Position numbers and translations under genes: made by a program. A DNA stretch of 64,000 nucleotides. It comes from Aggregatilinea lenta. Lineage in GTDB: Bacteria; Chloroflexota; Anaerolineae; Aggregatilineales; Aggregatilineaceae. The notes below the pieces were generated by a model, which was given only the letters and a program-made list of their open reading frames with translations, was not told the DNA's origin and ran no database searches. The stretch lies in NCBI RefSeq assembly GCF_003569045.1, contig NZ_BFCB01000003.1, positions 1,302,001 through 1,366,000 of the forward strand. The letters are read 5' to 3'. Within the stretch, counting starts at the first letter, position 1; every line of letters starts with the position of its first letter. Positions 1 to 64,000 of this stretch are shown piece after piece.

Positions 1-318
1 ATCGTGGGTGTTGTAGACGATCAGGCTATAACCATACTGGTGCGCGTAGTTTTCGGCAGCGCTGGCCATCGTGGCGAAGGAGGGGTTGGCGATGTCAGAG
101 ACGATGAGCGCCAGGGTGCGGGTCTGGCGAGTGCGCAGGCTTCGAGCCACGGAGTAGGGCCGGTAGCCCAGTTGCCTGATGGCTTCCAAAACACGTGCGC
201 GAGTGTCGTCACTAATTCCTGGCTTATCATTAATGACAGCTGAAACGGTTTGCAGCGATACGCCCACCAGGTCGGCGACATCTCGCATGGTAGGCGCGCG
301 CTCAGGTCTGTGACCCAT
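1..318 (-). CDS. LacI-family transcriptional regulator (3' part outside window)
   Basis: The first 106 codons of a LacI/GalR-type repressor are visible; the gene runs off the left edge. The start is the ATG at 316-318. The DNA-binding helix-turn-helix is at residues 11-30 (MRDVADLVGVSLQTVSAVIN), followed by the hinge-helix region and the start of the periplasmic-binding-like sensor domain (TLALIVSDIANPSFA). Family members bind palindromic operators and respond to a sugar or sugar phosphate. A perfect 26-bp palindrome lies 74 bp upstream of the start and may be its own operator. The target operon is not visible; it may lie to the left of the window. Confidence 0.9.
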   Translation of the reverse strand, partial: MGHRPERAPTMRDVADLVGVSLQTVSAVINDKPGISDDTRARVLEAIRQLGYRPYSVARSLRTRQTRTLALIVSDIANPSFATMASAAENYAHQYGYSLIVYNTHD

Positions 319-875
319 AGTCGCTATATCCTAAGTTCATTTAGAGAACAATAGTATGCTTAAATTTATTCAAGATCGTTTTAAATGTTGGGATGATCGA
401 TCATATGATCGATCATCTGCCCATGAGGGTATAACGGAGCACTATAGTGTGTCAATCATCCCCGTTCCAGATGTGACAGGCTGCGAAGATTTGCGTGACA
501 AATGTCAGTGGTCACCGGGCGGTGCAGAGATCTGACCTGGAACTAGAATTTGTGCCACCGGTTGAGTTGGGCGTGGGGGTCATTGCCAGAAGCACTATGA
601 TCAAGGAACGCGAGGTGACGATCGGCTTTGGTTGACTGAGGGCGTGGGGCATCAAAGCGATGTCCGAATCCTCAATCCAAACCTCATGCTAAGCAATTAC
701 GAAGGCGTGCGTCCGACATTGAATCACGACCATTTTCGTAGCAGACGATGGTCGCCAAGCCGTAGCCGGAAGAACAAGATCAATCCCTCGAGTACTCCAC
801 GATATGATGGAAGACGAACTGAACGCGGCAACGACAGCGCGGTGTTCAATGCGCATTGGGCGATGTTCCGAGAGG
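319..875. other. Intergenic region, no gene recognised
   Basis: This 557-bp stretch lies between the LacI gene and the end of the ROK gene, both on the minus strand. Apart from the palindrome at 392-417 I see no coding sequence with family resemblance; the short open frames in it have no recognisable motif. It should hold the promoter of the LacI gene in the AT-rich part near 330-390. Confidence 0.5.
392..417. promoter_or_regulatory. 26-bp perfect palindrome, candidate operator
   Basis: The stretch is a perfect palindrome built from two back-to-back copies of the 12-mer ATGATCGATCAT (393-404 and 405-416), itself a palindrome. It sits 74 bp upstream of the LacI-family start codon in AT-rich DNA. 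The doubled dyad would suit cooperative binding of two dimers. LacI autoregulation is an inference; a GntR-type protein could also use such a site. Confidence 0.55.
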
Positions 876-2102
876 CTAGGTGTAGCTGATGGCCGGTTCG
901 CGCACGATCTGGTCGATCACCAGCGCGACCGCGCCTTTGATGCACGGGCTCATACCCTGCGACGAGAGCGCCAGCGTCACCATGCGCGCCGGCTCCGGCA
1001 TGGCTTCGGTGGCGATAATGTGGCTGATGGTGGGCAGCAGGTAATCCCCAGCCAGCGTCAGAGAGCCGCCGAGCACGATCATGGCGGGATTGAAGATGTT
1101 GATCAGGTTGGCGACGCCTTTGCCCAGGTGATGCGCGACACTCGCCAGCGTGGAGCGGGCCAGTTGATCGCCCCGGTCGGCAGCAGTGACGACCACCTGC
1201 ATCGTGATCTGGTCAAGCTGGTCGCCGACCAGTTGCGGGATCAGCGACGGCATGCCGTCGTCCAGCGCCCGCACGATGCTGCGGATCACGGCGCGCGGGC
1301 CGACCAGCGTCTCCCAACAACCCCGCTGACCACAGCCGCATAGCTCGGTGCCGCCTTCGACGAGGATGTGGCCGATTTCGCCCGCATAGCCGCCCGCGCC
1401 CCGGTACAGCTCGCCGTTGAGCATCATGCCGCCTGCCAGGCCGATCCCTGTACCGAGGAAGAGGAAGTCCTGGCAGCCTTTCGCCACCCCGAAGTAATAT
1501 TCGCCCAGGGCGGACGCGTTGCCGTCGTTTTCGATGTACAGCGGCACGCCAAATTTGTGGCCCCACAGGTCACGGAACGGGACGCTGCGCCACTGGAGAT
1601 TCGGCGCGTACACCAGCGCGCCGCGGTGGGTATCCACTATACCCGGCACCGCCAGCCCGATGCCAAGCGGCTTGAGCTGGTGAGCTTTACCGGCTTCCAG
1701 CGCGCGGCAGATGAGGTCTTCGGCCAGCGTCAGAAAGCGGCTGTGCGGCGTGCCTTCGGGGACGTCGATGCGGTGGCTCCAAAGAGGGTGCGCCATAAAG
1801 TCGGTGAGCACCACCCAGAGATAATCGACGTTTATCTCAATACTGACGACGCAGCCCGCCGCCGGGTTGAGTTCTAACAGCATGCCGGGGCGACCGCGCG
1901 AAGACGCGGGTTCGAAGCCGACTTCGCGGATCAACTGCTGGGCGACCAGATCACTCACCAGCGAGGAGATGGTGCTGCGGTTCAACCCCGTCACCTGGGC
2001 CAGGGCCGCGCGCGACTGCGGCGACTCGGCCAGCAGGCGGTTCAAAATGAGCGCGCTGTTGAGCCGCTTGAGCAGGTTTTGATCAGCCCGGCCTATGGCC
2101 AT
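876..2102 (-). CDS. ROK-family transcriptional regulator (NagC/XylR type)
   Basis: The protein has 408 residues, the normal length for a ROK repressor. An N-terminal winged helix-turn-helix is at residues ~10-65 (SRAALAQVTGLNRSTISSLV). The sugar-kinase-like ROK domain follows, with the sugar-binding block ENDGNASALGEYYFG, the GTGIGLAGG loop and the zinc motif CGCGQRGCWE. ROK repressors lose DNA binding when a sugar ligand binds. The start ATG has GTGAGG seven bases upstream. It is divergent from the tandem binding-protein/ABC operon starting at 2420, so it most likely controls that operon; the sugar is unknown. I see no disrupted motif. Confidence 0.93.
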   Translation of the reverse strand: MAIGRADQNLLKRLNSALILNRLLAESPQSRAALAQVTGLNRSTISSLVSDLVAQQLIREVGFEPASSRGRPGMLLELNPAAGCVVSIEINVDYLWVVLTDFMAHPLWSHRIDVPEGTPHSRFLTLAEDLICRALEAGKAHQLKPLGIGLAVPGIVDTHRGALVYAPNLQWRSVPFRDLWGHKFGVPLYIENDGNASALGEYYFGVAKGCQDFLFLGTGIGLAGGMMLNGELYRGAGGYAGEIGHILVEGGTELCGCGQRGCWETLVGPRAVIRSIVRALDDGMPSLIPQLVGDQLDQITMQVVVTAADRGDQLARSTLASVAHHLGKGVANLINIFNPAMIVLGGSLTLAGDYLLPTISHIIATEAMPEPARMVTLALSSQGMSPCIKGAVALVIDQIVREPAISYT

Positions 2103-2131
2103 GGTTCCTCACATTTTGTATGACGCCCCAA

Positions 2132-2264
2132 CAAAATATTAGGTCATGTCCCGTTGTGTGTCAAGCAAAATTAGGCTATGGACGCATATTAACCCGTTAT
2201 TACTCTTTCGGCTGTATTTCGCTTGACAAAGAAGTGATTTTGTTGTTTTATTAAACTAAATCAC
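2132..2264 (+). promoter_or_regulatory. Divergent promoter/operator region of the ROK gene and ABC operon
   Basis: On the plus strand a -35 TTGACA (2223-2228) is followed after 17 bp by TTTTAT (2246-2251), a plausible sigma-70 promoter for the binding-protein gene at 2420. An inverted repeat GTGATTT (2234-2240) / AAATCAC (2258-2264) brackets the -10 box, and near-repeats CAAAATATTAGG (2132-2143) and CAAAATTAGG (2166-2175) lie towards the ROK gene. These AT-rich elements resemble ROK-type operators in style. ROK binding is inferred. Confidence 0.5.
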
Positions 2265-2419
2265 CCATGAGCTTCATCAAGGCAGATTTGGCGAATGGAG
2301 TCACATAATCACTGCTTACTGCCGGGCTCTAGCCGAGATGCTGCTCGGGTGGTCCGCTTTTTCTTTTGCACGTGGGAGATCGTCCTTCTCCCGTAGATAC
2401 CTTTTAAGGAGGACAGGAC

Positions 2420-4387
2420 ATGAAGAGTTTGTTGCGTCTAGTTAATGTTTTGGTCCTGGTGATGATGGTGGCCTCGCCCCTCGCAGTGGGGGATGGCGCG
2501 CCTGTCGCCAAGGCTCAGGATGACACGTTCACCCTCGCGTGGATTCCCAAGTCGCTGAACAACCCGGTGTTTGAGCTTGGCCGCGACGGCTGCATGGCGG
2601 CGGCAGCGGAATTGACCGCGTCGACCGGCCAGACCGTCGAGTGCCTGTACCTCGGTTCGGTGAACTCGGACATGGCGGAGCAGGCGCGCGTGATCGAGGA
2701 TGCGATCTCGCAGGGTGTGGACGCCATCGGCGTGAGCTGCAACGACCCTGACGGCTGCGTGGACCCGATCAACGCGGCGATCGACGCAGGCATCCCGGTC
2801 ATGACCTGGGACTCCGACTCGCCCGAATCCAACCGTATCACCTATCTCGGCGTGGACAACTATACGGGTGGTGTGGCTGCCGCCAACCTCCTGATCAAAG
2901 AAATGGGCACTTCCGGCAAGGTTGCGCTGCTGACGGGCGTGCCGGGCGCGTTCAATCTTGAAGAGCGCATTCGCGGCTTCAAGGATGGCATTGCGGGCAC
3001 GGACATCGAGATCGTGGCAACCGTTGCCTGCAACGACGACATCAACCTGGGTGTGCAGGTAGTCGAAGAGACCATGCTCGCCAACCCCGACCTGAACGGC
3101 TGGTTCTTCGTGGGCCTGTGGCCGGTCTTCGCGGGCCAGGGCGCGATGCCGCAGTTCGAGGACGCTGTGCTGAACAATGGCCTGAAGGCTGTGGCCTTCG
3201 ACACGCTGCCGGTCGAGCTGGAATGGGTCCAGGACGGTCTGCTGCACGGCCTGGTCGGCCAGAAGTATTGGGGCTGGGGCTACGACACGGTCTATATGCT
3301 CTACGACCATGTCACGAACGGCACCACCTACGCTGACTGGACCGACAGCGGCATGGACATCGTGTCGATCAACAACGTCGAGGCGATGGCTGCCGCGTGG
3401 GAAAACGCTGACTTCACGCAGCCGCTGCCCCCGGCCTACCCGCCCGAAGATGGCAAGTTCACTCTGGCGTGGATCCCCAAGTCGCTGAACAACCCGGTGT
3501 TTGAGCTTGGCCGCGATGGCTGCATGAAGGCTGCCGAAGAAATGAGCGGCCTGTACGAGGGCGTCGAAGTCGAGTGCCTGTACCTCGGTTCGGTGAACTC
3601 GGACATGGCGGAGCAGGCGCGCGTGATCGAGGACGCGATCTCGCAGGGCGTGGACGCCATCGGCGTGAGCTGCAACGACCCTGACGGCTGCGTGGACCCG
3701 ATCAACGCGGCGATCGACGCAGGCATCCCGGTCATGACCTGGGACTCCGACTCGCCCGAATCCAACCGCTTCACCTACCTCGGCGTCGATAACTACACCG
3801 GCGGCTGGGCGGCTGGCGAGCTGCTGGTCAAGGCGATGGGTGAAGAGGGCAAGGTTGCGCTGCTGACGGGCGTGCCGGGCGCGTTCAATCTTGAAGAGCG
3901 CATTCGCGGCTTCAAGGACTACGTGGCCCAGTATCCGGGCATCGAGATCGTGGCAACCGTCGCCTGCAACGACGACATCAACCTGGGTGTGCAGGTGGTC
4001 GAAGAGACCATGCTCGCCAACCCCGACCTGAACGGCTGGTTCTTTGTGGGTCTGTGGCCGGTCTTCGCGGGCCAGGGCGCGATGCCGCTCTTTGAAGAGG
4101 CTGCGCTCAACAATGGCCTGAAGGCTGTGGCCTTCGACACGCTGCCGGTCGAGCTGGAATGGGTCCAGGACGGCCTGCTGCACGGCCTGGTCGGCCAGAA
4201 GTATTGGGGTTGGGGCTACGACACGCTGCACATGGCGTTCAGTCACGCGCTCAATCTCTACCCCTATCCCGACTGGTCGGACAGCGGCATGGACATCGTG
4301 ACGATCAACAACGTCGACGCGATGGCCCAGGCCTGGGAAACCTCCGATTTCACGCAGCCGCTGCCTCCGGCCTTCCCCGAGGAATAA
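2420..4387 (+). CDS. Sugar ABC transporter substrate-binding protein with two tandem binding domains
   Basis: Secreted binding protein of the RbsB-like periplasmic binding fold (Peripla_BP_4). The signal peptide spans residues ~1-33, with hydrophobic core VLVLVMMVASPLAV. AAGGAGGACAGGAC precedes the ATG. Usual members have 310-370 residues; this one has 655 because the mature domain is present twice in frame. Each copy opens with FTLAWIPKSLNNPVFELGRD (copy 1 from ~37, copy 2 from ~347) and ends with PLPPA[YF]P. Both copies keep the ligand-loop signatures TWDSDSPESN and NDDINLGVQVVEET, so both probably bind ligand. It heads an operon with an RbsA-like ATPase, an RbsC-like permease and a UroD-like enzyme. 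Copies differ at many positions, which argues against an assembly artefact. Confidence 0.92.
   Translation: MKSLLRLVNVLVLVMMVASPLAVGDGAPVAKAQDDTFTLAWIPKSLNNPVFELGRDGCMAAAAELTASTGQTVECLYLGSVNSDMAEQARVIEDAISQGVDAIGVSCNDPDGCVDPINAAIDAGIPVMTWDSDSPESNRITYLGVDNYTGGVAAANLLIKEMGTSGKVALLTGVPGAFNLEERIRGFKDGIAGTDIEIVATVACNDDINLGVQVVEETMLANPDLNGWFFVGLWPVFAGQGAMPQFEDAVLNNGLKAVAFDTLPVELEWVQDGLLHGLVGQKYWGWGYDTVYMLYDHVTNGTTYADWTDSGMDIVSINNVEAMAAAWENADFTQPLPPAYPPEDGKFTLAWIPKSLNNPVFELGRDGCMKAAEEMSGLYEGVEVECLYLGSVNSDMAEQARVIEDAISQGVDAIGVSCNDPDGCVDPINAAIDAGIPVMTWDSDSPESNRFTYLGVDNYTGGWAAGELLVKAMGEEGKVALLTGVPGAFNLEERIRGFKDYVAQYPGIEIVATVACNDDINLGVQVVEETMLANPDLNGWFFVGLWPVFAGQGAMPLFEEAALNNGLKAVAFDTLPVELEWVQDGLLHGLVGQKYWGWGYDTLHMAFSHALNLYPYPDWSDSGMDIVTINNVDAMAQAWETSDFTQPLPPAFPEE
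2528..4387 (+). repeat. In-frame 930-bp tandem duplication inside the binding-protein gene
   Basis: Unit 1 is 2528-3457 and unit 2 is 3458-4387, so the period is 930 bp (310 codons). Identity is patchy. Around 2640-2830 versus 3570-3760 the DNA differs at only a few bases, while 2590-2640 versus 3520-3570 encode quite different residues. This mosaic fits an older duplication followed by local gene conversion. Confidence 0.9.
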
Positions 4388-4409
4388 CAGCGCACGGTGT
4401 GGACACGAT

Positions 4410-4467
4410 CCAGGGGACTCACTATAGTCCCCTGGGTTCTAAGGGGGAGGGAAACGCGCCCTCCCCC
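4410..4467 (+). terminator. Two strong hairpins between binding protein and ATPase genes
   Basis: Hairpin 1 pairs CCAGGGGACT (4410-4419) with AGTCCCCTGG (4426-4435) around a 6-nt loop. Hairpin 2 pairs GGGGGAGGG (4443-4451) with CCCTCCCCC (4459-4467). Neither is followed by a run of T, so they look more like attenuating or mRNA-protecting structures than full terminators. They would favour binding-protein expression over ATPase and permease. Confidence 0.65.
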
Positions 4468-4604
4468 CTGACCCGCCAACCCAATAGACTCATCTGGATG
4501 GCAGCGTACAGACACCCACGCCCTGGACCGGGCGTCAAGCGATCTGCGCGGTGGCTGCCCCCGACCGACTTTTGAAGCACGTTTAGGATAGGAAGGCGAG
4601 AGCG

Positions 4605-6155
4605 TTGGAAAAAGAACCTGTACTCCGCGTGGAAAGCGTCTCAAAGCGGTTTCCGGGGGTTCACGCGCTCAAAGAGGTTGATTTCGAGGTCTATCCTGGC
4701 GAGGTCGTCGCCTTATTGGGCGAGAACGGCGCGGGCAAATCGACGCTCATGAAGATTCTCGCTGGAGCTTATCACAAAGACTCGGGGCGGATCTTCCTGC
4801 GCGAGAACGAGATTAATCCCCACGATACCGCCGAGTCCCAGGCGCTGGGCATCGCCACGATTTACCAGGAATTCACGCTCACCCCCAACCAGACTGCTGC
4901 CGCCAATATCTTTATGTCGCGCGAGCCGCGCTATGGCGGCGTCCTCAAGCCGTTCCATCTCATCAATCGCAAGAGGATGGAGCGCGATGCGATCGCGATG
5001 CTCGACACGGTCGGGGCGCACGTGCCGCCGGGGGCGCTGGTCGAGAAGCTCTCCGTGGCCGCCCGCCAGCAGGTCGAAATCGCCAAGGCGCTCGCGGTGG
5101 ACGCGCAAGTGATCATCATGGACGAGCCGACTTCAGCACTTGGCAAAGATGAAACCCGATACCTGTTCCAGATCGTGCGCAGCCTGCGCGAGCGCGGCCT
5201 GTCGATCATTTTTATCACGCATCGTCTCGAAGAAGTGTTCGAGATCGCCGACCGGGTGGTCGTGCTGCGCGACGGCGAGCGTGTGGGCACGCTCACTATC
5301 CAGGACGCCACGATTGACAAGATCATCCACCTGATGGTGGGCCGCGAACTGGGCGACCTCTACCAGAAGGAGACGGTCGAGCGCGGCGATGTCGTGCTCA
5401 AAGCTGATGGCCTCACGCGCCGGGGCGCGGTCGAGGACGTGTCCTTTGAACTGCGGCGCGGGGAAATCCTGGGTTTTGCCGGACTGGTCGGCGCGGGGCG
5501 TACCGAGACGATGCGCCTGATCTTCGGCGCGGACCACAAAGATGCGGGCACGATCTGGCTGGACGGAAAGCCGGTGCGGGTGGATTCGCCACAGCGAGCG
5601 GTCGAGCTTGGCATCGGGCTGATCCCGGAGGACCGGGGCAACCAGGGCCTCGTGCTGGAACTGTCGGTGCTGTTCAACATGATTCTGCCCAACCTCAACC
5701 GCTTCGCCAGGGCCAGCTACTTTAAGGCCAAGCCCGCTCGCCACACTGCGACCGACTTCGTGAACCGGCTGCGCGTCCGCACGCCTGGCCTGTACCAGAG
5801 CGCGAAGAATCTCTCCGGCGGCAACCAGCAGAAGGTCGTGCTGGCCAAGTGGCTGATGGCAAACCCGCGCGTGCTGATCATGGACGAGCCGACGCGCGGC
5901 ATCGACGTGGGCGCGAAGTCCGAGATCCACGGCCTGATGTCGGATCTGGCGCGGCAGGGCATCGGCATTATTATGATTTCCTCCGAAATGCCGGAAATTC
6001 TGGCGATGAGCGACCGCATTATCGTCATGCATGAGGGGCGCATTTCCGGAGTTCTTGACCGCGCCGAGGCAACTCAGGAGCGGATTATGGCCTACGCGAG
6101 CGGGCAAGGCGCGCTGGCGGAGAGTGACGCGAAGAAAGCAGAGGTTGTAGCATGA
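4605..6155 (+). CDS. CUT2-type sugar ABC transporter ATPase (two nucleotide-binding domains)
   Basis: A 516-residue RbsA/MglA-like ATPase with two fused nucleotide-binding domains. Domain 1 (~1-245) has Walker A GENGAGKST, signature LSVAARQQVEIAKAL and Walker B VIIMDEPTSALG. Domain 2 (~255-500) has the usual degenerate Walker A GLVGAGRTE, signature LSGGNQQKVVLAKWL and VLIMDEPTRGID. That asymmetry is normal for CUT2 ATPases. The start is TTG at 4605 with GGAAGG upstream. It powers import of the sugar captured by the duplicated binding protein, together with the permease whose ATG overlaps this gene's stop (ATGA at 6152). The sugar cannot be told from the ATPase. Confidence 0.93.
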   Translation: MEKEPVLRVESVSKRFPGVHALKEVDFEVYPGEVVALLGENGAGKSTLMKILAGAYHKDSGRIFLRENEINPHDTAESQALGIATIYQEFTLTPNQTAAANIFMSREPRYGGVLKPFHLINRKRMERDAIAMLDTVGAHVPPGALVEKLSVAARQQVEIAKALAVDAQVIIMDEPTSALGKDETRYLFQIVRSLRERGLSIIFITHRLEEVFEIADRVVVLRDGERVGTLTIQDATIDKIIHLMVGRELGDLYQKETVERGDVVLKADGLTRRGAVEDVSFELRRGEILGFAGLVGAGRTETMRLIFGADHKDAGTIWLDGKPVRVDSPQRAVELGIGLIPEDRGNQGLVLELSVLFNMILPNLNRFARASYFKAKPARHTATDFVNRLRVRTPGLYQSAKNLSGGNQQKVVLAKWLMANPRVLIMDEPTRGIDVGAKSEIHGLMSDLARQGIGIIMISSEMPEILAMSDRIIVMHEGRISGVLDRAEATQERIMAYASGQGALAESDAKKAEVVA

Positions 6156-7285
6156 GTCAGCAAATGGCGAGCGATAGTGCCCAGCGTGAGACGTTCCGCG
6201 AGTCGTCACGTGCATGGTGGCGCAGCGTGACATCCACTCAGGAACTGGGCGTGTTCCTGGTCCTGATCGTGATGATTTTGTTCCTGTCGTGGCAGACCGA
6301 TACGTTTACCTCCTCGAACAACATCCGCAATATCACGCTCTCGTTTTCGTGGATTGCGATTGCAGCGTTCGGCCAGATCCTGGTCATCATTTCGGGCGGC
6401 ATCGACCTGTCCACCGGATCGATCATGGCGGCCTCAGGGCTGGCGGCAGCCTGGCTGATCAGCGGCAGCATCGAGGGCGAGCCAACGTCCTGGGTGATCG
6501 AGAAAATGGTGAACGGTCGCGGTATGGATATGGGGCCAGATAAATACGTGCCCATCGCGCTGCTGGCGGGGCCGTTGATGGGGCTGTTTCTAGGCACGAT
6601 CAACGGCCTGCTCGTCGCGTGGGCGAACCTGCCCGCGTTCATTGCCACTCTGGGCATGATGAGCGTAGCGCGCGGCTTCGTATATGGGCTGAGCGGCGGT
6701 TGGCCGCTCCAGAAACTCAACAACGAATTCCTCAAGCTTGGTCAGAACGACTTGCCGCTGTTCGGGTACGACCTGCCGTATCCCTTCATCATTATGGTCC
6801 TGATCGCTATCATGATGACCTTCTTCTTATCGCGTACCACCTGGGGCTACCGGATCTACGCCGTGGGCGGCAACGAGCAGGCGGCGCGGCTGTCGGGCGT
6901 CAATACCCGGCGCGTCAAGCTGATGGCTTTCATGCTGTCCGGCCTGATGGCGGGCATCGGTGGCACGCTGATGACCTCCCGCCTGGCCGTGGCCGCACCG
7001 ACCGCCGCCCAAGGTTACGAGCTTGACGTGATCGCGGCGGTGTTCATTGGCGGGGCGAGCGTGACGGGCGGCAAGGGCACGATCATCGGCACGGTGATCG
7101 GCGCGGCGATCATGCAAGTGCTGCGCACCGGCCTGAACCTGCTCGGCGCAAATGCCTATTGGCAGCCCGCCGCGATTGGCTTCACGATCATCCTGGCCGT
7201 GATGTTCGACCGGGCGCGCAACAACCCACGCATCGGCGAGGAATTCCGCAACCTGTTTGGCCGTTCGCGCGCGAAGGATTTTTGA
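6152..7285 (+). CDS. CUT2-type sugar ABC transporter permease (RbsC-like)
   Basis: A 377-residue inner-membrane permease of the BPD_transp_2 family, with about eight to ten hydrophobic segments. Family marks include SGGIDLSTGSIMA, NGLLVAWANLPAFIATLGMM and the ATPase-coupling stretch YRIYAVGGNEQAARLSGVNT, then VFIGGASVTGGKGTIIGTVIG near the end. It overlaps the ATPase stop by four bases and ends two bases before the UroD-like start, so the genes are translationally coupled. The N-terminal ~35 residues before the first membrane segment are polar and cytoplasmic. Confidence 0.93.
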   Translation: MSQQMASDSAQRETFRESSRAWWRSVTSTQELGVFLVLIVMILFLSWQTDTFTSSNNIRNITLSFSWIAIAAFGQILVIISGGIDLSTGSIMAASGLAAAWLISGSIEGEPTSWVIEKMVNGRGMDMGPDKYVPIALLAGPLMGLFLGTINGLLVAWANLPAFIATLGMMSVARGFVYGLSGGWPLQKLNNEFLKLGQNDLPLFGYDLPYPFIIMVLIAIMMTFFLSRTTWGYRIYAVGGNEQAARLSGVNTRRVKLMAFMLSGLMAGIGGTLMTSRLAVAAPTAAQGYELDVIAAVFIGGASVTGGKGTIIGTVIGAAIMQVLRTGLNLLGANAYWQPAAIGFTIILAVMFDRARNNPRIGEEFRNLFGRSRAKDF

Positions 7286-7287
7286 CC

Positions 7288-8310
7288 ATGAGCATGACCT
7301 CCAGCGACCGCCTGGCAGCGCGACTGCGCGGCGAGTCGGTGGATCGCGCGCCGAACTTCAGCCTCGTGATGCAGTTCGCCGCCGACCAGATCCACGCCCC
7401 ATTGCGGCAGTACTATCTGGACTATAACGTGCTGTGCGAAGCCAACCTCGTTACGGCGGAGCGCTTCGGCCTCGACATCGTTGACGCGATCAGCGATCCT
7501 TACCGCGAGGCCCACGACTTCGGCGCGGTGATCGAGTTCCCCGACGACGGTTTGCCGGTGAACACCGTGCACCGGCTGGCGGATACATCCGCGCTGTCCT
7601 CGCTTCCACACCCCGATCCGCTGGCTCCTGGCAGCCGTATGCGCGATCGCGTGGACGCTGTGCGCCTGTTCCACGAGCGAGTGGGCGGGCAGATCCCGGT
7701 GCAGGGCTGGATCGAGGGTGCGCTGGCGGAAGCGGCGGACCTGCGCGGCGTGAGCGCGCTAATGTACGATCTCTACGACCGGCCCGAATGGGTCGAGGAG
7801 CTGCTGGAGCGTGCGACCGAGGTAGCGATTGACTTCGCGCTGGCGCAGATCGAGGCCGGGGCGACGATCATCGGGCTGGGCGACGCGATCGCCTCGCAGG
7901 TCGCGCCGCGCGCTTACCGCCAGTTCGCTGTGCCGTATGAGCAGCGCATCTTCCAGGCAATCACGGACGCGGGCGCGCTGGGGCGGCTGCACATCTGCGG
8001 CAATACCACCAAGATCGTAGCCGACATGGCGCAGAGCGGCGCACAGATCATCGACCTCGATTGGCAGGTCGATCTCGCCACCGCACGCCAGCAGGTGGAC
8101 GCCGTCAATCCGGCCATCGTATTATGCGGCAACTTCGACCCGGTTGCCGTGCTGTACGAGGGCACGCCGGACACGATCCGGCAGGCGGTGCGCGCCTGTC
8201 GGGCGGTGGGCGGCGCGACGTGGCTGTGCGCGCCGGGCTGCGAGATCCCGCGCCACACGCCGGACGCGAACGTACACGCCATCACCGAGGCGTTGGCTGC
8301 GAGCGCTTGA
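7288..8310 (+). CDS. Uroporphyrinogen decarboxylase-family protein (methyltransferase-like subgroup)
   Basis: A 340-residue UROD-fold (TIM barrel) protein. I chose ATG 7288 because AAGGA lies just upstream and the open frame before it overlaps the permease. It resembles corrinoid methyltransferases such as MtaA/MtbA more than true haem-pathway HemE: it has the zinc-type motif HICGNTT near residue 235 and a distal cysteine pair CAPGCEIPRHTPDANV. In MtaA-like enzymes His-x-Cys plus a distal Cys bind zinc that activates a thiol acceptor. No corrinoid protein gene is nearby, so methyl transfer is not demonstrated. Position as last gene of a sugar-import operon suggests action on the imported compound. 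Two further paralogues lie at 9993 and 56930. Confidence 0.8.
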   Translation: MSMTSSDRLAARLRGESVDRAPNFSLVMQFAADQIHAPLRQYYLDYNVLCEANLVTAERFGLDIVDAISDPYREAHDFGAVIEFPDDGLPVNTVHRLADTSALSSLPHPDPLAPGSRMRDRVDAVRLFHERVGGQIPVQGWIEGALAEAADLRGVSALMYDLYDRPEWVEELLERATEVAIDFALAQIEAGATIIGLGDAIASQVAPRAYRQFAVPYEQRIFQAITDAGALGRLHICGNTTKIVADMAQSGAQIIDLDWQVDLATARQQVDAVNPAIVLCGNFDPVAVLYEGTPDTIRQAVRACRAVGGATWLCAPGCEIPRHTPDANVHAITEALAASA

Positions 8311-8444
8311 AGCCCGTACCGAGTTGTTGTAGTAGTGATGCTATGTGTTTTGACAATTTGACGCGGTAGGCCACCGAACCCCCCCCTGCCGCCTGTGGCG
8401 GCGTTCCCTCCCCGCACAGCGGAGAGGGAAATAGGGGCACGAGG

Positions 8445-8913
8445 TGTAGTGGACCCGCAAGCGGGACAGTCAACGGACGATGGTAGGGGGGGATGTACGC
8501 CCAGGAACGGACCACCAGGCGGCGTCAAACTCGGTGGGAGTGAGATAGGCGAAGGTCTGGGCCAGGCGAACATGGGTGATATCGGCGACCCAGACCTGAT
8601 CCGGATGCGCGACGGTCAGTCCGGCCACCCGGTTGAGGTAGCGTCGATGCGGATGGTGGCTGTCGGTCGTGCGGACGCGCCGGCGCGGCGGGGGCCGTTG
8701 CAGCCCCATCTCGCGCATCAGACGCTGCACCCGCTTGCGATTGACGACCCAACGGTCCGCCTCGCGCCTCCCCGCTCAGATACGCCAGCACCACCTGCGT
8801 TTTGAACTCGTCACTGTGGGTTCGTCTGGCTTTGCTCATGGTAGTGTCTCCCTTTTCTGACTTCAGGCCTACGATTCTCTTGGCTCTCTGTCCACTCTTT
8901 GGGGTCCACTACA
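8445..8913 (-). mobile_element. Internally deleted IS3-family element with intact ends
   Basis: A 469-bp element bounded by perfect 12-bp inverted repeats TGTAGTGGACCC (8445-8456) and GGGTCCACTACA (8902-8913), with the TG...CA tips typical of IS3. Inside, on the minus strand, are the first ~25 codons of orfA joined out of frame to an N-terminal/central piece of orfB. I see no target-site duplication. It is non-autonomous and could only move with a helper transposase in trans. Confidence 0.8.
8470..8839 (-). pseudogene. IS3-family transposase remnant (orfA start fused to part of orfB)
   Basis: Reading leftwards from 8839, MSKARRTHSDEFKTQVVLAY is a clear IS3 orfA beginning (the helix-turn-helix region). 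From about 8756 the match continues in a different frame as orfB: VQRLMREMGLQRPPPRRR, then PDQVWVADITHVRLAQTFAY, the first catalytic Asp block of the DDE domain. The rest of orfA and the remaining catalytic residues are missing, so no working transposase is made. Confidence 0.85.
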
Positions 8914-8949
8914 GACTGCCAAATGCCCACGGATTATGCAGCGATACAA

Positions 8950-9927
8950 TCAGGTGATGGATACGATCCGGTCTTCGGCCAGTGACTTTTCAACGGCTTC
9001 GACCACTTTCTGCGAGATGATCGCGTCTTCCATCGTGGAGAGCGGCTGGCCGCCCTTGAGACACACATTCACAAAATGGCGGTCTTCGTTGGTAATCGTA
9101 CCCTGGTACGCCGTGTACAGCCGCGAGTGCGAAATGCCGCGCTTTGCTTCGACCCAATCCTGATAGGTATAGCGCGTTGTGCCTTCCGTCCCGATCACCT
9201 TGACCATAAACGTCCAGGGATCGGCAGAGAGATCGTCTGCCGCGAAACTGGCGCACAGGTGCGCGACTCCGCCACATTCCAGATCGACCAATACCATCGC
9301 CAAATCTTCTTTGGTGAGTGTTTCGTAATGACGCACGGCTTTCATCGCTGCAACACGTGTGGGACGCCCCACCAGATACATCATCGTGTAAATATTATGT
9401 TGCAGAATATGACGAACCATGCCCGGTAGCGTTGCGGCGCGTTCCTCAGAGTGGTGGATGTTGTACATCACGTAACACGAAACGATTTTTCCGATGTTGC
9501 CATCCTGGATCAAGGCCCGCGCGCGGGCCAGACTGTCCTCGTGGATCATGTTATGGCCGGGTACACACACCAGCCCCAAGCGTTCGGCAGTGCATTTCAT
9601 CTCCTCGACTTCGGCCACCGTCGCGCCGAGCGGCTTTTCGACCAAAACGTGTTTGCCGTGTTCTAAAGCGAGCTTGGTATATTGTAGATGGGTGTCCAGG
9701 TCGGTGAGCACAAAAACTGCGTCAATGTCCGGGTCCTTGACCAGGTCCTCCGGGGTATCGTAGAAAGCGCAGCCAAACAGCTTGGCTCGTTCCTCCGCCC
9801 GTGATCGTGTACGATTCCACAGGCCAACCAGCCGTGCCTCTGGAATAGCCTGTACGGCTTTGGCATGCAAGATCGAAATCTCGCCCGCACCGATAAAGCC
9901 GACCCCGACAGGTTTATTTGCTGACAT
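8950..9927 (-). CDS. Gfo/Idh/MocA-family NAD(P)-dependent oxidoreductase
   Basis: A 325-residue oxidoreductase. The start is ATG 9927 because GAGGAGG lies just upstream, not the ATG five codons earlier. The Rossmann motif GFIGAGEISILHAKAV is at the N-terminus, the family EKPLG motif at ~92-98, and a C-terminal alpha/beta domain follows. Members oxidise or reduce hydroxyls of sugars, inositols or their derivatives with a bound nicotinamide cofactor; the substrate cannot be read from sequence. It is the last gene of the minus-strand catabolic operon, 65 bp after the UroD-like gene, and probably acts on an intermediate of the same pathway. Confidence 0.88.
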   Translation of the reverse strand: MSANKPVGVGFIGAGEISILHAKAVQAIPEARLVGLWNRTRSRAEERAKLFGCAFYDTPEDLVKDPDIDAVFVLTDLDTHLQYTKLALEHGKHVLVEKPLGATVAEVEEMKCTAERLGLVCVPGHNMIHEDSLARARALIQDGNIGKIVSCYVMYNIHHSEERAATLPGMVRHILQHNIYTMMYLVGRPTRVAAMKAVRHYETLTKEDLAMVLVDLECGGVAHLCASFAADDLSADPWTFMVKVIGTEGTTRYTYQDWVEAKRGISHSRLYTAYQGTITNEDRHFVNVCLKGGQPLSTMEDAIISQKVVEAVEKSLAEDRIVSIT

Positions 9928-9992
9928 AAAAATCCTCCTCAAAGTGAAAAACGGTCGTCTATTGTCTGCTATTCGCCACCAGCTACTCGCGT

Positions 9993-11036
9993 TCAGTGAT
10001 ATACGCCGTACTTTTTGGCGGACTCGACCAGCGCGTGAATGTTATCGTCCGGGGTCTCGGGCCCCATCGCGCAGCCCGGCCCCAGAATGAACCCGTAGCC
10101 CGGCCCCAGGATGTCAATCGCGGCGCGGCAGGCGTCTTCCACATCTTGCGGCGTGCCATAAGTCAAGACGTTGGTATCGATGTTGCCCAACAGCGTTGTT
10201 TTGCCGCGTGCGTGGGCCTTGGCGATACGCATGTCCGTTTTGTGATCGATCTCCAATATCTGCGCGCCAGTGCCGATGAACTCGTCAATGATCGGGATGG
10301 TGTTGCCGCAGATATGGTTATGCAAGATGATGCCTGCGGCCTTCAGCTCGTCAACCATCGCTTTTTCGTGTCGCCAGGGATACTGTTTGTAATGTCGGGG
10401 CGAAAGCAAGTCCGGCCCGCCCAACGGCTCACCGATCGAGGTCGAATGCCCGCCGCACTCGATCAGCGCGAATGCGTAGCGTGTCGCCACCCGGCGCGAG
10501 TAATCCAACAGCGCGTGGATGAGGTCCGGCTCCTCGCCATAACCAATGTCCATCATAATCTCGTCGAGGCCTCGAATTTGCCCGCTGAGGTCCATTGGCC
10601 CCTGGTCGGCGCGGGCGCAAATCCACGCCTTATCCCCGATCTCTTTCGAGAGGATGCGCGTTGCCTTCAAGATTTCGTTCATGGGAAATGTGGTATACGG
10701 ATCGGGTACTTCCAGGTCAACCACTTCGGACAGGCTCTTGACAATCGGGTCGTGCGCTGCCGGAGCCATGTCGTCCCGATAGATGACCTTGAGGCCGCAC
10801 GCCTGCGCATTACAGGCCGTGCCGTTTTCCAGCAGGATCATGTCGTGCCCAAACTCGCGCCAGGCCTGGAGCATCGCATCTGCCAGTAGCTCGCCATCCT
10901 GAAAAACGTCGGACATGGGCAGCCCGGTTGCGCGGGCGGCAGTCTGGAAGTTGTGTAAATCTACCGGCACACGATCCGGTTTTCTGAAGTGGATCGTCGC
11001 GTCGATACGGTCTAGAGAAGTCATAGTATCAGCCAT
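9993..11036 (-). CDS. Uroporphyrinogen decarboxylase-family protein (methyltransferase-like subgroup)
   Basis: A 347-residue UROD-fold protein paralogous to the one at 7288. It has the zinc-type motif HNHICGNTIPI and the distal GPGCAMGPETPDDNIHA, so all expected metal ligands (His, Cys, distal Cys) are present. It also carries ENGTACNAQACGL near residue 67. The ATG at 11036 has GAGGACAA upstream. It lies in the minus-strand operon between the dehydrogenase (11513) and the Gfo/Idh gene (8950), though a 476-bp non-coding gap precedes it. True HemE function is unlikely because of the context and subgroup motifs. Methyl or other C1 transfer from a methylated sugar or inositol is a hypothesis only. 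Confidence 0.8.
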   Translation of the reverse strand: MADTMTSLDRIDATIHFRKPDRVPVDLHNFQTAARATGLPMSDVFQDGELLADAMLQAWREFGHDMILLENGTACNAQACGLKVIYRDDMAPAAHDPIVKSLSEVVDLEVPDPYTTFPMNEILKATRILSKEIGDKAWICARADQGPMDLSGQIRGLDEIMMDIGYGEEPDLIHALLDYSRRVATRYAFALIECGGHSTSIGEPLGGPDLLSPRHYKQYPWRHEKAMVDELKAAGIILHNHICGNTIPIIDEFIGTGAQILEIDHKTDMRIAKAHARGKTTLLGNIDTNVLTYGTPQDVEDACRAAIDILGPGYGFILGPGCAMGPETPDDNIHALVESAKKYGVYH

Positions 11037-11512
11037 AGTTTGTCCTCAACAGTTGATTTCATTTTCATGATCGCTGCGCAATCCGCCGCGCCAACCAGCC
11101 ATGTGTAGGTCACCAGGAAACCGCTTGTGCTGGCTGGCAGGTGCGCTGCATTACGAGGCCCACACGTCGTCTTCGCTCTCGACCATACGCGAATCAGCTT
11201 GTCGCACGTGCCAGGCAAGACTATTCCATCGAAGCGGTTCGCTCCGGCAATTACAGCGCGCCAGGGGAGGACTTAGTGCATTTCCCGACCTTGTGGCTGC
11301 CGTCACCGGGAGCCGGGGCGTTAAGCTTCTCCGGCAGACCGCCCGCTTCGCGCAGGTGGCTGTGCACTGAGTTCATCTCGCCCCACGAGTTGGAGATGCC
11401 GCTCAACGGCTTGCTAGAATTTGCCTCGTTAAACCCCTCGCACGGTACCTCGCATGGATAGACCCTTGAATCGCCCTCGAACAGCCCGTGACCATGCGCC
11501 GATCGCGATCTC
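11037..11512. other. Intergenic region, no gene recognised
   Basis: 476 bp between two minus-strand genes of the same operon. Several short frames are open on both strands but none shows a recognisable motif or a convincing ribosome binding site. It could be a decayed gene or hold a secondary promoter for the UroD-like and Gfo/Idh genes. Confidence 0.45.
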
Positions 11513-12994
11513 CTAAAACCGCCGTGACCAGTCCTTTGGCCAGCGTTCGATCACCACTTTGGTCTGTGTGAAGAACTCGATAGCATGGTGACTCTGACCA
11601 TGCAGCGTGCCAAAGAAACTCGCCTTCCATCCACTGAACGGGAAAAATGCCATCGGCGCGGCGACCCCGATATTGATCCCGATGTTGCCCGCCTGTGCCT
11701 CGTAGCGGAACTTACGCGCGGCGGAGCCGCTGCTTGTAAACAGGCAAGCCATATTTCCATACTCGCCGCTGTTCACCAGCGCGATAGCCTCGTCAACAGT
11801 GTCTACGTGCATCATGCCCAGCACCGGGCCGAAGATTTCGGTGCAGGCAGCCGTACTGCCTGGCCGGACGTCCTGCAAAATGGTCGGGCGTAGGAAATTG
11901 CCACGCTCGTAGTGGCTAATAGTCGTGTTGCGCCCGTCGAGAGTCGCCTTGGCGCCTTCGTCCAGCGCGACCTGGATCAAGCTCTCGATGCGCGCTTTGC
12001 TCTGCGGCGTGATGACGGGTCCCATCGTGACATTTTCATCCAGGCCGTAGCCAACTACGCGCTGTTTCGCCGCCTCGGTGATCGCCTCGGTGAACAACTC
12101 GCGCGCTTCGCCAACCGTGATTGCCAGCGATGCTGCGAGGCAACGTTGGCCCGCGTTGCCGAAGGCACTGTCGGCTACGATGCGCGTGGTCATAGCCAGG
12201 TCGGCATCCGGCAATATGACGACGGGGTTTTTTGCTCCGCCCTGTGCTTGCACTCGCTTGCCGTTCGCCGACGCGCGCGCATAGATGTGCCGCGCTACGG
12301 GGGTCGAGCCGACAAAACTTACCGCCTGAATCGCAGGGTGATCGAGGATCGCGTTTACACAATCTGCGCCGCCGTTGACGATGTTGATCACGCCGGGCGG
12401 AAATCCGGCGGCTTCGAGCAGTTCGGCGGCCATGTGCATAGTCACCGGGCAGCGCTCAGACGGCTTGACGATAACCGTATTTCCGGTCGCGACTGCGTAG
12501 GGCAGGAACCAGAACGGGATCATGCCGGGGAAGTTGAATGGTGCGATAATCGCTGCGACGCCTACCGGCTGCCGGATCATCGATTCATCGATTCCCGGCG
12601 CGATGTCTTCCGAGATCGTGCCCTGCATCAACGTCGGAGTGCCGCACGCCACTTCAACGTTTTCGATCGCGCGGCGCATCTCGCCTTTCGCCTCGGCCAA
12701 CGTCTTGCCGTTCTCGTCGGTTATCATGCGGGAAAGATCGTCGATGTGTTCTTCAAGAAGATTTTTCAACTTGAACAAGTATTGAATCCGCTCTGTCGGG
12801 GGAACACGCCGCCAGGAGTCCTCTGTCGTCGCAGCAACCCGCGCCGCTTGATCGATCTCCTGCGGGGATGACATTGGAACTCGTGCAATCACATCGCCCG
12901 TTGCCGGGTTCACCACGTCTTGATAGACGTCCGACGAGGGTGTTTGCCACTCGCCATTAATGTAGTTTGAAAGTGTTTTCTGCTGCATGCTCAT
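11513..12994 (-). CDS. mmsA: Methylmalonate-semialdehyde dehydrogenase (CoA-acylating)
   Basis: A 493-residue aldehyde dehydrogenase of the MmsA/IolA type. It converts methylmalonate or malonate semialdehyde with NAD+ and CoA to propionyl-CoA or acetyl-CoA and CO2. Visible marks are the early [11 protein letters not shown], the MmsA-type block [20 protein letters not shown], the cofactor loop [13 protein letters not shown] and the catalytic cysteine in [10 protein letters not shown] (~285). CoA-acylating members lack the usual general-base glutamate; here the block reads [15 protein letters not shown], consistent with that subgroup. GAGAGGTATTC precedes the ATG. It lies nine bases after the RpiB-like gene in an operon with split transketolase. 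iolA is the alternative name if the pathway is inositol breakdown, but no other iol genes are seen. Confidence 0.9.
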
Positions 12995-13003
12995 GAATAC
13001 CTC

Positions 13004-13630
13004 TCATATCCGCTTGATCAGCGCTGCCCTAAACGCCTCATCCTCTATCGAGTCCACGTCAATCAATTCTTTCACGCCGGGATAATCGAGCGTGGGTCGG
13101 ATGATTTCCTCCGGGAAGGTAGCAACAATTTCTGTCATTGATCGGTGAGTCATCACAGACACCTGGCTCAAGGTTTGCCGCGCGTGCCGCTGTGGTTCTT
13201 GGCGGTGGGCCGGATACCCCGCGCCAGACTCGACACTAAAAATCCGGTCGAAGATAAAACGCAAGTTCACATCGGCGGCCCACCCATAACCCTGATTGAG
13301 CATCAGCGAAATGCAGTTGCCACCGTTGATCTGCGTGAACAACCACGCATCCAATGACGTGATGATGTGTCCGCAGAACACGCCGGGATACTGCATCACC
13401 GAATTGAGATAACCCTGGCCTGTACCGCATCCACCGACCACAAAATCGACCCGCTTGAGGTGCAGCAAGATGGCGCTCAACAGTCCGGTATGGATGTAGC
13501 TCAACTCCGGCTTGGCGTAGTTTTTGGTCATGCCTGCGTTGATGATGGTGTGGCCGCGCCCTTCTAACGCCGCGAGAATATCGGCGTTGCGATCTGCCGC
13601 ACTCGTTTCGTTTATTACCGCGATTTTCAT
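13004..13630 (-). CDS. RpiB/LacA/LacB-family sugar-phosphate isomerase
   Basis: A 208-residue protein, longer than the typical ~150-residue RpiB, with extra C-terminal sequence. The N-terminus MKIAVINETSAADRN and the catalytic-cysteine block VVGGCGTGQGYLNSV match the family, which interconverts aldose and ketose phosphates (ribose-5-P/ribulose-5-P, galactose-6-P, tetrulose phosphates). GAGGGGGTGTGCG precedes the ATG. Next to a split transketolase and an RbsABC-type importer, it probably isomerises the phosphorylated imported sugar or an intermediate. Apiose, erythritol-type tetroses and pentoses are all possible; the sequence alone does not decide. Confidence 0.8.
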   Translation of the reverse strand: MKIAVINETSAADRNADILAALEGRGHTIINAGMTKNYAKPELSYIHTGLLSAILLHLKRVDFVVGGCGTGQGYLNSVMQYPGVFCGHIITSLDAWLFTQINGGNCISLMLNQGYGWAADVNLRFIFDRIFSVESGAGYPAHRQEPQRHARQTLSQVSVMTHRSMTEIVATFPEEIIRPTLDYPGVKELIDVDSIEDEAFRAALIKRI

Positions 13631-13642
13631 CGCACACCCCCT

Positions 13643-14584
13643 CTATCTTTTTCTTTGGATGGCGCGTTCGGCGCCGCCGATTATGTCCTCGACGCTCATG
13701 CAAAAGGCGTCCATCAACGGTTCCGGGGCGGGCGCGGTGCGTGTAAAGGTGTCATGAATGCCGACCATTTCCAGCGGGGTAGGGCGATGCAGACTCAGCA
13801 CCTCGGCCACGGCGCCGCCCAACCCGCCCAGGATGGTGTGTTCTTCGGCGGTGACAATCGCGCCCGTTTCCGCCGCCGCTTTCAGGATGAGCTGCGTGTC
13901 GATGGGCTTCAGCGTGTGCATTTCCAAGACGCGCACGTCAAGACCGCGTGCAGCGAGTCGGTCGGCGGCCAGCAAGCTTCGCCCAACCATTGACCCCACC
14001 GCAATGATCGTCACATCGCCGCCATCGCGCAGCGTGATCCCTTTGCCGATCGCTACCGTCACACTGGAATCATGCACGGGCAGCGTCGCCGCACGGCTGA
14101 TGCGCAGATATACCGGCCCGTCATACTCGGCAATCACAGGGACCCATGCGCTCGCTTCGTTGGCGTCTGCCGGGACGATGACGGTCATCTCCGGCATGGC
14201 GCGCATGATGGCGATATCCATAATGGAATGATGCGTCGGCCCGTCTTTGAAATCTGATACCCCGGCATAACTGGCTGCGATCTTGACGTTGGTTCGCGCA
14301 TAAGCTACGCAGGTACGGATCTGCTCCAACGCTCGCAGCGCCAGCAACGCCGAAAACCCGTTGGCGAACGGGACTTTCCCGCCCAATGCCAAACCTACCG
14401 CTACATCGATCATGCATGGCTCGGCGATCCCAATGTTAAAGAACCGTTCGGGATATTGTTTGGCGAAAAAATGCGTGAGCGTGGAAGCGGACGTGTCCAC
14501 GTCCAGCACGACTATGTTCGGATTGACTGCGCCGTAGGCGGCAAGCGCCCTACCGTAGCCTTCGCGCATCGAAATCTCAGCCAT
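13643..14584 (-). CDS. Transketolase, C-terminal subunit
   Basis: A 313-residue C-terminal half of a split transketolase (pyrimidine-binding plus C-terminal domains). The start is ATG 14584, with AAAGGAG upstream and an 8-bp overlap with the preceding subunit's end. The pyrimidine-domain stretch FANGFSALLALRALEQIRTC and ITAEEHTI-like VTAEEHTILGGLGGAV are typical. It forms a heteromer with the N-terminal subunit at 14577 to move two-carbon units between sugar phosphates using thiamine diphosphate. Split transketolases are often dedicated to one catabolic pathway, for example apulose-4-phosphate cleavage in D-apiose use; that assignment here is a guess. Confidence 0.9.
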   Translation of the reverse strand: MAEISMREGYGRALAAYGAVNPNIVVLDVDTSASTLTHFFAKQYPERFFNIGIAEPCMIDVAVGLALGGKVPFANGFSALLALRALEQIRTCVAYARTNVKIAASYAGVSDFKDGPTHHSIMDIAIMRAMPEMTVIVPADANEASAWVPVIAEYDGPVYLRISRAATLPVHDSSVTVAIGKGITLRDGGDVTIIAVGSMVGRSLLAADRLAARGLDVRVLEMHTLKPIDTQLILKAAAETGAIVTAEEHTILGGLGGAVAEVLSLHRPTPLEMVGIHDTFTRTAPAPEPLMDAFCMSVEDIIGGAERAIQRKR

Positions 14585-15422
14585 GACGCCCCGCTCCTTT
14601 GATCTCGGCAACGGCCTGGGCTAACTGCGCGTCGTTTGGTGCGACGCCGTGCCAGTACGATTTGTTCTCCATGTAGGAGACCCCTTTTCCCTTGGTCGTG
14701 CGCGCGATTATCATCGTCGGGCGATCATGAATCTCGTCGGCGGTGTCGAGCGCCTGGAGGATCTGTCGCATGTCGTGGCCGTTGATCTCGATCACCGCCC
14801 AATTGCACGCGCGCCATTTATCCACCAGTGGCTCGAGGGGCAGAATGTCGTGAACTGCGCCGTCGAGCTGCACGTCGTTATAATCGACAATCGCGGTCAG
14901 ATTGGCCAAACGGTACTTGGCCGCGACCATTGCTCCTTCCCAGACGATCCCGCCCTGGCATTCGCCGTCACCCATCAGCACATAGGTGTGAAAGGGCCGG
15001 CCATCCATCCGCGCGGTCAGCGCGATCCCGATCCCGATAGCGACGCCGTGCCCCAACAGGCCCGCCGTCATCTCCACGCCAGGCGTTTTCAGCCGATCCG
15101 GGTGTCCCTGCAAATGGCAATCAAGCTCGCCCCAGTGTTGTAGGTCCTCGCGGGGGAAATAGCCGCATTGGGCTAGCGCCGCGTATAACAACGCCGACGC
15201 GTGGCCTTTGCTCATGATAAACCGATCCCGTTCTGGCCATTCCGGGTTATGGGGATCGATCCGCATCTTGTGGAAAAACAGGGCTGCGACGATATCTGCC
15301 GCCGACAGCGATCCACCGGGATGCCCGGCCTGCCGCCGGTAAATCATCTCTACGCTGTCAAGCCGCAGATCGCGCGCGCGCTCCTGCAATTCGATGATCT
15401 GTGAGTCAGGATGAAAATACAT
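14577..15422 (-). CDS. Transketolase, N-terminal subunit
   Basis: A 281-residue thiamine diphosphate-binding half of transketolase. The cofactor motif GDGECQGGIVWEGAM ... YNDVQ is complete, and the substrate-binding histidines RQAGHPGGSLSAAD and MSKGHASALLY are present. GGAAGAACACCC precedes the ATG. It overlaps the C-terminal subunit by eight bases, ensuring coupled synthesis, and follows the ABC permease by 180 bp. A weak 6-bp hairpin (15566-15583) lies in that gap. Confidence 0.92.
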   Translation of the reverse strand: MYFHPDSQIIELQERARDLRLDSVEMIYRRQAGHPGGSLSAADIVAALFFHKMRIDPHNPEWPERDRFIMSKGHASALLYAALAQCGYFPREDLQHWGELDCHLQGHPDRLKTPGVEMTAGLLGHGVAIGIGIALTARMDGRPFHTYVLMGDGECQGGIVWEGAMVAAKYRLANLTAIVDYNDVQLDGAVHDILPLEPLVDKWRACNWAVIEINGHDMRQILQALDTADEIHDRPTMIIARTTKGKGVSYMENKSYWHGVAPNDAQLAQAVAEIKGAGRHG

Positions 15423-15602
15423 GGGTGTTCTTCCGTTCTCTTTTCTGTCAGATGTCTGTCAACCAGGCGTGCTTAAACCTGTGAGTGGTGAACTACCACA
15501 CAACGGTTTAAGGTTTCGGCTCTGTTCACGGACGAGAAACTGCTTCAAGGGACGTTGGTCGCTGCGCCCTAAAAGGGTAGGGCCAGTTCTTTCCCTCTGG
15601 AC

Positions 15603-16622
15603 CTACACACGCCGCCGCCGTCGTCGTGCGTAGTCAATCGTGATGGCAATGAGCAGGACGGAGTAAATGATAATTTTGTGATAATAGGGGTCGATCCTCA
15701 AGATGACCATTTCGTTCTGTAAGACGCCAATCAGCATTGCGCCGACGACCACACCGGGGATGGTTCCCTCACCGCCCATCAAGCTGTAGCCGCCCAGGAC
15801 GCATGCTGCAATTGCCAGCAGTTCGTACCCCTCGCCCGTGCCGGGATGGCCCAAGCCCATCCGCGCCGCCTGGATCATGCCCACCACGACCGCGCACACT
15901 GCCGAAAGGATGTACGCCAGAATGACGCGGCGATCCACGTTGACACCCGAATAGCGCGCGGCCTCGGCATTGCCGCCCGCCGCGTAAATCTGCCGCCCGA
16001 TGTAGGTATAGCGCAGCAGGTAAAAGGCTAATGCCACCACGACGAGACAGATAACTACCGGGATCGGGATGAGGTCAAAGAAGTAACCCTGCCCGAGGTA
16101 CTTGAAATCGTCTGTTAGTCCGGTGATCGGGAAGGATTCGGTGATCACGAGGACAAACCCGCGCGCCAACCCCATCGTAACCAGGGTGATCAGGAAACCG
16201 TGCATTTTTAGCTTAGTGACAAACAGCCCATGGGTCAGGCCGACCAAGCCGCCCAAACCCAGGGTGGCGATGATGCTGATCCAGATCGCCCACCCGTATT
16301 CTTTCATGAAGTAGGCGACCATGACCCCACCAAAGCCGACCATCGATCCGACTGAGAGATCGATCCCTCCCGTGATGATAGTAAAGCCGACGCCAACAGC
16401 GGCGATACCCAGGATGGCGATGTCGCGCGTCATGATCTTGAGGTTGTCCTCATTCAACATGTTGGGGTTTTTGAGCCATCCCCCTGCTATCAGCCCGATC
16501 ACCACCAGAAGCAAAATAAATTCCGGGCTTTTGAGCAGATTTTTGATCCACTTCCATGACGCCAAACCACGGCGGGCCGCCGTCTGCCGGGGATCGAGGG
16601 TTGTTGTTTCAGTAATGTTCAT
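15603..16622 (-). CDS. CUT2-type sugar ABC transporter permease (RbsC-like)
   Basis: A 339-residue BPD_transp_2 permease with eight to ten hydrophobic segments. Diagnostic blocks are TIITGGIDLSVGSMVGFGGV, TLVTMGLARGFVLV and IYAAGGNAEAARYSGVNVDR. It ends in an arginine cluster (YARRRRRRV). It follows the RbsA-like ATPase by 25 bp. Its binding protein is broken by the IS rearrangement upstream, so this transporter probably no longer works unless another binding protein substitutes. Confidence 0.92.
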   Translation of the reverse strand: MNITETTTLDPRQTAARRGLASWKWIKNLLKSPEFILLLVVIGLIAGGWLKNPNMLNEDNLKIMTRDIAILGIAAVGVGFTIITGGIDLSVGSMVGFGGVMVAYFMKEYGWAIWISIIATLGLGGLVGLTHGLFVTKLKMHGFLITLVTMGLARGFVLVITESFPITGLTDDFKYLGQGYFFDLIPIPVVICLVVVALAFYLLRYTYIGRQIYAAGGNAEAARYSGVNVDRRVILAYILSAVCAVVVGMIQAARMGLGHPGTGEGYELLAIAACVLGGYSLMGGEGTIPGVVVGAMLIGVLQNEMVILRIDPYYHKIIIYSVLLIAITIDYARRRRRRV

Positions 16623-16647
16623 AAGAATTCTCCACTATGCCCAAGAA

Positions 16648-18180
16648 TTAACTTGCGATGGCATCAACGAAGGCATCAACTTTGACGAACTGGGTGGCGC
16701 TGGCCATGATGGCTTCCTGGCTCATGCTGTCGCGCCTAAACTCACCGGTGATGCGCCCCTGGCACAACACGATCACTCGGTCACTCATCCCGATAATCTC
16801 GGGCATCTCCGATGAGATCATCAAAATGGCGAGACCCTGCTGCGCAAGCTGGCTCATGAGCGCGTGAAATTCGGCTTTTGCGCCCACATCGATCCCGCGC
16901 GTTGGCTCATCCATTATCAGAATCTTTGGGTTGGAACTGAGCCATTTCGCCAGTACGACTTTCTGCTGGTTGCCGCCACTCAGGTTGCTCACGATCTGGT
17001 TAACGTCCGGCGTGGCGATAGACAGCATTTTGACATAATGCGTGGCGATCACCTTTTCTTCTTTGGCGTTCAGCTTCGCCAGAACGTTAGAAATCCGCCG
17101 TAGAATGGCCATCGTGGCGTTTTGAGCTACCGTCATGTGGAGTAACAGCCCGTGCTGTTTGCGATCCTCTGGAATCCAGCCGATGCCATGCCGCACGGCA
17201 TCTGACGGGCTGTGAATGCGCACGTCTTTGCCGTGGATCAAGATTTCGCCACCTGTCACCCGGTCAATGCCACAGATGGCGCGAGCGACCTCGGTCCGCC
17301 CGGCCCCTACCAACCCGGCCAGCCCGACAATCTCGCCTTTGTGCAGCGTGAAACTCACGTTGCGCACGCCGTTATCGCTGGACAGGTTGCGCAGCTCTAA
17401 CACTGGTTCGGCGATCTCGGCGTCCAGTTTGGGAAAAAGACCCACTTTGCGCCCAACCATGAGCTGGATGATTTTTTCTTCGGTGGCCTCGGCTCTCGGC
17501 AGGGTTCCTACCCGGTGACCGTCGCGCATGACGATGATCCGGTCGACCACGTCCAATACTTCTTCGAGGCGATGACTGATAAAAACAACCGAAGCCCCTT
17601 GCTCTTTCAACCGGCGCATCATGCCAAACAGTGCCTCTACTTCCCGGCTCGAAAGCGCCGACGTGGGTTCGTCCATGAGAATAATGCGCGCCTTCTGGGA
17701 TACGGCTTTGGCAATCTCGACCATCTGTTGCGCCGCGACGGTCAGGTTTTTCACGGGAACGCGGCCTGGCAGTTCGGTTCCCAGGCCGTGCAGAATCTGC
17801 TCTGCTTCCCGGTACATTCTGCGGAAATCCACCATCCCAGTCGCAGCAAGTAGCCGCGGTTCGCGGTTGAGGAATATATTCTCGCCCACCGAGAGCTGGG
17901 GGATCAGGGCCAACTCCTGGAAAATGGTGCTGATGCCCAATTTCTGGGCGTGCTGCGGGCTGCGCGGCTCGATAGACTCATCGCCCAGCCAGATCGTCCC
18001 GGTGTCTTTGGAATAGACTCCTGACAGGATTTTGATCAGAGTGGATTTGCCCGCTCCATTTTCACCTACGAAGCCCAAAATCTCGCCGGGATAGACCTCG
18101 AAATCGACATTATCAAGCGCCTGAACTCCAGGGAACTGCTTGGAGATATTCACCATCCGTAATAAGGGCTTGTCTTCCAT
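16648..18180 (-). CDS. CUT2-type sugar ABC transporter ATPase (two nucleotide-binding domains)
   Basis: A 510-residue RbsA-like ATPase. Domain 1 has GENGAGKSTLIK, LTVAAQQMVEIAKAV and IILMDEPTSALS. Domain 2 has the degenerate GLVGAGRTEVARAI, LSGGNQQKVVLAKWL and ILIMDEPTRGIDVG. It is paralogous to the ATPase at 4605. A 12-bp hairpin separates it from the truncated binding-protein gene, the same layout as the 2420 operon. Confidence 0.92.
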   Translation of the reverse strand: MEDKPLLRMVNISKQFPGVQALDNVDFEVYPGEILGFVGENGAGKSTLIKILSGVYSKDTGTIWLGDESIEPRSPQHAQKLGISTIFQELALIPQLSVGENIFLNREPRLLAATGMVDFRRMYREAEQILHGLGTELPGRVPVKNLTVAAQQMVEIAKAVSQKARIILMDEPTSALSSREVEALFGMMRRLKEQGASVVFISHRLEEVLDVVDRIIVMRDGHRVGTLPRAEATEEKIIQLMVGRKVGLFPKLDAEIAEPVLELRNLSSDNGVRNVSFTLHKGEIVGLAGLVGAGRTEVARAICGIDRVTGGEILIHGKDVRIHSPSDAVRHGIGWIPEDRKQHGLLLHMTVAQNATMAILRRISNVLAKLNAKEEKVIATHYVKMLSIATPDVNQIVSNLSGGNQQKVVLAKWLSSNPKILIMDEPTRGIDVGAKAEFHALMSQLAQQGLAILMISSEMPEIIGMSDRVIVLCQGRITGEFRRDSMSQEAIMASATQFVKVDAFVDAIAS

Positions 18181-18211
18181 GAAGTTCGTCTCCGATTAGA
18201 CCTCAAGAAAT

Positions 18212-18241
18212 GGGGTTCTCTCCACACTTGGAGAGAACCCC
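18212..18241 (-). terminator. Strong hairpin between binding protein and ATPase genes
   Basis: GGGGTTCTCTCC (18212-18223) and GGAGAGAACCCC (18230-18241) form a perfect 12-bp stem with a 6-nt loop and no T-run. It sits 13 bp after the binding-protein stop codon and probably stabilises the upstream transcript or attenuates read-through. Confidence 0.65.
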
Positions 18242-18254
18242 CGGTTTAGCCTGC

Positions 18255-18960
18255 TTATTGCGACGGGATACCAATGGACTCCAGATATTCCTGGTACAGG
18301 TCAAAGGTGTCCGCCTTGATGATGTCTACGCCTGTGTTCAGGTGAATACTGCCCTCGTCGCCGAAGTCGCTCAGCCACGGATCGAGTACTTCCATCGTAG
18401 CTTCTTCGCCGAGGACCGACATGGCATACATCACCCAACCGCTCAGGTAGCCGTAGAAGTACACGCGCTGCCCGATCATAGCCTGGACAACGCCATCTTC
18501 CATGCAGGTTTGCGTCTGAGGTTCGGCGTCAAAGGCGACGATCTTCACTTCGCCTTCTTTGCCCGCTTCTTGCACAGCTTGGCAGGCCATCGGGCCATCA
18601 TACGAGTAGAAGGTGATGAAGCCCGCCAGGTCTGGATAGGTCTGCATCGCTGTCTGCGCGTTGCTCAAGGCAACTTCGGGCTTGACATCGTCCAGCAGAA
18701 CTTCGACCAGTTCCAGGTCGGTGCCTTCCAGCGCATCCTGCACGCCCGCGATCCGGTCCTGGGCATTCTGGGCAGTGGCATAACCGACCAACCCGACGAT
18801 CTGGCCCGACCCGATGATCTCAAGCGCGGCTTCGCCAGCGGCGTATCCTGCGTCGTAGTCCGACATGCCGATGTACATGGACCGCTCGCTGCCGGTTGCA
18901 TCTGAGTCGGTGCATAACACGTGGATACCCTTGTCAACCGCAGTCTTGATGATGTCGGCA
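18255..18960 (-). pseudogene. Sugar ABC substrate-binding protein, 5' end removed at an IS3 boundary
   Basis: Only the C-terminal ~235 residues of an RbsB-like binding protein remain. The frame is open up to the IS boundary at 18960, where residues ADIIKTAVDKGIHVLCTDSD (the usual hinge strand region at about residue 100) begin abruptly. The signal peptide and first lobe half are gone, and the DNA on the other side of the IS is a different gene. A product, if any, would start at an internal GTG/ATG and stay unfolded in the cytoplasm. The preserved part (GLVGYATAQNAQDRIAGVQD and a C-terminal KADTFDLYQEYLESIGIPSQ) shows no stops, so the damage looks recent. Confidence 0.88.
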
Positions 18961-19025
18961 TGACCTGCCCCCCATAAACTGATCCAGTTTGTATGTTAGG
19001 ATTGGACAATCAAGGAGGCAGAGAA

Positions 19026-19301
19026 ATGCCACGCAAGAGGTATTCACCCGACGAGATCATCCACAAGTTGCGCGAGGCTGAAGTCTTGCTCAGCCAAGGG
19101 CTGACGGTGCAAGAAGCGGTGCGACAGCTCGGCATCGCGGAACAAACCTACTACCGCTGGCGCAAAGAGTACGGCGGGCTGGACAAGAGCCAAGCGACGC
19201 GGCTGAAAGAACTGGAGCGCGAGAACCTGAGGCTGAAGAAGTTGGTGGCGGACCTCTCGCTGGACAAGTCGATTTTGGAGGAAGCGCTGTCAAAAAAGTA
19301 A
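19026..19301 (+). CDS. IS3-family transposase OrfA
   Basis: A 91-residue OrfA beginning MPRKRYSPDEIIHKLREAEV. I chose ATG 19026 because AAGGAGGCAGAGAA lies directly upstream. The helix-turn-helix is at ~20-50 (GLTVQEAVRQLGIAEQTYYR), followed by a leucine-zipper-like coiled coil (RLKELERENLRLKKLVADLS). It binds the IS ends and is the upstream half of the frameshifted OrfAB transposase. A decayed relative of this gene lies at 47957. Confidence 0.93.
   Translation: MPRKRYSPDEIIHKLREAEVLLSQGLTVQEAVRQLGIAEQTYYRWRKEYGGLDKSQATRLKELERENLRLKKLVADLSLDKSILEEALSKK
19292..19298 (+). other. Programmed -1 frameshift site A_AAA_AAG
   Basis: The heptamer AAAAAAG lies at the end of orfA, just before its TAA stop. 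A -1 slip moves ribosomes into the orfB frame and gives ...LSKK followed by VISPARRREMVAHV, matching the usual IS3 OrfAB junction. Confidence 0.8.
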
Positions 19302-19324
19302 TCAGCCCGGCCAGGCGACGCGAG

Positions 19325-20161
19325 ATGGTGGCGCATGTTCAGCAGCAGCTGGACATTTCTGAGCGGCGCGCCTGCCGGGTATTGAGACAGCCCCGTGCCA
19401 CCCAGCGTTACGCCAGCCAACGGAGTGATGAGGACCGGCGGCTGACGACGCGAATTGTGGAACTTGCCAGTGCGTACGGTCGCTACGGCTACCGGCGCAT
19501 CACCGCCTTGCTACGGGACGAAGGCTGGCGTGCGAATCACAAGCGCGTCGAGCGGATCTGGCGTCAAGAAGGCTTGAAAGTGCCACCCAAACAGCCCAAA
19601 CGAGGACGGTTGTGGCTGAATGACGGATCCTGTGTCCGTCTGCGGCCCGCCTATCCCAATCATGTGTGGAGCTACGATTTCATGCAGGACCACACGCATA
19701 ACGGCGTGCCGTTTCGGATCTTGAACATCATCGACGAGTACACGCGCGAATGCCTGGTCGCGCGCGTGGAACGATGCTTATCTCATCGTGAGGTGCTGGA
19801 AGAACTGACCTGGCTGTTCTGTACGCGGGGGCTACCCGCCTACATCCGTTCCGACAACGGCCCGGAATTCACTGCCCAGCGGGTCCGCGACTGGTTGTCT
19901 CGCCTGAACGTCGGACCGCTCTTCATCGAGAAGGGCAGCCCCTGGGAGAACGGCTACATCGAGAGCTTCAATGGCAAGATGCGGGATGAACTACTCAACG
20001 GCGAGATCTTCTACTCCCTGAAAGAAGCCCAGGTGCTGATTGAAGACTGGAGGTGCCACTACAACACACGACGACCCCACAGCTCGCTTGACTACCGCCC
20101 ACCGGCTCCGGGGGCTATACTGGTTCCACCACTCGCCACAAACGCCTGGAGTCTAACTTAA
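19325..20161 (+). CDS. IS3-family transposase OrfB (DDE integrase domain)
   Basis: A 278-residue catalytic half, starting at ATG 19325 if made separately, or continuous with OrfA through the -1 frameshift (frame open from 19298). The HTH_21 region (YGRYGYRRITALLRDEGW) precedes the rve core. The catalytic triad is visible: D in WSYDFMQD, D in IRSDNGPEF and E in NGYIESFNGK, then HYNTRRPHSSLDYRPP. All key residues are intact, so the transposase is probably active. Confidence 0.94.
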   Translation: MVAHVQQQLDISERRACRVLRQPRATQRYASQRSDEDRRLTTRIVELASAYGRYGYRRITALLRDEGWRANHKRVERIWRQEGLKVPPKQPKRGRLWLNDGSCVRLRPAYPNHVWSYDFMQDHTHNGVPFRILNIIDEYTRECLVARVERCLSHREVLEELTWLFCTRGLPAYIRSDNGPEFTAQRVRDWLSRLNVGPLFIEKGSPWENGYIESFNGKMRDELLNGEIFYSLKEAQVLIEDWRCHYNTRRPHSSLDYRPPAPGAILVPPLATNAWSLT

Positions 20162-20187
20162 CGAGTGGTACAGACTCTGGGGGCAGG

Positions 20188-20805
20188 TCAATCAGGGCTA
20201 ACAGCTATAGCGGGATTTGTGTCCCCAAGATTCTTAACAAGAGTGACCTCGGGTAGTGAGTACAATGCAGTCCTCTCAACCCCAACAACTACCAGCAGGC
20301 TTTCATCTGAACTGACTATAAAATGAAACCCATCAATTTCCTTTACGGATGATTCCTCAACTATTGACGATACTTTGACTGGCCGATTACCTGATACCAA
20401 TAGGTTTCCATTGGACCCTATCGCGAGAGTGTCAGTCCACCCGTCCACCGTCTTAAGCAGTGCGCCGTCTGGTAGGGACCATAATCTTGTGGCGTCGCTT
20501 CCCCCTGAGGCCAGCAGTTTACCGTCAGGGTGGAATAATAATGCTAACACGTTTCCATCATGCGCTACTCCGCTCGATGAAGGGGCAAAAGAAACTAGAT
20601 CCGGGGTTCCTGTAGGCAGCCGGGTCGGACGCATTTCAGGTTCAGACGAGCAACCCGCCAGCGTGCCCGCTGCGGCAACAGCGCCTGCCGTCTTCACGAA
20701 GTCGCGCCGGTTGAATTTCCACGCGCCACCTGCGTCTTTGCTCACCGCGAAGACCTGCGGCGCGTCCTCATCGTGCGATTCGGATATGGAGGTTTCCTCA
20801 TCCAT
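20188..20805 (-). pseudogene. Tat-lipoprotein WD40-repeat protein, 3' end cut off by the IS
   Basis: 205 residues remain. The start ATG 20805 has GAGGAG upstream. The N-terminus matches its neighbour at 22224: PQVFAVSKDAGGAWKFNRRDF holds the twin-arginine (R33-R34), followed by a lipobox LAGC (C52). After that come about three WD40-like blades (DATRLWSLPDGALLKTVDGW). The frame stops exactly at the IS end, whose first bases TGA provide the stop codon, right after AIAVSPD where WD40 sequence would continue with G. The remaining blades and any cysteine-rich tail are lost. It is the last gene of the radical SAM operon and was probably a second substrate. Confidence 0.85.
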
Positions 20806-20823
20806 AGTTGCTGCTCCTCAAAA

Positions 20824-22182
20824 CTAACAATCTCGTTTTGGAATCACCATCAAATTCTGCCCACGCCAGACCCCACCGCTCGCCATGATGTTCCACAGCA
20901 GCAGGTGCGCGGTAATCTGCCGGTTGGTATGGCACCGCGTCGTCGTCGGGAGAATTGTAGTACCATTTACCACAAAGGACCGCGTGTAACAGTCCCCAGC
21001 ACAGTGCCAGCGGCAGAAACAGTCCGCGCACTGCGTCTGCTTTTTGTCCGCCAGCAAACCTAACATCCGATCCCGAGCGGGCAGATCCACCGCGATCTGC
21101 GTTTCACGCACCGCACCGATGGTGGAAATGTGAGCCATGACATGATTGTCGCTGGCGATCTCGTAACAGGCGACAACCTGTCCGGCGGCGTTGACGATAA
21201 GCGCCTGATAAGGTGCGGTGCAAAACGTCTGTGTCACGAGCCAGGGCCGCGCGCCTGAATAGGCGAGGCTCCGCCCCGCCGCTGCTGCGATCTCGAACGC
21301 TTCCATAAAGGCCGCGACGAACTCCTCACTCTCGGCCAATGACGATTCGCCATGCTCCCCGCGCACCATGTTGAAGGCTGGCTCGACCTGGATAGTTTTG
21401 CAGCCGGTTTCCTCGCAGATAAAGCGCACGTCCGCCGCGAACCGGTCCCGCCAGGGCGCAACCGCCGTCATGCGAATGCCATAGTCGAAGTTTGCGTTAT
21501 CCAGCGCGCGGATGGTCTTCATGACGTGTCGAGATGATCCCTGCCCGGACGCGAGCGGGCGCTGTCGGTTCTGCGTCTCTGGCCCTCCGTCGAGCGAGAT
21601 CGTCAGGCCGTCGAGGTGATGCAGAATCCAATCACGCTGGCGCGCCGACCATACGCCATTGCTGACCGTCGTTACCTTGGCGGGTACGGGCTGCGTGCGA
21701 GCGTAGACAGTGGCTCGCGTCATCACGTCCCAGGCGAAAGTGGGTTCGCCGCCGCCATGAAAACAGATTTCAAACTGCGGCAGATGCTGCTCCGCCGCGT
21801 TGCTCGCCACCTGATCGATCACTGCCCGCGCCAGTTCATAGGACAGATCTTCGGGCGGGAGAATGCCCGCATCCGCATAACAATACGTGCAGCGCAGCGT
21901 ACAGCGGTTGGTCATCAGCAGCACCGCCGTCACCGGGCGGAACTCAGGATTAGGCGGCGGGGGAGGCGCGGGGTCTGGTTGGAGAAAGCCGATCTGATCG
22001 AGAAACGCCAGAACGTCCGCCGGGGCGTCCGGTGTGGACGTCCCATTGTCCTGTTGATTGGCCAGCCGCAGCGCCAGATCGGCCATGCTCCGGTTGCCGA
22101 TGAATGCCAGCTTGAGCAGTGGCCGGTAGAGAATGTATTTGCCGTCGATGGGAATTGCGTAAACGTCCATGTTTCTCTGCAT
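20824..22182 (-). CDS. Radical SAM/SPASM protein, probable peptide maturase
   Basis: A 452-residue protein. The radical SAM cluster motif is CTLRCTYC (C94, C98, C101) after a ~90-residue N-terminal region that resembles the leader-recognition part of peptide maturases (YAIPIDGKYILYRPLLKLAF). GGGEPTF and SLDG motifs of the TIM barrel follow. The SPASM region at ~335-410 has FCTAPY, VACYE and the cluster CADCFCRWHCAGDC, for auxiliary [4Fe-4S] clusters. SPASM enzymes crosslink or oxidise cysteine and other side chains of peptides. It lies 19 bp upstream of the truncated WD40 gene and downstream of the cysteine-tailed one, the likely substrate. ATG 22170 is an alternative start. Confidence 0.9.
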   Translation of the reverse strand: MQRNMDVYAIPIDGKYILYRPLLKLAFIGNRSMADLALRLANQQDNGTSTPDAPADVLAFLDQIGFLQPDPAPPPPPNPEFRPVTAVLLMTNRCTLRCTYCYADAGILPPEDLSYELARAVIDQVASNAAEQHLPQFEICFHGGGEPTFAWDVMTRATVYARTQPVPAKVTTVSNGVWSARQRDWILHHLDGLTISLDGGPETQNRQRPLASGQGSSRHVMKTIRALDNANFDYGIRMTAVAPWRDRFAADVRFICEETGCKTIQVEPAFNMVRGEHGESSLAESEEFVAAFMEAFEIAAAAGRSLAYSGARPWLVTQTFCTAPYQALIVNAAGQVVACYEIASDNHVMAHISTIGAVRETQIAVDLPARDRMLGLLADKKQTQCADCFCRWHCAGDCYTRSFVVNGTTILPTTTRCHTNRQITAHLLLWNIMASGGVWRGQNLMVIPKRDC

Positions 22183-22223
22183 TCATCTAGCCCAAACAGA
22201 AACGTCAGGCTTATCGTGCGGGA

Positions 22224-23651
22224 TTAATTCGGGTGCCAGTAATGACCGCCGCTGCTAGAGCCTTGTGAGTTGCAGCTGCAATTGCCGACGCACGAGCAGA
22301 CGGCATCGCATGTGCACACCGTGTCGCAGGTACATTGGGAAGTGCTTGTATGGCCCACGCAGCCGCATTCTGCGCCATAGGTGCTGGCCACGACGCAGTT
22401 GCAGTTACAAGTTGCCCCGGCTGGAAGCGAGTAGCCACAGGGTAAGATGACCGTCTCGCCGGTGGACAGTGTGACCCCGGCGATGAGTGCCTGGGGGGGT
22501 AGATCCTGCTGGTCCAGCTCATCGACGAGGCATGATTCAACGGTTCCCTGCGGGAGCGAGCGGATCACGATCAGGCCTGCCCGGTCTCCCGTAAACAGCC
22601 GAGATCCATCCAGCGCCATCGCCTGAACGGTATCCGCGATCCCGTCCGTCAAGGTATTGAGCAAGTCACCGTTGGGCAGCGACCACAGCCGGATCGTTTT
22701 ATCATCACTCGCCGACATCAGCAGCGTTCCGTCAGGGGAAATCGCCACATCACTTATCCAGGTGAGATGCCCTTTCAGCGTGTTAAGCACGACACCTTCC
22801 GGCAGAGACCATAATTTGACATCGTTATCCGTGCTGCCTGATGCCAACGTGCTTCCATCGGGGCTGATGGCGAGGCAGGTCACAATGTTGGTATGTCCCT
22901 CCAGCGTATTGACGACTGCTTTTTCGGCCAGCGACCACACCTTGATGGCGTGATCCCGGCTAGCAGACAGGAGCATCAGGCCATCGGGTGTGAAGAGCAG
23001 GTCTTCGATCCAATCATCGTGGGCGTTGAAATCCTGGGCGACCGCGCCTTCAGGCAGGGACCACAGCTTGATCAGGCCGCTGCTATTTGCCGACGCCAAA
23101 TACGATCCATCCGGCGAAATGGACAGTGCGGTCACCCAGTCCGAGTCTTGCGGTAACGTCTTGATCAATGAGCCATCGGGCAGCGACCACAGGCGGATTG
23201 TTCCGTCTCCCCCGCCTGAAACCAGAAGTTTTTGGTCGGGGGTCATCGCAAGCGCTTGGATTTGGATCGAATGCCCATCCAGGGCTGCAATCACACGCTT
23301 GGTGGATAAATCCCACAATTTGATTTGAGTGCCACTGGCGGCAGCCAGCAGCGTGCCATCGGGTGAGATGGCGAGGGCGCTAATATCGCTGGTGGTTCGC
23401 AGGCTTGCGCACGCTTGCCCGATCTCATCCGGGCTGAAAGTTGGTGGCAATGTCGCGGCGGGGGTCCGCAGCGATTCGGATTTCGTTTGGTCACCCGGAT
23501 TGCATCCGGCCAACGCTCCTACAGCCGTCGCGGTCGCTGCTGTAGTCATAAAGTCGCGCCGGTTGAATTTCCATTTCCCGCCAATCTCCTTATTCACGGC
23601 GAAGACTTGCGGTTCCTCGCGGGCGTGAGATTGATCCTCTTCATCCGACAT
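22224..23651 (-). CDS. Tat-exported WD40 lipoprotein with a 14-cysteine C-terminal tail
   Basis: 475 residues from ATG 23651, with AGGAGAGG upstream. Residues 14-34 carry PQVFAVNKEIGGKWKFNRRD, the twin-arginine is at R31-R32, a short hydrophobic stretch follows, then lipobox LAGC with C50. About seven WD40 blades fill residues ~90-390, with IKLW/IRLWSLPDG repeats and SPDG turns. The last 73 residues (403-475) hold 14 cysteines: LPC, CNCNC, ECGC, then four hexads of pattern CxCxxx, ending GSSSGGHYWHPN. The flanking radical SAM/SPASM genes suggest the tail is modified in the cytoplasm before folded export by Tat. Function is unknown; metal binding, redox or a crosslinked surface structure are all possible. 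Confidence 0.88.
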   Translation of the reverse strand: MSDEEDQSHAREEPQVFAVNKEIGGKWKFNRRDFMTTAATATAVGALAGCNPGDQTKSESLRTPAATLPPTFSPDEIGQACASLRTTSDISALAISPDGTLLAAASGTQIKLWDLSTKRVIAALDGHSIQIQALAMTPDQKLLVSGGGDGTIRLWSLPDGSLIKTLPQDSDWVTALSISPDGSYLASANSSGLIKLWSLPEGAVAQDFNAHDDWIEDLLFTPDGLMLLSASRDHAIKVWSLAEKAVVNTLEGHTNIVTCLAISPDGSTLASGSTDNDVKLWSLPEGVVLNTLKGHLTWISDVAISPDGTLLMSASDDKTIRLWSLPNGDLLNTLTDGIADTVQAMALDGSRLFTGDRAGLIVIRSLPQGTVESCLVDELDQQDLPPQALIAGVTLSTGETVILPCGYSLPAGATCNCNCVVASTYGAECGCVGHTSTSQCTCDTVCTCDAVCSCVGNCSCNSQGSSSGGHYWHPN

Positions 23652-23664
23652 TATGTAGCCTCTC

Positions 23665-24585
23665 CTACGTGAAACTGCGCTCAAAATAAGTTTTGCACAC
23701 GGGACAGGTAGAGCAATTTTTGTCGCATGTCAGCGTGTATTCAAACCACTCGTCAGAAACGGTTATCGCGTCCAGTACTGAGGCAGGGCCGCCACCAATT
23801 TCACTTGGAAGTGCAAACCGGTTGTGGATGTACGCATCCAGCACGCGCACATAATCCTTCGGATCGCGCAGTGTCACGCGCCCGGCCAGCTTGAGGCTGT
23901 CGTACAATCCTTCGTAAATCTTCAGGTGCTGCGGCAGTATCCATGCGCCGGTGAGCCGCAGCCAGGGTTGCGCGTCCAACAACGGTCCGCACAGGGATTC
24001 CGGGAACCAGTCGCCATAACCCATTTCGAAGAAGTGCTGCGTGCGGTAGGGACATCCGCCCAGGCACGCCTCGTTCACGATCAGGCGCAGCTCACCCGTA
24101 AAGGCGGCGCGCAGACATTGCAGCCTACGCAGATCCCGTATAAGGCGCGTATCTGGCACGATGACGTCTACTGCATCCCGGACCATCAACGCCTGGGCAG
24201 GAGTAGCGATTCCCATCAACACGGAGGCTGTGATGCGGTAATGGGGCAGCCGTTCGCGGACCATGTGTGCTAGCGTAAGGTTGCTCACAACTACGCGCTG
24301 GATTCCATAATCCGCATAGAGTTCGCTCAGGACGTCGCAAATCAGTGGGCCGATCCGGTCGACGGGCAGGGGCAGCACGATGGGGTTTACAAGTACCGAT
24401 TTGTGAAATGGCGCGTCGCGCAGGAAAGCCTCGGTCAATGCATGGGGCTGCGGAGCGCGCCCCGTGCCCAGTCCCTCGCCCGGTATGGGGAAGTAGACCT
24501 CTTCGATGAATGGCCCGAATTGAGCATGGAGATCTTGCCAGAATGCCACGGGCTGGTCGATGTAAGGGATCACCCAGGTGCTCAC
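23665..24585 (-). CDS. U32 peptidase-like (UbiV/YhbV-type) Fe-S protein
   Basis: 306 residues starting at GTG 24585, chosen because GGAG lies upstream and the G is shared with the TAG stop of the radical SAM gene. The barrel-like pattern GIQRVVVSNLTLAHMVRERL, ITASVLMGIATPAQALM, DVIVPDTRLIRDLRRLQ and the cysteine motif RLIVNEACLGGCPYRTQHF are characteristic of U32-family proteins. The C-terminus has CDKNCSTCPVC. Members such as UbiU/UbiV and RlhA bind Fe-S clusters and take part in oxygen-independent hydroxylations rather than proteolysis. Placed between a radical SAM enzyme and the cysteine-tailed WD40 protein, it may be an auxiliary modification enzyme. The U32 assignment is from remembered family patterns. 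Confidence 0.72.
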   Translation of the reverse strand: MSTWVIPYIDQPVAFWQDLHAQFGPFIEEVYFPIPGEGLGTGRAPQPHALTEAFLRDAPFHKSVLVNPIVLPLPVDRIGPLICDVLSELYADYGIQRVVVSNLTLAHMVRERLPHYRITASVLMGIATPAQALMVRDAVDVIVPDTRLIRDLRRLQCLRAAFTGELRLIVNEACLGGCPYRTQHFFEMGYGDWFPESLCGPLLDAQPWLRLTGAWILPQHLKIYEGLYDSLKLAGRVTLRDPKDYVRVLDAYIHNRFALPSEIGGGPASVLDAITVSDEWFEYTLTCDKNCSTCPVCKTYFERSFT

Positions 24586-25988
24586 TAATTGAACTCCTGG
24601 CCTTCCGGAACATCGCTGGACTGCCACACCACTCGTTCCAGTGCCGTGAGGTCATTGAGTAGGCGCAATGCGAGCGCTTCCTGGTCCAGATCTCGTAGGA
24701 TGCGATAGAGCGTTATGATTCGAGCCTGGATGCATAACCGATCGAACTGTCCCTGCTCGACCTCCAAGGTATGGTTGACGTGACAACCACCCGCACAGTG
24801 CCATTTGCAGAAGCACTTCTCACAAAACGGCTTATTCAGCACGTTTTGCCTGCGCACGCGGTCAAGCGCGGTTGGTTTGACGTCAGCGCCCTCGCTGGTA
24901 ATCTGCCCCAACTGCAGGTCGAGTCCCTTTGCTTCCCATTCGCGGGGTAGCAGGTAACAGGCGTTGACGGAACCATCGGGCGCGACGATTGCGGCATCAT
25001 CCCCCACGGGACAGAAGGTGACGTGGCGCACTGTAGTATCGGCGGCAGCATACACGAGGGGCACGCCGTAGGCTTCGAGCGCGCGGGCGGCGTCGACGAA
25101 ACGTCGCGCAAACTCCCAGGGGTCGGGGGGCTGCAATTGAGCAGTCTGGGACCAGGGTGATGTCTGGACGGGCTCGAAGCTGACGACGGCGGGGCTAAAT
25201 TCCTGGCAGAACCAGGCCGCAATGTCAGGCATTCGGCTCACGGTCGCCTGCGTGACACATGCGCGCAGGCATAGTTGTGCTGAGCTGGCAGAGAGGTGCT
25301 TTGCAGTTCGGTAAACGGCGTTGAAGGTGGCCTTCCCGTCGCGAAAGGGCCGGTGGAGGTTCTGTATATCTGCGGGGCCATCGAAGGACAGTACCACCGA
25401 GTCAATGTTTGCGCCCACCCAGGCGCAACGTGCCTCACCGAATGCACCGTTTGTCGTGACTTCGAACACCACGGTGATGTGAAGCTCACGTGCGCGCTTA
25501 CGGGCTAGCTCAACCACTTCTTCCACGATGTGCGGAGCATAAAACGGTTCTCCACCAAAGAAGTGGATCTTGGCATACGGTTCTTGGTGATCCCGGACTT
25601 GGTTCATGTACCAGTCCACTGCCGCCCGCGCCGTATCCCGGCTCATGGTAAGGTTTGTTTCGTTAGGGGTTAGAAATCCACAGTACTGGCACGCAAAATT
25701 GCATCCCCGCGTCGGCAATATTCCGAGCATTGTGGGCACGAAGTTACCCTGGCGCGGCACGGGTGTGGTGCACTGTTCGGCGAGTTCGCGGAGTAGTTCT
25801 GCCAGCGCAGTGTTCTCCGATATGTCGTTTGGCTGGGGGGGGCATACCTGGAGCATCTGTGCAGCGCGTCGATTGACCAGGGCAGCGATGTTCTTGAGCG
25901 GGGCATAGACTAGTACATCATCGAACACTGGGACGGTGAAGATACTATCCGAACCGGTCGGAGACGGAGACTGCGGCCAGATGGGCAT
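24585..25988 (-). CDS. Radical SAM/SPASM protein, probable peptide maturase
   Basis: 467 residues and the first gene of the five-gene minus-strand operon. The radical SAM motif is CNFACQYC (C96, C100, C103), followed by FFGGEPF and LSFDGPADIQN. The SPASM segment has FCPVGDD, NACYLLPRE and the cluster CEKCFCKWHCAGGC, nearly the same as the second radical SAM protein (CxxCFCxWHCAGxC). The N-terminal ~85 residues resemble the maturase leader-binding region (VPVFDDVLVYAPLKNIAALV). The stop TAG overlaps the GTG of the U32-like gene by one base. Two related but distinct maturases in one operon suggest sequential chemistry or one enzyme for each of two WD40 substrates. Confidence 0.9.
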   Translation of the reverse strand: MPIWPQSPSPTGSDSIFTVPVFDDVLVYAPLKNIAALVNRRAAQMLQVCPPQPNDISENTALAELLRELAEQCTTPVPRQGNFVPTMLGILPTRGCNFACQYCGFLTPNETNLTMSRDTARAAVDWYMNQVRDHQEPYAKIHFFGGEPFYAPHIVEEVVELARKRARELHITVVFEVTTNGAFGEARCAWVGANIDSVVLSFDGPADIQNLHRPFRDGKATFNAVYRTAKHLSASSAQLCLRACVTQATVSRMPDIAAWFCQEFSPAVVSFEPVQTSPWSQTAQLQPPDPWEFARRFVDAARALEAYGVPLVYAAADTTVRHVTFCPVGDDAAIVAPDGSVNACYLLPREWEAKGLDLQLGQITSEGADVKPTALDRVRRQNVLNKPFCEKCFCKWHCAGGCHVNHTLEVEQGQFDRLCIQARIITLYRILRDLDQEALALRLLNDLTALERVVWQSSDVPEGQEFN

Positions 25989-26355
25989 AGTTTGGAGCGC
26001 CCTGGAAGGAAAGGCTCTTAACCTCTAAGTAAAGTGGAAGAATAACAGATTCTATTTATCGTAGGATGATCTCAACTTGAGCGTACGTGTTTAATGTACT
26101 TAACAAAGAAGCCATTTGGTATTCTGAACGGACGCATGTAGCAGGAACTCATCAGGTGAATCACGACTACGACAGTCAACGCCGACGTATATGCTATAGT
26201 CGCAAGCTACGTCAACGGATATTCCCGTTGTAACGCTTCGCCATTATCACACTATCACGTATAGTCCCGCAGCTTTTGTTCGTCGTTACCAGTGTCACCG
26301 AGAAGTGACTCGGTTTAATTTTGCCTGCAGCTTGGTGTGTGACCTGCCCCGAATA
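25989..26355. other. Intergenic region upstream of the radical SAM operon
   Basis: 367 bp without a recognisable gene. It is AT-richer than its surroundings near 26010-26110 and should hold the promoter of the minus-strand radical SAM operon. At 26340-26350 is TGACCTGCCCC, matching 11 bases of the inverted repeat of the intact IS at 18961, possibly a solo IS end. Confidence 0.45.
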
Positions 26356-27212
26356 GTTCAAAAACCAATCCTCACAAGAAATCCGCCTTCTACGAGAGAG
26401 CCAGAGTGGCTGAAAAACCCCCGCGAGTGCGTTAAGCTTGCGCGGTTTTGTGTGCCACGCTGATTGGAAGTCGAGGGCGAGATGTTCTTTCGTATCGTGT
26501 TGTTTGTCTGGGAGTTTGTACTGGATGTAGCAGCGACCAGCCGGTTGACGGCGGGTAAAAAGGATCTGGAGCTCCTGCTGCTGCACGAGCAACTGCGGAT
26601 TGTTGAGCGTAAACAGGCGCGAGGACCGCAGATTCTGCGGGCGGCAGTTGCGTACCGGTTGAAACAGAAAGCCGGTCATCCGCATCAGGCGCTGAAGGAG
26701 AGCCTCTGATTGTTCAAGCCTGCCACCGTGCTCCTCCGGCATGGGGTTACGCCTGCTCCCGAACGGTCGCGGCAGGGGAGTTCCTGGCGCATGTTTCTCA
26801 GTCACTATAGGCAGCAATTTCTGGCGTGCAATTATCCGACTGTCGAAACGCTCACCCTGCAAACCGTGTATGTGCTCTTTTTTGTCGAACACACGACGCG
26901 ACGCGTGTGTCTGGCGGATTGCACGGCGCACCCAATGCTAATGCCATCAATGCTGGGTGCGAACCGTCCGTGATGAGTGCCTGGACAAGCTGATCATCAT
27001 CAACGAGCGCCATCTGCGCCGAGTTTTGACCGGGTACATCGCCTACGACACTGCGCGTCGGCCACACCAGGGACTTGAGCACGAAAGTCCACTCGGACTG
27101 GCGGCCTCACCCGAAGGGCCGATTCGCTATCGCAACGTGCTCGGGGGCATCATCCGCGTCTACTATGGTGAGGCTGCCTGACCTCCATTTCCCCGAAGAT
27201 TAGTTTTTGAAC
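26356..27212 (+). mobile_element. Decayed integrase-type insertion element with recognisable ends
   Basis: Inverted repeats GTTCAAAAACCAATCCTC (26356-26373) and GAAGATTAGTTTTTGAAC (27195-27212) match at 16 of 18 positions. They enclose a broken DDE integrase gene. The element is about 860 bp, shorter than expected for an intact one, with the middle of the catalytic domain missing. Confidence 0.7.
26464..27181 (+). pseudogene. DDE integrase/transposase remnant, frameshifted and internally deleted
   Basis: Three pieces in different frames belong to one integrase-type transposase: ELLLLHEQLRIVERKQARGP (from 26560), then FKPATVL and FLACNYPTVETLTLQTVYVL with RRVCLADCTAHP (from 26713), then WVRTVRDECLDKLIIINERH ... 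RPHQGLEHESPLG ... VLGGIIRVYYGEAA (to 27181). The central part with the second catalytic Asp is gone. It is a dead gene. Confidence 0.82.
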
Positions 27213-27388
27213 CATACAGGATGTTCAGCAGGTAGTTTGAGGGAAAAACGGAAACCCGCACTGCTTACGTAGCCAGTGTGGGCTTGAGGGGAGCGACGGG
27301 CGTCACATTCTCGTAGTCCAACTGCGTTTTGGGGCGACACGAATTTACATGGGTCAGAATGGTTCTTTGCTCTACCAATGCGCTTTCG

Positions 27389-30300
27389 CTACTCACACAA
27401 CGGCTCGATACGATACTGCGCTCGCTCCTCGCAGGTGAAATCGCGTACATAGCGATTTTCGCGTACCCAGGCGAACAAGTCGTCCAGGGGCCAGTCGGTG
27501 ATGCGCCACTGGATCACGTCCTCCTGTGGACCGAACGTTGACGAATAAGCCGTCTGGCCGTCGGGACTAAACACAACGTTCCACAAGACCGTCGAATAGC
27601 TACGGCCCCAAAATCGTTGAAGCTCCTCCCCGGTTTCGAAACTCCACACAACTAATAGTCCCTGATGACCACCGGCAAGCACGTACTTTTGGTCGGGGCT
27701 TATGTCGAACGCCCAGAATCTGGCTGATGGTGCCGTGAAGAAGCGGACGTCCGCGCCTGTCTCCGCATCGACCAGAAATATGAAGCCGCCCTCTGAGCCG
27801 GTCAAAAAGTAGCGCGAATCGGCTGTAAACAACACAGCAGCCGCGATATGGTCGACCTGGCGGATACGCTGTCCAGTGGATATATCCCACAACGTGACGT
27901 GATCGTAGACGCTGTTCGCCGTGACAGCCTTACGACCATCCGGACTGATGCTGATGTCGAGGATCGACCCGGTTGGTTCAAAGCGCCGGATTTCCTGACC
28001 GGCTGTCAGGTCCCACAAAATTAGTTCGCCCTCAACGCCCTCTTCCTCCCATGCCGTGCCCCATTGTATGGTGCCCGTGAGGGCAGTGCGCCCATCCGGG
28101 CTGAAGGTGCTCGCACGTGGTAGGAACGTGTGTCCCATCAATTCATGGAGGACTTCGCCAGTTTCGATATCCCATAACACGACCTTGTTTGCTGCGGTAC
28201 CACTGAAGGTGGCACTGGAGCAGATCAATGCTTGCCGTCCATCGGGACTGAAACGCGCAGACAAAATTTGCGATTCCAATCCGTCTAGACGTCGCACTTC
28301 CTGGCCCGTCTGAGCGTCCCACAGGATCGCCACTCCGCCATCATACCCTCCGGTGAGCAGATACCGCCCATCAGGACTAATATCCACAGTGCTGAGTCCC
28401 CCCTCGGCATGGAAGCGGCGAATTTCGGGGCTGACCGGCAGATTGACCAGGATCACCTCACCGGCGTCACTCCCAATCAGAGCAAATCGACCGTCAGGGC
28501 TGACTGCATTCGCCCGAATGAGTTGGCGCGATGGCGTGAGAATCAGATTAACAGGTGTCCAGGAAGTGACATCCATCCAATTGCATACGTTGCCTTCACA
28601 TTCCAGTTCATTGCGGCCGTCTGGGGATATAGAGATGCCAGATGGTGTATTGGCAATCGACGCTGAACGAACAAGCCTGCCTGTGTCAATATTCCACTCT
28701 CGATACACGGTATCGAAACTGAGTTCGAATAGGAGTGTCTGGCCCTGTTTGTTAGTCCGGAAATTGATGGTCAGCGCACGTGAACCGGGTTCCACCAGTG
28801 AGTGAACAACCTCGCCGGTATCTACTTCCCACAGCAGGATTTTCGGATCGGCGGAGTCACCCCCGGCGGCTGCGAGGTGCTGATCAGGACTGAACGCAAC
28901 TGCAGTGATACCATCATTGTGTCCCTCGAAGCGACGGATGATTTGCCCTGTCGCGACTTCCCACAAGATCGCGGTGTGATCGTCCGATCCCGAGAGGGCT
29001 GTCCTGCCATCAATACTGAAAGCGACACTGGTTACGCTGCCGGTATGGCCTTCAAAGCGGCGAATGAGCTCGCCCGTTTCGACGTTCCAGAGAATTAGCG
29101 TGCCATCTTCCGACGTGGAGAGCGCGCGTTCTGGTGTGGTGGGGTCAAATGCTACACTCGTGACCCAGTCCGTATGACCGCCCAAGCGGCGCAGTTCGGT
29201 TGCAGACTGAATGTCCCACACGATCAATTCGCCCTGGGTACAGACCCCCTCGACCAGCTTCGCGCAACTGCCGGACAGTCCCAGATTTGAGTCTGAGCTG
29301 AATGCCACTGCTTTCACTCTGTTGCCCTGGTTGCGGAGCAGCGCACGCGTGCCCATGCCAAATGCCACTGTCGACAGGGTTCGGACAGCCTCCGCTGGCG
29401 GCTGTTCCCCGTTGACCGCTTCGAGTGCCAACGCCAGTGCCAGGTCAGATTCTCCGCTATCAAACGCCTGCTGCGCATTACCGGACAGCACCAAACTACG
29501 GTTGATCGTAGCCTCACTTTCGGCCTTAGTGCGCTCCTCTTGAGCTTGCTGCTCGCGGTCGAAGGCCACCAGCGCCAGCACCGTCATGATCAGCGCCACC
29601 GCGATCACTGTTCCAAATGCAGTATTCCGCACGCGACGACGCCGGATTTGCCTGTTTTGCTCCTCGGCGACACTGGTCGACAGGAATTGGCGTTCGTCTG
29701 TGGTCAAGGTGATACCGGTACGCGCTGCCCATCCCTGGAACTGCGACAGCCGAGAACCGCCTAAGAGGTAGCTTCGATCCTGGGCGGAGCACTTCCACTC
29801 GGCAGCGGCAGCCGCGAGCAGGCGTTGCTGGCGGATATCGTCCCGGCTCTCGTCCAACCATAAGTGCAGAAGCCGCCACTCACGGATGATTGCCTCGTGG
29901 GCAACCTCGACTGTAGGCTCGCGTGTGATCGGGTCGTAATCGAAGGTTAACAGGCGCGGTTGGCCAAAAGCTTTCAGGACATCGGTGACTGCTTCGCCGT
30001 CGATGGCAAGGAGCTCCGATTGTCGGGTGCGACGGCGGGTGTCCTCGGCCCCATCGCCGAGCGTTACTAACCGCAAGAAGATTTGTTGAGCAACAGATTG
30101 CCGGTTCTCGTCGAGGCTGTCGTAGATTTCGTCCGCGCGCTGTGCCAACACACCCATTACACCACCAAGCGCCCGATAAGCATCAAGCGAAAGAGTATGA
30201 TCGCTGCGACGCTCATATAACTCGGTCAGGGCATATTGCAGCATCGGCAGAGCACTTGGCCGCTCGCCCACCTCGCTCACTACTACCGCCAGCAAAGCTG

Positions 30301-32587
30301 GCTCTACGGTGATCCCGGCACGTTCCGCCGGGCCAATGACGGCGTGTTCCAGTTCGGCGCGTGTGAGGGGTACAATCACCTCTGTGCGCTGGCGCACTAG
30401 CTCACAGAAATCGGGGATCATTAATGGGCGGTCATAGAAGTCAGCGCGCAGAGTGATGACCACACGCAGCGGACAGTGTGGATCGGTCACAGCGGCAAAG
30501 ATCAGATCAAGGAAGTGTCGCGCGTGCGCTTCTTCCTCGACCAGCATGAACACCTCCTCGAATTGGTCGATGAGCAACAGCAGTTCGCCATTCTCCGCCA
30601 GCACCAGCCGTGCCGCGCGTGCTAAACCGCGCTCATCGCGTTCCAACTGCTCGACCAGGCTGGGGGGCTTCTGAGTGGCAACCCGCAGGAGCGCGATTTC
30701 CAGCTCGTCCAGGGGATGGGTCCCGGGCAGCATCTCAGCTATGAACCAACTGTCCGAGCCTGGCAGCATGCCGCGTCGCAGGGCAGGCAGCAGCCCGGCT
30801 TTGGCGACGCTTGACTTGCCGCTGCCGCTGGGGCCAACGACGGCCAGAAACCGCGCGAACGGGTGGTCCTCCGACAGCCGGGCGACGAGCCGGTCGGTGA
30901 GGGCTTCACGACCATAAAAATCGCCGGCGTCTGCCTCGCTGAACGCGCGCAAACCTTTGTAGGGATTGCGCTGCACGACTAGATGATGGGCGGGCGTCCA
31001 TGCGTGAACATCAGGAGAGCCACCCTGCCAGGAATCAGCGCCCACCGCCTGGCGAAATGCAGCCGCCAGTTCCAATGCATCCCGGTAACGTTGTGCTGGG
31101 TCAACTGCCATCGCGTGCGAGATGACTTCGTCGAGTGCTGCTGGTAGCTCGGGACGCGTATCGCGGAGCGAGGGAGGAGGAGAACTGAGCAGCGTGTCAA
31201 GCAGCTGGAGGGCGGATAGTCTTGCCGGGAATGGCGACTGACCGGCAAGACATTCGTATACCAGCACGCCGAAGCAGTAGAGATCGGATTGCACTCCGAC
31301 CGGATCACCACGGATCTGTTCCGGTGAAAGGTATGTCGGCGTCTCAGTCATTGTCCCTTCTTGCACGGTGTGCGGCGCCGCGCCAAGCACCCTCGCAATA
31401 CCAAAATCGCTCAGATAAGCATTGCCATCGTCATCTAGCAGCACATTGGCCGGCTTCAGGTCGTGGTGGATCACACCTGCGCGGTGCGCTACGGTCAAAG
31501 CCGCGGCGACTTGCTCGACAACACGTGCGCAGTCGCTAAGCGAAAGAGGACCGCTTTTGAGACGGGCATGCAGACTCTGGCGCAGCAGGCGCGTGACGAG
31601 AAACGCGCCGTCCGGCTCGCGCCAGAAATCATAGAGCGGCACAATGTGCGGGTGTTCGAGTTGCGCTACAAGCTGAGCCTCGGTCTCAAAGCGGCGGATG
31701 AAGTCGGGCTGGTTGGCGTAACCAGGACGGATGACCTTGATCGCCACCTCGCGGTCGACCACGGGCTGCCACGCGCGGTAGACCTCGCCAAAGCCACCCA
31801 CGCCAATGCAGTCGCGAATTATGTAGCCACGGATGGCTTGCCTGACCTGGGGCGAGGGCTGCTCACCGGCACGAACGCGCTCGAAGAGGCCGGTTGTCTC
31901 GGCACTTGGCTCGATCCCAAGTTCGTCGATCAGGACTTGGCGGCAAATTGTGTATTGGTCGAGCGCTTTGGCACGTTGCCCGGACTTCCACAGCAGGTCA
32001 ATCAATAGACGGTGGCTTTCCTCGCGCAGCGGATCTAGGCCCAGCAGACGTGTGGCTGCACTGATGCCAGCCTGGAAACTACCCAACTCGGTGTGGCGAA
32101 CAGCGAGACGATCCAGGCCATCCATGACGACCAGCCGTAGCCGTTCACGTTCGCGGGTGGCCCACGACTCAAATGCCGTGCTGTCGATATAGAATCCCGC
32201 CAGGAAATCCCCTGAGTACAGGTCTACGGCTTCGGCCAACCGCGCCACATCCGTCCCGGCTGTGTTGAGCCGCGTCTCGAACGCAGCAGCATCCAGCCAG
32301 ACGTCACCGTCCCAATGAATGCCAACCGACTGGCGGGTAATGGACATGAAAGGACCAACAGTCCGGCGCAGGCTTGTCAGTGCCACACGCAGATTGGAGA
32401 GTGCTTGCGTTTGGGAGCGTTCCTCCCACAAGAATTCAGCTAGCTCCTCACGCGGATGAGAGCATCTGGTGCAGGCCAGGTAGACCAGCAGCGCTGGGGC
32501 CTTGCGTGAATCGAACCCGGTGATCAGTTTTCCGCTCAGGCAGATTGACAAACCGCCCAACGTCCGGATCTCAAGTTCGGCGCTCAT
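27389..32587 (-). CDS. SARP/BTAD - Ser/Thr kinase - STAND ATPase - WD40 signalling protein
   Basis: 1732 residues in one chain. Residues 1-240: SARP-type helix domain plus bacterial transcriptional activation (BTAD) TPR-like domain (LGGLSICL ... VLIDELGIEPSAETTGLFER). Residues ~254-515: Hanks-type kinase with GVGGFGEV, VAIK (K~284), HHDLKPAN (HRD written as HHD, catalytic Asp kept) and SDFG. Residues ~540-960: STAND-type ATPase with FYGRE, Walker A GPSGSGKSS (~585) and Walker B LLLLIDQFEE. A membrane helix lies at ~990-1008 (VIAVALIMTVLALVAF) after a basic RRRRVRN run. Residues ~1060-1690: WD40 propellers. GAGGTGAGCC precedes the ATG. It probably senses a signal through the propeller and answers by phosphorylation or as a scaffold. 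The partner is unknown. Confidence 0.9.
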   Translation of the reverse strand: MSAELEIRTLGGLSICLSGKLITGFDSRKAPALLVYLACTRCSHPREELAEFLWEERSQTQALSNLRVALTSLRRTVGPFMSITRQSVGIHWDGDVWLDAAAFETRLNTAGTDVARLAEAVDLYSGDFLAGFYIDSTAFESWATRERERLRLVVMDGLDRLAVRHTELGSFQAGISAATRLLGLDPLREESHRLLIDLLWKSGQRAKALDQYTICRQVLIDELGIEPSAETTGLFERVRAGEQPSPQVRQAIRGYIIRDCIGVGGFGEVYRAWQPVVDREVAIKVIRPGYANQPDFIRRFETEAQLVAQLEHPHIVPLYDFWREPDGAFLVTRLLRQSLHARLKSGPLSLSDCARVVEQVAAALTVAHRAGVIHHDLKPANVLLDDDGNAYLSDFGIARVLGAAPHTVQEGTMTETPTYLSPEQIRGDPVGVQSDLYCFGVLVYECLAGQSPFPARLSALQLLDTLLSSPPPSLRDTRPELPAALDEVISHAMAVDPAQRYRDALELAAAFRQAVGADSWQGGSPDVHAWTPAHHLVVQRNPYKGLRAFSEADAGDFYGREALTDRLVARLSEDHPFARFLAVVGPSGSGKSSVAKAGLLPALRRGMLPGSDSWFIAEMLPGTHPLDELEIALLRVATQKPPSLVEQLERDERGLARAARLVLAENGELLLLIDQFEEVFMLVEEEAHARHFLDLIFAAVTDPHCPLRVVITLRADFYDRPLMIPDFCELVRQRTEVIVPLTRAELEHAVIGPAERAGITVEPALLAVVVSEVGERPSALPMLQYALTELYERRSDHTLSLDAYRALGGVMGVLAQRADEIYDSLDENRQSVAQQIFLRLVTLGDGAEDTRRRTRQSELLAIDGEAVTDVLKAFGQPRLLTFDYDPITREPTVEVAHEAIIREWRLLHLWLDESRDDIRQQRLLAAAAAEWKCSAQDRSYLLGGSRLSQFQGWAARTGITLTTDERQFLSTSVAEEQNRQIRRRRVRNTAFGTVIAVALIMTVLALVAFDREQQAQEERTKAESEATINRSLVLSGNAQQAFDSGESDLALALALEAVNGEQPPAEAVRTLSTVAFGMGTRALLRNQGNRVKAVAFSSDSNLGLSGSCAKLVEGVCTQGELIVWDIQSATELRRLGGHTDWVTSVAFDPTTPERALSTSEDGTLILWNVETGELIRRFEGHTGSVTSVAFSIDGRTALSGSDDHTAILWEVATGQIIRRFEGHNDGITAVAFSPDQHLAAAGGDSADPKILLWEVDTGEVVHSLVEPGSRALTINFRTNKQGQTLLFELSFDTVYREWNIDTGRLVRSASIANTPSGISISPDGRNELECEGNVCNWMDVTSWTPVNLILTPSRQLIRANAVSPDGRFALIGSDAGEVILVNLPVSPEIRRFHAEGGLSTVDISPDGRYLLTGGYDGGVAILWDAQTGQEVRRLDGLESQILSARFSPDGRQALICSSATFSGTAANKVVLWDIETGEVLHELMGHTFLPRASTFSPDGRTALTGTIQWGTAWEEEGVEGELILWDLTAGQEIRRFEPTGSILDISISPDGRKAVTANSVYDHVTLWDISTGQRIRQVDHIAAAVLFTADSRYFLTGSEGGFIFLVDAETGADVRFFTAPSARFWAFDISPDQKYVLAGGHQGLLVVWSFETGEELQRFWGRSYSTVLWNVVFSPDGQTAYSSTFGPQEDVIQWRITDWPLDDLFAWVRENRYVRDFTCEERAQYRIEPLCE

Positions 32588-32888
32588 GGCTCACCTCACT
32601 GAATGGGGTTTCCGAACGATGTTGTTATCGATCTTAACGAAGTCTGATCGCTATCCGAACGGTGGCTTACTAAGCTGGGAATAGTACTGGTGACGGAATG
32701 AGGAGAATGCGCGATGAATGAGTTCTTTAAGATCAGTATAGCATGGAATTTCACCTCCTCCGCCTGTAAGAGCCGGATTCGGTTTTGACCCGTCCACGGC
32801 CACCTACCGGCGCTGCTCCAGCGCCACTTCGCGCACGACAGGGCTATCCGGTTCGGCATTTCCTGGAGTTTCGTCCCGACCGCTTGCT

Positions 32889-33209
32889 GTGATCCGGCAG
32901 TTCATGACGGCGTTCGCCACGGTGTTACGTTCCGAAGGGATCAATATCAGTCGAACCCGTTCTCGTGTACCCGACGCAAATACTTATGCCGAACGATGGG
33001 TTCGGTCGGTGCGCGAAGAGTGTTTGGATAAGCTGTTGATCGTCAACCAGGTACATCTGCGACGAGGGATACGTGAGTACACCGTGTTTTTCAGCACAGC
33101 CTGACCACGCCAAGGCATTAAACGGCGGATCACTATCCCTGAGCAAGGCGGTTTAGGAACGCGGCCAGTGGATTGTCGCAGCGGGTGGGCGGCATCATCC
33201 ATGATTAGG
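32889..33209 (+). pseudogene. Second DDE integrase/transposase remnant
   Basis: The 3' part of the same integrase-type transposase family as at 26464: FATVLRSEGINISRTRSRVP, then DANTYAERWVRSVREECLDK with LLIVNQVHLRRGIREY, then a stop in place of RPHQG and out-of-frame continuation to GGIIHD near 33207. Upstream, 32760-32888 looks like more degraded sequence of the same gene. Clear inverted repeats were not found. Confidence 0.75.
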
Positions 33210-33228
33210 GCCGCTTCCTCGTTGCCGT

Positions 33229-33271
33229 AACGATGCCGGGCAGACTGTGAGGAAACCCGCCCGGCATCGTT
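33229..33271 (-). terminator. Probable terminator after the GH2 operon
   Basis: A 13-bp perfect stem, AACGATGCCGGGC (33229-33241) with GCCCGGCATCGTT (33259-33271), around a 17-nt loop, lies 50 bp after the GH2 stop codon. The T-run (TTTT) is on the plus-strand side, so it may work better in that direction or both ways. Confidence 0.6.
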
Positions 33272-33320
33272 TTACCGCTTATCCTATATGATCCTGGAAT
33301 CAGTCATCGCGTTTATGTCG

Positions 33321-35549
33321 TTACGCGCGCAGCCGCTCCTGGGATGGGCGCTCGGTACAGGTTACCGTCGTTGTGACGGGCGCGAGGCGCGGTGTCGTCG
33401 CGCGGATCTGGACATGGCCCGGTTTCTGGCGCGCGCGCAGATAGAGCGCGATCTGGCCCCCGACCAGGGCCGACGGGTTATCGCCGATCAGATCGGCGGG
33501 ACCTTCGACTTCGACCCATACCACTGCATTCGCATAAGGCAGGGTGTTCCCGCAGCGATCCACGAGCCTGAGCACCAGGCGTGTCATGTCTGCACCGTCC
33601 GCGATCAGTCCGGGGTCGTCGGAGTTCAGAGTCAGCGCCGCCGGGAGGCCATCTGCCGCTATGAGTTGCTCCGCGACGGGGCTGCCGTCCAAATAGCCGA
33701 CTACCCGCAGGTCAGACAGGGCGCGTCCCCAGGTGAGGTGCCCGTTGCCCATTGAGACCTGGAAAGGCGCGTGCGGCAGGTGCGGGAAGCACGCCCGGTC
33801 GGGCTGGAAGCGTCCCAGGCATTCGTCCCCGATGAACACGTCGATTTCGTCGCAGTTGCTCAGCACGACGAGCGTCTTGATCCCGCCCGTGTCGCGGTCG
33901 CCCATCGACCAGCCGGTCGCCGCCTGGAGCACCACGCGCCGCGCCGGATCGCCCTGGCTGGCGTAAAAATAGGCCGCGTATTTGGGCAGGCGGAAAATGT
34001 CCATCACGCCGTGATAACAAATGTGGTCGCCCGACCCGAATTCCTGGTGCGTGTTGTAGTCGAAGGCGCACCACCCGATCGCCCCCGCGACGCGCTCCAT
34101 GCCCATCTGTTTATCCTGCACGCGCGCGTGCCGCAGGGCGTGTTCCTCGCGGCGCTCCTCCTGGTCCCACGTTTTGGTGGGGTACATGTGCCCGTTGAAC
34201 TCCGTGACGAGGTGCGGCGTGTGGATTGGCTCGATCACCGAGTTGGAGAAGTCGTTGTAGGTGAAGACGTCTTCGAGGAACTGGCTGTCGATGAAGTTGC
34301 GGGTCCCGCCCGTCTGCCGCGTGGGATCGAGTTTGTGGGCCAGCGCGTTCGTCGCGGTGTAAAGGGCCTCGTTGTCGCGCGATTCGTTGATGCGCACGCC
34401 CCACAGGATGATCGAGGGGTGGTTGCGATCGCGCTCGATCATGGCGCGCACGTCGCGCAGGCTGATGCCCTGCCAGTCGCTGTCCCCGATGTGCTGCCAG
34501 CCAGGAATCTCCTCCACCACCAGCAGCCCGATCTCGTCGCAGCGGTCCAGAAAATGGGGCGACTGCGGATAGTGCGAGGTGCGCACGACGTTGCAGGACA
34601 ACTCGTGCTTGATAATCTCGGCGTCCTTGCGCTGCAAGCGGGCGGGGGCAGCGGCCCCGATGTAGGGATAAGTCTGGTGGCGGTTCAGCCCGATGAGCTT
34701 GGTCCGTTCGCCGTTGAGGTAAAACCCGCCGTCTTTGCGGAACTCTGCCTCGCGGAAGCCGAACCGCGCCGCCTGACGATCCAGTGCGGTGTCGCCGCTG
34801 GCGAGGCTGACCTCGACCGTGTAAAGCGCCGGATCATCCAGCGACCACCGCGTGACGTCCGGCAAATCGTGGATCTCCAGACTCAGGTGAGTGGCGGCTC
34901 CCAACGCTGCTGTTACGAGAGCAGTACTGCCGGTCGCCAGGACCGTGCCGTTTGCATCCATAAGCGCGGCGCTGACCGCCGCCGGAACAGGGCGATCCCC
35001 GGCGTTGTGCAGCGTGACATCGACGGCCACGGTCGGGGAGCCGGTCAGGATGTTCTGAGGGCGCACAAACACATTGGTGATGTGGCACGGCTCGACTAAG
35101 CGCAGGTGAACGTCGCGGTACACGCCGCCGAACGTGAGGTAGTCCACCACGTAGCCGTAGGGTGGGATGTCCTTGCGCTCGGTCGAATCGAGATAGACGG
35201 TTAGCAGATTTTCGCCAGTGTCGTTCAGGTGGGGCGTGAGATCGAACGAGAACGGGGTAAAGCCGCCCTCGTGCTCACCCAGTCGCACCCCGTTCAGCCA
35301 GACTTCACAGGCGATCATCGCACCGTCAAAGTCGATGAAGACGCGCCGTCCGGCACGCGGCTCCGGAAGCGTGAAGCGTTTGCGATAGGTGGATATGAAC
35401 TGGTACTCGGCGTTGTCGAAGTAGTGATACGGCAGCAGCTTATTGGTGTGGGGCAGAATGACGGCCTCAAACCGGGCATCCGGCGTATCGCTGCCCAGGC
35501 GCTCCGGGGCAAACAGCCAGCGATCGTTGAACAGGTATGTTGTGCGCAA
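33321..35549 (-). CDS. Glycoside hydrolase family 2 enzyme (beta-galactosidase/glucuronidase type)
   Basis: 742 residues starting at TTG 35549 with AAGGA upstream. GH2 layout: N-terminal sugar-binding jelly roll (~1-165), immunoglobulin-like domain (~165-275), then TIM barrel opening at FYLNGERTKLIGLNRHQTYP. The acid/base glutamate is in ILWGVRINES, which is unusual beside the common WSxxNE, and the nucleophile is in HLVTEFNGH. A further beta-rich domain (~600-735) ends the chain. No signal peptide is visible, so it acts in the cytoplasm on oligosaccharides imported by the transporter genes upstream. GH2 members hydrolyse beta-galactosides, beta-glucuronides or beta-mannosides; the specificity is not clear. 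Confidence 0.9.
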   Translation of the reverse strand: MRTTYLFNDRWLFAPERLGSDTPDARFEAVILPHTNKLLPYHYFDNAEYQFISTYRKRFTLPEPRAGRRVFIDFDGAMIACEVWLNGVRLGEHEGGFTPFSFDLTPHLNDTGENLLTVYLDSTERKDIPPYGYVVDYLTFGGVYRDVHLRLVEPCHITNVFVRPQNILTGSPTVAVDVTLHNAGDRPVPAAVSAALMDANGTVLATGSTALVTAALGAATHLSLEIHDLPDVTRWSLDDPALYTVEVSLASGDTALDRQAARFGFREAEFRKDGGFYLNGERTKLIGLNRHQTYPYIGAAAPARLQRKDAEIIKHELSCNVVRTSHYPQSPHFLDRCDEIGLLVVEEIPGWQHIGDSDWQGISLRDVRAMIERDRNHPSIILWGVRINESRDNEALYTATNALAHKLDPTRQTGGTRNFIDSQFLEDVFTYNDFSNSVIEPIHTPHLVTEFNGHMYPTKTWDQEERREEHALRHARVQDKQMGMERVAGAIGWCAFDYNTHQEFGSGDHICYHGVMDIFRLPKYAAYFYASQGDPARRVVLQAATGWSMGDRDTGGIKTLVVLSNCDEIDVFIGDECLGRFQPDRACFPHLPHAPFQVSMGNGHLTWGRALSDLRVVGYLDGSPVAEQLIAADGLPAALTLNSDDPGLIADGADMTRLVLRLVDRCGNTLPYANAVVWVEVEGPADLIGDNPSALVGGQIALYLRARQKPGHVQIRATTPRLAPVTTTVTCTERPSQERLRA

Positions 35550-35587
35550 CTGCGTGTTCCTTGTCTATAAAAGGGGATCGTGCGAGT

Positions 35588-36466
35588 CTATTTTCCCGAT
35601 CCCAACGTCAAGCCCTGAATAAAGTAGCGCTGAAGAAAAACGAATACCAGTATCGTTGGTAATGTCGCCAGCAGCGCACCTGCTGTGATCAGCGGCCAGT
35701 CGGTGACGTACTGCCCCTGTAGCGTCGCCAGGCCCGCCGTGACGGGACGCAGTGAATCGGATTGAAGCAGGATCAGCGCCCAAAGGAAGTCGTTAAAGAT
35801 CCAGGTGAATTCGAGCGTTGCCAGGGCCGCCAGCGACGGCAGGCTGAGCGGCAACATGATCTGCCAGTAGATGCGGAACTCGCTGCACCCGTCCACGCGC
35901 GCCGCGTCGAGGATCTCGCCGGGCACGGTGCGCATAAAATTGCGCAGTACGAAGGTACAGAAGCCCAACTGAAACGCGGTGTGAATCAAGATCAGCGCGC
36001 CGTAGGTGTCGTAGAGGCCGAGCTTGTTGGTGAGGCGGAACACGGGCAGCAGCAGGATCTGGAAGGGCAGCATGGTCCCGCCGACGTAGATGAAGTAGAT
36101 CAGCAGGTTGCCCTTGAACTTGAAGCGGGCCAGCGCATAGGCGCTGAGCGACGACAGGAAGATCATGCCCAGCAGCGACGGAATGGTGATGATGAAGCTG
36201 TTGAGCAGATAAACCCGGATGCGCGCGGTGGCCCAGGCATCCGAAAACTTATCGAGGCTGAAGTGCTGCGGGATGCTCCAGAAGCCGTGCACAGAAATGT
36301 CGTCCATTGTGCGGAAGGAGGTCAGCACAGCAGCGAGGATTGGCAGCAGCCAGGTTAGCGTAAACAGAATCAGCAGGACGTGTTTGGCGATTCTGTCGGT
36401 ACGGCGTCGTTTATTCTCGTCGGACTGTTGGCTGGCGCGCGGCTTTGCTTGCGTGAGTGCGGCCAT
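35588..36466 (-). CDS. CUT1 sugar ABC transporter permease (MalG-like)
   Basis: 292 residues from ATG 36466, supported by AGGAGAAACAGAG upstream; earlier in-frame ATGs lack this site and overlap the preceding gene. Six membrane segments are expected. The coupling motif EILDAARVDGCSEFRIYWQIMLP (EAA loop) contacts the shared ATPase. The C-terminus FLQRYFIQGLTLGSGK is typical of MalG-type permeases. No ATPase gene lies in this operon; CUT1 systems often use a common MsiK-type ATPase encoded elsewhere. Confidence 0.92.
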   Translation of the reverse strand: MAALTQAKPRASQQSDENKRRRTDRIAKHVLLILFTLTWLLPILAAVLTSFRTMDDISVHGFWSIPQHFSLDKFSDAWATARIRVYLLNSFIITIPSLLGMIFLSSLSAYALARFKFKGNLLIYFIYVGGTMLPFQILLLPVFRLTNKLGLYDTYGALILIHTAFQLGFCTFVLRNFMRTVPGEILDAARVDGCSEFRIYWQIMLPLSLPSLAALATLEFTWIFNDFLWALILLQSDSLRPVTAGLATLQGQYVTDWPLITAGALLATLPTILVFVFLQRYFIQGLTLGSGK

Positions 36467-36477
36467 CTCTGTTTCTC

Positions 36478-37863
36478 CTAGTATTCCAGCTCGTCTTTCA
36501 GGCTTACCCACAGGTAGAGGCCCACGAACACGAGGCTGATGCTAAACAGCACGACCGCTATCGCGCCGCCGAAGCCCATACGGTAATTGTTGAACGCCTC
36601 GATATACATGTAATTTGCCAGCACCTGTGTGGCCTGGTGCCCGCGTGTCATGACCTGCACGAGGTCGAAGGAACGCAGGGAGTCGATCACAGAGATGATG
36701 AACACGATAGTCGTCACGGGCGCGAGCAGCGGGAAGATCACGTGGCGGAACAACTGCCAGCGGTTCGCGCCGTCGACCAATCCCGCGTCGAGCAGAGCGG
36801 GATCGAGGTTTTTCAGCCCGGCGAGGTAAAGCACCATCACGTAACCGGCCTGCCGCCATGTCGCAGCAGCGATGATGCAGTAAATCGCGAGGTTGCGGTC
36901 GGCCAGCCAGCCGGGGGGATTGTCGGTGATGCCGATGCCCGTCAATAGCGAGTTGATCAGCCCGTTGGCGGGGTGGTACACCCAGATCCACACCAGCGCG
37001 ATCACCGGCCACGACAGCACCAACGGCGAGTAGAAGCTGACCTTGTACCAGTTGCCGCCGCGCATATCGGTGTTGAAAATCATGGCGAGGCCGAGGCCCA
37101 ATGTGGTCGGGATCGTGATAAAGATCGCCAGCCAGCGCACGTTGTTGGACAGCGATTCGGTGAACGCGCTCTGCTTGAACAGCGTCTCGTAGTTCTTCAG
37201 GCCCACGTACACGGGCGTGGTCACGCCGTCCCAGTTGGTCAAGCTCAAATAAAACGTGTAGACCGTGGGGGCCAGCACCCAGACGATGTACAGCGCCAGC
37301 GGCCCGGCCAGGAACAGGTAAGGCACGGCCTTTTGCGAAACCGACGGCCTGCGCGATGACAGGCGCTCGCCCGCGCGTTGCCAGATGTAATTGGCCTGCG
37401 GGATGGTGAGAATCGCCTGCGCCGCGAGGCCGACCAGCGCGACAAACGTCACCTTGAAGCCGGTGCCCGTGTTGGCGCGAATATACTCGGCCACTTCGCC
37501 GCTGCGGATGAAATAGAGGTCTGCATAGTAGTACAGGCCGAGCGCGCTGCACAGCAAGATCAGGAGCGATGCGCGCGGCCCTTCGCGCCCGCCGAGCAAA
37601 TTCCACAATGCGAGGCCGCCCGCTGCCAGGGCTGCGACGGGAATTATCACAAGCTGGATCGTCCCGAAGTTTTTCAAGCTGCCCGCAACCAGCACATCCG
37701 ACATCAGCCGCGCGCCGTTGTATTTGGCTTCGGTCCACATCCACGGCAGGAAGATAAACGCGAACAGCACGATGACCGCGAGAATCAAAGCCAGGAAGCT
37801 GGCACTGGTGAAGTCGAGCGGCTCCTGCTGCCGGAGAGACCTATCTGCTGTTTTTACCGCCAT
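36478..37863 (-). CDS. CUT1 sugar ABC transporter permease (MalF-like), with extra N-terminal segments
   Basis: 461 residues from ATG 37863. The usual six-segment permease is in residues ~150-461 (VLAPTVYTFYLSLTNWDG, EAA loop DAGLVDGANRWQLFRHVIFP). Ahead of it are about 150 residues with three to four further hydrophobic stretches (FLALILAVIVLFAFIFLP, LVIIPVAALAAGGLALWNLL), similar to the extended N-terminus of E. coli MalF. It follows the binding-protein gene after a strong hairpin and precedes the MalG-like gene by 11 bp. Confidence 0.9.
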   Translation of the reverse strand: MAVKTADRSLRQQEPLDFTSASFLALILAVIVLFAFIFLPWMWTEAKYNGARLMSDVLVAGSLKNFGTIQLVIIPVAALAAGGLALWNLLGGREGPRASLLILLCSALGLYYYADLYFIRSGEVAEYIRANTGTGFKVTFVALVGLAAQAILTIPQANYIWQRAGERLSSRRPSVSQKAVPYLFLAGPLALYIVWVLAPTVYTFYLSLTNWDGVTTPVYVGLKNYETLFKQSAFTESLSNNVRWLAIFITIPTTLGLGLAMIFNTDMRGGNWYKVSFYSPLVLSWPVIALVWIWVYHPANGLINSLLTGIGITDNPPGWLADRNLAIYCIIAAATWRQAGYVMVLYLAGLKNLDPALLDAGLVDGANRWQLFRHVIFPLLAPVTTIVFIISVIDSLRSFDLVQVMTRGHQATQVLANYMYIEAFNNYRMGFGGAIAVVLFSISLVFVGLYLWVSLKDELEY

Positions 37864-37998
37864 TGTTCTCACGTCCTCGAATGAGTCTCGCCGCCTGCTG
37901 GAATCCGGCACGGGCGCGGAAAAACGTACAGCCTGCCGTTTGTGCCGGGTTGGGAAAGTGGGCTGGGGTGGAAAAGTGCCATCGGATCGCTGGAAACG

Positions 37999-38027
37999 AA
38001 CAGGGCGGGCAGTACGCCCGCCCTGTT
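37999..38027 (-). terminator. Strong hairpin between binding protein and permease genes
   Basis: AACAGGGCGGGC (37999-38010) pairs with GCCCGCCCTGTT (38016-38027), a 12-bp stem with a 5-nt loop, 24 bp after the binding-protein stop on the minus strand. The T-run is on the plus-strand side, so for this operon it is more likely a stabilising or attenuating structure. Confidence 0.6.
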
Positions 38028-38050
38028 TTTAGAACTGGTCAAGGACGATC

Positions 38051-39328
38051 TTACTCTTCGACACCCTCTTCAAGGATGCGCAGGCGTTCGGCTTCCAGGT
38101 CGGCCAGCACCTCATCGACGCTGGACGGATCGCTCCAGAAGCGCGAGAAGCCTTCCATGCCGACTTCCGCCATCGGCGGGGTGGTGTCGCGGTCGTAGAA
38201 CTGTGCGACGTAGTCCGCACCCTGGACCAGCTGGACGCCCTTCTGGACGCGGGCCGGAGCCGCGGAGACATCGACATCGGTGCGGGTGGGCAGGCGGCCC
38301 AGCTCGTCGAAGACCAACTGCTGGATTTCCTGCGAGGCGAGGTAGGCCAGGAACTGCTTGCCGCCGTCCAGGTTGCGGGCGTTCGCCGCGATGAAGTAAC
38401 CATCCGTGGGGGCATCTTCACCGACGGGGATTTCCGGATCGATGATCGGGAAGCGGAAGAAGTCGAGGTCGTCTTCCAGCTCGTCAGGATACGAGTCGTA
38501 GATGAAGCCGCCCATGAGGTACATCGCGGCTTCTTCCTGCACCATGAAGTCCACGGCTTCCTGCCATGCGTATGCCGCCGGATCTTCGATGAAGCAGTTG
38601 TGTTCGAAAAGCTGGTTCCAATAGGTGAAGACGTTCTTCACGCGCTCGTCGGTGTAGGACTCGTTCAGCAGCATCAGGTTGATGTGGAACTCCGGCCCGT
38701 TGACGCGCATGTCGAGATAGTCGAACCACGCGGCGGCGGTCCAGGGGTAGCGCGTGCCGATGGTGATCGGGGCGATGCCCGCTGCGTTCAGCGTATCGCA
38801 GGCGCCCAGAAATTCGTCCCAGGTCTCGGGCACTTTATCGACGCCAGCCTTCTCGAACAGCGAGGGACGATAGTAAACCGCCCACCAGTAGTACGAGGTC
38901 GGCACGAAGTACTGCTTGTCGTCCACGGTGGCGAGCGCCTGGAAGCCAGGGGCGAACGAGGTGTCGAAGCCGTTTTCCGCCCACATGTCGGAAACGTCCG
39001 CAATCAGACCCCGGTCGATGAAGAAGCGCGCGCGGTTGCCTGCGAACCACGTCAGCACATCGGGGGCCGGTTCGGCGGTCAGGTAGGCGCGCAGGGCCTG
39101 CTTGAAGTCTTCATGCGCGATGATCGAGTGCTCCACCGGCATCAGTGCGTTGGCGTCGTTCCACATCTTGACGACCATCTCGTCAACGCGCCGGGGTTCA
39201 GGATCACCATTATACGAATTGTAAGTGATGTACTCAGGACCTTGCGCGGTAACGGTCGGCTTGACTGTGGGAAGAGAAGCGGCAACGATGAGGAAAACAA
39301 TCAGGGCAAAAGCGAGCTTGGATTTCAT
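38051..39328 (-). CDS. CUT1 sugar ABC transporter substrate-binding protein
   Basis: 425 residues of the family 1 extracellular solute-binding type. The signal peptide is residues ~1-29 (KLAFALIVFLIVAASLPTV), without a lipobox cysteine. GAGGAGAATTTCT precedes the ATG. Lobe signatures include TAEPAPDVLTWFAGNRARFF, MVQEEAAMYLMGGF and LDGGKQFLAYLASQEIQQLV. It delivers an oligosaccharide to the two permeases downstream, and the GH2 enzyme then cleaves it. Expression is probably controlled by the divergent LacI gene through the palindrome at 39413. Confidence 0.92.
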   Translation of the reverse strand: MKSKLAFALIVFLIVAASLPTVKPTVTAQGPEYITYNSYNGDPEPRRVDEMVVKMWNDANALMPVEHSIIAHEDFKQALRAYLTAEPAPDVLTWFAGNRARFFIDRGLIADVSDMWAENGFDTSFAPGFQALATVDDKQYFVPTSYYWWAVYYRPSLFEKAGVDKVPETWDEFLGACDTLNAAGIAPITIGTRYPWTAAAWFDYLDMRVNGPEFHINLMLLNESYTDERVKNVFTYWNQLFEHNCFIEDPAAYAWQEAVDFMVQEEAAMYLMGGFIYDSYPDELEDDLDFFRFPIIDPEIPVGEDAPTDGYFIAANARNLDGGKQFLAYLASQEIQQLVFDELGRLPTRTDVDVSAAPARVQKGVQLVQGADYVAQFYDRDTTPPMAEVGMEGFSRFWSDPSSVDEVLADLEAERLRILEEGVEE

Positions 39329-39412
39329 AGAAATTCTCCTCGTAAAAAATAAACGGGCACAAAAAGCATCGCGGTGATGTGGAGATCGAAAATCGGGTCA
39401 GGTATAATTAAC

Positions 39413-39426
39413 CGTGAACGTTCACG
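39413..39426. promoter_or_regulatory. Palindromic LacI-type operator in the divergent promoter region
   Basis: CGTGAACGTTCACG is a perfect 14-bp palindrome 85 bp upstream of the binding-protein start. A TATAAT (39403-39408, plus strand) lies immediately to its left, which could be the -10 of the LacI gene. The sequence matches the general LacI/GalR operator style with a central CG. Confidence 0.75.
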
Positions 39427-39562
39427 TAGAATATCGCCGAATAGGGCCGCGAACGATCACATTTTAATCAGTATAGGCTGTTCCTGTTCTTTCTGTCAAT
39501 AGAATAGAGGAATGGCTGCTGCCTTGACCATGGGTAACTCCTGGCATAGAATGAGAATGTTC

Positions 39563-39576
39563 CGAGAACGTTCACG
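39563..39576. promoter_or_regulatory. Second, imperfect operator copy at the LacI gene start
   Basis: CGAGAACGTTCACG differs from the upstream palindrome at one base (13 of 14). It lies 150 bp away, just before the probable LacI start codon, so the repressor could loop the DNA and repress itself. Confidence 0.65.
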
Positions 39577-39592
39577 AGAATTGAGCAGACCA

Positions 39593-40627
39593 GTGACCAG
39601 ACGAGTAACGATCAAGGATGTAGCCGAACATGCTGGCACATCGTACCAAACCGTTTCGCGCGTACTGAACAACAAGGCGGATGTCGCGCCGGAGACGCGC
39701 ACGCGGGTGTTGGCCACGATCAAGATGCTGAACTATCGCCCCAGCATGGCCGCGCGCCTGCTGGGACAGGATCAGGATCGCACCTTCACTATTGCCAACA
39801 TCATCCCCTATTACGATGTTGACTTCGTGTTCGAGAACGATCACCTGATGCAGCAGCTGCACGGTATCGACCTCGAAGCGACGCTGCGCGGCTACAGCCT
39901 GCTGCTTTCCACGGCGCATTCGGGGGGCGATCCCATGTCGTCGTACGCGCGCCTGCTGGAACGTCAAATGGTGGACGGGATCATCTTTGAAAGCGGCCTG
40001 GGGGAAGATGGCGCACAGGAACTGGTGGCACGGGGATATAAGGTCGTGATTTCCGGTTATACGGCTGGCGCTATTCCATGCGTGCGATCCGACGACGAAA
40101 GCGGGACCTACGTGCTGACGCAGCATCTGCTGGCGCTGGGCCACCGGCACATCGGGGTGATCATGGGGCCGGAGAGCGCCATGCCGGTGCACGCGCGCTG
40201 GCGCGGTTACGAGCGGGCGATGCGCGATGCAGCGCTTGATCCCCGACATACGCCGCGCGCGGAAGGAAACTACACGTTCGACGGCGGGTATGATGCCGCA
40301 GCCCGGTTAATGCAGGCCCATGGTCAGCAGCTTACGGCGCTGCTGGCTTTCAATGACGCCATGGCAATCGGCGCGATGCGTTGGCTCCAGGAGCACGGTC
40401 ATGCGGTTCCCGGTGACGTGTCGGTTGCGGGCTTCGACGATATCCCGATCGCTCAGTTCCAGACGCCATCGCTGACGACAATCCGTCTGCAATCCGTTGA
40501 GGCGGGACGACGACTGGCCCAAACGCTGTTCGATATTCTCGACGGGCGTCCCCTGAGCACGACACACGCCGTGATCCCCACCGAACTCAAGGTGCGCGAC
40601 TCAACGACCGTACCGCGCCGCCCCTAG
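39593..40627 (+). CDS. LacI-family transcriptional regulator
   Basis: 344 residues if translation begins at GTG 39593, which puts the helix-turn-helix at the normal distance from the N-terminus (VTIKDVAEHAGTSYQTVSRV). TTG 39581 and ATGs from 39512 are alternative starts. The hinge (PSMAARLLGQ) and a complete sensor domain follow, with GYTAGAIPCVRSDDESG and the family end-block VSVAGFDDIPIAQFQTPSLT. It is divergent from the GH2/CUT1 operon and has two matching palindromes in and before its start. It is most likely the repressor of that operon and of itself. Confidence 0.9.
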   Translation: MTRRVTIKDVAEHAGTSYQTVSRVLNNKADVAPETRTRVLATIKMLNYRPSMAARLLGQDQDRTFTIANIIPYYDVDFVFENDHLMQQLHGIDLEATLRGYSLLLSTAHSGGDPMSSYARLLERQMVDGIIFESGLGEDGAQELVARGYKVVISGYTAGAIPCVRSDDESGTYVLTQHLLALGHRHIGVIMGPESAMPVHARWRGYERAMRDAALDPRHTPRAEGNYTFDGGYDAAARLMQAHGQQLTALLAFNDAMAIGAMRWLQEHGHAVPGDVSVAGFDDIPIAQFQTPSLTTIRLQSVEAGRRLAQTLFDILDGRPLSTTHAVIPTELKVRDSTTVPRRP

Positions 40628-40928
40628 CTCCTATGGTGCAAACTCTAGTCATCGGAGAATTGGGTGTCAGGAGGCCTCCCGATGGTAGTTACGGAGAAGC
40701 CCGCCGTGAGGTTGATCCACTTTGGTGGAGGGTAGAGTGTGGAAGACTCTCAGTGTGAATGGGCGGCTTCAAAATCAACCGGGGAGCAGTAGCCCACCGC
40801 TCCACTGTTTTCCCTCCACTAAATCGGTTCAAGCCCAGGTGCGACTTAAGAAGATTTCATAGATTTAGGGCATCCTGGATTACAATGGAATAAGTCTACC
40901 GTCGGAACAGTTAACCAGGGCATAATGG
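40628..40928. other. Intergenic region, no gene recognised
   Basis: 301 bp between two plus-strand genes. No coding motif seen. It presumably carries the LacI gene's terminator and the promoter of the receiver-kinase gene (AT-rich part 40850-40900), but I could not identify clear boxes. Confidence 0.4.
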
Positions 40929-42737
40929 GTGATTAAGATATTAGCGATCGAAGACGAACTGCCCCTCCTCAAGAATATTCTTGAGCTCCTCCAGCTTGAG
41001 AATTATGAGGCAATTGGCGCGTCGGATGGTACAACTGGCATTGAACTTGCTCGGCGCCATTTGCCCGATCTAATCATCTGCGACGTTCGCATGTCGGGAC
41101 TCGATGGATTTGAGGTGCTTCAGGAATTGCGCGGTGATTTGACAACAGCGATGATCCCGTTTGTCTTCCTGACAGGTGATTCTGAGCGGGATTCGGTGCG
41201 TAAAGGGATGGAACTAGGAGCCGACGACTATCTTACCAAGCCTTTTACCCAGGATGAACTTGATAGAGCGATCAGAAGCCAGCTTGACAAAAGGGCGGCC
41301 ATTGAAAATCAACGCCTGCGCCTACTGTCCCATCGGCTGATGGAAATGCATGAAACCGTGCGCCACCAGGTGGCACGGGAATTTGGGGATAACGTAAGCG
41401 AGAGCGTGGCTAGCCTGCATATCATCCTCGAAGCAATCAAAAAAACATCTACGAAAGTCGACCAATTCAGACTTGATCAAGCTCAGAATTTACTCACGCA
41501 ACTGTCAGTCCAGGTGCGTGATCTGGCATTCGATTTGCGGCCCGGTATATTGGATGACCTCGGGTTGCTCCCTGTGCTGTCTCGGTACTTCGAACGTTAC
41601 ACGGATCAAACGCAGATTGAAGTGGATTTTCGGCATTCAGGCATGGAACAACGATTCCAGCCCGATACAGAAATAACCGCGTTTCGAATCATTCAAGAGG
41701 CGCTAACCAATGTTGCGCATCATGCTTCGGTCCAGGTTGTAAGTGTTCGGACATGGGCCGAGCTGGACACATTGCGTATCCGCGTAGAAGACCAGGGGGA
41801 AGGTTTCGACCTGGAAACCGTTTTGGCCAGTGGTCACGCCAGTGGATTGATCGGTATGCACGGGCGAGCAACGTTACTGAGCGGGGAATTGAACATTGAA
41901 TCCAGACGCGGAATTGGGACGTGCGTGACGGCATCTCTGCCTGCGGTTTTGAGAAATACCGAAGTCGCTGAAGCTATTTTGCCTGATACCGACTCGTTGA
42001 TTGACAGTATCAGAATGTCCGGCAAGAAAGACGAACGACACGCTGCTGTGCAGCAGGCCGATACCCAGATGCCTGAAGCATCCATCCGTATTGTGCTGGC
42101 CGATAGCCATGACTTGAGCCGGCAAGGTATACGTAGCTTGCTGGAAAATGAACCCGGATTGTCTGTAGTTGGCGAGGCGGTGGACGTTGAACAGGCTAAT
42201 AATGCGGTGCAACGCCTCAAACCAGACGTGTTAATCATCGATTTTACGCTGCCAGGGTCTAGCGGCCTCGATGTGGCTCAGCATGTCACAGAGGTGTCAC
42301 CGCAAACGAAGGTCCTGATTCTCTCCGCCAATTCTGAAGAAGCCTATGTCTTGAAGGTGTTACGAAGCGGAGCAATGGGTTATGTGCAAAAACAATCTCG
42401 AGCCGAGGATCTGGTACAGGCAGTCTACGCCGTCGCAGAAGGGCAACGGTACGTCAGCCCGGCGCTGTCTGAGCCAGCGATTGATACATTCGTCGCCTTG
42501 CAGAAAAGAAGAGATCCAAACCTGAGCGCGTTCAATATGCTTACGTCCCGCGAGCGAGAGATCCTGCTTTTGGTAACCGACGGTTACACCAATCATGAGA
42601 TTGCTGAACAACTCTCGATCAGCGCGCGTACCGCCGAAACACATCGTTATAACATGATGCGAAAACTGGGTGTGCGCAATCTGGCCGATCTGATCCGTTA
42701 CGCGCTGCAATACGGCATTTTCCAGGCAGGACGATAG
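40929..42737 (+). CDS. Receiver - NarX-type kinase-like - receiver - LuxR fusion protein
   Basis: 602 residues from GTG 40929. REC1 (1-120) has D52 in IICDVRMSGLDG and LTKPF. A NarX-type dimerisation region (~130-175) follows, but the phospho-acceptor site that normally reads ARELHD is AREFGD here, so the histidine is replaced by glycine. The HATPase domain (~230-335) keeps the N-box FRIIQEALTNVAHHA and DQGEGFD. REC2 (~388-505) has the acceptor in IIDFTLPGSSG, and a LuxR helix-turn-helix ends the chain (LTSREREILLLVTDGYTNHE). It reads as a NarXL-like pathway packed into one protein with an extra input receiver. How REC2 is phosphorylated is unclear given the lost histidine. Confidence 0.9.
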   Translation: MIKILAIEDELPLLKNILELLQLENYEAIGASDGTTGIELARRHLPDLIICDVRMSGLDGFEVLQELRGDLTTAMIPFVFLTGDSERDSVRKGMELGADDYLTKPFTQDELDRAIRSQLDKRAAIENQRLRLLSHRLMEMHETVRHQVAREFGDNVSESVASLHIILEAIKKTSTKVDQFRLDQAQNLLTQLSVQVRDLAFDLRPGILDDLGLLPVLSRYFERYTDQTQIEVDFRHSGMEQRFQPDTEITAFRIIQEALTNVAHHASVQVVSVRTWAELDTLRIRVEDQGEGFDLETVLASGHASGLIGMHGRATLLSGELNIESRRGIGTCVTASLPAVLRNTEVAEAILPDTDSLIDSIRMSGKKDERHAAVQQADTQMPEASIRIVLADSHDLSRQGIRSLLENEPGLSVVGEAVDVEQANNAVQRLKPDVLIIDFTLPGSSGLDVAQHVTEVSPQTKVLILSANSEEAYVLKVLRSGAMGYVQKQSRAEDLVQAVYAVAEGQRYVSPALSEPAIDTFVALQKRRDPNLSAFNMLTSREREILLLVTDGYTNHEIAEQLSISARTAETHRYNMMRKLGVRNLADLIRYALQYGIFQAGR

Positions 42738-43190
42738 TGTCGTCCCGTAGTACGCGGTGCCCGTTGGGTTCTGTCCAGGGTCCCAAACCAGTCCAGCTTT
42801 CATTCAGGTGTTGCGGCTCGCCTGAACAGGGGCCGTATTCTAGTCGATATCCATCTCATCCCCGGTAATTGCGCCTCAGTTTCCTGTACTCCAATACCGA
42901 CATGCCGTATACCAGGCGGGACCTAACCTTGCTCTGATGTATGGAAACCTCTGTCCGTAACTGCTCCATGCCGTCAATTACCACTGATATGCGCGGTTAA
43001 GAATGTTCGTCGTGCCGTATGCCCCCGTCAATATGTTAAGAATGCGTGGATATACGTAGGGTTGCTTCACGGATTATTCATTCTTATACGGGGTTACCCG
43101 GATGCCGCACGGCGTTTGGCTGCATACAATACCTGATATGAATAACGTCACACATTCTTTTCAGACCGCTATACAACAAGGAGCGTAAAA
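42738..43190. other. Long leader/intergenic region before the dockerin genes
   Basis: 453 bp with no recognisable gene. A short hairpin GGACGA/TCGTCC (42730-42746) overlaps the previous stop codon. The AT-rich end (43060-43180) probably holds the promoter for the secreted dockerin protein, whose ribosome site AAGGAG lies at 43178-43183. Confidence 0.4.
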
Positions 43191-44252
43191 ATGTATCATA
43201 TGTCACGCAGACTCATTCTGTCCCTGATCGTGATTTCAACGATCGCCCTTTCCCTAGGTTCTATGCCCGCTGTTACGCATGCGGCTCCGGTCATAGGCTG
43301 CTACGTAGACGGGCCTGTGGCTGTCAACGAACAGGGTTCCATCGAAGTAACAGTCAAGTGCGATGGTATCGTAACGACTAACGATGTGTTTGGGTTCCAG
43401 TTCAGCACATCCCGCACCGGAGACTTTGACGCTGCTGTGGCACCCAGCGCGTATTTGCCAGGAACTTTCGCCGACCTAGCGACGGGCGTGGTAACCGAAG
43501 TGATTGCCACCAACAACACGCTGCCTGGACTGTATGTCGCGACCCGCAAAAACAATGAAGTGGTTACTGCCGAAAACTTCACGCTGGCCACGTTCACCCT
43601 GACCGCTGAAGACAATCTAACCGCAGATGGCTCGGTTGTCATCACGATGAGCGATCCCGATTTCATTTTGTCCGACGACCAGGGAGTAGCCCTGGCGGAC
43701 ATGCTGCGGGATGTCAATGACCTGACGGTCACCATCAACGACATTGACCTGGCCTGGCTTTCCGGCGACATGGAAGTTCGTAGTGATGTCATCGCGATCG
43801 CGAACATGGACGCCGTCGAACTCATCATCGGTGACGAGACGTATAGCGCGGCCAATGTGGCGACCTACACCAACACCTTCGCCATGAATGTGGCCCACCA
43901 ATACGGTGAGGTGGATTCCCCGGCTTCCGACGGCACACTGGCGGTTATCGTTTCGGCTGACATCTGGGGACATCTGGCCTGCTACGATGCCGCAGTTAAC
44001 CTGGGCGATACAGGCGGCGCAACCGATGTGGACACCCTGCTGGGAACTCTCGGCACGATCACACTGCTGTCCGGTGATGCGGACAACGACGATCTCATTG
44101 ACAATGACGACGCTGTCCTGATCGGCGCGAACCTCGGCACATCAGGAGCCTTAGAAGATGACGTTAATGGCGACGGGACGATCAACGTTCTGGACCTGGT
44201 CCACGTTGGCCGCAACTACACCAGCACGATGGGTTCCTGCGTAGGCAGCTAA
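43191..44252 (+). CDS. Secreted protein with cohesin-like domain and C-terminal dockerin
   Basis: 353 residues. Signal peptide 1-31 (LILSLIVISTIALSLGSMPAVTHA). The region ~35-190 has the beta-sandwich pattern of cohesins (GSIEVTVKCDGIVTTNDVFG, LATFTLTAEDNLTADGSVVI, ILSDDQGVAL). At the end is a type I-like dockerin with two calcium-loop repeats: DADNDDLIDNDDAVLIG and DVNGDGTINVLDLVHVGRNY. Dockerins bind cohesins on other proteins; a chain with both could link into larger assemblies. AAGGAGCGTAAAA precedes the ATG. The neighbouring dockerin protein at 44370 and the anchored cohesin protein at 46899 are likely partners. The cohesin-like assignment is weaker than the dockerin one. Confidence 0.82.
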   Translation: MYHMSRRLILSLIVISTIALSLGSMPAVTHAAPVIGCYVDGPVAVNEQGSIEVTVKCDGIVTTNDVFGFQFSTSRTGDFDAAVAPSAYLPGTFADLATGVVTEVIATNNTLPGLYVATRKNNEVVTAENFTLATFTLTAEDNLTADGSVVITMSDPDFILSDDQGVALADMLRDVNDLTVTINDIDLAWLSGDMEVRSDVIAIANMDAVELIIGDETYSAANVATYTNTFAMNVAHQYGEVDSPASDGTLAVIVSADIWGHLACYDAAVNLGDTGGATDVDTLLGTLGTITLLSGDADNDDLIDNDDAVLIGANLGTSGALEDDVNGDGTINVLDLVHVGRNYTSTMGSCVGS

Positions 44253-44262
44253 ACCCGACGTC

Positions 44263-44294
44263 TTCGGGGTGGGGTGCTCGCATCCCACCCCGAA
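44263..44294 (+). terminator. Rho-independent-type terminator
   Basis: TTCGGGGTGGGGTGC (44263-44277) pairs with GCATCCCACCCCGAA (44280-44294) with one G-U wobble, followed by CGCATTTT. It lies ten bases after the dockerin gene's stop codon. Confidence 0.7.
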
Positions 44295-44369
44295 CGCATT
44301 TTGGAAGAGTATTCCATTTCGTGATTCAATCATCAATCGCACCGTCTTCTGGTGAAGTGGGCAAATCTA

Positions 44370-46652
44370 ATGAGGGCTAAGCCGCAGAACCGCAACATCA
44401 AAACTCAAAAGCGGCACTATCCGTATGGGATTATCCATGCGGTAATTCGTGTTACGTGCATTGCCAGCATGTTTTTACTCTCCGTTGGCAGAACCTGGGC
44501 ACAATCCTCTTCGCCGGCAGCCGCCCCGCAGCCACTCGTTATATACGTTCAGCCAGAGGCCAGCCACACCAGCATTGTAACGGCGCACGCGGTGGATAGC
44601 CTTGATCTGGCGATCAGTCAGGTATCGCCCAACAATCAAACATCGCTTTTTGAGTTCAACCTGGACTCTGTGACCACCGGTGACAACGCGCCGCTCGTGA
44701 GATTTGATGCTCCCGCCCACCTGGCGTGTTTTATTGAGCTTGATCGTGCACTGCAGGGCAGCACCATTGTCCTGATAGCGGGCGATATCAACCACGACGA
44801 CGTGATCGATGACCGTGATAGTGCTGCGATCGGCTCAAGTCACCGGTCGGGGGAAATGGTGCGAGACGTCAATCAGGATGACCAGATCGACATTCGCGAT
44901 CTAACCTACATCGGTCGAAATTATGGGGCGCAGGCGGGGCCATGTCAGGTTGAACCGGCAGCTAACGGCAGTGTGCGACTGTTATCAGAGGTGCCATTCC
45001 CTCGCGAACCGGAAGAGGATTTCCACACCACCGATCCGCTGCTTACCCTGGAGTGGGACGTTGCGGCAGGCGCAACCGCCTATGACGTGCGTCTCGACAC
45101 GATGAACCCTCCCCAGACTGAGCCGGTCAGCACGGGCTTCGCGCTGGCTTATACGCCCATGCTGCCCCTCGTGCCCGGCGTTTATTTCTGGCAAGTACGC
45201 GCCGTCGGCGCCAAAGGCAGCGTTTCGGCCTGGAGTGACGCGCGCAGCTTCACCGTGGAGGTCAGTTCGATCATTGTCGAGGAGATAATCACGCCCACGC
45301 CAACTATGACCCCCACGCCAACTCAGACACCGGCTGCTATGCAGGGGGTTGATCCGGCGGTGCCGCCCACCGTAACATCGGAGAATCTCCTGGTGATAGA
45401 GGCGGAAAGTGGCGTGGTAACCCGGATGGGCACATGGATAGCTTATGACACCAATGTCGCAAGTGGAGGTCGGTACATCTTCAGCGGCGGTGTCGCGGGC
45501 GACGCTTTAGCACTCGCCTTCACGGGCACGAAAGTAACGATCAATTTTGTGAAACACCCCGCGCTGGGGACATTTGGCATCGAAATTGATGGAGTGCAGG
45601 CGCAGACCGTTGTTTCAACATCCGAAGAGATAGCCTTCGGAATGCAGGTAACGGTGGACAATCTGACTCCGGGTCCGCACGTGCTGCTGGTACATGCGAC
45701 AGAAGGAACAATCGCTCTTGACGCCTTCATCGTGCAAGCCGTGGTGGTGCCGTCATTCACGCCCATTCCAACCGAGATCTCGGTTTCGCCCACACTACCT
45801 TCACAAACTGCGACGGTGGAAGCGACGCTCGAGCTTACGGTCACACCTGTATCCGATGTGTTGGTACTGCCGGCGAATGAGACCTTCGACAGCGGTTTGA
45901 ACTGGACGCCAACCGGCAGTTGGGTACCCGATGCGGCGGCAGCGCGTAGCGGCTTGAGCTGGTTCGCCAGCAGTGCCGTGCGCGACCAGAGCAACATGCT
46001 CACGGCCAGCTACCTGATCGATCTGCGGACAGCTCAGTACCCGCTGCTCACATTCTGGCAAAAGATGAACCTGAGCAGCGGTGACATGGTCGGAATTGAC
46101 CTCAGCCTGGATGGTGATCCGATCCGGTATCCGTTCGACGAACAACAGGGGACCGTATTGGACTGGACGCTGCGTAGCCTTGATTTGTCCGCCTATCGCG
46201 GCCAGGTGATCCGGCTGCATCTGCATCTCGATACCCCTGGAATCGTGCCAAACGGCGAGACTACGACAGGATATTGGGTCGATGATCTGGCTGTGGTCGA
46301 CGTTCTGCCAGCACTAGAAACAGCCGTACCACTCGAGACGGACGCGCCTGCGGCCACAGCGACCACTTTCCCGACACAAATCCCATTCGTGACGGCCACC
46401 CCGCTGCCGACAGAACCCCCAGGTCCCACTGCGACGGCGACTGTAACGTCCACTGTGATGTCCACCCAGGACCCGTTGCCGACAGAACTGCCTATCTCGA
46501 CTGCGACGGCAACTGTAACGTCCACTGTGACGTCCACCCAGGACCCGTTGCCGAAAGACCTGCCTATCTCCACTGCGACGGCGACTGTGACATCCACCCA
46601 ACGCCCGCTGCTGGATGACATCGACATGAACGCGTTGAGCGATAACCCGTGA
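44370..46652 (+). CDS. Large secreted dockerin protein with adhesive/low-complexity C-terminus
   Basis: 760 residues from ATG 44370; an in-frame GTG at 44352 is possible. The signal segment is VIRVTCIASMFLLSVGRTWA at ~25-45. A cohesin-like or short beta domain precedes a dockerin at ~130-190 (DINHDDVIDDRDSAAIG, DVNQDDQIDIRDLTYIGRNY). A fibronectin-like domain (~205-295: LTLEWDVAAGATAYDVRLDT), a PT-rich linker (TPTPTMTPTPTQTP), a carbohydrate-binding-like sandwich (~330-450) and a second jelly-roll-like domain (~500-640) follow. The tail is a Thr/Pro-rich repeat of 24-residue units. There is no catalytic motif that I recognise. It probably binds a surface or polysaccharide and docks onto a cohesin. 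Confidence 0.8.
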   Translation: MRAKPQNRNIKTQKRHYPYGIIHAVIRVTCIASMFLLSVGRTWAQSSSPAAAPQPLVIYVQPEASHTSIVTAHAVDSLDLAISQVSPNNQTSLFEFNLDSVTTGDNAPLVRFDAPAHLACFIELDRALQGSTIVLIAGDINHDDVIDDRDSAAIGSSHRSGEMVRDVNQDDQIDIRDLTYIGRNYGAQAGPCQVEPAANGSVRLLSEVPFPREPEEDFHTTDPLLTLEWDVAAGATAYDVRLDTMNPPQTEPVSTGFALAYTPMLPLVPGVYFWQVRAVGAKGSVSAWSDARSFTVEVSSIIVEEIITPTPTMTPTPTQTPAAMQGVDPAVPPTVTSENLLVIEAESGVVTRMGTWIAYDTNVASGGRYIFSGGVAGDALALAFTGTKVTINFVKHPALGTFGIEIDGVQAQTVVSTSEEIAFGMQVTVDNLTPGPHVLLVHATEGTIALDAFIVQAVVVPSFTPIPTEISVSPTLPSQTATVEATLELTVTPVSDVLVLPANETFDSGLNWTPTGSWVPDAAAARSGLSWFASSAVRDQSNMLTASYLIDLRTAQYPLLTFWQKMNLSSGDMVGIDLSLDGDPIRYPFDEQQGTVLDWTLRSLDLSAYRGQVIRLHLHLDTPGIVPNGETTTGYWVDDLAVVDVLPALETAVPLETDAPAATATTFPTQIPFVTATPLPTEPPGPTATATVTSTVMSTQDPLPTELPISTATATVTSTVTSTQDPLPKDLPISTATATVTSTQRPLLDDIDMNALSDNP
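46428..46610 (+). repeat. 72-bp tandem repeat coding a Thr/Pro-rich tail
   Basis: Units start at 46428, 46500 and 46572 (period 72 bp, 24 codons). The first two differ at a few bases; the third is shorter because the STVTST piece is deleted. Each codes a TATATVTSTV...PLP module. Length variation between strains would be expected. Confidence 0.85.
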
Positions 46653-46699
46653 ATTTGTAGTCGAGCATCCGCCCGCTAGTTTCAGGGCGATAACAAAAG

Positions 46700-46732
46700 A
46701 CTGCCCGACACAGCGTGCGACGGGCAGTTTTG
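46700..46732. terminator. Bidirectional terminator between convergent genes
   Basis: ACTGCCCG (46700-46707) pairs with CGGGCAGT (46721-46728), flanked by AAAAG on the left and TTT on the right. It sits 48 bp after the dockerin gene and downstream of the convergent cohesin gene, and can serve both. Confidence 0.65.
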
Positions 46733-46898
46733 GCGGTCACAGTTGAGCTTGATCGTTCGCACAATCCGCTCGTTTGCATATTGGACGCTGGGGAGCTGAT
46801 ACGCATAGACCCCAAGCGTTTTTTCAGGGACTACACTTCAAGGCCGTTTGACGTGACCCGGCAGCGATCGAGATCCAGGTCACGTCGCAGTTCTGGCG

Positions 46899-47648
46899 CT
46901 AGCGATCGCGGCTGTCTGACTGACCACGGGAACGGCGCCGTAGCCAGAGCATCACTATCACAAGGACCAGTATGAGCACTATGAGCAGCGCAATCAAAAT
47001 GATGAGCAGTGTCTGATCGTCTTGTTCCTGGTCAGATTCCGCCTCTGAACCTGCTTCAGGCGCTGGTGTTGGGCTGGTTTCCGGCTGCCCTTCAACAACG
47101 GCTGCCGGCTCCGTTATAGCCTGATCTGCGGGAACAACAGCGAGTTCAGCATCAATTGCATTAAGCGTGCCATCGTCCAGCGAAAAGGAAATCAGGCTGA
47201 CGGCTTCAGCTGATGGATCGGCGTAGGTGCTCAGTTTGGCGTAAGAGATCGTGAGCGGAGCCGTTGCTTCAGCGCAGGTCACTTCGAGTTGGACGGTGTA
47301 GAAAACACCCTCACCGCTGGCGATTTTCGAGCGATCGGTCAGGGCAGCCGCCAGCCGTGTATCGTGCTCGTTCAGTTCCGAGAACGGCACAAAGGCGCCT
47401 TCCGCATCCGTGGTTGGCAGATAGCCGCCAGGCTGTCGGTCGAGAATACGCAGGCAGGCGCTGTCGACCGTAATTCCAACGTCGGTCCCGGCCACATTGA
47501 CTGCCCCGCGAACATGGATGTCGGCGGTGATAATATCACCCTGGTGTGCGGCAGGTTGGCTGAGGACAATTTCTACTGTCGGATTTTCTTGAGCCCAAAC
47601 TGTGCCTGCCACTAATACGACGAAAAGCAAAACCAGAAGGTTTCTCAT
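46899..47648 (-). CDS. Membrane-anchored cohesin-domain protein
   Basis: 249 residues from ATG 47648, supported by GGAAGGATGTGTG upstream. Signal peptide 1-19 (LLVLLFVVLVAGTVWAQ). The cohesin domain is at ~22-160: PTVEIVLSQPAAHQGDIITA, then VNVAGTDVGITVDSACLRIL and VFYTVQLEVTCAEATAPLTI. A Pro/Glu-rich acidic linker (~175-210), a membrane helix (TLLIILIALLIVLILVLVIV) and a basic cytoplasmic tail RRRSRGQSDSRDR end it. This layout would display a cohesin on the cell surface to catch dockerin-bearing proteins such as those at 43191 and 44370. Confidence 0.85.
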   Translation of the reverse strand: MRNLLVLLFVVLVAGTVWAQENPTVEIVLSQPAAHQGDIITADIHVRGAVNVAGTDVGITVDSACLRILDRQPGGYLPTTDAEGAFVPFSELNEHDTRLAAALTDRSKIASGEGVFYTVQLEVTCAEATAPLTISYAKLSTYADPSAEAVSLISFSLDDGTLNAIDAELAVVPADQAITEPAAVVEGQPETSPTPAPEAGSEAESDQEQDDQTLLIILIALLIVLILVLVIVMLWLRRRSRGQSDSRDR

Positions 47649-47889
47649 CACACATCCTTCCGCATACAACCAAGTTCAAAGCGTGGCTGCGAACCAGCAG
47701 CAGAAACAAGCCTCGTATCTGACATTATGTTTTACAACTCCATCTTTGGGCAACAGAACAATCCTATAGTACTTTCATGCGTTGGGCCACAAGCTGTGTG
47801 GCCGCACTCTCAATTGTACCGGACCCAATCTGATACCTGTCGTCGCGGCAGGTTGGATAATCCTTGCGCTAGCGATTGTTGGTGAAGCA
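47649..47889. other. Upstream region of the cohesin gene, no gene recognised
   Basis: About 240 bp between the cohesin start and the IS remnant. It should hold the cohesin promoter. No coding motif seen. Confidence 0.4.
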
Positions 47890-48144
47890 AGTCACCGCCC
47901 CAAAAAACTGATCAAGTCTATATATTTAGAATTGGACAAAAAAGGAAGCAGGGAAGATGCCATGCAATCACTTTACCCCCGAAGAGATCGACCACAAGCG
48001 CCGAGAGGCGAAGATTCTGCCGTGCCAGGGTCAGATCGTGCAGGAGGGGGCGCGCCGGCTGGGGATTACCGAGCAGACGGACTACCGTTGGCGCAAAGTG
48101 TACATCGCCAGATTTAATGGGATCAGCTTCTAAGAGGTAGGTCA
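47890..48144 (+). mobile_element. Decayed, MITE-sized relative of the intact IS3 element
   Basis: The left part (GTCACCGCCCC ... AAACTGATCAAG ... ATTGGACAA ... GGAAGCAG) aligns base by base with the left end of the IS at 18961. An orfA start follows (47957-48133: MPCNHFTPEEIDHKRREAKI, then LGITEQTDYRWRKVY against LGIAEQTYYRWRKEY). The right end AGAGGTAGGTCA (48133-48144) resembles GGGGGCAGGTCA. The rest of orfA and all of orfB are missing, so it is a 255-bp internal-deletion derivative. Confidence 0.75.
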
Positions 48145-48163
48145 CCCGCGTGTTGCCAGCGGG

Positions 48164-49438
48164 TCAGTGAATGTCGCTCTGACTGATGGCTCGTCTGGCC
48201 GCCTGGATCAGCCGGGACCCGGAATCCGGCGCCACAACAGCCATCGTCGTCTCGTAACTATCAGGCGCGGCGGACGTAGGCACATAGCCAATGTAATCAT
48301 TTGCATATCCGGCCACCATGACCGGTAAGGGCGCGAACTGTTCGCGCATTGCGAGGCCATATTCGACATACAGCTCCCCTGGGAAGGCAGCGATCCTCGT
48401 CGAGCCAATGCGCAGAACCTGTACCTCAGTTTGCAGCGCGGGCGGGCGGGCGGTGGACGTGTCTAAGGCTGCCTTCAGGCTTTCGATCTCCGACTCAATC
48501 AATCGTCGTTCGCCTGACGTGAGGCTTGCGGCGGCCTTTCGTCTCTCGGTTACCTGCGCGAGGCGCATTTCGTAAGCAGCGCGATCTCCGGGTGGCTTCA
48601 ACGCGAGGGTGACGGGAACGCGGATCGCTGCTACCGTGTCGGATTCATCCTGACGCGATTCAGCTCCGATGACGGCGTCTGCCAGACGGCGAGCCAGACG
48701 CTCCGCTTCGTCAAACGTTGGCGCAACCCGCGTGAAACGCGTGCTAATGTTCCCGGCTGCACCGGTCAAACTGATTGCAATACAGTTACGGCTGCCATGC
48801 TGCTCGAGCGCGGCGCACGCCATGCCAGTGAGATCCCCCGAATAAAGCAGATTATCGGGGCCAAGCACGGTTGGATGGCACGCATAGCTCAATAGATAGA
48901 TCAGATTATTGCCATTCAGGTCGATGAGGCGTAAGTAGGGAATGAGCGGATCATAGGGACCTCCGTCGTGAACCCGATTGGCGCCTACGCCGGTCACTAT
49001 TCCGCTTCCGTATTCGAGCCGGACAGCAGATTGGCGGTCGAGCGCGGTAACGGCGGCGGTCACGAACGTCTGTGTGACTAGCGCGGCCAGATCGGGATTG
49101 TATGCGCCCATATACGATTCTGCGCCCATATCAATCGGAAACCGCGCCGCGCCGCCAGGTCCTGAATGGGTGTGGGTGGCGGCAACCATAATCGCGTCCG
49201 GCGCAACTCCGGTTGCACTGCTGACCTGGCTTCGAACGTTCGCCGTCATATGCGCATCCACACACAGGGTGTCCGCGACGAGAACGCACACTTGTTGAAC
49301 CGACGCCGAAACGATGAGCGCTCGAACGGCCAGCGTATCATGAAAGCCCCGTGCGGTTTCCGTCCGGCGTGCGTAACCGGCCATGGCAATACCTGTTGGT
49401 ATGGGCAAGGGGATGTGTGCTGCGCCAGCTATCAGCAT
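48164..49438 (-). CDS. Neutral ceramidase-like protein (N-terminal ceramidase domain)
   Basis: 424 residues matching the N-terminal domain of neutral/alkaline ceramidases: GAAHIPLPIPTGIAMAGYA, the metal-binding ATHTHSGPG, LLSYACHPTVLGPDN and the active-site region SLTGAAGNIS, where the serine at the usual nucleophile position is present. Classic ceramidases are ~650 residues with a C-terminal Ig-like domain and a signal peptide; both are missing, so this is a shorter cytoplasmic relative. Such proteins are common in bacterial sugar-use loci, and ceramide is not necessarily the substrate. It is divergent from a dead ROK gene and paralogous to the gene at 55138. Confidence 0.85.
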   Translation of the reverse strand: MLIAGAAHIPLPIPTGIAMAGYARRTETARGFHDTLAVRALIVSASVQQVCVLVADTLCVDAHMTANVRSQVSSATGVAPDAIMVAATHTHSGPGGAARFPIDMGAESYMGAYNPDLAALVTQTFVTAAVTALDRQSAVRLEYGSGIVTGVGANRVHDGGPYDPLIPYLRLIDLNGNNLIYLLSYACHPTVLGPDNLLYSGDLTGMACAALEQHGSRNCIAISLTGAAGNISTRFTRVAPTFDEAERLARRLADAVIGAESRQDESDTVAAIRVPVTLALKPPGDRAAYEMRLAQVTERRKAAASLTSGERRLIESEIESLKAALDTSTARPPALQTEVQVLRIGSTRIAAFPGELYVEYGLAMREQFAPLPVMVAGYANDYIGYVPTSAAPDSYETTMAVVAPDSGSRLIQAARRAISQSDIH

Positions 49439-49623
49439 CCGTGCGATTCCTCCTCGACAGGGTCAAACCGTCTGAATGGACACCTACTTTATTTAAGATG
49501 CGATGCTTTATGAGCATTATTGGCGGATATTATATTCGAATTGATCGTTAAATACCTTGACTTGACACGAATAAAGGCATACAGTGTAACTATTATACCA
49601 TTTCAAATGACTCCGGACTCTGC

Positions 49624-50555
49624 ATGCTGACAGCAAATCACATCCAGATTTTGCAGCACATCCGCATCAGTTCCGAAATCACCTGTGCAGACTCAAGCCA
49701 GCCTGCGATTGTTCGCTGGGTAGGGGATCTCCGCTCGCAGGGGTGGATGGTGGACAACCGAACCGGCGAACATAACAGCCGGGGCCGCGCCATCGCTGTG
49801 CTGCACATCAATCCTGAAGCCGGATACACCCTGGGACTTGAGTTTGGTCGTGAACATCTAATCATTTGTGCCGTTGACGCGAATGGCCGGGGTAACACGC
49901 TGGCGCGTGCATCCGGATCCTCCGCCATTTGTAGCCGGCAACACAACCTGATCTATCTCTTCATCGGCGGGCTGGGAATTAGCTCCGGTATTTTTGTGAA
50001 CAATGTGCTGCTCAGAAGGTCGTTAGGTGTATGTGGCGAAATCGGCCATGTGATCGTGGAAGAAGATGGCAGGTCCTGCCAATGCGGTAACCGGGGCTGC
50101 CTTGAAACAGTCGCTGCGCATCAGGCGGGCGTCTCCCGCTTGAGACACCGGCTTGAAAAGGGGGTGATGAGTCGACTCGATACGATGAACTAACCTTTGC
50201 CCGCACTTGCGAGGCAGCACATGCGGGGGATAAGGAGGCTCACATCGCGCAAGGCGATCTGGCCCACTATATCGCCAAAGCACTTGCGAGAACAATCAAC
50301 ATCGTGGGTGCAACGCACGTTCTGGTTGGCGGCCAACGGCGCTCAGCCGGAAATGGCTTCCCGGCGGATTTAAGCAGCGCGTTGTGCCAATGTCTGATCC
50401 CATCCCTGGCACAGCGGATCGCCGTGGACTATGTGGTGCTGCACGCGTATGCCGGAGCCTGGAGCGTCGCGGCTCAGGCCTGGGATGCGCCCTGGCGGAC
50501 GGAAGTATTTTCACTGACTCGGTGCACGCTGGTTATCTCGCCAGCAAGTCAATAG
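49624..50555 (+). pseudogene. ROK-family regulator, internally deleted and frameshifted
   Basis: An N-terminal helix-turn-helix-like region (ITCADSSQPAIVRWVGDLRS) and the start of the ROK domain (NPEAGYTLGLEFGREHLIIC) are followed directly by FIGGLGISSGIFVNNVLLRR and CGEIGHVIVEEDGRSCQCGN, so about 70 residues of the middle are missing. At the GGGGG run near 50160 the frame shifts. The rest (DELTFARTCEAAHAGDKEAH ... ALARTINIVGATHVLVGGQR) is read in another frame to 50555. It lies just upstream of the CUT1 operon it once probably controlled, so that operon may now be unregulated or use another regulator. Confidence 0.8.
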
Positions 50556-50588
50556 TGATCCTTTTAAGTATCATTAAGGAGCATCAGC

Positions 50589-51896
50589 ATGCGAATTACC
50601 ACACGTCTAGTCACTCTGCTCGTCGTAGCGGCACTGGTTATCGTCGCACTCCCCACCACGCTTGTCTCGGTAGCCCAGGATGATGAGGTGACTGTGGTCC
50701 TCTGGATGCACGATCACCCGCCGCGCGTCCCCGTGGACGAAGAGTTGATCGCGCAGTTCGAAGAGGAGAATCCCAATATCACGGTCGATTACGAGGTAAT
50801 CCCCGTCGCCGATCATGACCTTCGCCTCCGTACTGCGCTGGCAGCGGGGGCTGGTCCGGACCTCTTTAACCAGTGGACCGGCGAGCTGGGCCAATTCTAT
50901 GCGTCCGGCGTAATGGCTCCGCTGGATCCTGTGGCGGCTGGCTTTGCCGATCAACAGGCAGTATATGATGCCTATGAGAACGGCGAACAGCTTCTGGCGG
51001 GTATCACTTTCGATGGGCAGCTTTACGGGCTGCCGACCGAGATCAGCATTTACTCGTGCTACGCGAACAACGATCTATGGGAAGCGGCGGGACTCGATCC
51101 TGAGGCTGACTTCCCGACCACCTGGGAAGGGCTGCGCGACGTGGCCGAACAGTTGACCGTGCGCGATGGCGATAACATCACGCAACGCGGCTTTGACTTC
51201 AACTGGTCTGCGGCGATCTTCATGTGGCTTCAGTTCGATCCGATGGTGCGCCAGTTGGGCGGCCAACTTATCGGGAGCGACTACGCGGTGAGCGTGGATA
51301 CGCCTGAAGTCGCGCAGGTGCTGGAATACTGGAACAACTGGGCCAACGAATGGAATCTGGGCGGTCCGCAGTATACCGGCTCGCGGGACGCATTCCTCGC
51401 AGGTGAGTTGGCGACCGAGTGCAGCTTCGGCAACTGGGGCATCCCGCAGATGGAAGATGCCGGAATCAGCTGGTCTGTGCATAAGGCTCCCCAGTGGGAG
51501 GCCTCGGTCAACGACAACTACCTTGACGTCTACGCCTACTTCTTAATGGTGAACGCCGACTCTTCTCCGGAGGTTCAGGCCGCGGCGTGGAAGCTGGCGG
51601 GGTTCCTGTTGGAGCACCCGGATCGCTATTTCAACGAAGGCGGCCTATTCCAACCGCGCAAGGATTTCGTAGCGAGCGAAGCCTTCCAAAGCGACCCGGT
51701 CATGCCGCTGTTCTTTGAGCAGATGGCCACAAGTTTCTACCCACCGCTGGTCGTCGGCTGGAACGAAACCGCCGACATTCTGGCGAATGCTCGCGACCGG
51801 GTGGTGATCGGTGGCGAGGACATCGAAGGCGTGCTTGGCGACGCGCAGGCTGAAACAGAAGCCGCGTTGGAGCGCGCTCGCGCCACTCTTGAGTAG
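50589..51896 (+). CDS. CUT1 sugar ABC transporter substrate-binding protein
   Basis: 435 residues of extracellular solute-binding family 1. Signal peptide 1-29 (LVTLLVVAALVIVALPTTLV). AAGGAGCATCAGC precedes the ATG. The mature part starts DDEVTVVLWMHDHPPRVPVD. Lobe marks include AAGAGPDLFNQWTGELGQFY, NDLWEAAGLDPEADFPTTWE and FLAGELATECSFGNWGIPQM. It begins an operon with two permeases, an aminotransferase and a ceramidase-like gene. The ligand is unknown; an amino or amide sugar would suit the neighbours, but this is a guess. Confidence 0.92.
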   Translation: MRITTRLVTLLVVAALVIVALPTTLVSVAQDDEVTVVLWMHDHPPRVPVDEELIAQFEEENPNITVDYEVIPVADHDLRLRTALAAGAGPDLFNQWTGELGQFYASGVMAPLDPVAAGFADQQAVYDAYENGEQLLAGITFDGQLYGLPTEISIYSCYANNDLWEAAGLDPEADFPTTWEGLRDVAEQLTVRDGDNITQRGFDFNWSAAIFMWLQFDPMVRQLGGQLIGSDYAVSVDTPEVAQVLEYWNNWANEWNLGGPQYTGSRDAFLAGELATECSFGNWGIPQMEDAGISWSVHKAPQWEASVNDNYLDVYAYFLMVNADSSPEVQAAAWKLAGFLLEHPDRYFNEGGLFQPRKDFVASEAFQSDPVMPLFFEQMATSFYPPLVVGWNETADILANARDRVVIGGEDIEGVLGDAQAETEAALERARATLE

Positions 51897-51911
51897 GACC
51901 TGATAGCTACA

Positions 51912-51944
51912 ACTGTGGGATGGCATTATCCGCCATCCCACAGT
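51912..51944 (+). terminator. Strong hairpin between binding protein and permease genes
   Basis: ACTGTGGGATGGC (51912-51924) pairs perfectly with GCCATCCCACAGT (51932-51944) around ATTATCC. It begins 15 bp after the binding-protein stop, followed by GCCTCGTTATTTTC. It is probably an attenuator or stabiliser, since permeases follow directly. Confidence 0.7.
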
Positions 51945-51990
51945 GCCTCGTTATTTTCGATACCGGTGGATACGGCAAGAGGTGTCTGCG

Positions 51991-52923
51991 ATGGATCTCA
52001 CCGCAAAGCGACAAGCAGCCAATCGACACTGGCTCCGAGCACCGTGGGGATACCGTAGGCAGTTTTGGGGATTCATTTTCGTTCTGCCTAGCGTCGCGTT
52101 TTTCGCCGTGTTCATGCTGTACCCCATGCTTAACGGCGTTTACCTCAGCCTTACCAATTTCACACTGTTCAACGATCCTGAGTACATTGGCCTCAAGAAT
52201 TACGAGAGTCTTTTGCAGGATCGTCTGTTTCAGAAGGCAGTTGGCGTCACCCTAAAGTTCGTTCTCGGCAGCACGATCCCTGTCTGGGTTCTGTCCCTGC
52301 TCATCGCCCTGCTGTTCTTCCAAAAATTCCGCGGGCGGGAAGTGCTCAAAGCCTTGTTCGTCCTGCCCATTCTACCCTCGCTGACTGTGATCTCAATCGT
52401 GTGGCTGGCGCTGCTCAACCCGACCGGTCTCTTGACGCACCTGCTAGAGCCGATGACCGGCAAGGGCCAGATCCGGTGGCTAAGTGATATCCAGCTCACA
52501 CCATTCATGGTCATCGTCATCAACGCCTGGACGACGATTCCGTTCTACATGATCATCTGGCTCGCGGGTCTGAACGGCGTGCCGCGCGAACTGCGCGAAG
52601 CAGCCAGGGTCGATGGCGCAAATCGTGTTATGTCTTTCCTGCGGGTCGAGCTGCCGCTCCTGCGCCCGACGGCTGTGCTAATCGCTGCTATCTCGTCCAT
52701 TTCTGCGTTCCAGGCGTTCAATCTGCAATACGTGCTTACGCCGAACCACGGCGGGCCAGTTGATGCGTCGACCACACTGGGCATCGTCATCTGGAAGTAC
52801 GGATTTACCTACTACCGGATGGGTGAGGCGGCAGCCGTGTCGGTCATCCTGTTCGTAGTCATTCTGGCGATCACGCTGCTGCAGTTGGGCTTAGGCCGCA
52901 GCGAAGACTACTCGCTCAGTTAG
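51991..52923 (+). CDS. CUT1 sugar ABC transporter permease (MalF-like)
   Basis: 310 residues from ATG 51991 (AGAGGTGTCTGCG upstream); the in-frame ATG at 51943 lies next to the hairpin and has no site. Six membrane segments are expected. The first is FWGFIFVLPSVAFFAVFMLY, and the EAA loop is ELREAARVDGANRVMSFLRV. It ends ten bases before the second permease. It forms the membrane channel with the MalG-like partner. Confidence 0.92.
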   Translation: MDLTAKRQAANRHWLRAPWGYRRQFWGFIFVLPSVAFFAVFMLYPMLNGVYLSLTNFTLFNDPEYIGLKNYESLLQDRLFQKAVGVTLKFVLGSTIPVWVLSLLIALLFFQKFRGREVLKALFVLPILPSLTVISIVWLALLNPTGLLTHLLEPMTGKGQIRWLSDIQLTPFMVIVINAWTTIPFYMIIWLAGLNGVPRELREAARVDGANRVMSFLRVELPLLRPTAVLIAAISSISAFQAFNLQYVLTPNHGGPVDASTTLGIVIWKYGFTYYRMGEAAAVSVILFVVILAITLLQLGLGRSEDYSLS

Positions 52924-52932
52924 GATCGCGCA

Positions 52933-53793
52933 ATGGTAACAAACGGTCAGGTCTCGAACCGCTCCAACGTAAAAATTGACCAGATTGTGTACTTCGTTTT
53001 GGCGCTGGCTGTGGCGCTCCTGTTTGCGTTTCCGGTGATCTTCATGATGATCACCAGCTTTAAGCCTGAAACAGAGGTGTTCGCCACGCCGGTTCGAATC
53101 TTCCCGCGTGACTTTCAGGGGATCGCGCAGTACCAGCGCGCCGCCGATCTGGTACCGCTGGGGCGTTTTTTCTTCAATAGCACGTTGATGGCCGTCATCG
53201 ACGTCGTGTTTACGGTTTTCTTCTCGGCGCTCGCGGGGTATGGGTTCGCCAAATTCCGCTTCTTCGGGCGGCGCCTGATGTTTGTGTTCATCCTAAGCAC
53301 GATGATGATCCCATTCCAGATCTTATTGGTTCCGCTGTATGCGCAGATCAAAAACTTTGGCTGGGAAAACAGCTACTATGGATTGATTATCCCGGGAATA
53401 CTCAACCCGTTTGGTGTGTTCCTGATGCGTCAGTTTTGTCTGAGCCTGCCGGATGAATTGATGGACGCGGCGCGGATCGACGGGGCAAGCGAACTCGGCA
53501 TCTTCTGGCGTATCGTGTTCCCGCTGCTCAAGCCCGCATCGGCGAGCTTGGCGATTATCATTTTCCTATGGAGCTGGAATAACTTCCTGTGGCCGCTGGT
53601 CGTGGTGCAAAGTCCAGAATATACGACCCTACCGGTCGGCCTGACCTTTTTCGCGCAGGCATTCCAGCGCCAGCCGATGTGGGCCGCCGCCATGGCTGTC
53701 TCGACCCTTGCCACGTTGCCGGTTGCTCTGCTGTTTATTTTCTTCCAGCGTTACTTCACGGAGGGCATGGTGCTCTCCGGCATGAAGGGCTAG
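52933..53793 (+). CDS. CUT1 sugar ABC transporter permease (MalG-like)
   Basis: 286 residues with six membrane segments. The EAA loop is ELMDAARIDGASELGIFWRI, and the C-terminus LFIFFQRYFTEGMVLSGMKG is typical. It pairs with the permease at 51991. No ATPase is encoded here, so a shared ATPase from elsewhere is likely. Confidence 0.93.
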   Translation: MVTNGQVSNRSNVKIDQIVYFVLALAVALLFAFPVIFMMITSFKPETEVFATPVRIFPRDFQGIAQYQRAADLVPLGRFFFNSTLMAVIDVVFTVFFSALAGYGFAKFRFFGRRLMFVFILSTMMIPFQILLVPLYAQIKNFGWENSYYGLIIPGILNPFGVFLMRQFCLSLPDELMDAARIDGASELGIFWRIVFPLLKPASASLAIIIFLWSWNNFLWPLVVVQSPEYTTLPVGLTFFAQAFQRQPMWAAAMAVSTLATLPVALLFIFFQRYFTEGMVLSGMKG

Positions 53794-53863
53794 CTCTTTA
53801 AGAGTCGCGCCGGGTGCAGACACAACCCGCGCCGTAGCACATCAAAAAGGACTCGAAATCATT

Positions 53864-55129
53864 ATGGCACCAAATGAGCCGCTGTTACCCTATGAGTGGC
53901 CGGGGAGCTACTTCATCGGCGAGGAAGAGATCGAGGCTGTTAATCAAGTCCTGCTCGCACGCAGCCCGTTCCGGTTCTATGGTCACGATCTACAACACTT
54001 CGCCACGCGCCTGGAAGCAATCTTCCGCGAGCGGCTGGGCCGCCAGTATGCCCTGGGGGTAAACAGCGGTACGGCGGCGCTGAGCATCTCGCTCGCGGCG
54101 ATGGATGTCGGTCCCGGCGACGAGGTGCTGGTGCCCGGCTACCTGTGGGTCTCGTGCGCGGCGGCTATCGTGCGCGCCGGGGCGATTCCGCGCTTGGTCG
54201 ACATCGACGAGACGTTTTGCATGGACCCCGCCGATCTAGAGCGCAAGATTACGTCGCGCTCGAAGGTCGTGCTCTACATCCATATGAGCGGCGCGACCGG
54301 CGACATCGCCGAGGTGGTGAAAATTGCGCATGCGCATGGCCTGCACGTGCTCGAAGACGTAGCGCAAGCGAACGGTGCCAGCTTTCGGGGCCGCCGCTTA
54401 GGCAGCTTTGGGGACATGGCGATCTTCAGCTTCCAGTTGAATAAGAACATGACGTCCGGTGAGGGCGGCATGATCGCCTGCGATGACAAAATGCTGTATG
54501 ACCGCGCGGTGGCCGTGCACGACCTGGGCTACCCGCGCAACGAGCAGGGGCGGCTGGTGACCGACGATCCCGATATGCAGCTCTGGGGCCAGGGCAGCCG
54601 TATGAGTGAGCTGACCGCCGCCATGGCGTGGTCGCAAGTCCAGAAGTTGGACACGATCACAGGCAGCATGCGCAAGATCAACCATCTCCTGTACCGAGGG
54701 CTGGCGGGCATCGCCGGGTTGCGCCCGCGCCGTGTACTCGATCCCGATGGCGACAGCGGCGCATTCGCGTTATTGATCTGGCCGGATGCTGAGACCTGCC
54801 AGCAGATAGTGCCCGCTACGCGAGCAGCAGGCGTCACGACCGGGCCACAGGGCATCAATAACGTGATGATGCGCGACTGGGGGCTGCACCTGTACTACAA
54901 TAACCTCAGCCTGGTTCACAAGCGCGGTCTCAATTCCGCCGGGAGGCCCTGGAGCGATCCGGATAACGCATTCGCGTCGGACTACACTTATCACAAAGGC
55001 ACGCTGCCCCAGGCGGATGATCTGTTCTCGCGCACCAGCTTGTTGGAGGTGCCGCCGGTCATGACGCCGGAGATCGCCGAGCGCGTGATCGCGATCTTCC
55101 GCGACTGTGCCGCCCGGCTAGGGTTGTAG
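53864..55129 (+). CDS. DegT/DnrJ/EryC1/StrS-family PLP aminotransferase
   Basis: 421 residues. The fold-type I pattern is present: GVNSGTAALSISLAAMDVGP (cofactor phosphate), VLEDVAQANGASFRGRRLGS and the Schiff-base lysine in FSFQLNKNMTSGEGG. The family transaminates keto groups on nucleotide sugars, free keto-sugars or keto-inositols, or works as dehydratase when the lysine is replaced; here the lysine is kept. It lies 70 bp after the permeases and 8 bp before the ceramidase-like gene, in one operon. With no nucleotide-sugar genes around, a catabolic role in removing or adding an amino group on an imported cyclitol or sugar is plausible but unproven. Confidence 0.88.
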   Translation: MAPNEPLLPYEWPGSYFIGEEEIEAVNQVLLARSPFRFYGHDLQHFATRLEAIFRERLGRQYALGVNSGTAALSISLAAMDVGPGDEVLVPGYLWVSCAAAIVRAGAIPRLVDIDETFCMDPADLERKITSRSKVVLYIHMSGATGDIAEVVKIAHAHGLHVLEDVAQANGASFRGRRLGSFGDMAIFSFQLNKNMTSGEGGMIACDDKMLYDRAVAVHDLGYPRNEQGRLVTDDPDMQLWGQGSRMSELTAAMAWSQVQKLDTITGSMRKINHLLYRGLAGIAGLRPRRVLDPDGDSGAFALLIWPDAETCQQIVPATRAAGVTTGPQGINNVMMRDWGLHLYYNNLSLVHKRGLNSAGRPWSDPDNAFASDYTYHKGTLPQADDLFSRTSLLEVPPVMTPEIAERVIAIFRDCAARLGL

Positions 55130-55137
55130 GGGGAACA

Positions 55138-56475
55138 ATGTCAAGAGCACTCAGACTCAAAGCGGGTGCTTGCGAGGTCTGTATTACACCTCCTATCGGC
55201 GTCGAGCTGGCCGGATATGGGCCGAACATCGGGCGCACATCGGTCGACGTGCACGATCAGTTGGCAGCGCAGGCGCTGGTGTTGGACGATGGGCGGCAGC
55301 GGATCGCGCTGGTCACGCTGGACATTATTGGCGTATCGGCGGCGTTCACCGATGCCGTGCGCCGCGAGGTCGAAGCGCGAACCGATATCCCTGCCACGCA
55401 CGTCATGATCGCCGCATCGCATTCCCACACCGCGCCGACCGTTGCGCTTTTCCGCGACTGGGGCGCACCGGATGAGGAGTACGTGCATCTGCTGGCGCGG
55501 CTGGTTGCGGGTGCGGTGGTAGCGGCGCACGGCAAACTACAACCGGCGGCGCTGTCCGTGGGGCGCGGCGCATACCCGGATCTGGCCTGGAACCGCACCG
55601 GGCGCGCCGAGGTCGACCCGACCGTGGAAGTGCTGCGTGTGGATGATCAGGTCGGCCAACCCCTCGCGCTGCTGGTTCATTATGCATGCCACCCCGTGAT
55701 CCTCGGACCCAAGCCGCAAATCTCGGCGGATTATCCCGGCGCGCTCCGGCAGTACCTCAAGGCGCGGTATTCGGGCGCGGCGATCCTGTTTGTCAATGGT
55801 GCATGCGGGGATATCGATCCGGTGACAAACCGCGACATGTGGGGACAGGGCACATTCGAGGCTGTGGAGCGAGCCGGGCGTGCGTTGGGTGAAGTCGCAA
55901 CCCAGGCCGCTGAAGCAGCCGTAGGGCTGGACGACGCAATAATCCGGGTACGGCGTGACACGTTCGAACTGGCTTACCAACTGCCGGAGCCGAGTTGGGT
56001 TCAGGACCAGGTCGCGGAATATGCGCGGCAGGTAGAAGCAGCGGGCCAGGAGCGGCAGGTGTTCGGGGCGGTGACCGGATCAGTGGCGATGCCCGGTTTC
56101 TGGCTCGGCTACTACCGCGAGATCGACGCGCAGCAGCGGAGCAGGCGGCTTGTCACGCATGAGCAAGTCGAATTGCAGGCGTTTACGCTGGACGACAAGG
56201 TGACTTTACTCGGCATCCCCGCTGAAATCTACACGCGGGAGGGGCAGCAGATCCGGGCGATGTCTCACGCACCGCACACGCTGGTAGTGGGGTATGCCAA
56301 CGGGCTGGTGGGGTATATCCCGCCCGCAGAGGAATACGCCAGGCAGAGCTACGCCGCGCTGCTGGCTGCGGCAGTCTATGACCGTTTGCCGTTCCAGCCG
56401 GACATAGCTGAGCGCCTGGTAAGGGCATGCGAGCAGCTTGTCGCGAATGACGGAATGGGAAAGACACCGGCATGA
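55138..56475 (+). CDS. Neutral ceramidase-like protein lacking the nucleophile serine
   Basis: 445 residues, paralogous to 48164. Motifs: AGACEVCITPPIGVELAGYG, the metal site AASHSHTAPT, VHYACHPVILGPKPQISADY, and FVNGACGDIDPVTN where ceramidases have GDxSPN. The nucleophile serine position is therefore aspartate, which argues against ordinary ceramide amidase chemistry. No signal peptide or C-terminal Ig domain is seen. The ATG follows GGGGGAAC, and the stop overlaps the SIS gene start (ATGA). It probably hydrolyses or binds an imported compound. Confidence 0.85.
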   Translation: MSRALRLKAGACEVCITPPIGVELAGYGPNIGRTSVDVHDQLAAQALVLDDGRQRIALVTLDIIGVSAAFTDAVRREVEARTDIPATHVMIAASHSHTAPTVALFRDWGAPDEEYVHLLARLVAGAVVAAHGKLQPAALSVGRGAYPDLAWNRTGRAEVDPTVEVLRVDDQVGQPLALLVHYACHPVILGPKPQISADYPGALRQYLKARYSGAAILFVNGACGDIDPVTNRDMWGQGTFEAVERAGRALGEVATQAAEAAVGLDDAIIRVRRDTFELAYQLPEPSWVQDQVAEYARQVEAAGQERQVFGAVTGSVAMPGFWLGYYREIDAQQRSRRLVTHEQVELQAFTLDDKVTLLGIPAEIYTREGQQIRAMSHAPHTLVVGYANGLVGYIPPAEEYARQSYAALLAAAVYDRLPFQPDIAERLVRACEQLVANDGMGKTPA

Positions 56476-56690
56476 CGGCACACCTGGATGACGGACGTCG
56501 CTACGTCGAAGGCGTCTGGGATATTCTCGATCAGGTCGTGGAGCACGAAGCGGAGGCGCTTGACCGGGCGGGCGGAATCATGTGCCTGTTTGGAACGGGG
56601 CATTCGCACCTGCTGGCCGCAGAAGGTCATTCCTGTGCGTGTGGGCTGGCCCTGGTGGCCCCTATTGTCAAGCACCGGCGTGCATATTGA
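56472..56690 (+). pseudogene. SIS-domain sugar isomerase, truncated after ~70 residues
   Basis: The N-terminus of a SIS-domain protein is clear: YVEGVWDILDQVVEHEAEAL, then GGIMCLFGTGHSHLLAAEGH, the phosphosugar-binding GTGHSH block. After GLALVAPIV the match is lost and a stop follows; normal members have about 240 residues. It starts within the stop of the ceramidase-like gene, so it was the last gene of the operon. The 56691-56929 stretch after it holds nothing I recognise. A recombination breakpoint near 56675 is the simplest reading. Confidence 0.72.
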
Positions 56691-56929
56691 TGCCGAACAC
56701 CGCGGTTCTCAACCCGCTAAAGCGACTAACAAACGGGCGATGCAAGCATCGCCTCTACGAAAAACTGATCTTGGCCTCGCCATGCTTCACCTCTACGCCG
56801 CGATCTGGACCTGGAGCCGGCACGCCAAGCCCGGCTGTCTACCAGGAGAAGGTGGTTTAGTCCGATACCACGCCTCTTTCTACAGAGAATTTCGGATTTG
56901 GCCCGGAGATCCGCACTACCGGCGTACAT

Positions 56930-58027
56930 TTACGACCACCGCCGTGCCTCATCCAGCAGCACGAAATAGTTTTCCAGGGGGACGTAATTCGTAACCGAGT
57001 TCCCTGTACCCAGCGCATAACGCCCGCCGGGAACGCACTGGTCGAGAATCGATCGAATATAGCGGCGCAGCTCGGGTTCATCCAGGCGCGCAAGTGGATC
57101 GATATCGACGCCGCCCAGTGTCGCAACACGGTTCCCATAACGACGCTTGAATTCGCCTACGGGTAAAATGACATCCTGGAACGAGTGAAACGCATCAATC
57201 TTCACATCGTCGATTAAGTCGTCTATGATGCCGCTGTCGTAGATATTTCCGCAGCAGTGATACCAGTAGGACTTGCCATGCTCGTGCGCGAGGGCCGCAT
57301 ATTTCTTGAACCAGGGAAGGATCTGCTCGCGCAATATCTGCGGGGAGACGAGCGTCGAGGTTCTGAAAGCAAGATCGTCGGAGTGGAAGATGGCCCCAAC
57401 GGCATCCATCTCGATGACGCTTTCATAATAGTCGTAAACCTTCTGGCCCCACCGAGCAAACACGGCTGCAACCAGCTCAGGCTCGTCGTAGAGCATATAG
57501 AACAGCCCCTCGTAGCCGAGCAACACTTCCAGCACGTGCTCGAACAGGCCTGTGGCGACCACGAGCTTCATCCCGTCTGGCAGATGGCGCGCCGCCAGCT
57601 CGCAGTGGCCGAGGTTCACTCGAACCTGATTCCAGGGGAATTGCTCGAAGGTCTCCCAGGATGTGATAAGTCCGCGCCCTTCATTGGCCCATGCGCGCTC
57701 GCCTCGTGACAGGTCGCCAGCCGTATCACCCGTGGAGGTCCAGCCGGTCGAAGGATGGTTATCCCAGTCATGCCAGATTGCGACCGGGACGTAATCGTAG
57801 CCCAACCGCTGAAAAATGGTCGTGAGCTGCTGATAATACGCTTCGTTCGGCTCGTTCGTAAAAGGGATATAGCGCTCGCCCAGATAGCGTTCGGCGATAG
57901 CTTGCAGGATTTCCGCATCGAGGGTGTGCTCGGCAATATAGACGTGATCAGGTTCCTGCTCGCCCTTCAGGACGCGGACAAATGTATCAAAATCGGGCGC
58001 TGGTTTATCCAGTAACGGACTGTTCAT
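56930..58027 (-). CDS. Uroporphyrinogen decarboxylase-like protein with incomplete metal site
   Basis: 365 residues from ATG 58027 (AGAGGGGTTGAAC upstream). The UROD-like barrel is recognisable by IFHSDDLAFRTSTLVSPQIL and YWYHCCGNIYD near residue 260, which keeps the His-x-Cys pair. The distal cysteine of the methyltransferase-type zinc site is absent: the C-terminal block reads ALGTGNSVTNYVPLENYF. Metal-dependent methyl transfer as in MtaA is therefore doubtful. It is the last gene of the GH127/Gfo-Idh/GH31 operon, 38 bp after the GH31 gene. The substrate is unknown. Confidence 0.78.
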   Translation of the reverse strand: MNSPLLDKPAPDFDTFVRVLKGEQEPDHVYIAEHTLDAEILQAIAERYLGERYIPFTNEPNEAYYQQLTTIFQRLGYDYVPVAIWHDWDNHPSTGWTSTGDTAGDLSRGERAWANEGRGLITSWETFEQFPWNQVRVNLGHCELAARHLPDGMKLVVATGLFEHVLEVLLGYEGLFYMLYDEPELVAAVFARWGQKVYDYYESVIEMDAVGAIFHSDDLAFRTSTLVSPQILREQILPWFKKYAALAHEHGKSYWYHCCGNIYDSGIIDDLIDDVKIDAFHSFQDVILPVGEFKRRYGNRVATLGGVDIDPLARLDEPELRRYIRSILDQCVPGGRYALGTGNSVTNYVPLENYFVLLDEARRWS

Positions 58028-58065
58028 GTTCAACCCCTCTACAAGAAAAAAGTTCAAGTTGAGCG

Positions 58066-60444
58066 TTAGCTTAGCCGGGCCAGTACGCTGCCATCCTCTG
58101 CGCGGCTCCATCCGGGGACGGTCGCCGAGGACACTGGTGGGAGTTCCTGCCCGTTCGCATTAACGGAATCCACCGATGACAGGTCTGCCAGCGGCAGGAA
58201 GCGGAGCGTCACCTGAGGTTTGGGCGACGACCACGTGATGTCGAGATGAATTCCGTCACGGTAAGCGGCGACTTGTGTGATCCCATCGGTATCAAACATC
58301 TCAACGCTGCCCTGATCGAGCAAGTAGGCATCGAATGTTACCTCAGCAAACGGCTCGTCGGTGAAGTGCTCCGGTGGCTCGATGGTGGGGATCAACGCAT
58401 TGGCCCGCACATACAGCGGCATGACATCCAGCGGGACGTCGACAAATCGCGTTTGTGGACCTTCGATAATCTCGTGCGTCCAGTAATCGATCCATGCCCC
58501 CTCAGGGAAATAGACCGGGCGTCTTCCTTCGGCGTTGTAAATCGGGGCGACGAGCAGATCCGGCCCGAACAGGTACTGCAGATCCATCGTGTAGGTGACC
58601 GGATCGTCGGGAAATTCAAGGACCATCGGGCGGATAAGGGGCAGGCTGGTGTCGGCAGCCACCTTCGCGGACGTGTAGATATAGGGCATCAGGTGGTAGC
58701 GCAGCCGCACGTAGTCGCGCACGATGCGCTCGGCCTCCTCGCCGTAATCCCACGGCAGGCGGGACGACATGCCATGCGCGCGGGAGGCAGGCGAAAACAG
58801 GCCGAACTGCGCCCAGCGCACGAAGAGATCCGGCGTAGGCTGTGTGTGGAAGCCGCCGATGTCGTGGCTCCAGAAGGCGTGGCCGCACATGCCGATGCTG
58901 AGGCCGCCGCGCAGTGTGGACGCCAGGGCGGGGTAGGTGCAGTCCGGGTCGCCGCCCCACTGGATCGCGTGGCGCTGCCCGCCGGTGAACGTGCTGCGGC
59001 CCCACACAAAGCCGGGCCGACCCCGCACCTGCGCCGATACCTCGGCGACGGCGTCGTTGTACAGCAGTGGGTAAAGGTTGTGCAGCGTCTCGCCGGTCAT
59101 GCCGTTGTAGGCGAGCACGTCCGGGGGCACGCCCTCGCCGAAGTCCGTCTTGAAGACCTCCACGCCGATTTGTAGGTGCGGGCGCAGTAGTTCCTGGAAC
59201 CAGGCCACCGCGCCGGGATGCGTCATGTCGATGATGCCGATCTCCGGGTGCAGGCCGCTCCACATGTCGCCGGTCCAGGGCGAGCCATCGGCCCGCCTGA
59301 GCAGGTAGCCGTTCTGCGCGGCCTCGTGGAAGCGCTCGCTCTCGACGCTGAGGTACGGGTTCATCCACAGGCACACTTTGAATCCCTGCGCGCTGAGCTG
59401 TTCCAGCAGGTGCGCCGGATCGGGGAAGGCGTCGGCGTCCCAGATCATCTCGGACCAGCGCCCGAAGCGCTGCCAGTACGTGTCCAGGTGCATCACGTCG
59501 CATGGAATGTGGTGATCGCGCAGCTCCTGGGCGCGGGCCAGCACCGACTCCGTGTCGTCCTGGCTGAAGCCGGATGACATCCACAGGCCGAGCGCCCACT
59601 TGGGCGGCAGCACGGGCAGGCCGGTCAACCCGGCGTAGCGCGTGACGACGTGCTTGAGGTCGGGACCGGTGATGACGTAGTAATCGAGGGCTGTGTCCGG
59701 CACGGCGACCTTGATCAGGGAGTGGTTGCTGGCCGCCATGTCGAAACGGGTGGCGCGGGCGCTGTCAACAAAGAGACCGTAGCCGCGCGTGCTGACGAAA
59801 AACGGCACGTTTTTGTAGGCCCGCTCGCTATGCACGCCCAGCGCGTCGTACTGCCAGATCTCCATGAGCTGGCCGCGCTTGTCGAAGTCGGTGAACTTTT
59901 CCCCGAAGCCGTAGAAGTGCTCGTCCGGCTCGGCGGTGAACGAGTCGTGGAACGCCGCGCGGCGTCCGTCGACGTCGCTGAAGCCGAACGGCAGCGCGCT
60001 GAGGCGGTCCGCCGCGTCGCGGTCGGAAGCGTTCTGCGCCAGCAGCGTGCGTCCATCCGCGCCGCAGAACGTTATGCCGAAGGGGTCCAGATCGATCGTG
60101 ACCGCGATCTCGTCCGTCGCCAGGCGCACCTGGCCGTCGCGTCGGTCGAGGGTCATGGGGACGCCGTCGGACGGGGCGCGGGCCAGGGTGGGGCGGTCGG
60201 GATCGGCGTGCGCGTCTTCCAGGAGGACGCGCACGATGCCCGGCGCGACCGCGCGCAGCGTGATCGTCACGGATTCGCCGGTCTGGGTCGTTCCGGCCAG
60301 GACGAGGCCATGCGGCTGCTCCTCGCGGACCGTGGCACGCACGACGTATGCCGGTCCGCCGGGATCGCCGGGGGTGCGGACGGGGAGTTCCGGCAGCTCG
60401 GCGGGGAAGCTCACAAACGGGATCAAGGGTGTCTTAAATGTCAT
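58066..60444 (-). CDS. GH31 alpha-xylosidase/alpha-glucosidase (YicI type)
   Basis: 792 residues. N-terminal beta-sandwich (~1-265) with FYGFGEKFTDFDKRG, then the GH31 barrel. The nucleophile aspartate is in VFKTDFGEGVP and the acid/base aspartate in WGGDPDCTYPA, with GFWSHDIGG-type AFWSHDIGGFH. The C-terminal sheets begin around LFGPDLLVAPIYN. The VFKTDFGE form of the nucleophile block and the WQRFGRWSEMIWD insert are closest to YicI-type alpha-xylosidases. No signal peptide, so it acts on imported xyloglucan-type or isoprimeverose-type sugars. Alpha-glucosidase activity cannot be excluded. Confidence 0.9.
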   Translation of the reverse strand: MTFKTPLIPFVSFPAELPELPVRTPGDPGGPAYVVRATVREEQPHGLVLAGTTQTGESVTITLRAVAPGIVRVLLEDAHADPDRPTLARAPSDGVPMTLDRRDGQVRLATDEIAVTIDLDPFGITFCGADGRTLLAQNASDRDAADRLSALPFGFSDVDGRRAAFHDSFTAEPDEHFYGFGEKFTDFDKRGQLMEIWQYDALGVHSERAYKNVPFFVSTRGYGLFVDSARATRFDMAASNHSLIKVAVPDTALDYYVITGPDLKHVVTRYAGLTGLPVLPPKWALGLWMSSGFSQDDTESVLARAQELRDHHIPCDVMHLDTYWQRFGRWSEMIWDADAFPDPAHLLEQLSAQGFKVCLWMNPYLSVESERFHEAAQNGYLLRRADGSPWTGDMWSGLHPEIGIIDMTHPGAVAWFQELLRPHLQIGVEVFKTDFGEGVPPDVLAYNGMTGETLHNLYPLLYNDAVAEVSAQVRGRPGFVWGRSTFTGGQRHAIQWGGDPDCTYPALASTLRGGLSIGMCGHAFWSHDIGGFHTQPTPDLFVRWAQFGLFSPASRAHGMSSRLPWDYGEEAERIVRDYVRLRYHLMPYIYTSAKVAADTSLPLIRPMVLEFPDDPVTYTMDLQYLFGPDLLVAPIYNAEGRRPVYFPEGAWIDYWTHEIIEGPQTRFVDVPLDVMPLYVRANALIPTIEPPEHFTDEPFAEVTFDAYLLDQGSVEMFDTDGITQVAAYRDGIHLDITWSSPKPQVTLRFLPLADLSSVDSVNANGQELPPVSSATVPGWSRAEDGSVLARLS

Positions 60445-60519
60445 CGGTTTTGTCCTAAGGTGTTTTCAGGCCGCCGGGCGGGCGGATCACGGTCGTTGCC
60501 CGTTCGGCGAAATCCGCGA

Positions 60520-61644
60520 TTACTTCACCGGCAGCCCGATCTGCTCCATCAGCGGCGCGATCTCGACCGGGCGGCTTTCCACGGTGGAGCGGCGCGTCGC
60601 CTCCATGATGCAGAACGTCTCCAGCCCTTCTTCGAGATCGGGCGAGTAGTTCGTGCCGTTCAGCAGCGCCTGGGCGAAATACTCCGCGAGGTTGGCGAAC
60701 TCGCCGTAGTGCATGCCATGCGTCTCGTTGTTGAAGTAGTACGGGCGCTTCTCGTAGAGCATGTCCTCTGTGATTTCGGTGCCATCAGGACTCGTGTGGA
60801 AGTAGCGCATATCATGGTACTGGGCCATGCTGGTGCCCTTGTCGCCGTACAGCACCAGTTCCGTGGCGTTGCGCGCGGAAGGCAGTTCGTGCACGCCGAA
60901 GTGGCCCATCGCGCGACCCAGCTGCCCGGTCTCGTTGCGATAGTTGGCAATGTAGATGTCGTTCGACTTCGCGTTGTACTGCCTGGCGACGTGCGACTGC
61001 ATCGCGAACGCCTGCACCTCGCGGATCGGCCCCAGGTACCAGCGTACGAGGTCGATGGGGTGGCTCATGCCCAGGTAGACCCAGTCGGTGTTCTCCGCGG
61101 CCCACGGACTACGCTCGTAGAACCAGTCCATGCGGTGCACGTAGTGCGCGTCGAGGAATTCCAGATTCCCTACCTCGCCGCGCTCGAAGGCGCTACGCTG
61201 GCGGCGGAAGGACTCGAAGAAGCGCGTGCTCTGGCCGACCATCAGCTTGCGCCCGGTTCGGCGGCTGGCTGCAAGGATCTGCTGCGCGTCCTCCATCGAG
61301 TTGATCAGCGGCTTGGTGCAGATGACGTGCTTTCCGGCCTCGAAAGCCTGGATAATGTGCGTCCCGTGCCACTTGTCCGGCGTGTACACTGCGACGATAT
61401 CCACGTCCGAGTGCTTGAGCAGCTCCGCGTAGTCAGTCAGATAAGCCAGATCCGGGTGCCGCCGCCGGGCGGTGTCGAGCATCTCCTGCCGCAGGTCGCA
61501 AGCTGCGACCACACGCACATGCGGCGCGCGGATCTGGTGCGTGGACGACGACCCTGTGATGTTCGGGACTTCGTCGTTGAGCGCGGTCAGCAGCGTACGT
61601 CCTTCGTTCAACCCCAATACGCCAATGCCGAGTTGTCGCGTCAT
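60520..61644 (-). CDS. Gfo/Idh/MocA-family NAD(P)-dependent oxidoreductase
   Basis: 374 residues from ATG 61644 (CAGGAGCAAACTAACG upstream). The Rossmann loop is GIGVLGLNEGRTLL, less canonical than GxGxxG, and CTKPLINSMEDAQ gives the family K-P motif. A TDWVYLGMSHPIDLVRWYLG block lies in the catalytic domain. It is placed between GH127 and GH31 genes, so it may oxidise a released sugar or modify a sugar side group. The substrate is unknown. Confidence 0.88.
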   Translation of the reverse strand: MTRQLGIGVLGLNEGRTLLTALNDEVPNITGSSSTHQIRAPHVRVVAACDLRQEMLDTARRRHPDLAYLTDYAELLKHSDVDIVAVYTPDKWHGTHIIQAFEAGKHVICTKPLINSMEDAQQILAASRRTGRKLMVGQSTRFFESFRRQRSAFERGEVGNLEFLDAHYVHRMDWFYERSPWAAENTDWVYLGMSHPIDLVRWYLGPIREVQAFAMQSHVARQYNAKSNDIYIANYRNETGQLGRAMGHFGVHELPSARNATELVLYGDKGTSMAQYHDMRYFHTSPDGTEITEDMLYEKRPYYFNNETHGMHYGEFANLAEYFAQALLNGTNYSPDLEEGLETFCIMEATRRSTVESRPVEIAPLMEQIGLPVK

Positions 61645-61812
61645 CGTTAGTTTGCTCCTGAGTGAACTGCCGAACGAATGACTGGTCGGGTAAACAGGCA
61701 ATGCAAAAGCTGCCGTCAGCCCGAACGAACCGGGCTGCGGGCGTGAGATCGTCGTTTTCGGGCGTGTGCGGTGGTGTCCCACCCCGCGCCGCCGGGTCGT
61801 GGTGTCCGGACG

Positions 61813-63708
61813 CTAGGCGCTGCCCGCGCGTGGAATCCAGACGCGCATGGCGTTCGGTCCCCGGTTGCCCCATAGATGGTACGGCACCGCCGTCAGCGTG
61901 ACCGACTGGTGCGGCGGGGCGCCGGTGCTTGCGACGGGGCGGTAGGTCGTGCCTTGCCACGCCCCGACGTCGATCGCGGCGCCCTGCGTCGTGACCACCA
62001 TGCAGCCGCCCAGCAGGTCGTCCTGCCACCTGGCATCCATCGGTTGAGTTTCGTCGATCTGCAGGGCCATCAGGTTCGCGTCGTGATCGGCTTGTTCCAG
62101 GCAGTAAAGCACCGGGCCGCGCTGGATGGCGACACAGTCGCGCGTGGCATCCACGAACGGGTGCGCTTCGATCAGGCGCGGCGTCATGGTGAGGTCGAGC
62201 AGCACGACGTCGCCCGCCTGCCAGACGCGGTTAACCTCCGCGTAGCTGCCGGATTGGGCCGGGACAGGCGGCGTCCCGTTGACCGAAATCGTCGCGTCCT
62301 GGCACCAACCGGGGATGCGCAGGCTCAACGCCCAGGCATCGCCATCCGTCTGTTCGACGGTCACCTTCACCTGCCCCTGCCAGGGGTAGTCCGTTTCCAG
62401 CCGCAGGCCGACTTCGCGCCCCGGCTCAATCGCCGTCTTGATCGTCGCGTTGTGATAGAGATGAAGCTGCAAGCCGCCGTTTCCGGTGGTCGCCATGTAC
62501 TGCTCGATGGAGGCCAGCGTGCGCATGATGTTGGGCGGGCAGCAGGCGACCTCGTACCACTCGGCGCGTTTGTAGTTGCCCCGGCTGAGCAGCGGGTTGA
62601 TATAGAAGAAATGTGTGCCGTCCAGCGCCGGGCCGCTCAGGAAGCCGTTGTACAGCGTCTGCTCCATCACGTCGGCGTACCGGGCGTCGCCCGTCGCCAG
62701 CACCAGACGCCAGTTCCACATCACGCTGCCAATCGCCGCGCAGGTTTCGCAGTAGCACTGGTCATTGGGCAGCTCGTAGGCGTCGCCGAACGCCTCACCC
62801 TCGTAGCGCGCGCCCGCGCCGCCGGTGACGTGTAGCTTGCCGGTGGTCATATCTGTCCACAGCCGTATGAGCGCGTCGAACAGGGCCTGCTCGCCGGTTT
62901 CCAGGTACAGGTCCGTGACGCCAGTCATGAGGTACACCGCGCGTACGGCGTGGCCCTCGATCACGGACGCGTCACGGATGGGCACGCGGTCCTGGTGATA
63001 CTCCGGGCCGACCCAGCCCAGGCCCCGCATTTTGCCCTGGCCGCGCTGGTCGATGAAGAACTTCGCCAGGTCGAGATAGCGCTGCGTCCCGGTTTCGCGG
63101 TACAGCTCGATCAGAGCCAGCTCTGGTTCCGGGTGGCCGGGCGCGCCGTCCCGCTTGCCGGGTCCAAAGATGGAAGCCATGAGATCGGCCATGCGCGTGG
63201 CGACGTCGAGCAGGGTCGTCTCGCCCGTGGCGCGGTGATGCGCGACGGCGGCCTGGAACAGGTGCCCGGAGCAGTACAGCTCGTGCCCGTGGTCCAGGTT
63301 CGTCCAGCGGTTTTCCGGCTCGACGGTGAGGAAGTAGGTGTTGATGTAGCCGTCGGGCTGCTGGACGGCAGCGATCAGCTCGATGGTATCGTCGATCATC
63401 TGCTTCAGCTCGGGGTCGGGCCGCCGGCCCAGCTCGAGCGAGGCGGCTTCGAGCCATTTGTAGACGTTCTCGTCTACGAAATTCCGCCCGCGATATTCGC
63501 CTGTCTCGCGTCCGGCGGCGAGGCGGAAGTTGTGGAGATTCCCTGCCTGCTCCAACATGTGATAGCCGTGCTTGAGGCTGGCGCTGTGGTTCACCGCCTG
63601 CCATTTGGTCCAGAAGCCATCGTCGAGGGCGATGCTGGCCATCGGCAGCGTCCGCAAGCGGGCATATGGACTGTGGCTGGTATCAACCCATCCCTTAGTG
63701 GTTTGCAT
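61813..63708 (-). CDS. GH127 beta-L-arabinofuranosidase
   Basis: 631 residues, the size of HypBA1-type GH127 enzymes. An (alpha/alpha)6 barrel takes most of the chain: LHNFRLAAGRETGEYRGRNF, VQQPDGYINTYF and the zinc/cysteine centre with NDQCYCETCAAIG and EVACCPPN, whose cysteine acts as nucleophile in characterised enzymes. Beta domains follow (ATISVNGTPPVPAQSGSYAE). The family removes beta-L-arabinofuranose from plant hydroxyproline-rich glycoproteins and pectin. No signal peptide is seen, so substrates are imported. A weak AGGTG precedes the ATG. It lies ten bases after a permease gene. Confidence 0.9.
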   Translation of the reverse strand: MQTTKGWVDTSHSPYARLRTLPMASIALDDGFWTKWQAVNHSASLKHGYHMLEQAGNLHNFRLAAGRETGEYRGRNFVDENVYKWLEAASLELGRRPDPELKQMIDDTIELIAAVQQPDGYINTYFLTVEPENRWTNLDHGHELYCSGHLFQAAVAHHRATGETTLLDVATRMADLMASIFGPGKRDGAPGHPEPELALIELYRETGTQRYLDLAKFFIDQRGQGKMRGLGWVGPEYHQDRVPIRDASVIEGHAVRAVYLMTGVTDLYLETGEQALFDALIRLWTDMTTGKLHVTGGAGARYEGEAFGDAYELPNDQCYCETCAAIGSVMWNWRLVLATGDARYADVMEQTLYNGFLSGPALDGTHFFYINPLLSRGNYKRAEWYEVACCPPNIMRTLASIEQYMATTGNGGLQLHLYHNATIKTAIEPGREVGLRLETDYPWQGQVKVTVEQTDGDAWALSLRIPGWCQDATISVNGTPPVPAQSGSYAEVNRVWQAGDVVLLDLTMTPRLIEAHPFVDATRDCVAIQRGPVLYCLEQADHDANLMALQIDETQPMDARWQDDLLGGCMVVTTQGAAIDVGAWQGTTYRPVASTGAPPHQSVTLTAVPYHLWGNRGPNAMRVWIPRAGSA

Positions 63709-63718
63709 TGGGCACCTG

Positions 63719-64000
63719 TTATTTGATTGCGCCGCGGGTCAGGCCGCGCACGATCGCTTTTTGTGAGAACAGCACCAGGATAATCGCCGGGATGACCATC
63801 GCCACGCCCAGCGCGCTGACCATGTTCCACGGGCGGCCCCACGGGGAGCGCGCCTGGAACACCTCGGTGATGGCGACGCTCAGCGTCTTGGACTTGGGCG
63901 AGACGGAGAACGCCAGCGGATAGAGCAAGTTATTCCACGCGTTGATGAAGTTGATCACCAGCATCGTCGCCAGCGCGGGGGAGGTCAGCGGGATCATGAT
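63719..64000 (-). CDS. CUT1 sugar ABC transporter permease (MalG-like), 5' part outside window
   Basis: The last 93 residues of a MalG-type permease are visible: MIPLTSPALATMLVINFINA, WNNLLYPLAFS, then MVIPAIILVLFSQKAIVRGL and TRGAIK at the end. The gene continues past 64000. It is directly upstream of the GH127 gene, which shows that a CUT1 transporter heads this hemicellulose operon. Confidence 0.9.
   Translation of the reverse strand: MMIPLTSPALATMLVINFINAWNNLLYPLAFSVSPKSKTLSVAITEVFQARSPWGRPWNMVSALGVAMVIPAIILVLFSQKAIVRGLTRGAIK

Follow-up and report, generated by a model that had tools for sequence, protein, structure and literature searches.

Most of what is known of radical-SAM peptide maturation concerns short peptides. 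QhpD, one of the closest described enzymes, is of the SPASM type and forms Cys-to-Asp/Glu thioethers in a protein subunit via an N-terminal leader before export; QhpC sheds a 28-residue leader and exits by an ABC transporter, according to the accessible part of the source (PMC7876137). PapB links Cys to Asp in CX3D motifs, as stated in the accessible text on that enzyme (PMC9413430), and the U32 families have the Cys pattern CX6CX15CX3/4C in the available portion of the paper describing them (PMC6747719). The available sections of a study of Anaerolineae MAGs list antiSMASH results as generic 'ranthipeptide' or RRE gene clusters (PMC11748557).

Here we describe a Cys-rich protein tail that is accompanied by a cassette of radical-SAM genes. 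A targeted literature search, with most subscription papers outside its coverage, found no published account of such a system. The new element would be radical-SAM peptide modification tied to full-size, probably exported proteins.

The Cys tail and its conserved features

The window, the whole stretch of 64,000 nucleotides of Aggregatilinea lenta DNA that was analysed, encodes a tail protein (P0001) next to two SPASM radical-SAM proteins, rSAM_A and rSAM_B. Table 1 shows the positions of these and related features. The start of the tail protein was set at the ATG at 23651; the ORF list has a longer TTG start at 23684. In the AlphaFold model, built from a 5-row alignment, the propeller is confident, a helix is predicted at residues 31-46, and pLDDT is below 50 at residues 1-70 and 405-475; the Cys tail is thus disordered in the model. 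When the whole protein was used as a query against its own genome, 35 matches were found, mostly other WD40 proteins, and the leader was covered by one row besides P0001 itself, the truncated second gene. A 1732-aa protein encoded at 27389-32587 of the window also receives own-genome WD40 matches of this query; by eye it begins like a regulator and also contains a protein kinase domain, WD40 repeats and a region resembling an NTPase.

Table 1. Features of the tail-protein locus (window positions)
Feature	Position	Strand	Basis
Tail protein (P0001), 475 aa: Tat-type N-terminus, WD40 propeller, Cys tail	22224..23651	-	Translation, HMM scans, AlphaFold
N-terminal 50 residues: leader plus Tat-type signal, ending in lipobox-like AGC	23502..23651	-	TIGR01409; lipobox by loose pattern only
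Leader motif PQVFAV, residues 14-19, N-terminal to the twin arginines (31-32)	23595..23612	-	Motif in 25/28 tail proteins
WD40 propeller (carrier domain), residues about 90-375	22527..23384	-	Pfam, AlphaFold
Cys tail, residues 403-475	22227..22445	-	Cys count, homologues
Four CxCxxx hexads back to back, residues 440-463	22263..22334	-	Read from translation
End motif HYWHPN, residues 470-475	22227..22244	-	H, Y, W, P invariant in 22 aligned tails
rSAM_A, SPASM radical-SAM protein	24585..25988	-	NCBIfam, Pfam, CX3CX2C
rSAM_B, SPASM radical-SAM protein	20824..22182	-	NCBIfam, Pfam, CX3CX2C, co-occurrence
U32-like protein (P0004), accessory	23665..24627	-	PF01136 20.5 bits, cutoff 22.4; Foldseek best 5d88
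Second tail-protein gene, same leader, WD40, stops at IS before any tail	20188..20805	-	Leader match
IS element cutting the second gene, 12-nt inverted ends	18961..20190	+	Ends 18961-18972 and 20179-20190

The initial annotation had reported 14 cysteines in the final 73 residues of the protein, with four consecutive CxCxxx hexads, and both counts were confirmed. The tail contains CNCNC and CGC, followed by CTCDTV, CTCDAV, CSCVGN and CSCNSQ, and terminates in GSSSGGHYWHPN. The successive Cys-to-Cys gaps are 10, 2, 2, 10, 2, 9, 2, 4, 2, 4, 2, 4 and 2. When the 73 tail residues were shuffled, a four-hexad run was found in 1 of 20,000 shuffles.

We compared 28 tails, selected by an end matching H[YF]WxP[NC] and two separate CxC motifs; nine of them come from one genome, and the full-length proteins have 236 to 755 aa. 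The tail-start pattern failed in L072, and its final 110 residues were taken instead. Outside the 28 lie three proteins that have just one CTCNC core (L052 9453-10631, L047 6271-7836 and L078 1618-2958), along with a tail match on contig C74 of G859.

The homologous tails retain many cysteines, contrary to the scattered or few cysteines by which the initial annotation would have recognized an accidental periodicity. CxC pairs hold 256 of the 287 tail cysteines (2,000 shuffles: mean 92, maximum 125). Exact six-residue steps from one CxC to the next account for 37 of 88 steps (shuffles: mean 0.9, maximum 6), and the other steps range from 4 to 25 residues in tails having 2 to 10 CxC units each. 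Thus, six residues are preferred but not required. The regular six-residue rod that had been proposed did not survive the comparison, and a strict hexad rod was rejected since both the step length and the number of CxC units vary.

What is kept in the tail is the CxC pair and the end motif, not the six-residue step. Across the 20 genomes, the consensus tail has a PCGSPIPxGAxCxCNCV-like start, CxC units and an HYWxPN terminus. In 22 aligned tails, the columns that never vary are P19, C24, C26, V29, H79, Y80, W81 and P83, in the numbering of the window's 84-aa segment. The conservation of the HYWxPN end is as expected of a follower and agrees with the initial suggestion for the final residues. 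An acidic residue follows the tail cysteines as CX3[DE] in 5 of 287 cases, as CX2[DE] in 53 and as CX0[DE] in 51; a PapB-type CX3D core was rejected on the first of these counts.

Two loci have unusual arrangements. In L074 2303-3328 (G724), tandem PCGSPIP...CNCV cores occur in one protein, which ends in YPC instead of YPN. In L047 5030-7836 (G542), there are two tail-protein genes, and the second has its leader and tail in different frames, which may reflect a frameshift or a misassembly.

Distribution of the tail and its radical-SAM cassette

The tail is found in at least 20 genomes, 19 of them from Chloroflexota and one a Desulfobulbus MAG. In this tally, G288 and Candidatus Chlorohelix allophototropha are counted as one genome, and G407 and G859 (L018) as another, both identities that we infer. 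The first two loci came from a U32 query, which led to three tail proteins in an Anaerolineae MAG (L018) and one in the Desulfobulbus MAG (L019); in 400 genomes of the phylum, this query gave 9 matches, and the eight outside the window's own genome were weak (E 2e-19 or worse). With a five-tail profile, matches were then found in 10 of the order's 154 genomes, the window's own among them. With a 16-tail profile, 10 of 396 genomes in the class sample were matched, two of which were previously known, and with a 22-tail profile, 3 of 400 in the phylum sample: the window's own genome, the previously known G096, and G288, where the match coordinates agree with those on the Chlorohelix plasmid. Since the window, L018 and L019 supplied the sequences for the tail queries, the matches in those genomes arise by construction. 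Furthermore, a limited number of candidates is scored in each genome (usually 25, 14 or 15), so that divergent tails may go undetected.

In the sample of its own phylum, the Desulfobulbus MAG was the sole match among 297 genomes, so its tail may have come by horizontal transfer or by a binning error. In Candidatus Chlorohelix allophototropha, the cassette and two tail proteins (WP_341472206 and WP_341472205) are encoded on plasmid NZ_CP128402.1. A match was also found on a Caballeronia plasmid, in a stretch without annotation.

The usual order of the cassette is rSAM_A, PqqD-like, rSAM_C, (U32), tail protein(s), rSAM_B, (rSAM_D), RRE2, rSAM_E, HemN/HutW-like. In the window, rSAM_A, the U32-like gene, the tail-protein gene, rSAM_B and the second leader-bearing WD40 gene all lie on the same strand. 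By tblastn in the 20 genomes, rSAM_B was found in 19, rSAM_A in 18, rSAM_C and RRE2 in 16 each, rSAM_E and HemN-like in 14 each, PqqD-like in 13 (that of Chlorohelix by blastp too), U32 in 6 and rSAM_D in 3. Many of the gaps are contig ends or stretches outside those read; the G741 and G096 contigs start at the tail, and G698, the single tail genome without rSAM_B alongside, has its contig end there. The 9.3-kb contig of G542 has neither rSAM_C nor a PqqD-like gene. In the Desulfobulbus MAG (L019 6318-11732), rSAM_C is fused to a U32-like part and rSAM_E to a HemN/HutW-like part.

We analyzed the cassette proteins with curated models. The radical-SAM domain of rSAM_A and rSAM_B scored above the Pfam cutoff and SPASM slightly below it, and the closest curated models for both were the PapB, SCIFF, nif11 and QhpD maturases, all far short of cutoff. 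The CX3CX2C motif was present in every protein collected (A 18/18, B 19/19, C 16/16, E 14/14, HemN-like 13/13). The HemN-like protein is HutW-like, with 198.6 bits against a cutoff of 400. Among the best 25 models for A, B, rSAM_C, rSAM_D, rSAM_E, the HemN-like protein and the enzymes of G424, no named family reached its cutoff. For the 14 PqqD-like and RRE2 proteins, one passed PF05402 (25.9 against 23.4), four scored below the cutoff and nine gave no match; these names rest mainly on homology to the one L019 protein that passes. The Foldseek search with the U32-like protein of the window, which falls short of the PF01136 cutoff, returned 5d88 first at E 4.1e-8 (mean pLDDT of the model 66; the other four models about 48), and seven cysteines are conserved in three sequences.

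The reciprocal search used a nine-row rSAM_B profile with a threshold of E 1e-70 in the same 154 genomes of the order. The profile matched 11 genomes, and the ten with E below 1e-190 were exactly the ten tail genomes, two of which (the window's own and G407) had contributed tail query rows. The chance of this coincidence is about 7e-15 if the genomes are assumed to be independent, which kin genomes are not.

The eleventh match, G424, was at E 1e-88 with 30% identity to rSAM_B. This distant SPASM radical-SAM enzyme is almost equally near rSAM_B and rSAM_A (E 1e-55 and 3e-54), and its gene (L096 7115-8746) is followed by one for a 66-aa peptide with CxC pairs, CGCQGHCSCDGH, which has no carrier and no match in an NCBIfam scan. 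Positions 10022-11479 of L096 encode a further radical-SAM protein. The distant enzyme gene and the peptide resemble a conventional RiPP version of the same tail and radical-SAM theme.

Carriers, leader and the reduced copy in the window

The tail is attached to WD40, bacterial SH3, NBR1-type Ig or unknown domains. WD40 repeats were found by Pfam in the window protein and by eye in L018, L019, G428, G542, other G407 proteins and one Chlorohelix protein. In a Pfam scan of ten other tail proteins, SH3_3 passed its cutoff in four and fell short of it in three, an NBR1-type Ig domain passed in two, and one Chlorohelix tail protein had no match. The SH3 carriers have Thr/Pro-rich linkers. The tail is a movable module on otherwise unrelated, probably exported proteins.

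L018's genome gave 11 tail-profile matches, which represent about ten proteins on six contigs; nine of the sequences were read. On four of these six contigs, no cassette gene was matched in the stretches of 14 to 20 kb that were read, which suggests that the cassette serves distant tail proteins in trans. The same genome has one rSAM_B match at E 1e-70.

In 25 of the 28 tail proteins, the twin arginines have a P-x-[VIL]-[FY] motif on their N-terminal side, a descriptive count, as the pattern was written after the leaders were seen. Among the other three, the G741 and G096 proteins run off the contig end, and the G542 protein is in a different frame from its upstream leader. NRR and F34 are invariant across 5 leader sequences. 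The motif probably functions as a leader. The twin-arginine signal of the window protein scored 20.7 bits with TIGR01409, above the cutoff of 16.7, and the Tat model PF10518 was above the cutoff in one of 10 relatives, below it in seven and absent in two. A loose lipobox pattern was found in 13 of the 28 tail proteins.

The copy of the cassette in the window is reduced. In the window's own genome, rSAM_C was not found at E 1e-5, and RRE2 gave E 0.008 at best. At 18255-20805, an IS element whose 12-nt inverted ends are perfect stands between a 5'-truncated sugar-binding-protein gene (by eye) and the 3'-truncated tail-protein gene, and no target duplication was seen by eye at its flanks. Truncated genes on both sides together with the lack of a target duplication fit an IS-linked deletion, which would have carried off the last part of the second gene and possibly also RRE2, E and the HemN-like gene. 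This smaller gene set may be non-functional. Even so, rSAM_A of the window retains 86 of 87 near-invariant columns and rSAM_B 113 of 114, so that both enzymes look constrained.

A candidate maturation pathway and its relation to known systems

We consider it fairly probable that a RiPP-like maturation cassette acts on the tail of full-size, Tat-exported proteins. This reading is favoured by the occurrence of the tail in 20 genomes on differing carriers, its linkage and co-occurrence with rSAM_B, the radical-SAM motifs and nearest curated models of the enzymes, the CxC pairs, the leader motif, the disordered tail in the model, the PqqD-like protein that passes PF05402, the fusions in L019 and the CxC peptide of G424. 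It is weakened by the scores of A and B, far under all curated cutoffs shown, the rarity of CX3[DE], the few PqqD and Tat-model scores above cutoff, the reduced gene set of the window and the near-equal distance of the G424 enzyme from rSAM_A and rSAM_B. In the proposed pathway, the P-x-V-F-x-V leader would dock on the PqqD-like protein and on RRE2; in the window, where the copy is reduced, it would dock straight on the maturases. The SPASM radical-SAM core pair A and B would act on the disordered tail in the cytoplasm, and fuller clusters would add C, E and the HemN/HutW-like enzyme to tail modification. The likeliest chemistry would link the cysteines of CxC to neighbouring residues. The cross-linked tail suggested by the initial annotation is plausible in that SPASM radical-SAM genes adjoin, and since the CX3D motif of PapB is nearly absent, either a new spacing rule or a different chemistry would be needed. 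The HYWxPN end could be a follower or a second modification site. The finished protein would be exported by Tat, with some copies as lipoproteins, and a stiffened or redox-active tail would be displayed outside the membrane.

The HYW residues are conserved as strongly as the cysteines, the cassette mixes unlike radical-SAM types, including the HutW-like one, sometimes with the U32-like protein, and CX3D is rare in the tails. These features would also fit a radical-SAM modification without Cys thioethers, such as C-C links in HYW, methylation, or hydroxylation of V, D or N after CxC, with the cysteines holding metal or forming disulfides. We regard this as unlikely, since the best models for A and B include several thioether formers (PapB, SCIFF and QhpD) and Cys is the residue that expands. 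It is improbable that the tail is a covalently unmodified, metallothionein-like metal-binding tail and that the radical-SAM genes serve something else: the CxCxxxCxC spacing does resemble metallothioneins, but rSAM_B co-occurs exactly with the tail in the order, HYWxPN and the leader are conserved, and two scanned tails gave no match at E 1 in Pfam or NCBIfam to a metallothionein or any other family.

The stand-alone 66-aa CxC peptide beside a related enzyme in G424 is what would be expected if the tail were cut off as a small product, with the WD40, SH3 or Ig part as a giant leader. Such an ordinary RiPP is quite improbable here, as the carriers are whole domains with Tat-type signals, and a recognised peptide exporter or protease was absent among the matched cluster genes (unmatched flanking ORFs excluded). 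An ordinary disulfide-rich extracellular stalk would agree with the Tat-type signal and with the Thr/Pro-rich linkers of the SH3 carriers. Such a stalk is very improbable, as the CxC pairs vary in number and spacing, no tail structure is predicted, and the radical-SAM linkage would be left unexplained.

Returning to a maturation cassette acting on full-size proteins, we tentatively propose, with rather less assurance, that it represents general protein capping, in which the leader at one end directs a radical-SAM battery to the Cys tail across a folded, exchangeable carrier; included in this proposal is a covalent Cys scaffold or cofactor displayed after Tat export. A single cassette might act in trans on a whole series of carriers. 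Modification of the tail, if it occurs, would make it a portable cross-linked or redox-active cap for folded proteins, with a natural rule set of leader, tail and end motif that is testable with the genes of Candidatus Chlorohelix allophototropha.

When the locus is set against known RiPP systems, a maturase lies beside the precursor (rSAM_B in 19 of 20 genomes, and the reciprocal test), and a putative N-terminal leader and a C-terminal core are conserved (25 of 28 proteins, and the tail motifs). The precursor, on the other hand, is not short, and the G424 relative alone has a small one. antiSMASH-like tools may already flag tail loci; the tail, carrier domain and cassette are not named in the available sections on the Anaerolineae ranthipeptide and RRE clusters (PMC11748557).

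The window's U32-like protein resembles the U32 hydroxylases UbiU/UbiV and RlhA in its U32-like fold (5d88) and in having seven conserved cysteines, but its cysteines depart from the CX6CX15CX3/4C pattern as given in the available portion of the source (PMC6747719). The names of the CefB (Cys-every-fifth) and CXXX-repeat maturases imply evenly spaced cysteines near a SPASM maturase, and the comparison was by name; the CefB model gave 68.1 bits for A and 56.3 for B against a cutoff of 600, and the CXXX-repeat model 50.2 for A against 350. PapB, which acts on the ranthipeptide PapA (freyrasin), ranks first or second among the curated models for A and B and shares the repeated Cys motif, while its model NF047865 gave 118.9 bits for rSAM_A and 109.4 for rSAM_B against a cutoff of 340.

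The QhpD model TIGR03906 gave 94.9 bits for rSAM_A and 90.5 for rSAM_B, below its cutoff of 453. As far as the accessible part of the source describes QhpD and QhpC (PMC7876137), the likeness lies in a SPASM radical-SAM enzyme with a protein-sized substrate bearing an N-terminal leader, and the differences here are the Tat-type signal, the changing carriers and the tail module. Although A and B fall short of its family cutoff, QhpD offers the most useful working comparison, since its substrate is a protein and its action depends on a leader.
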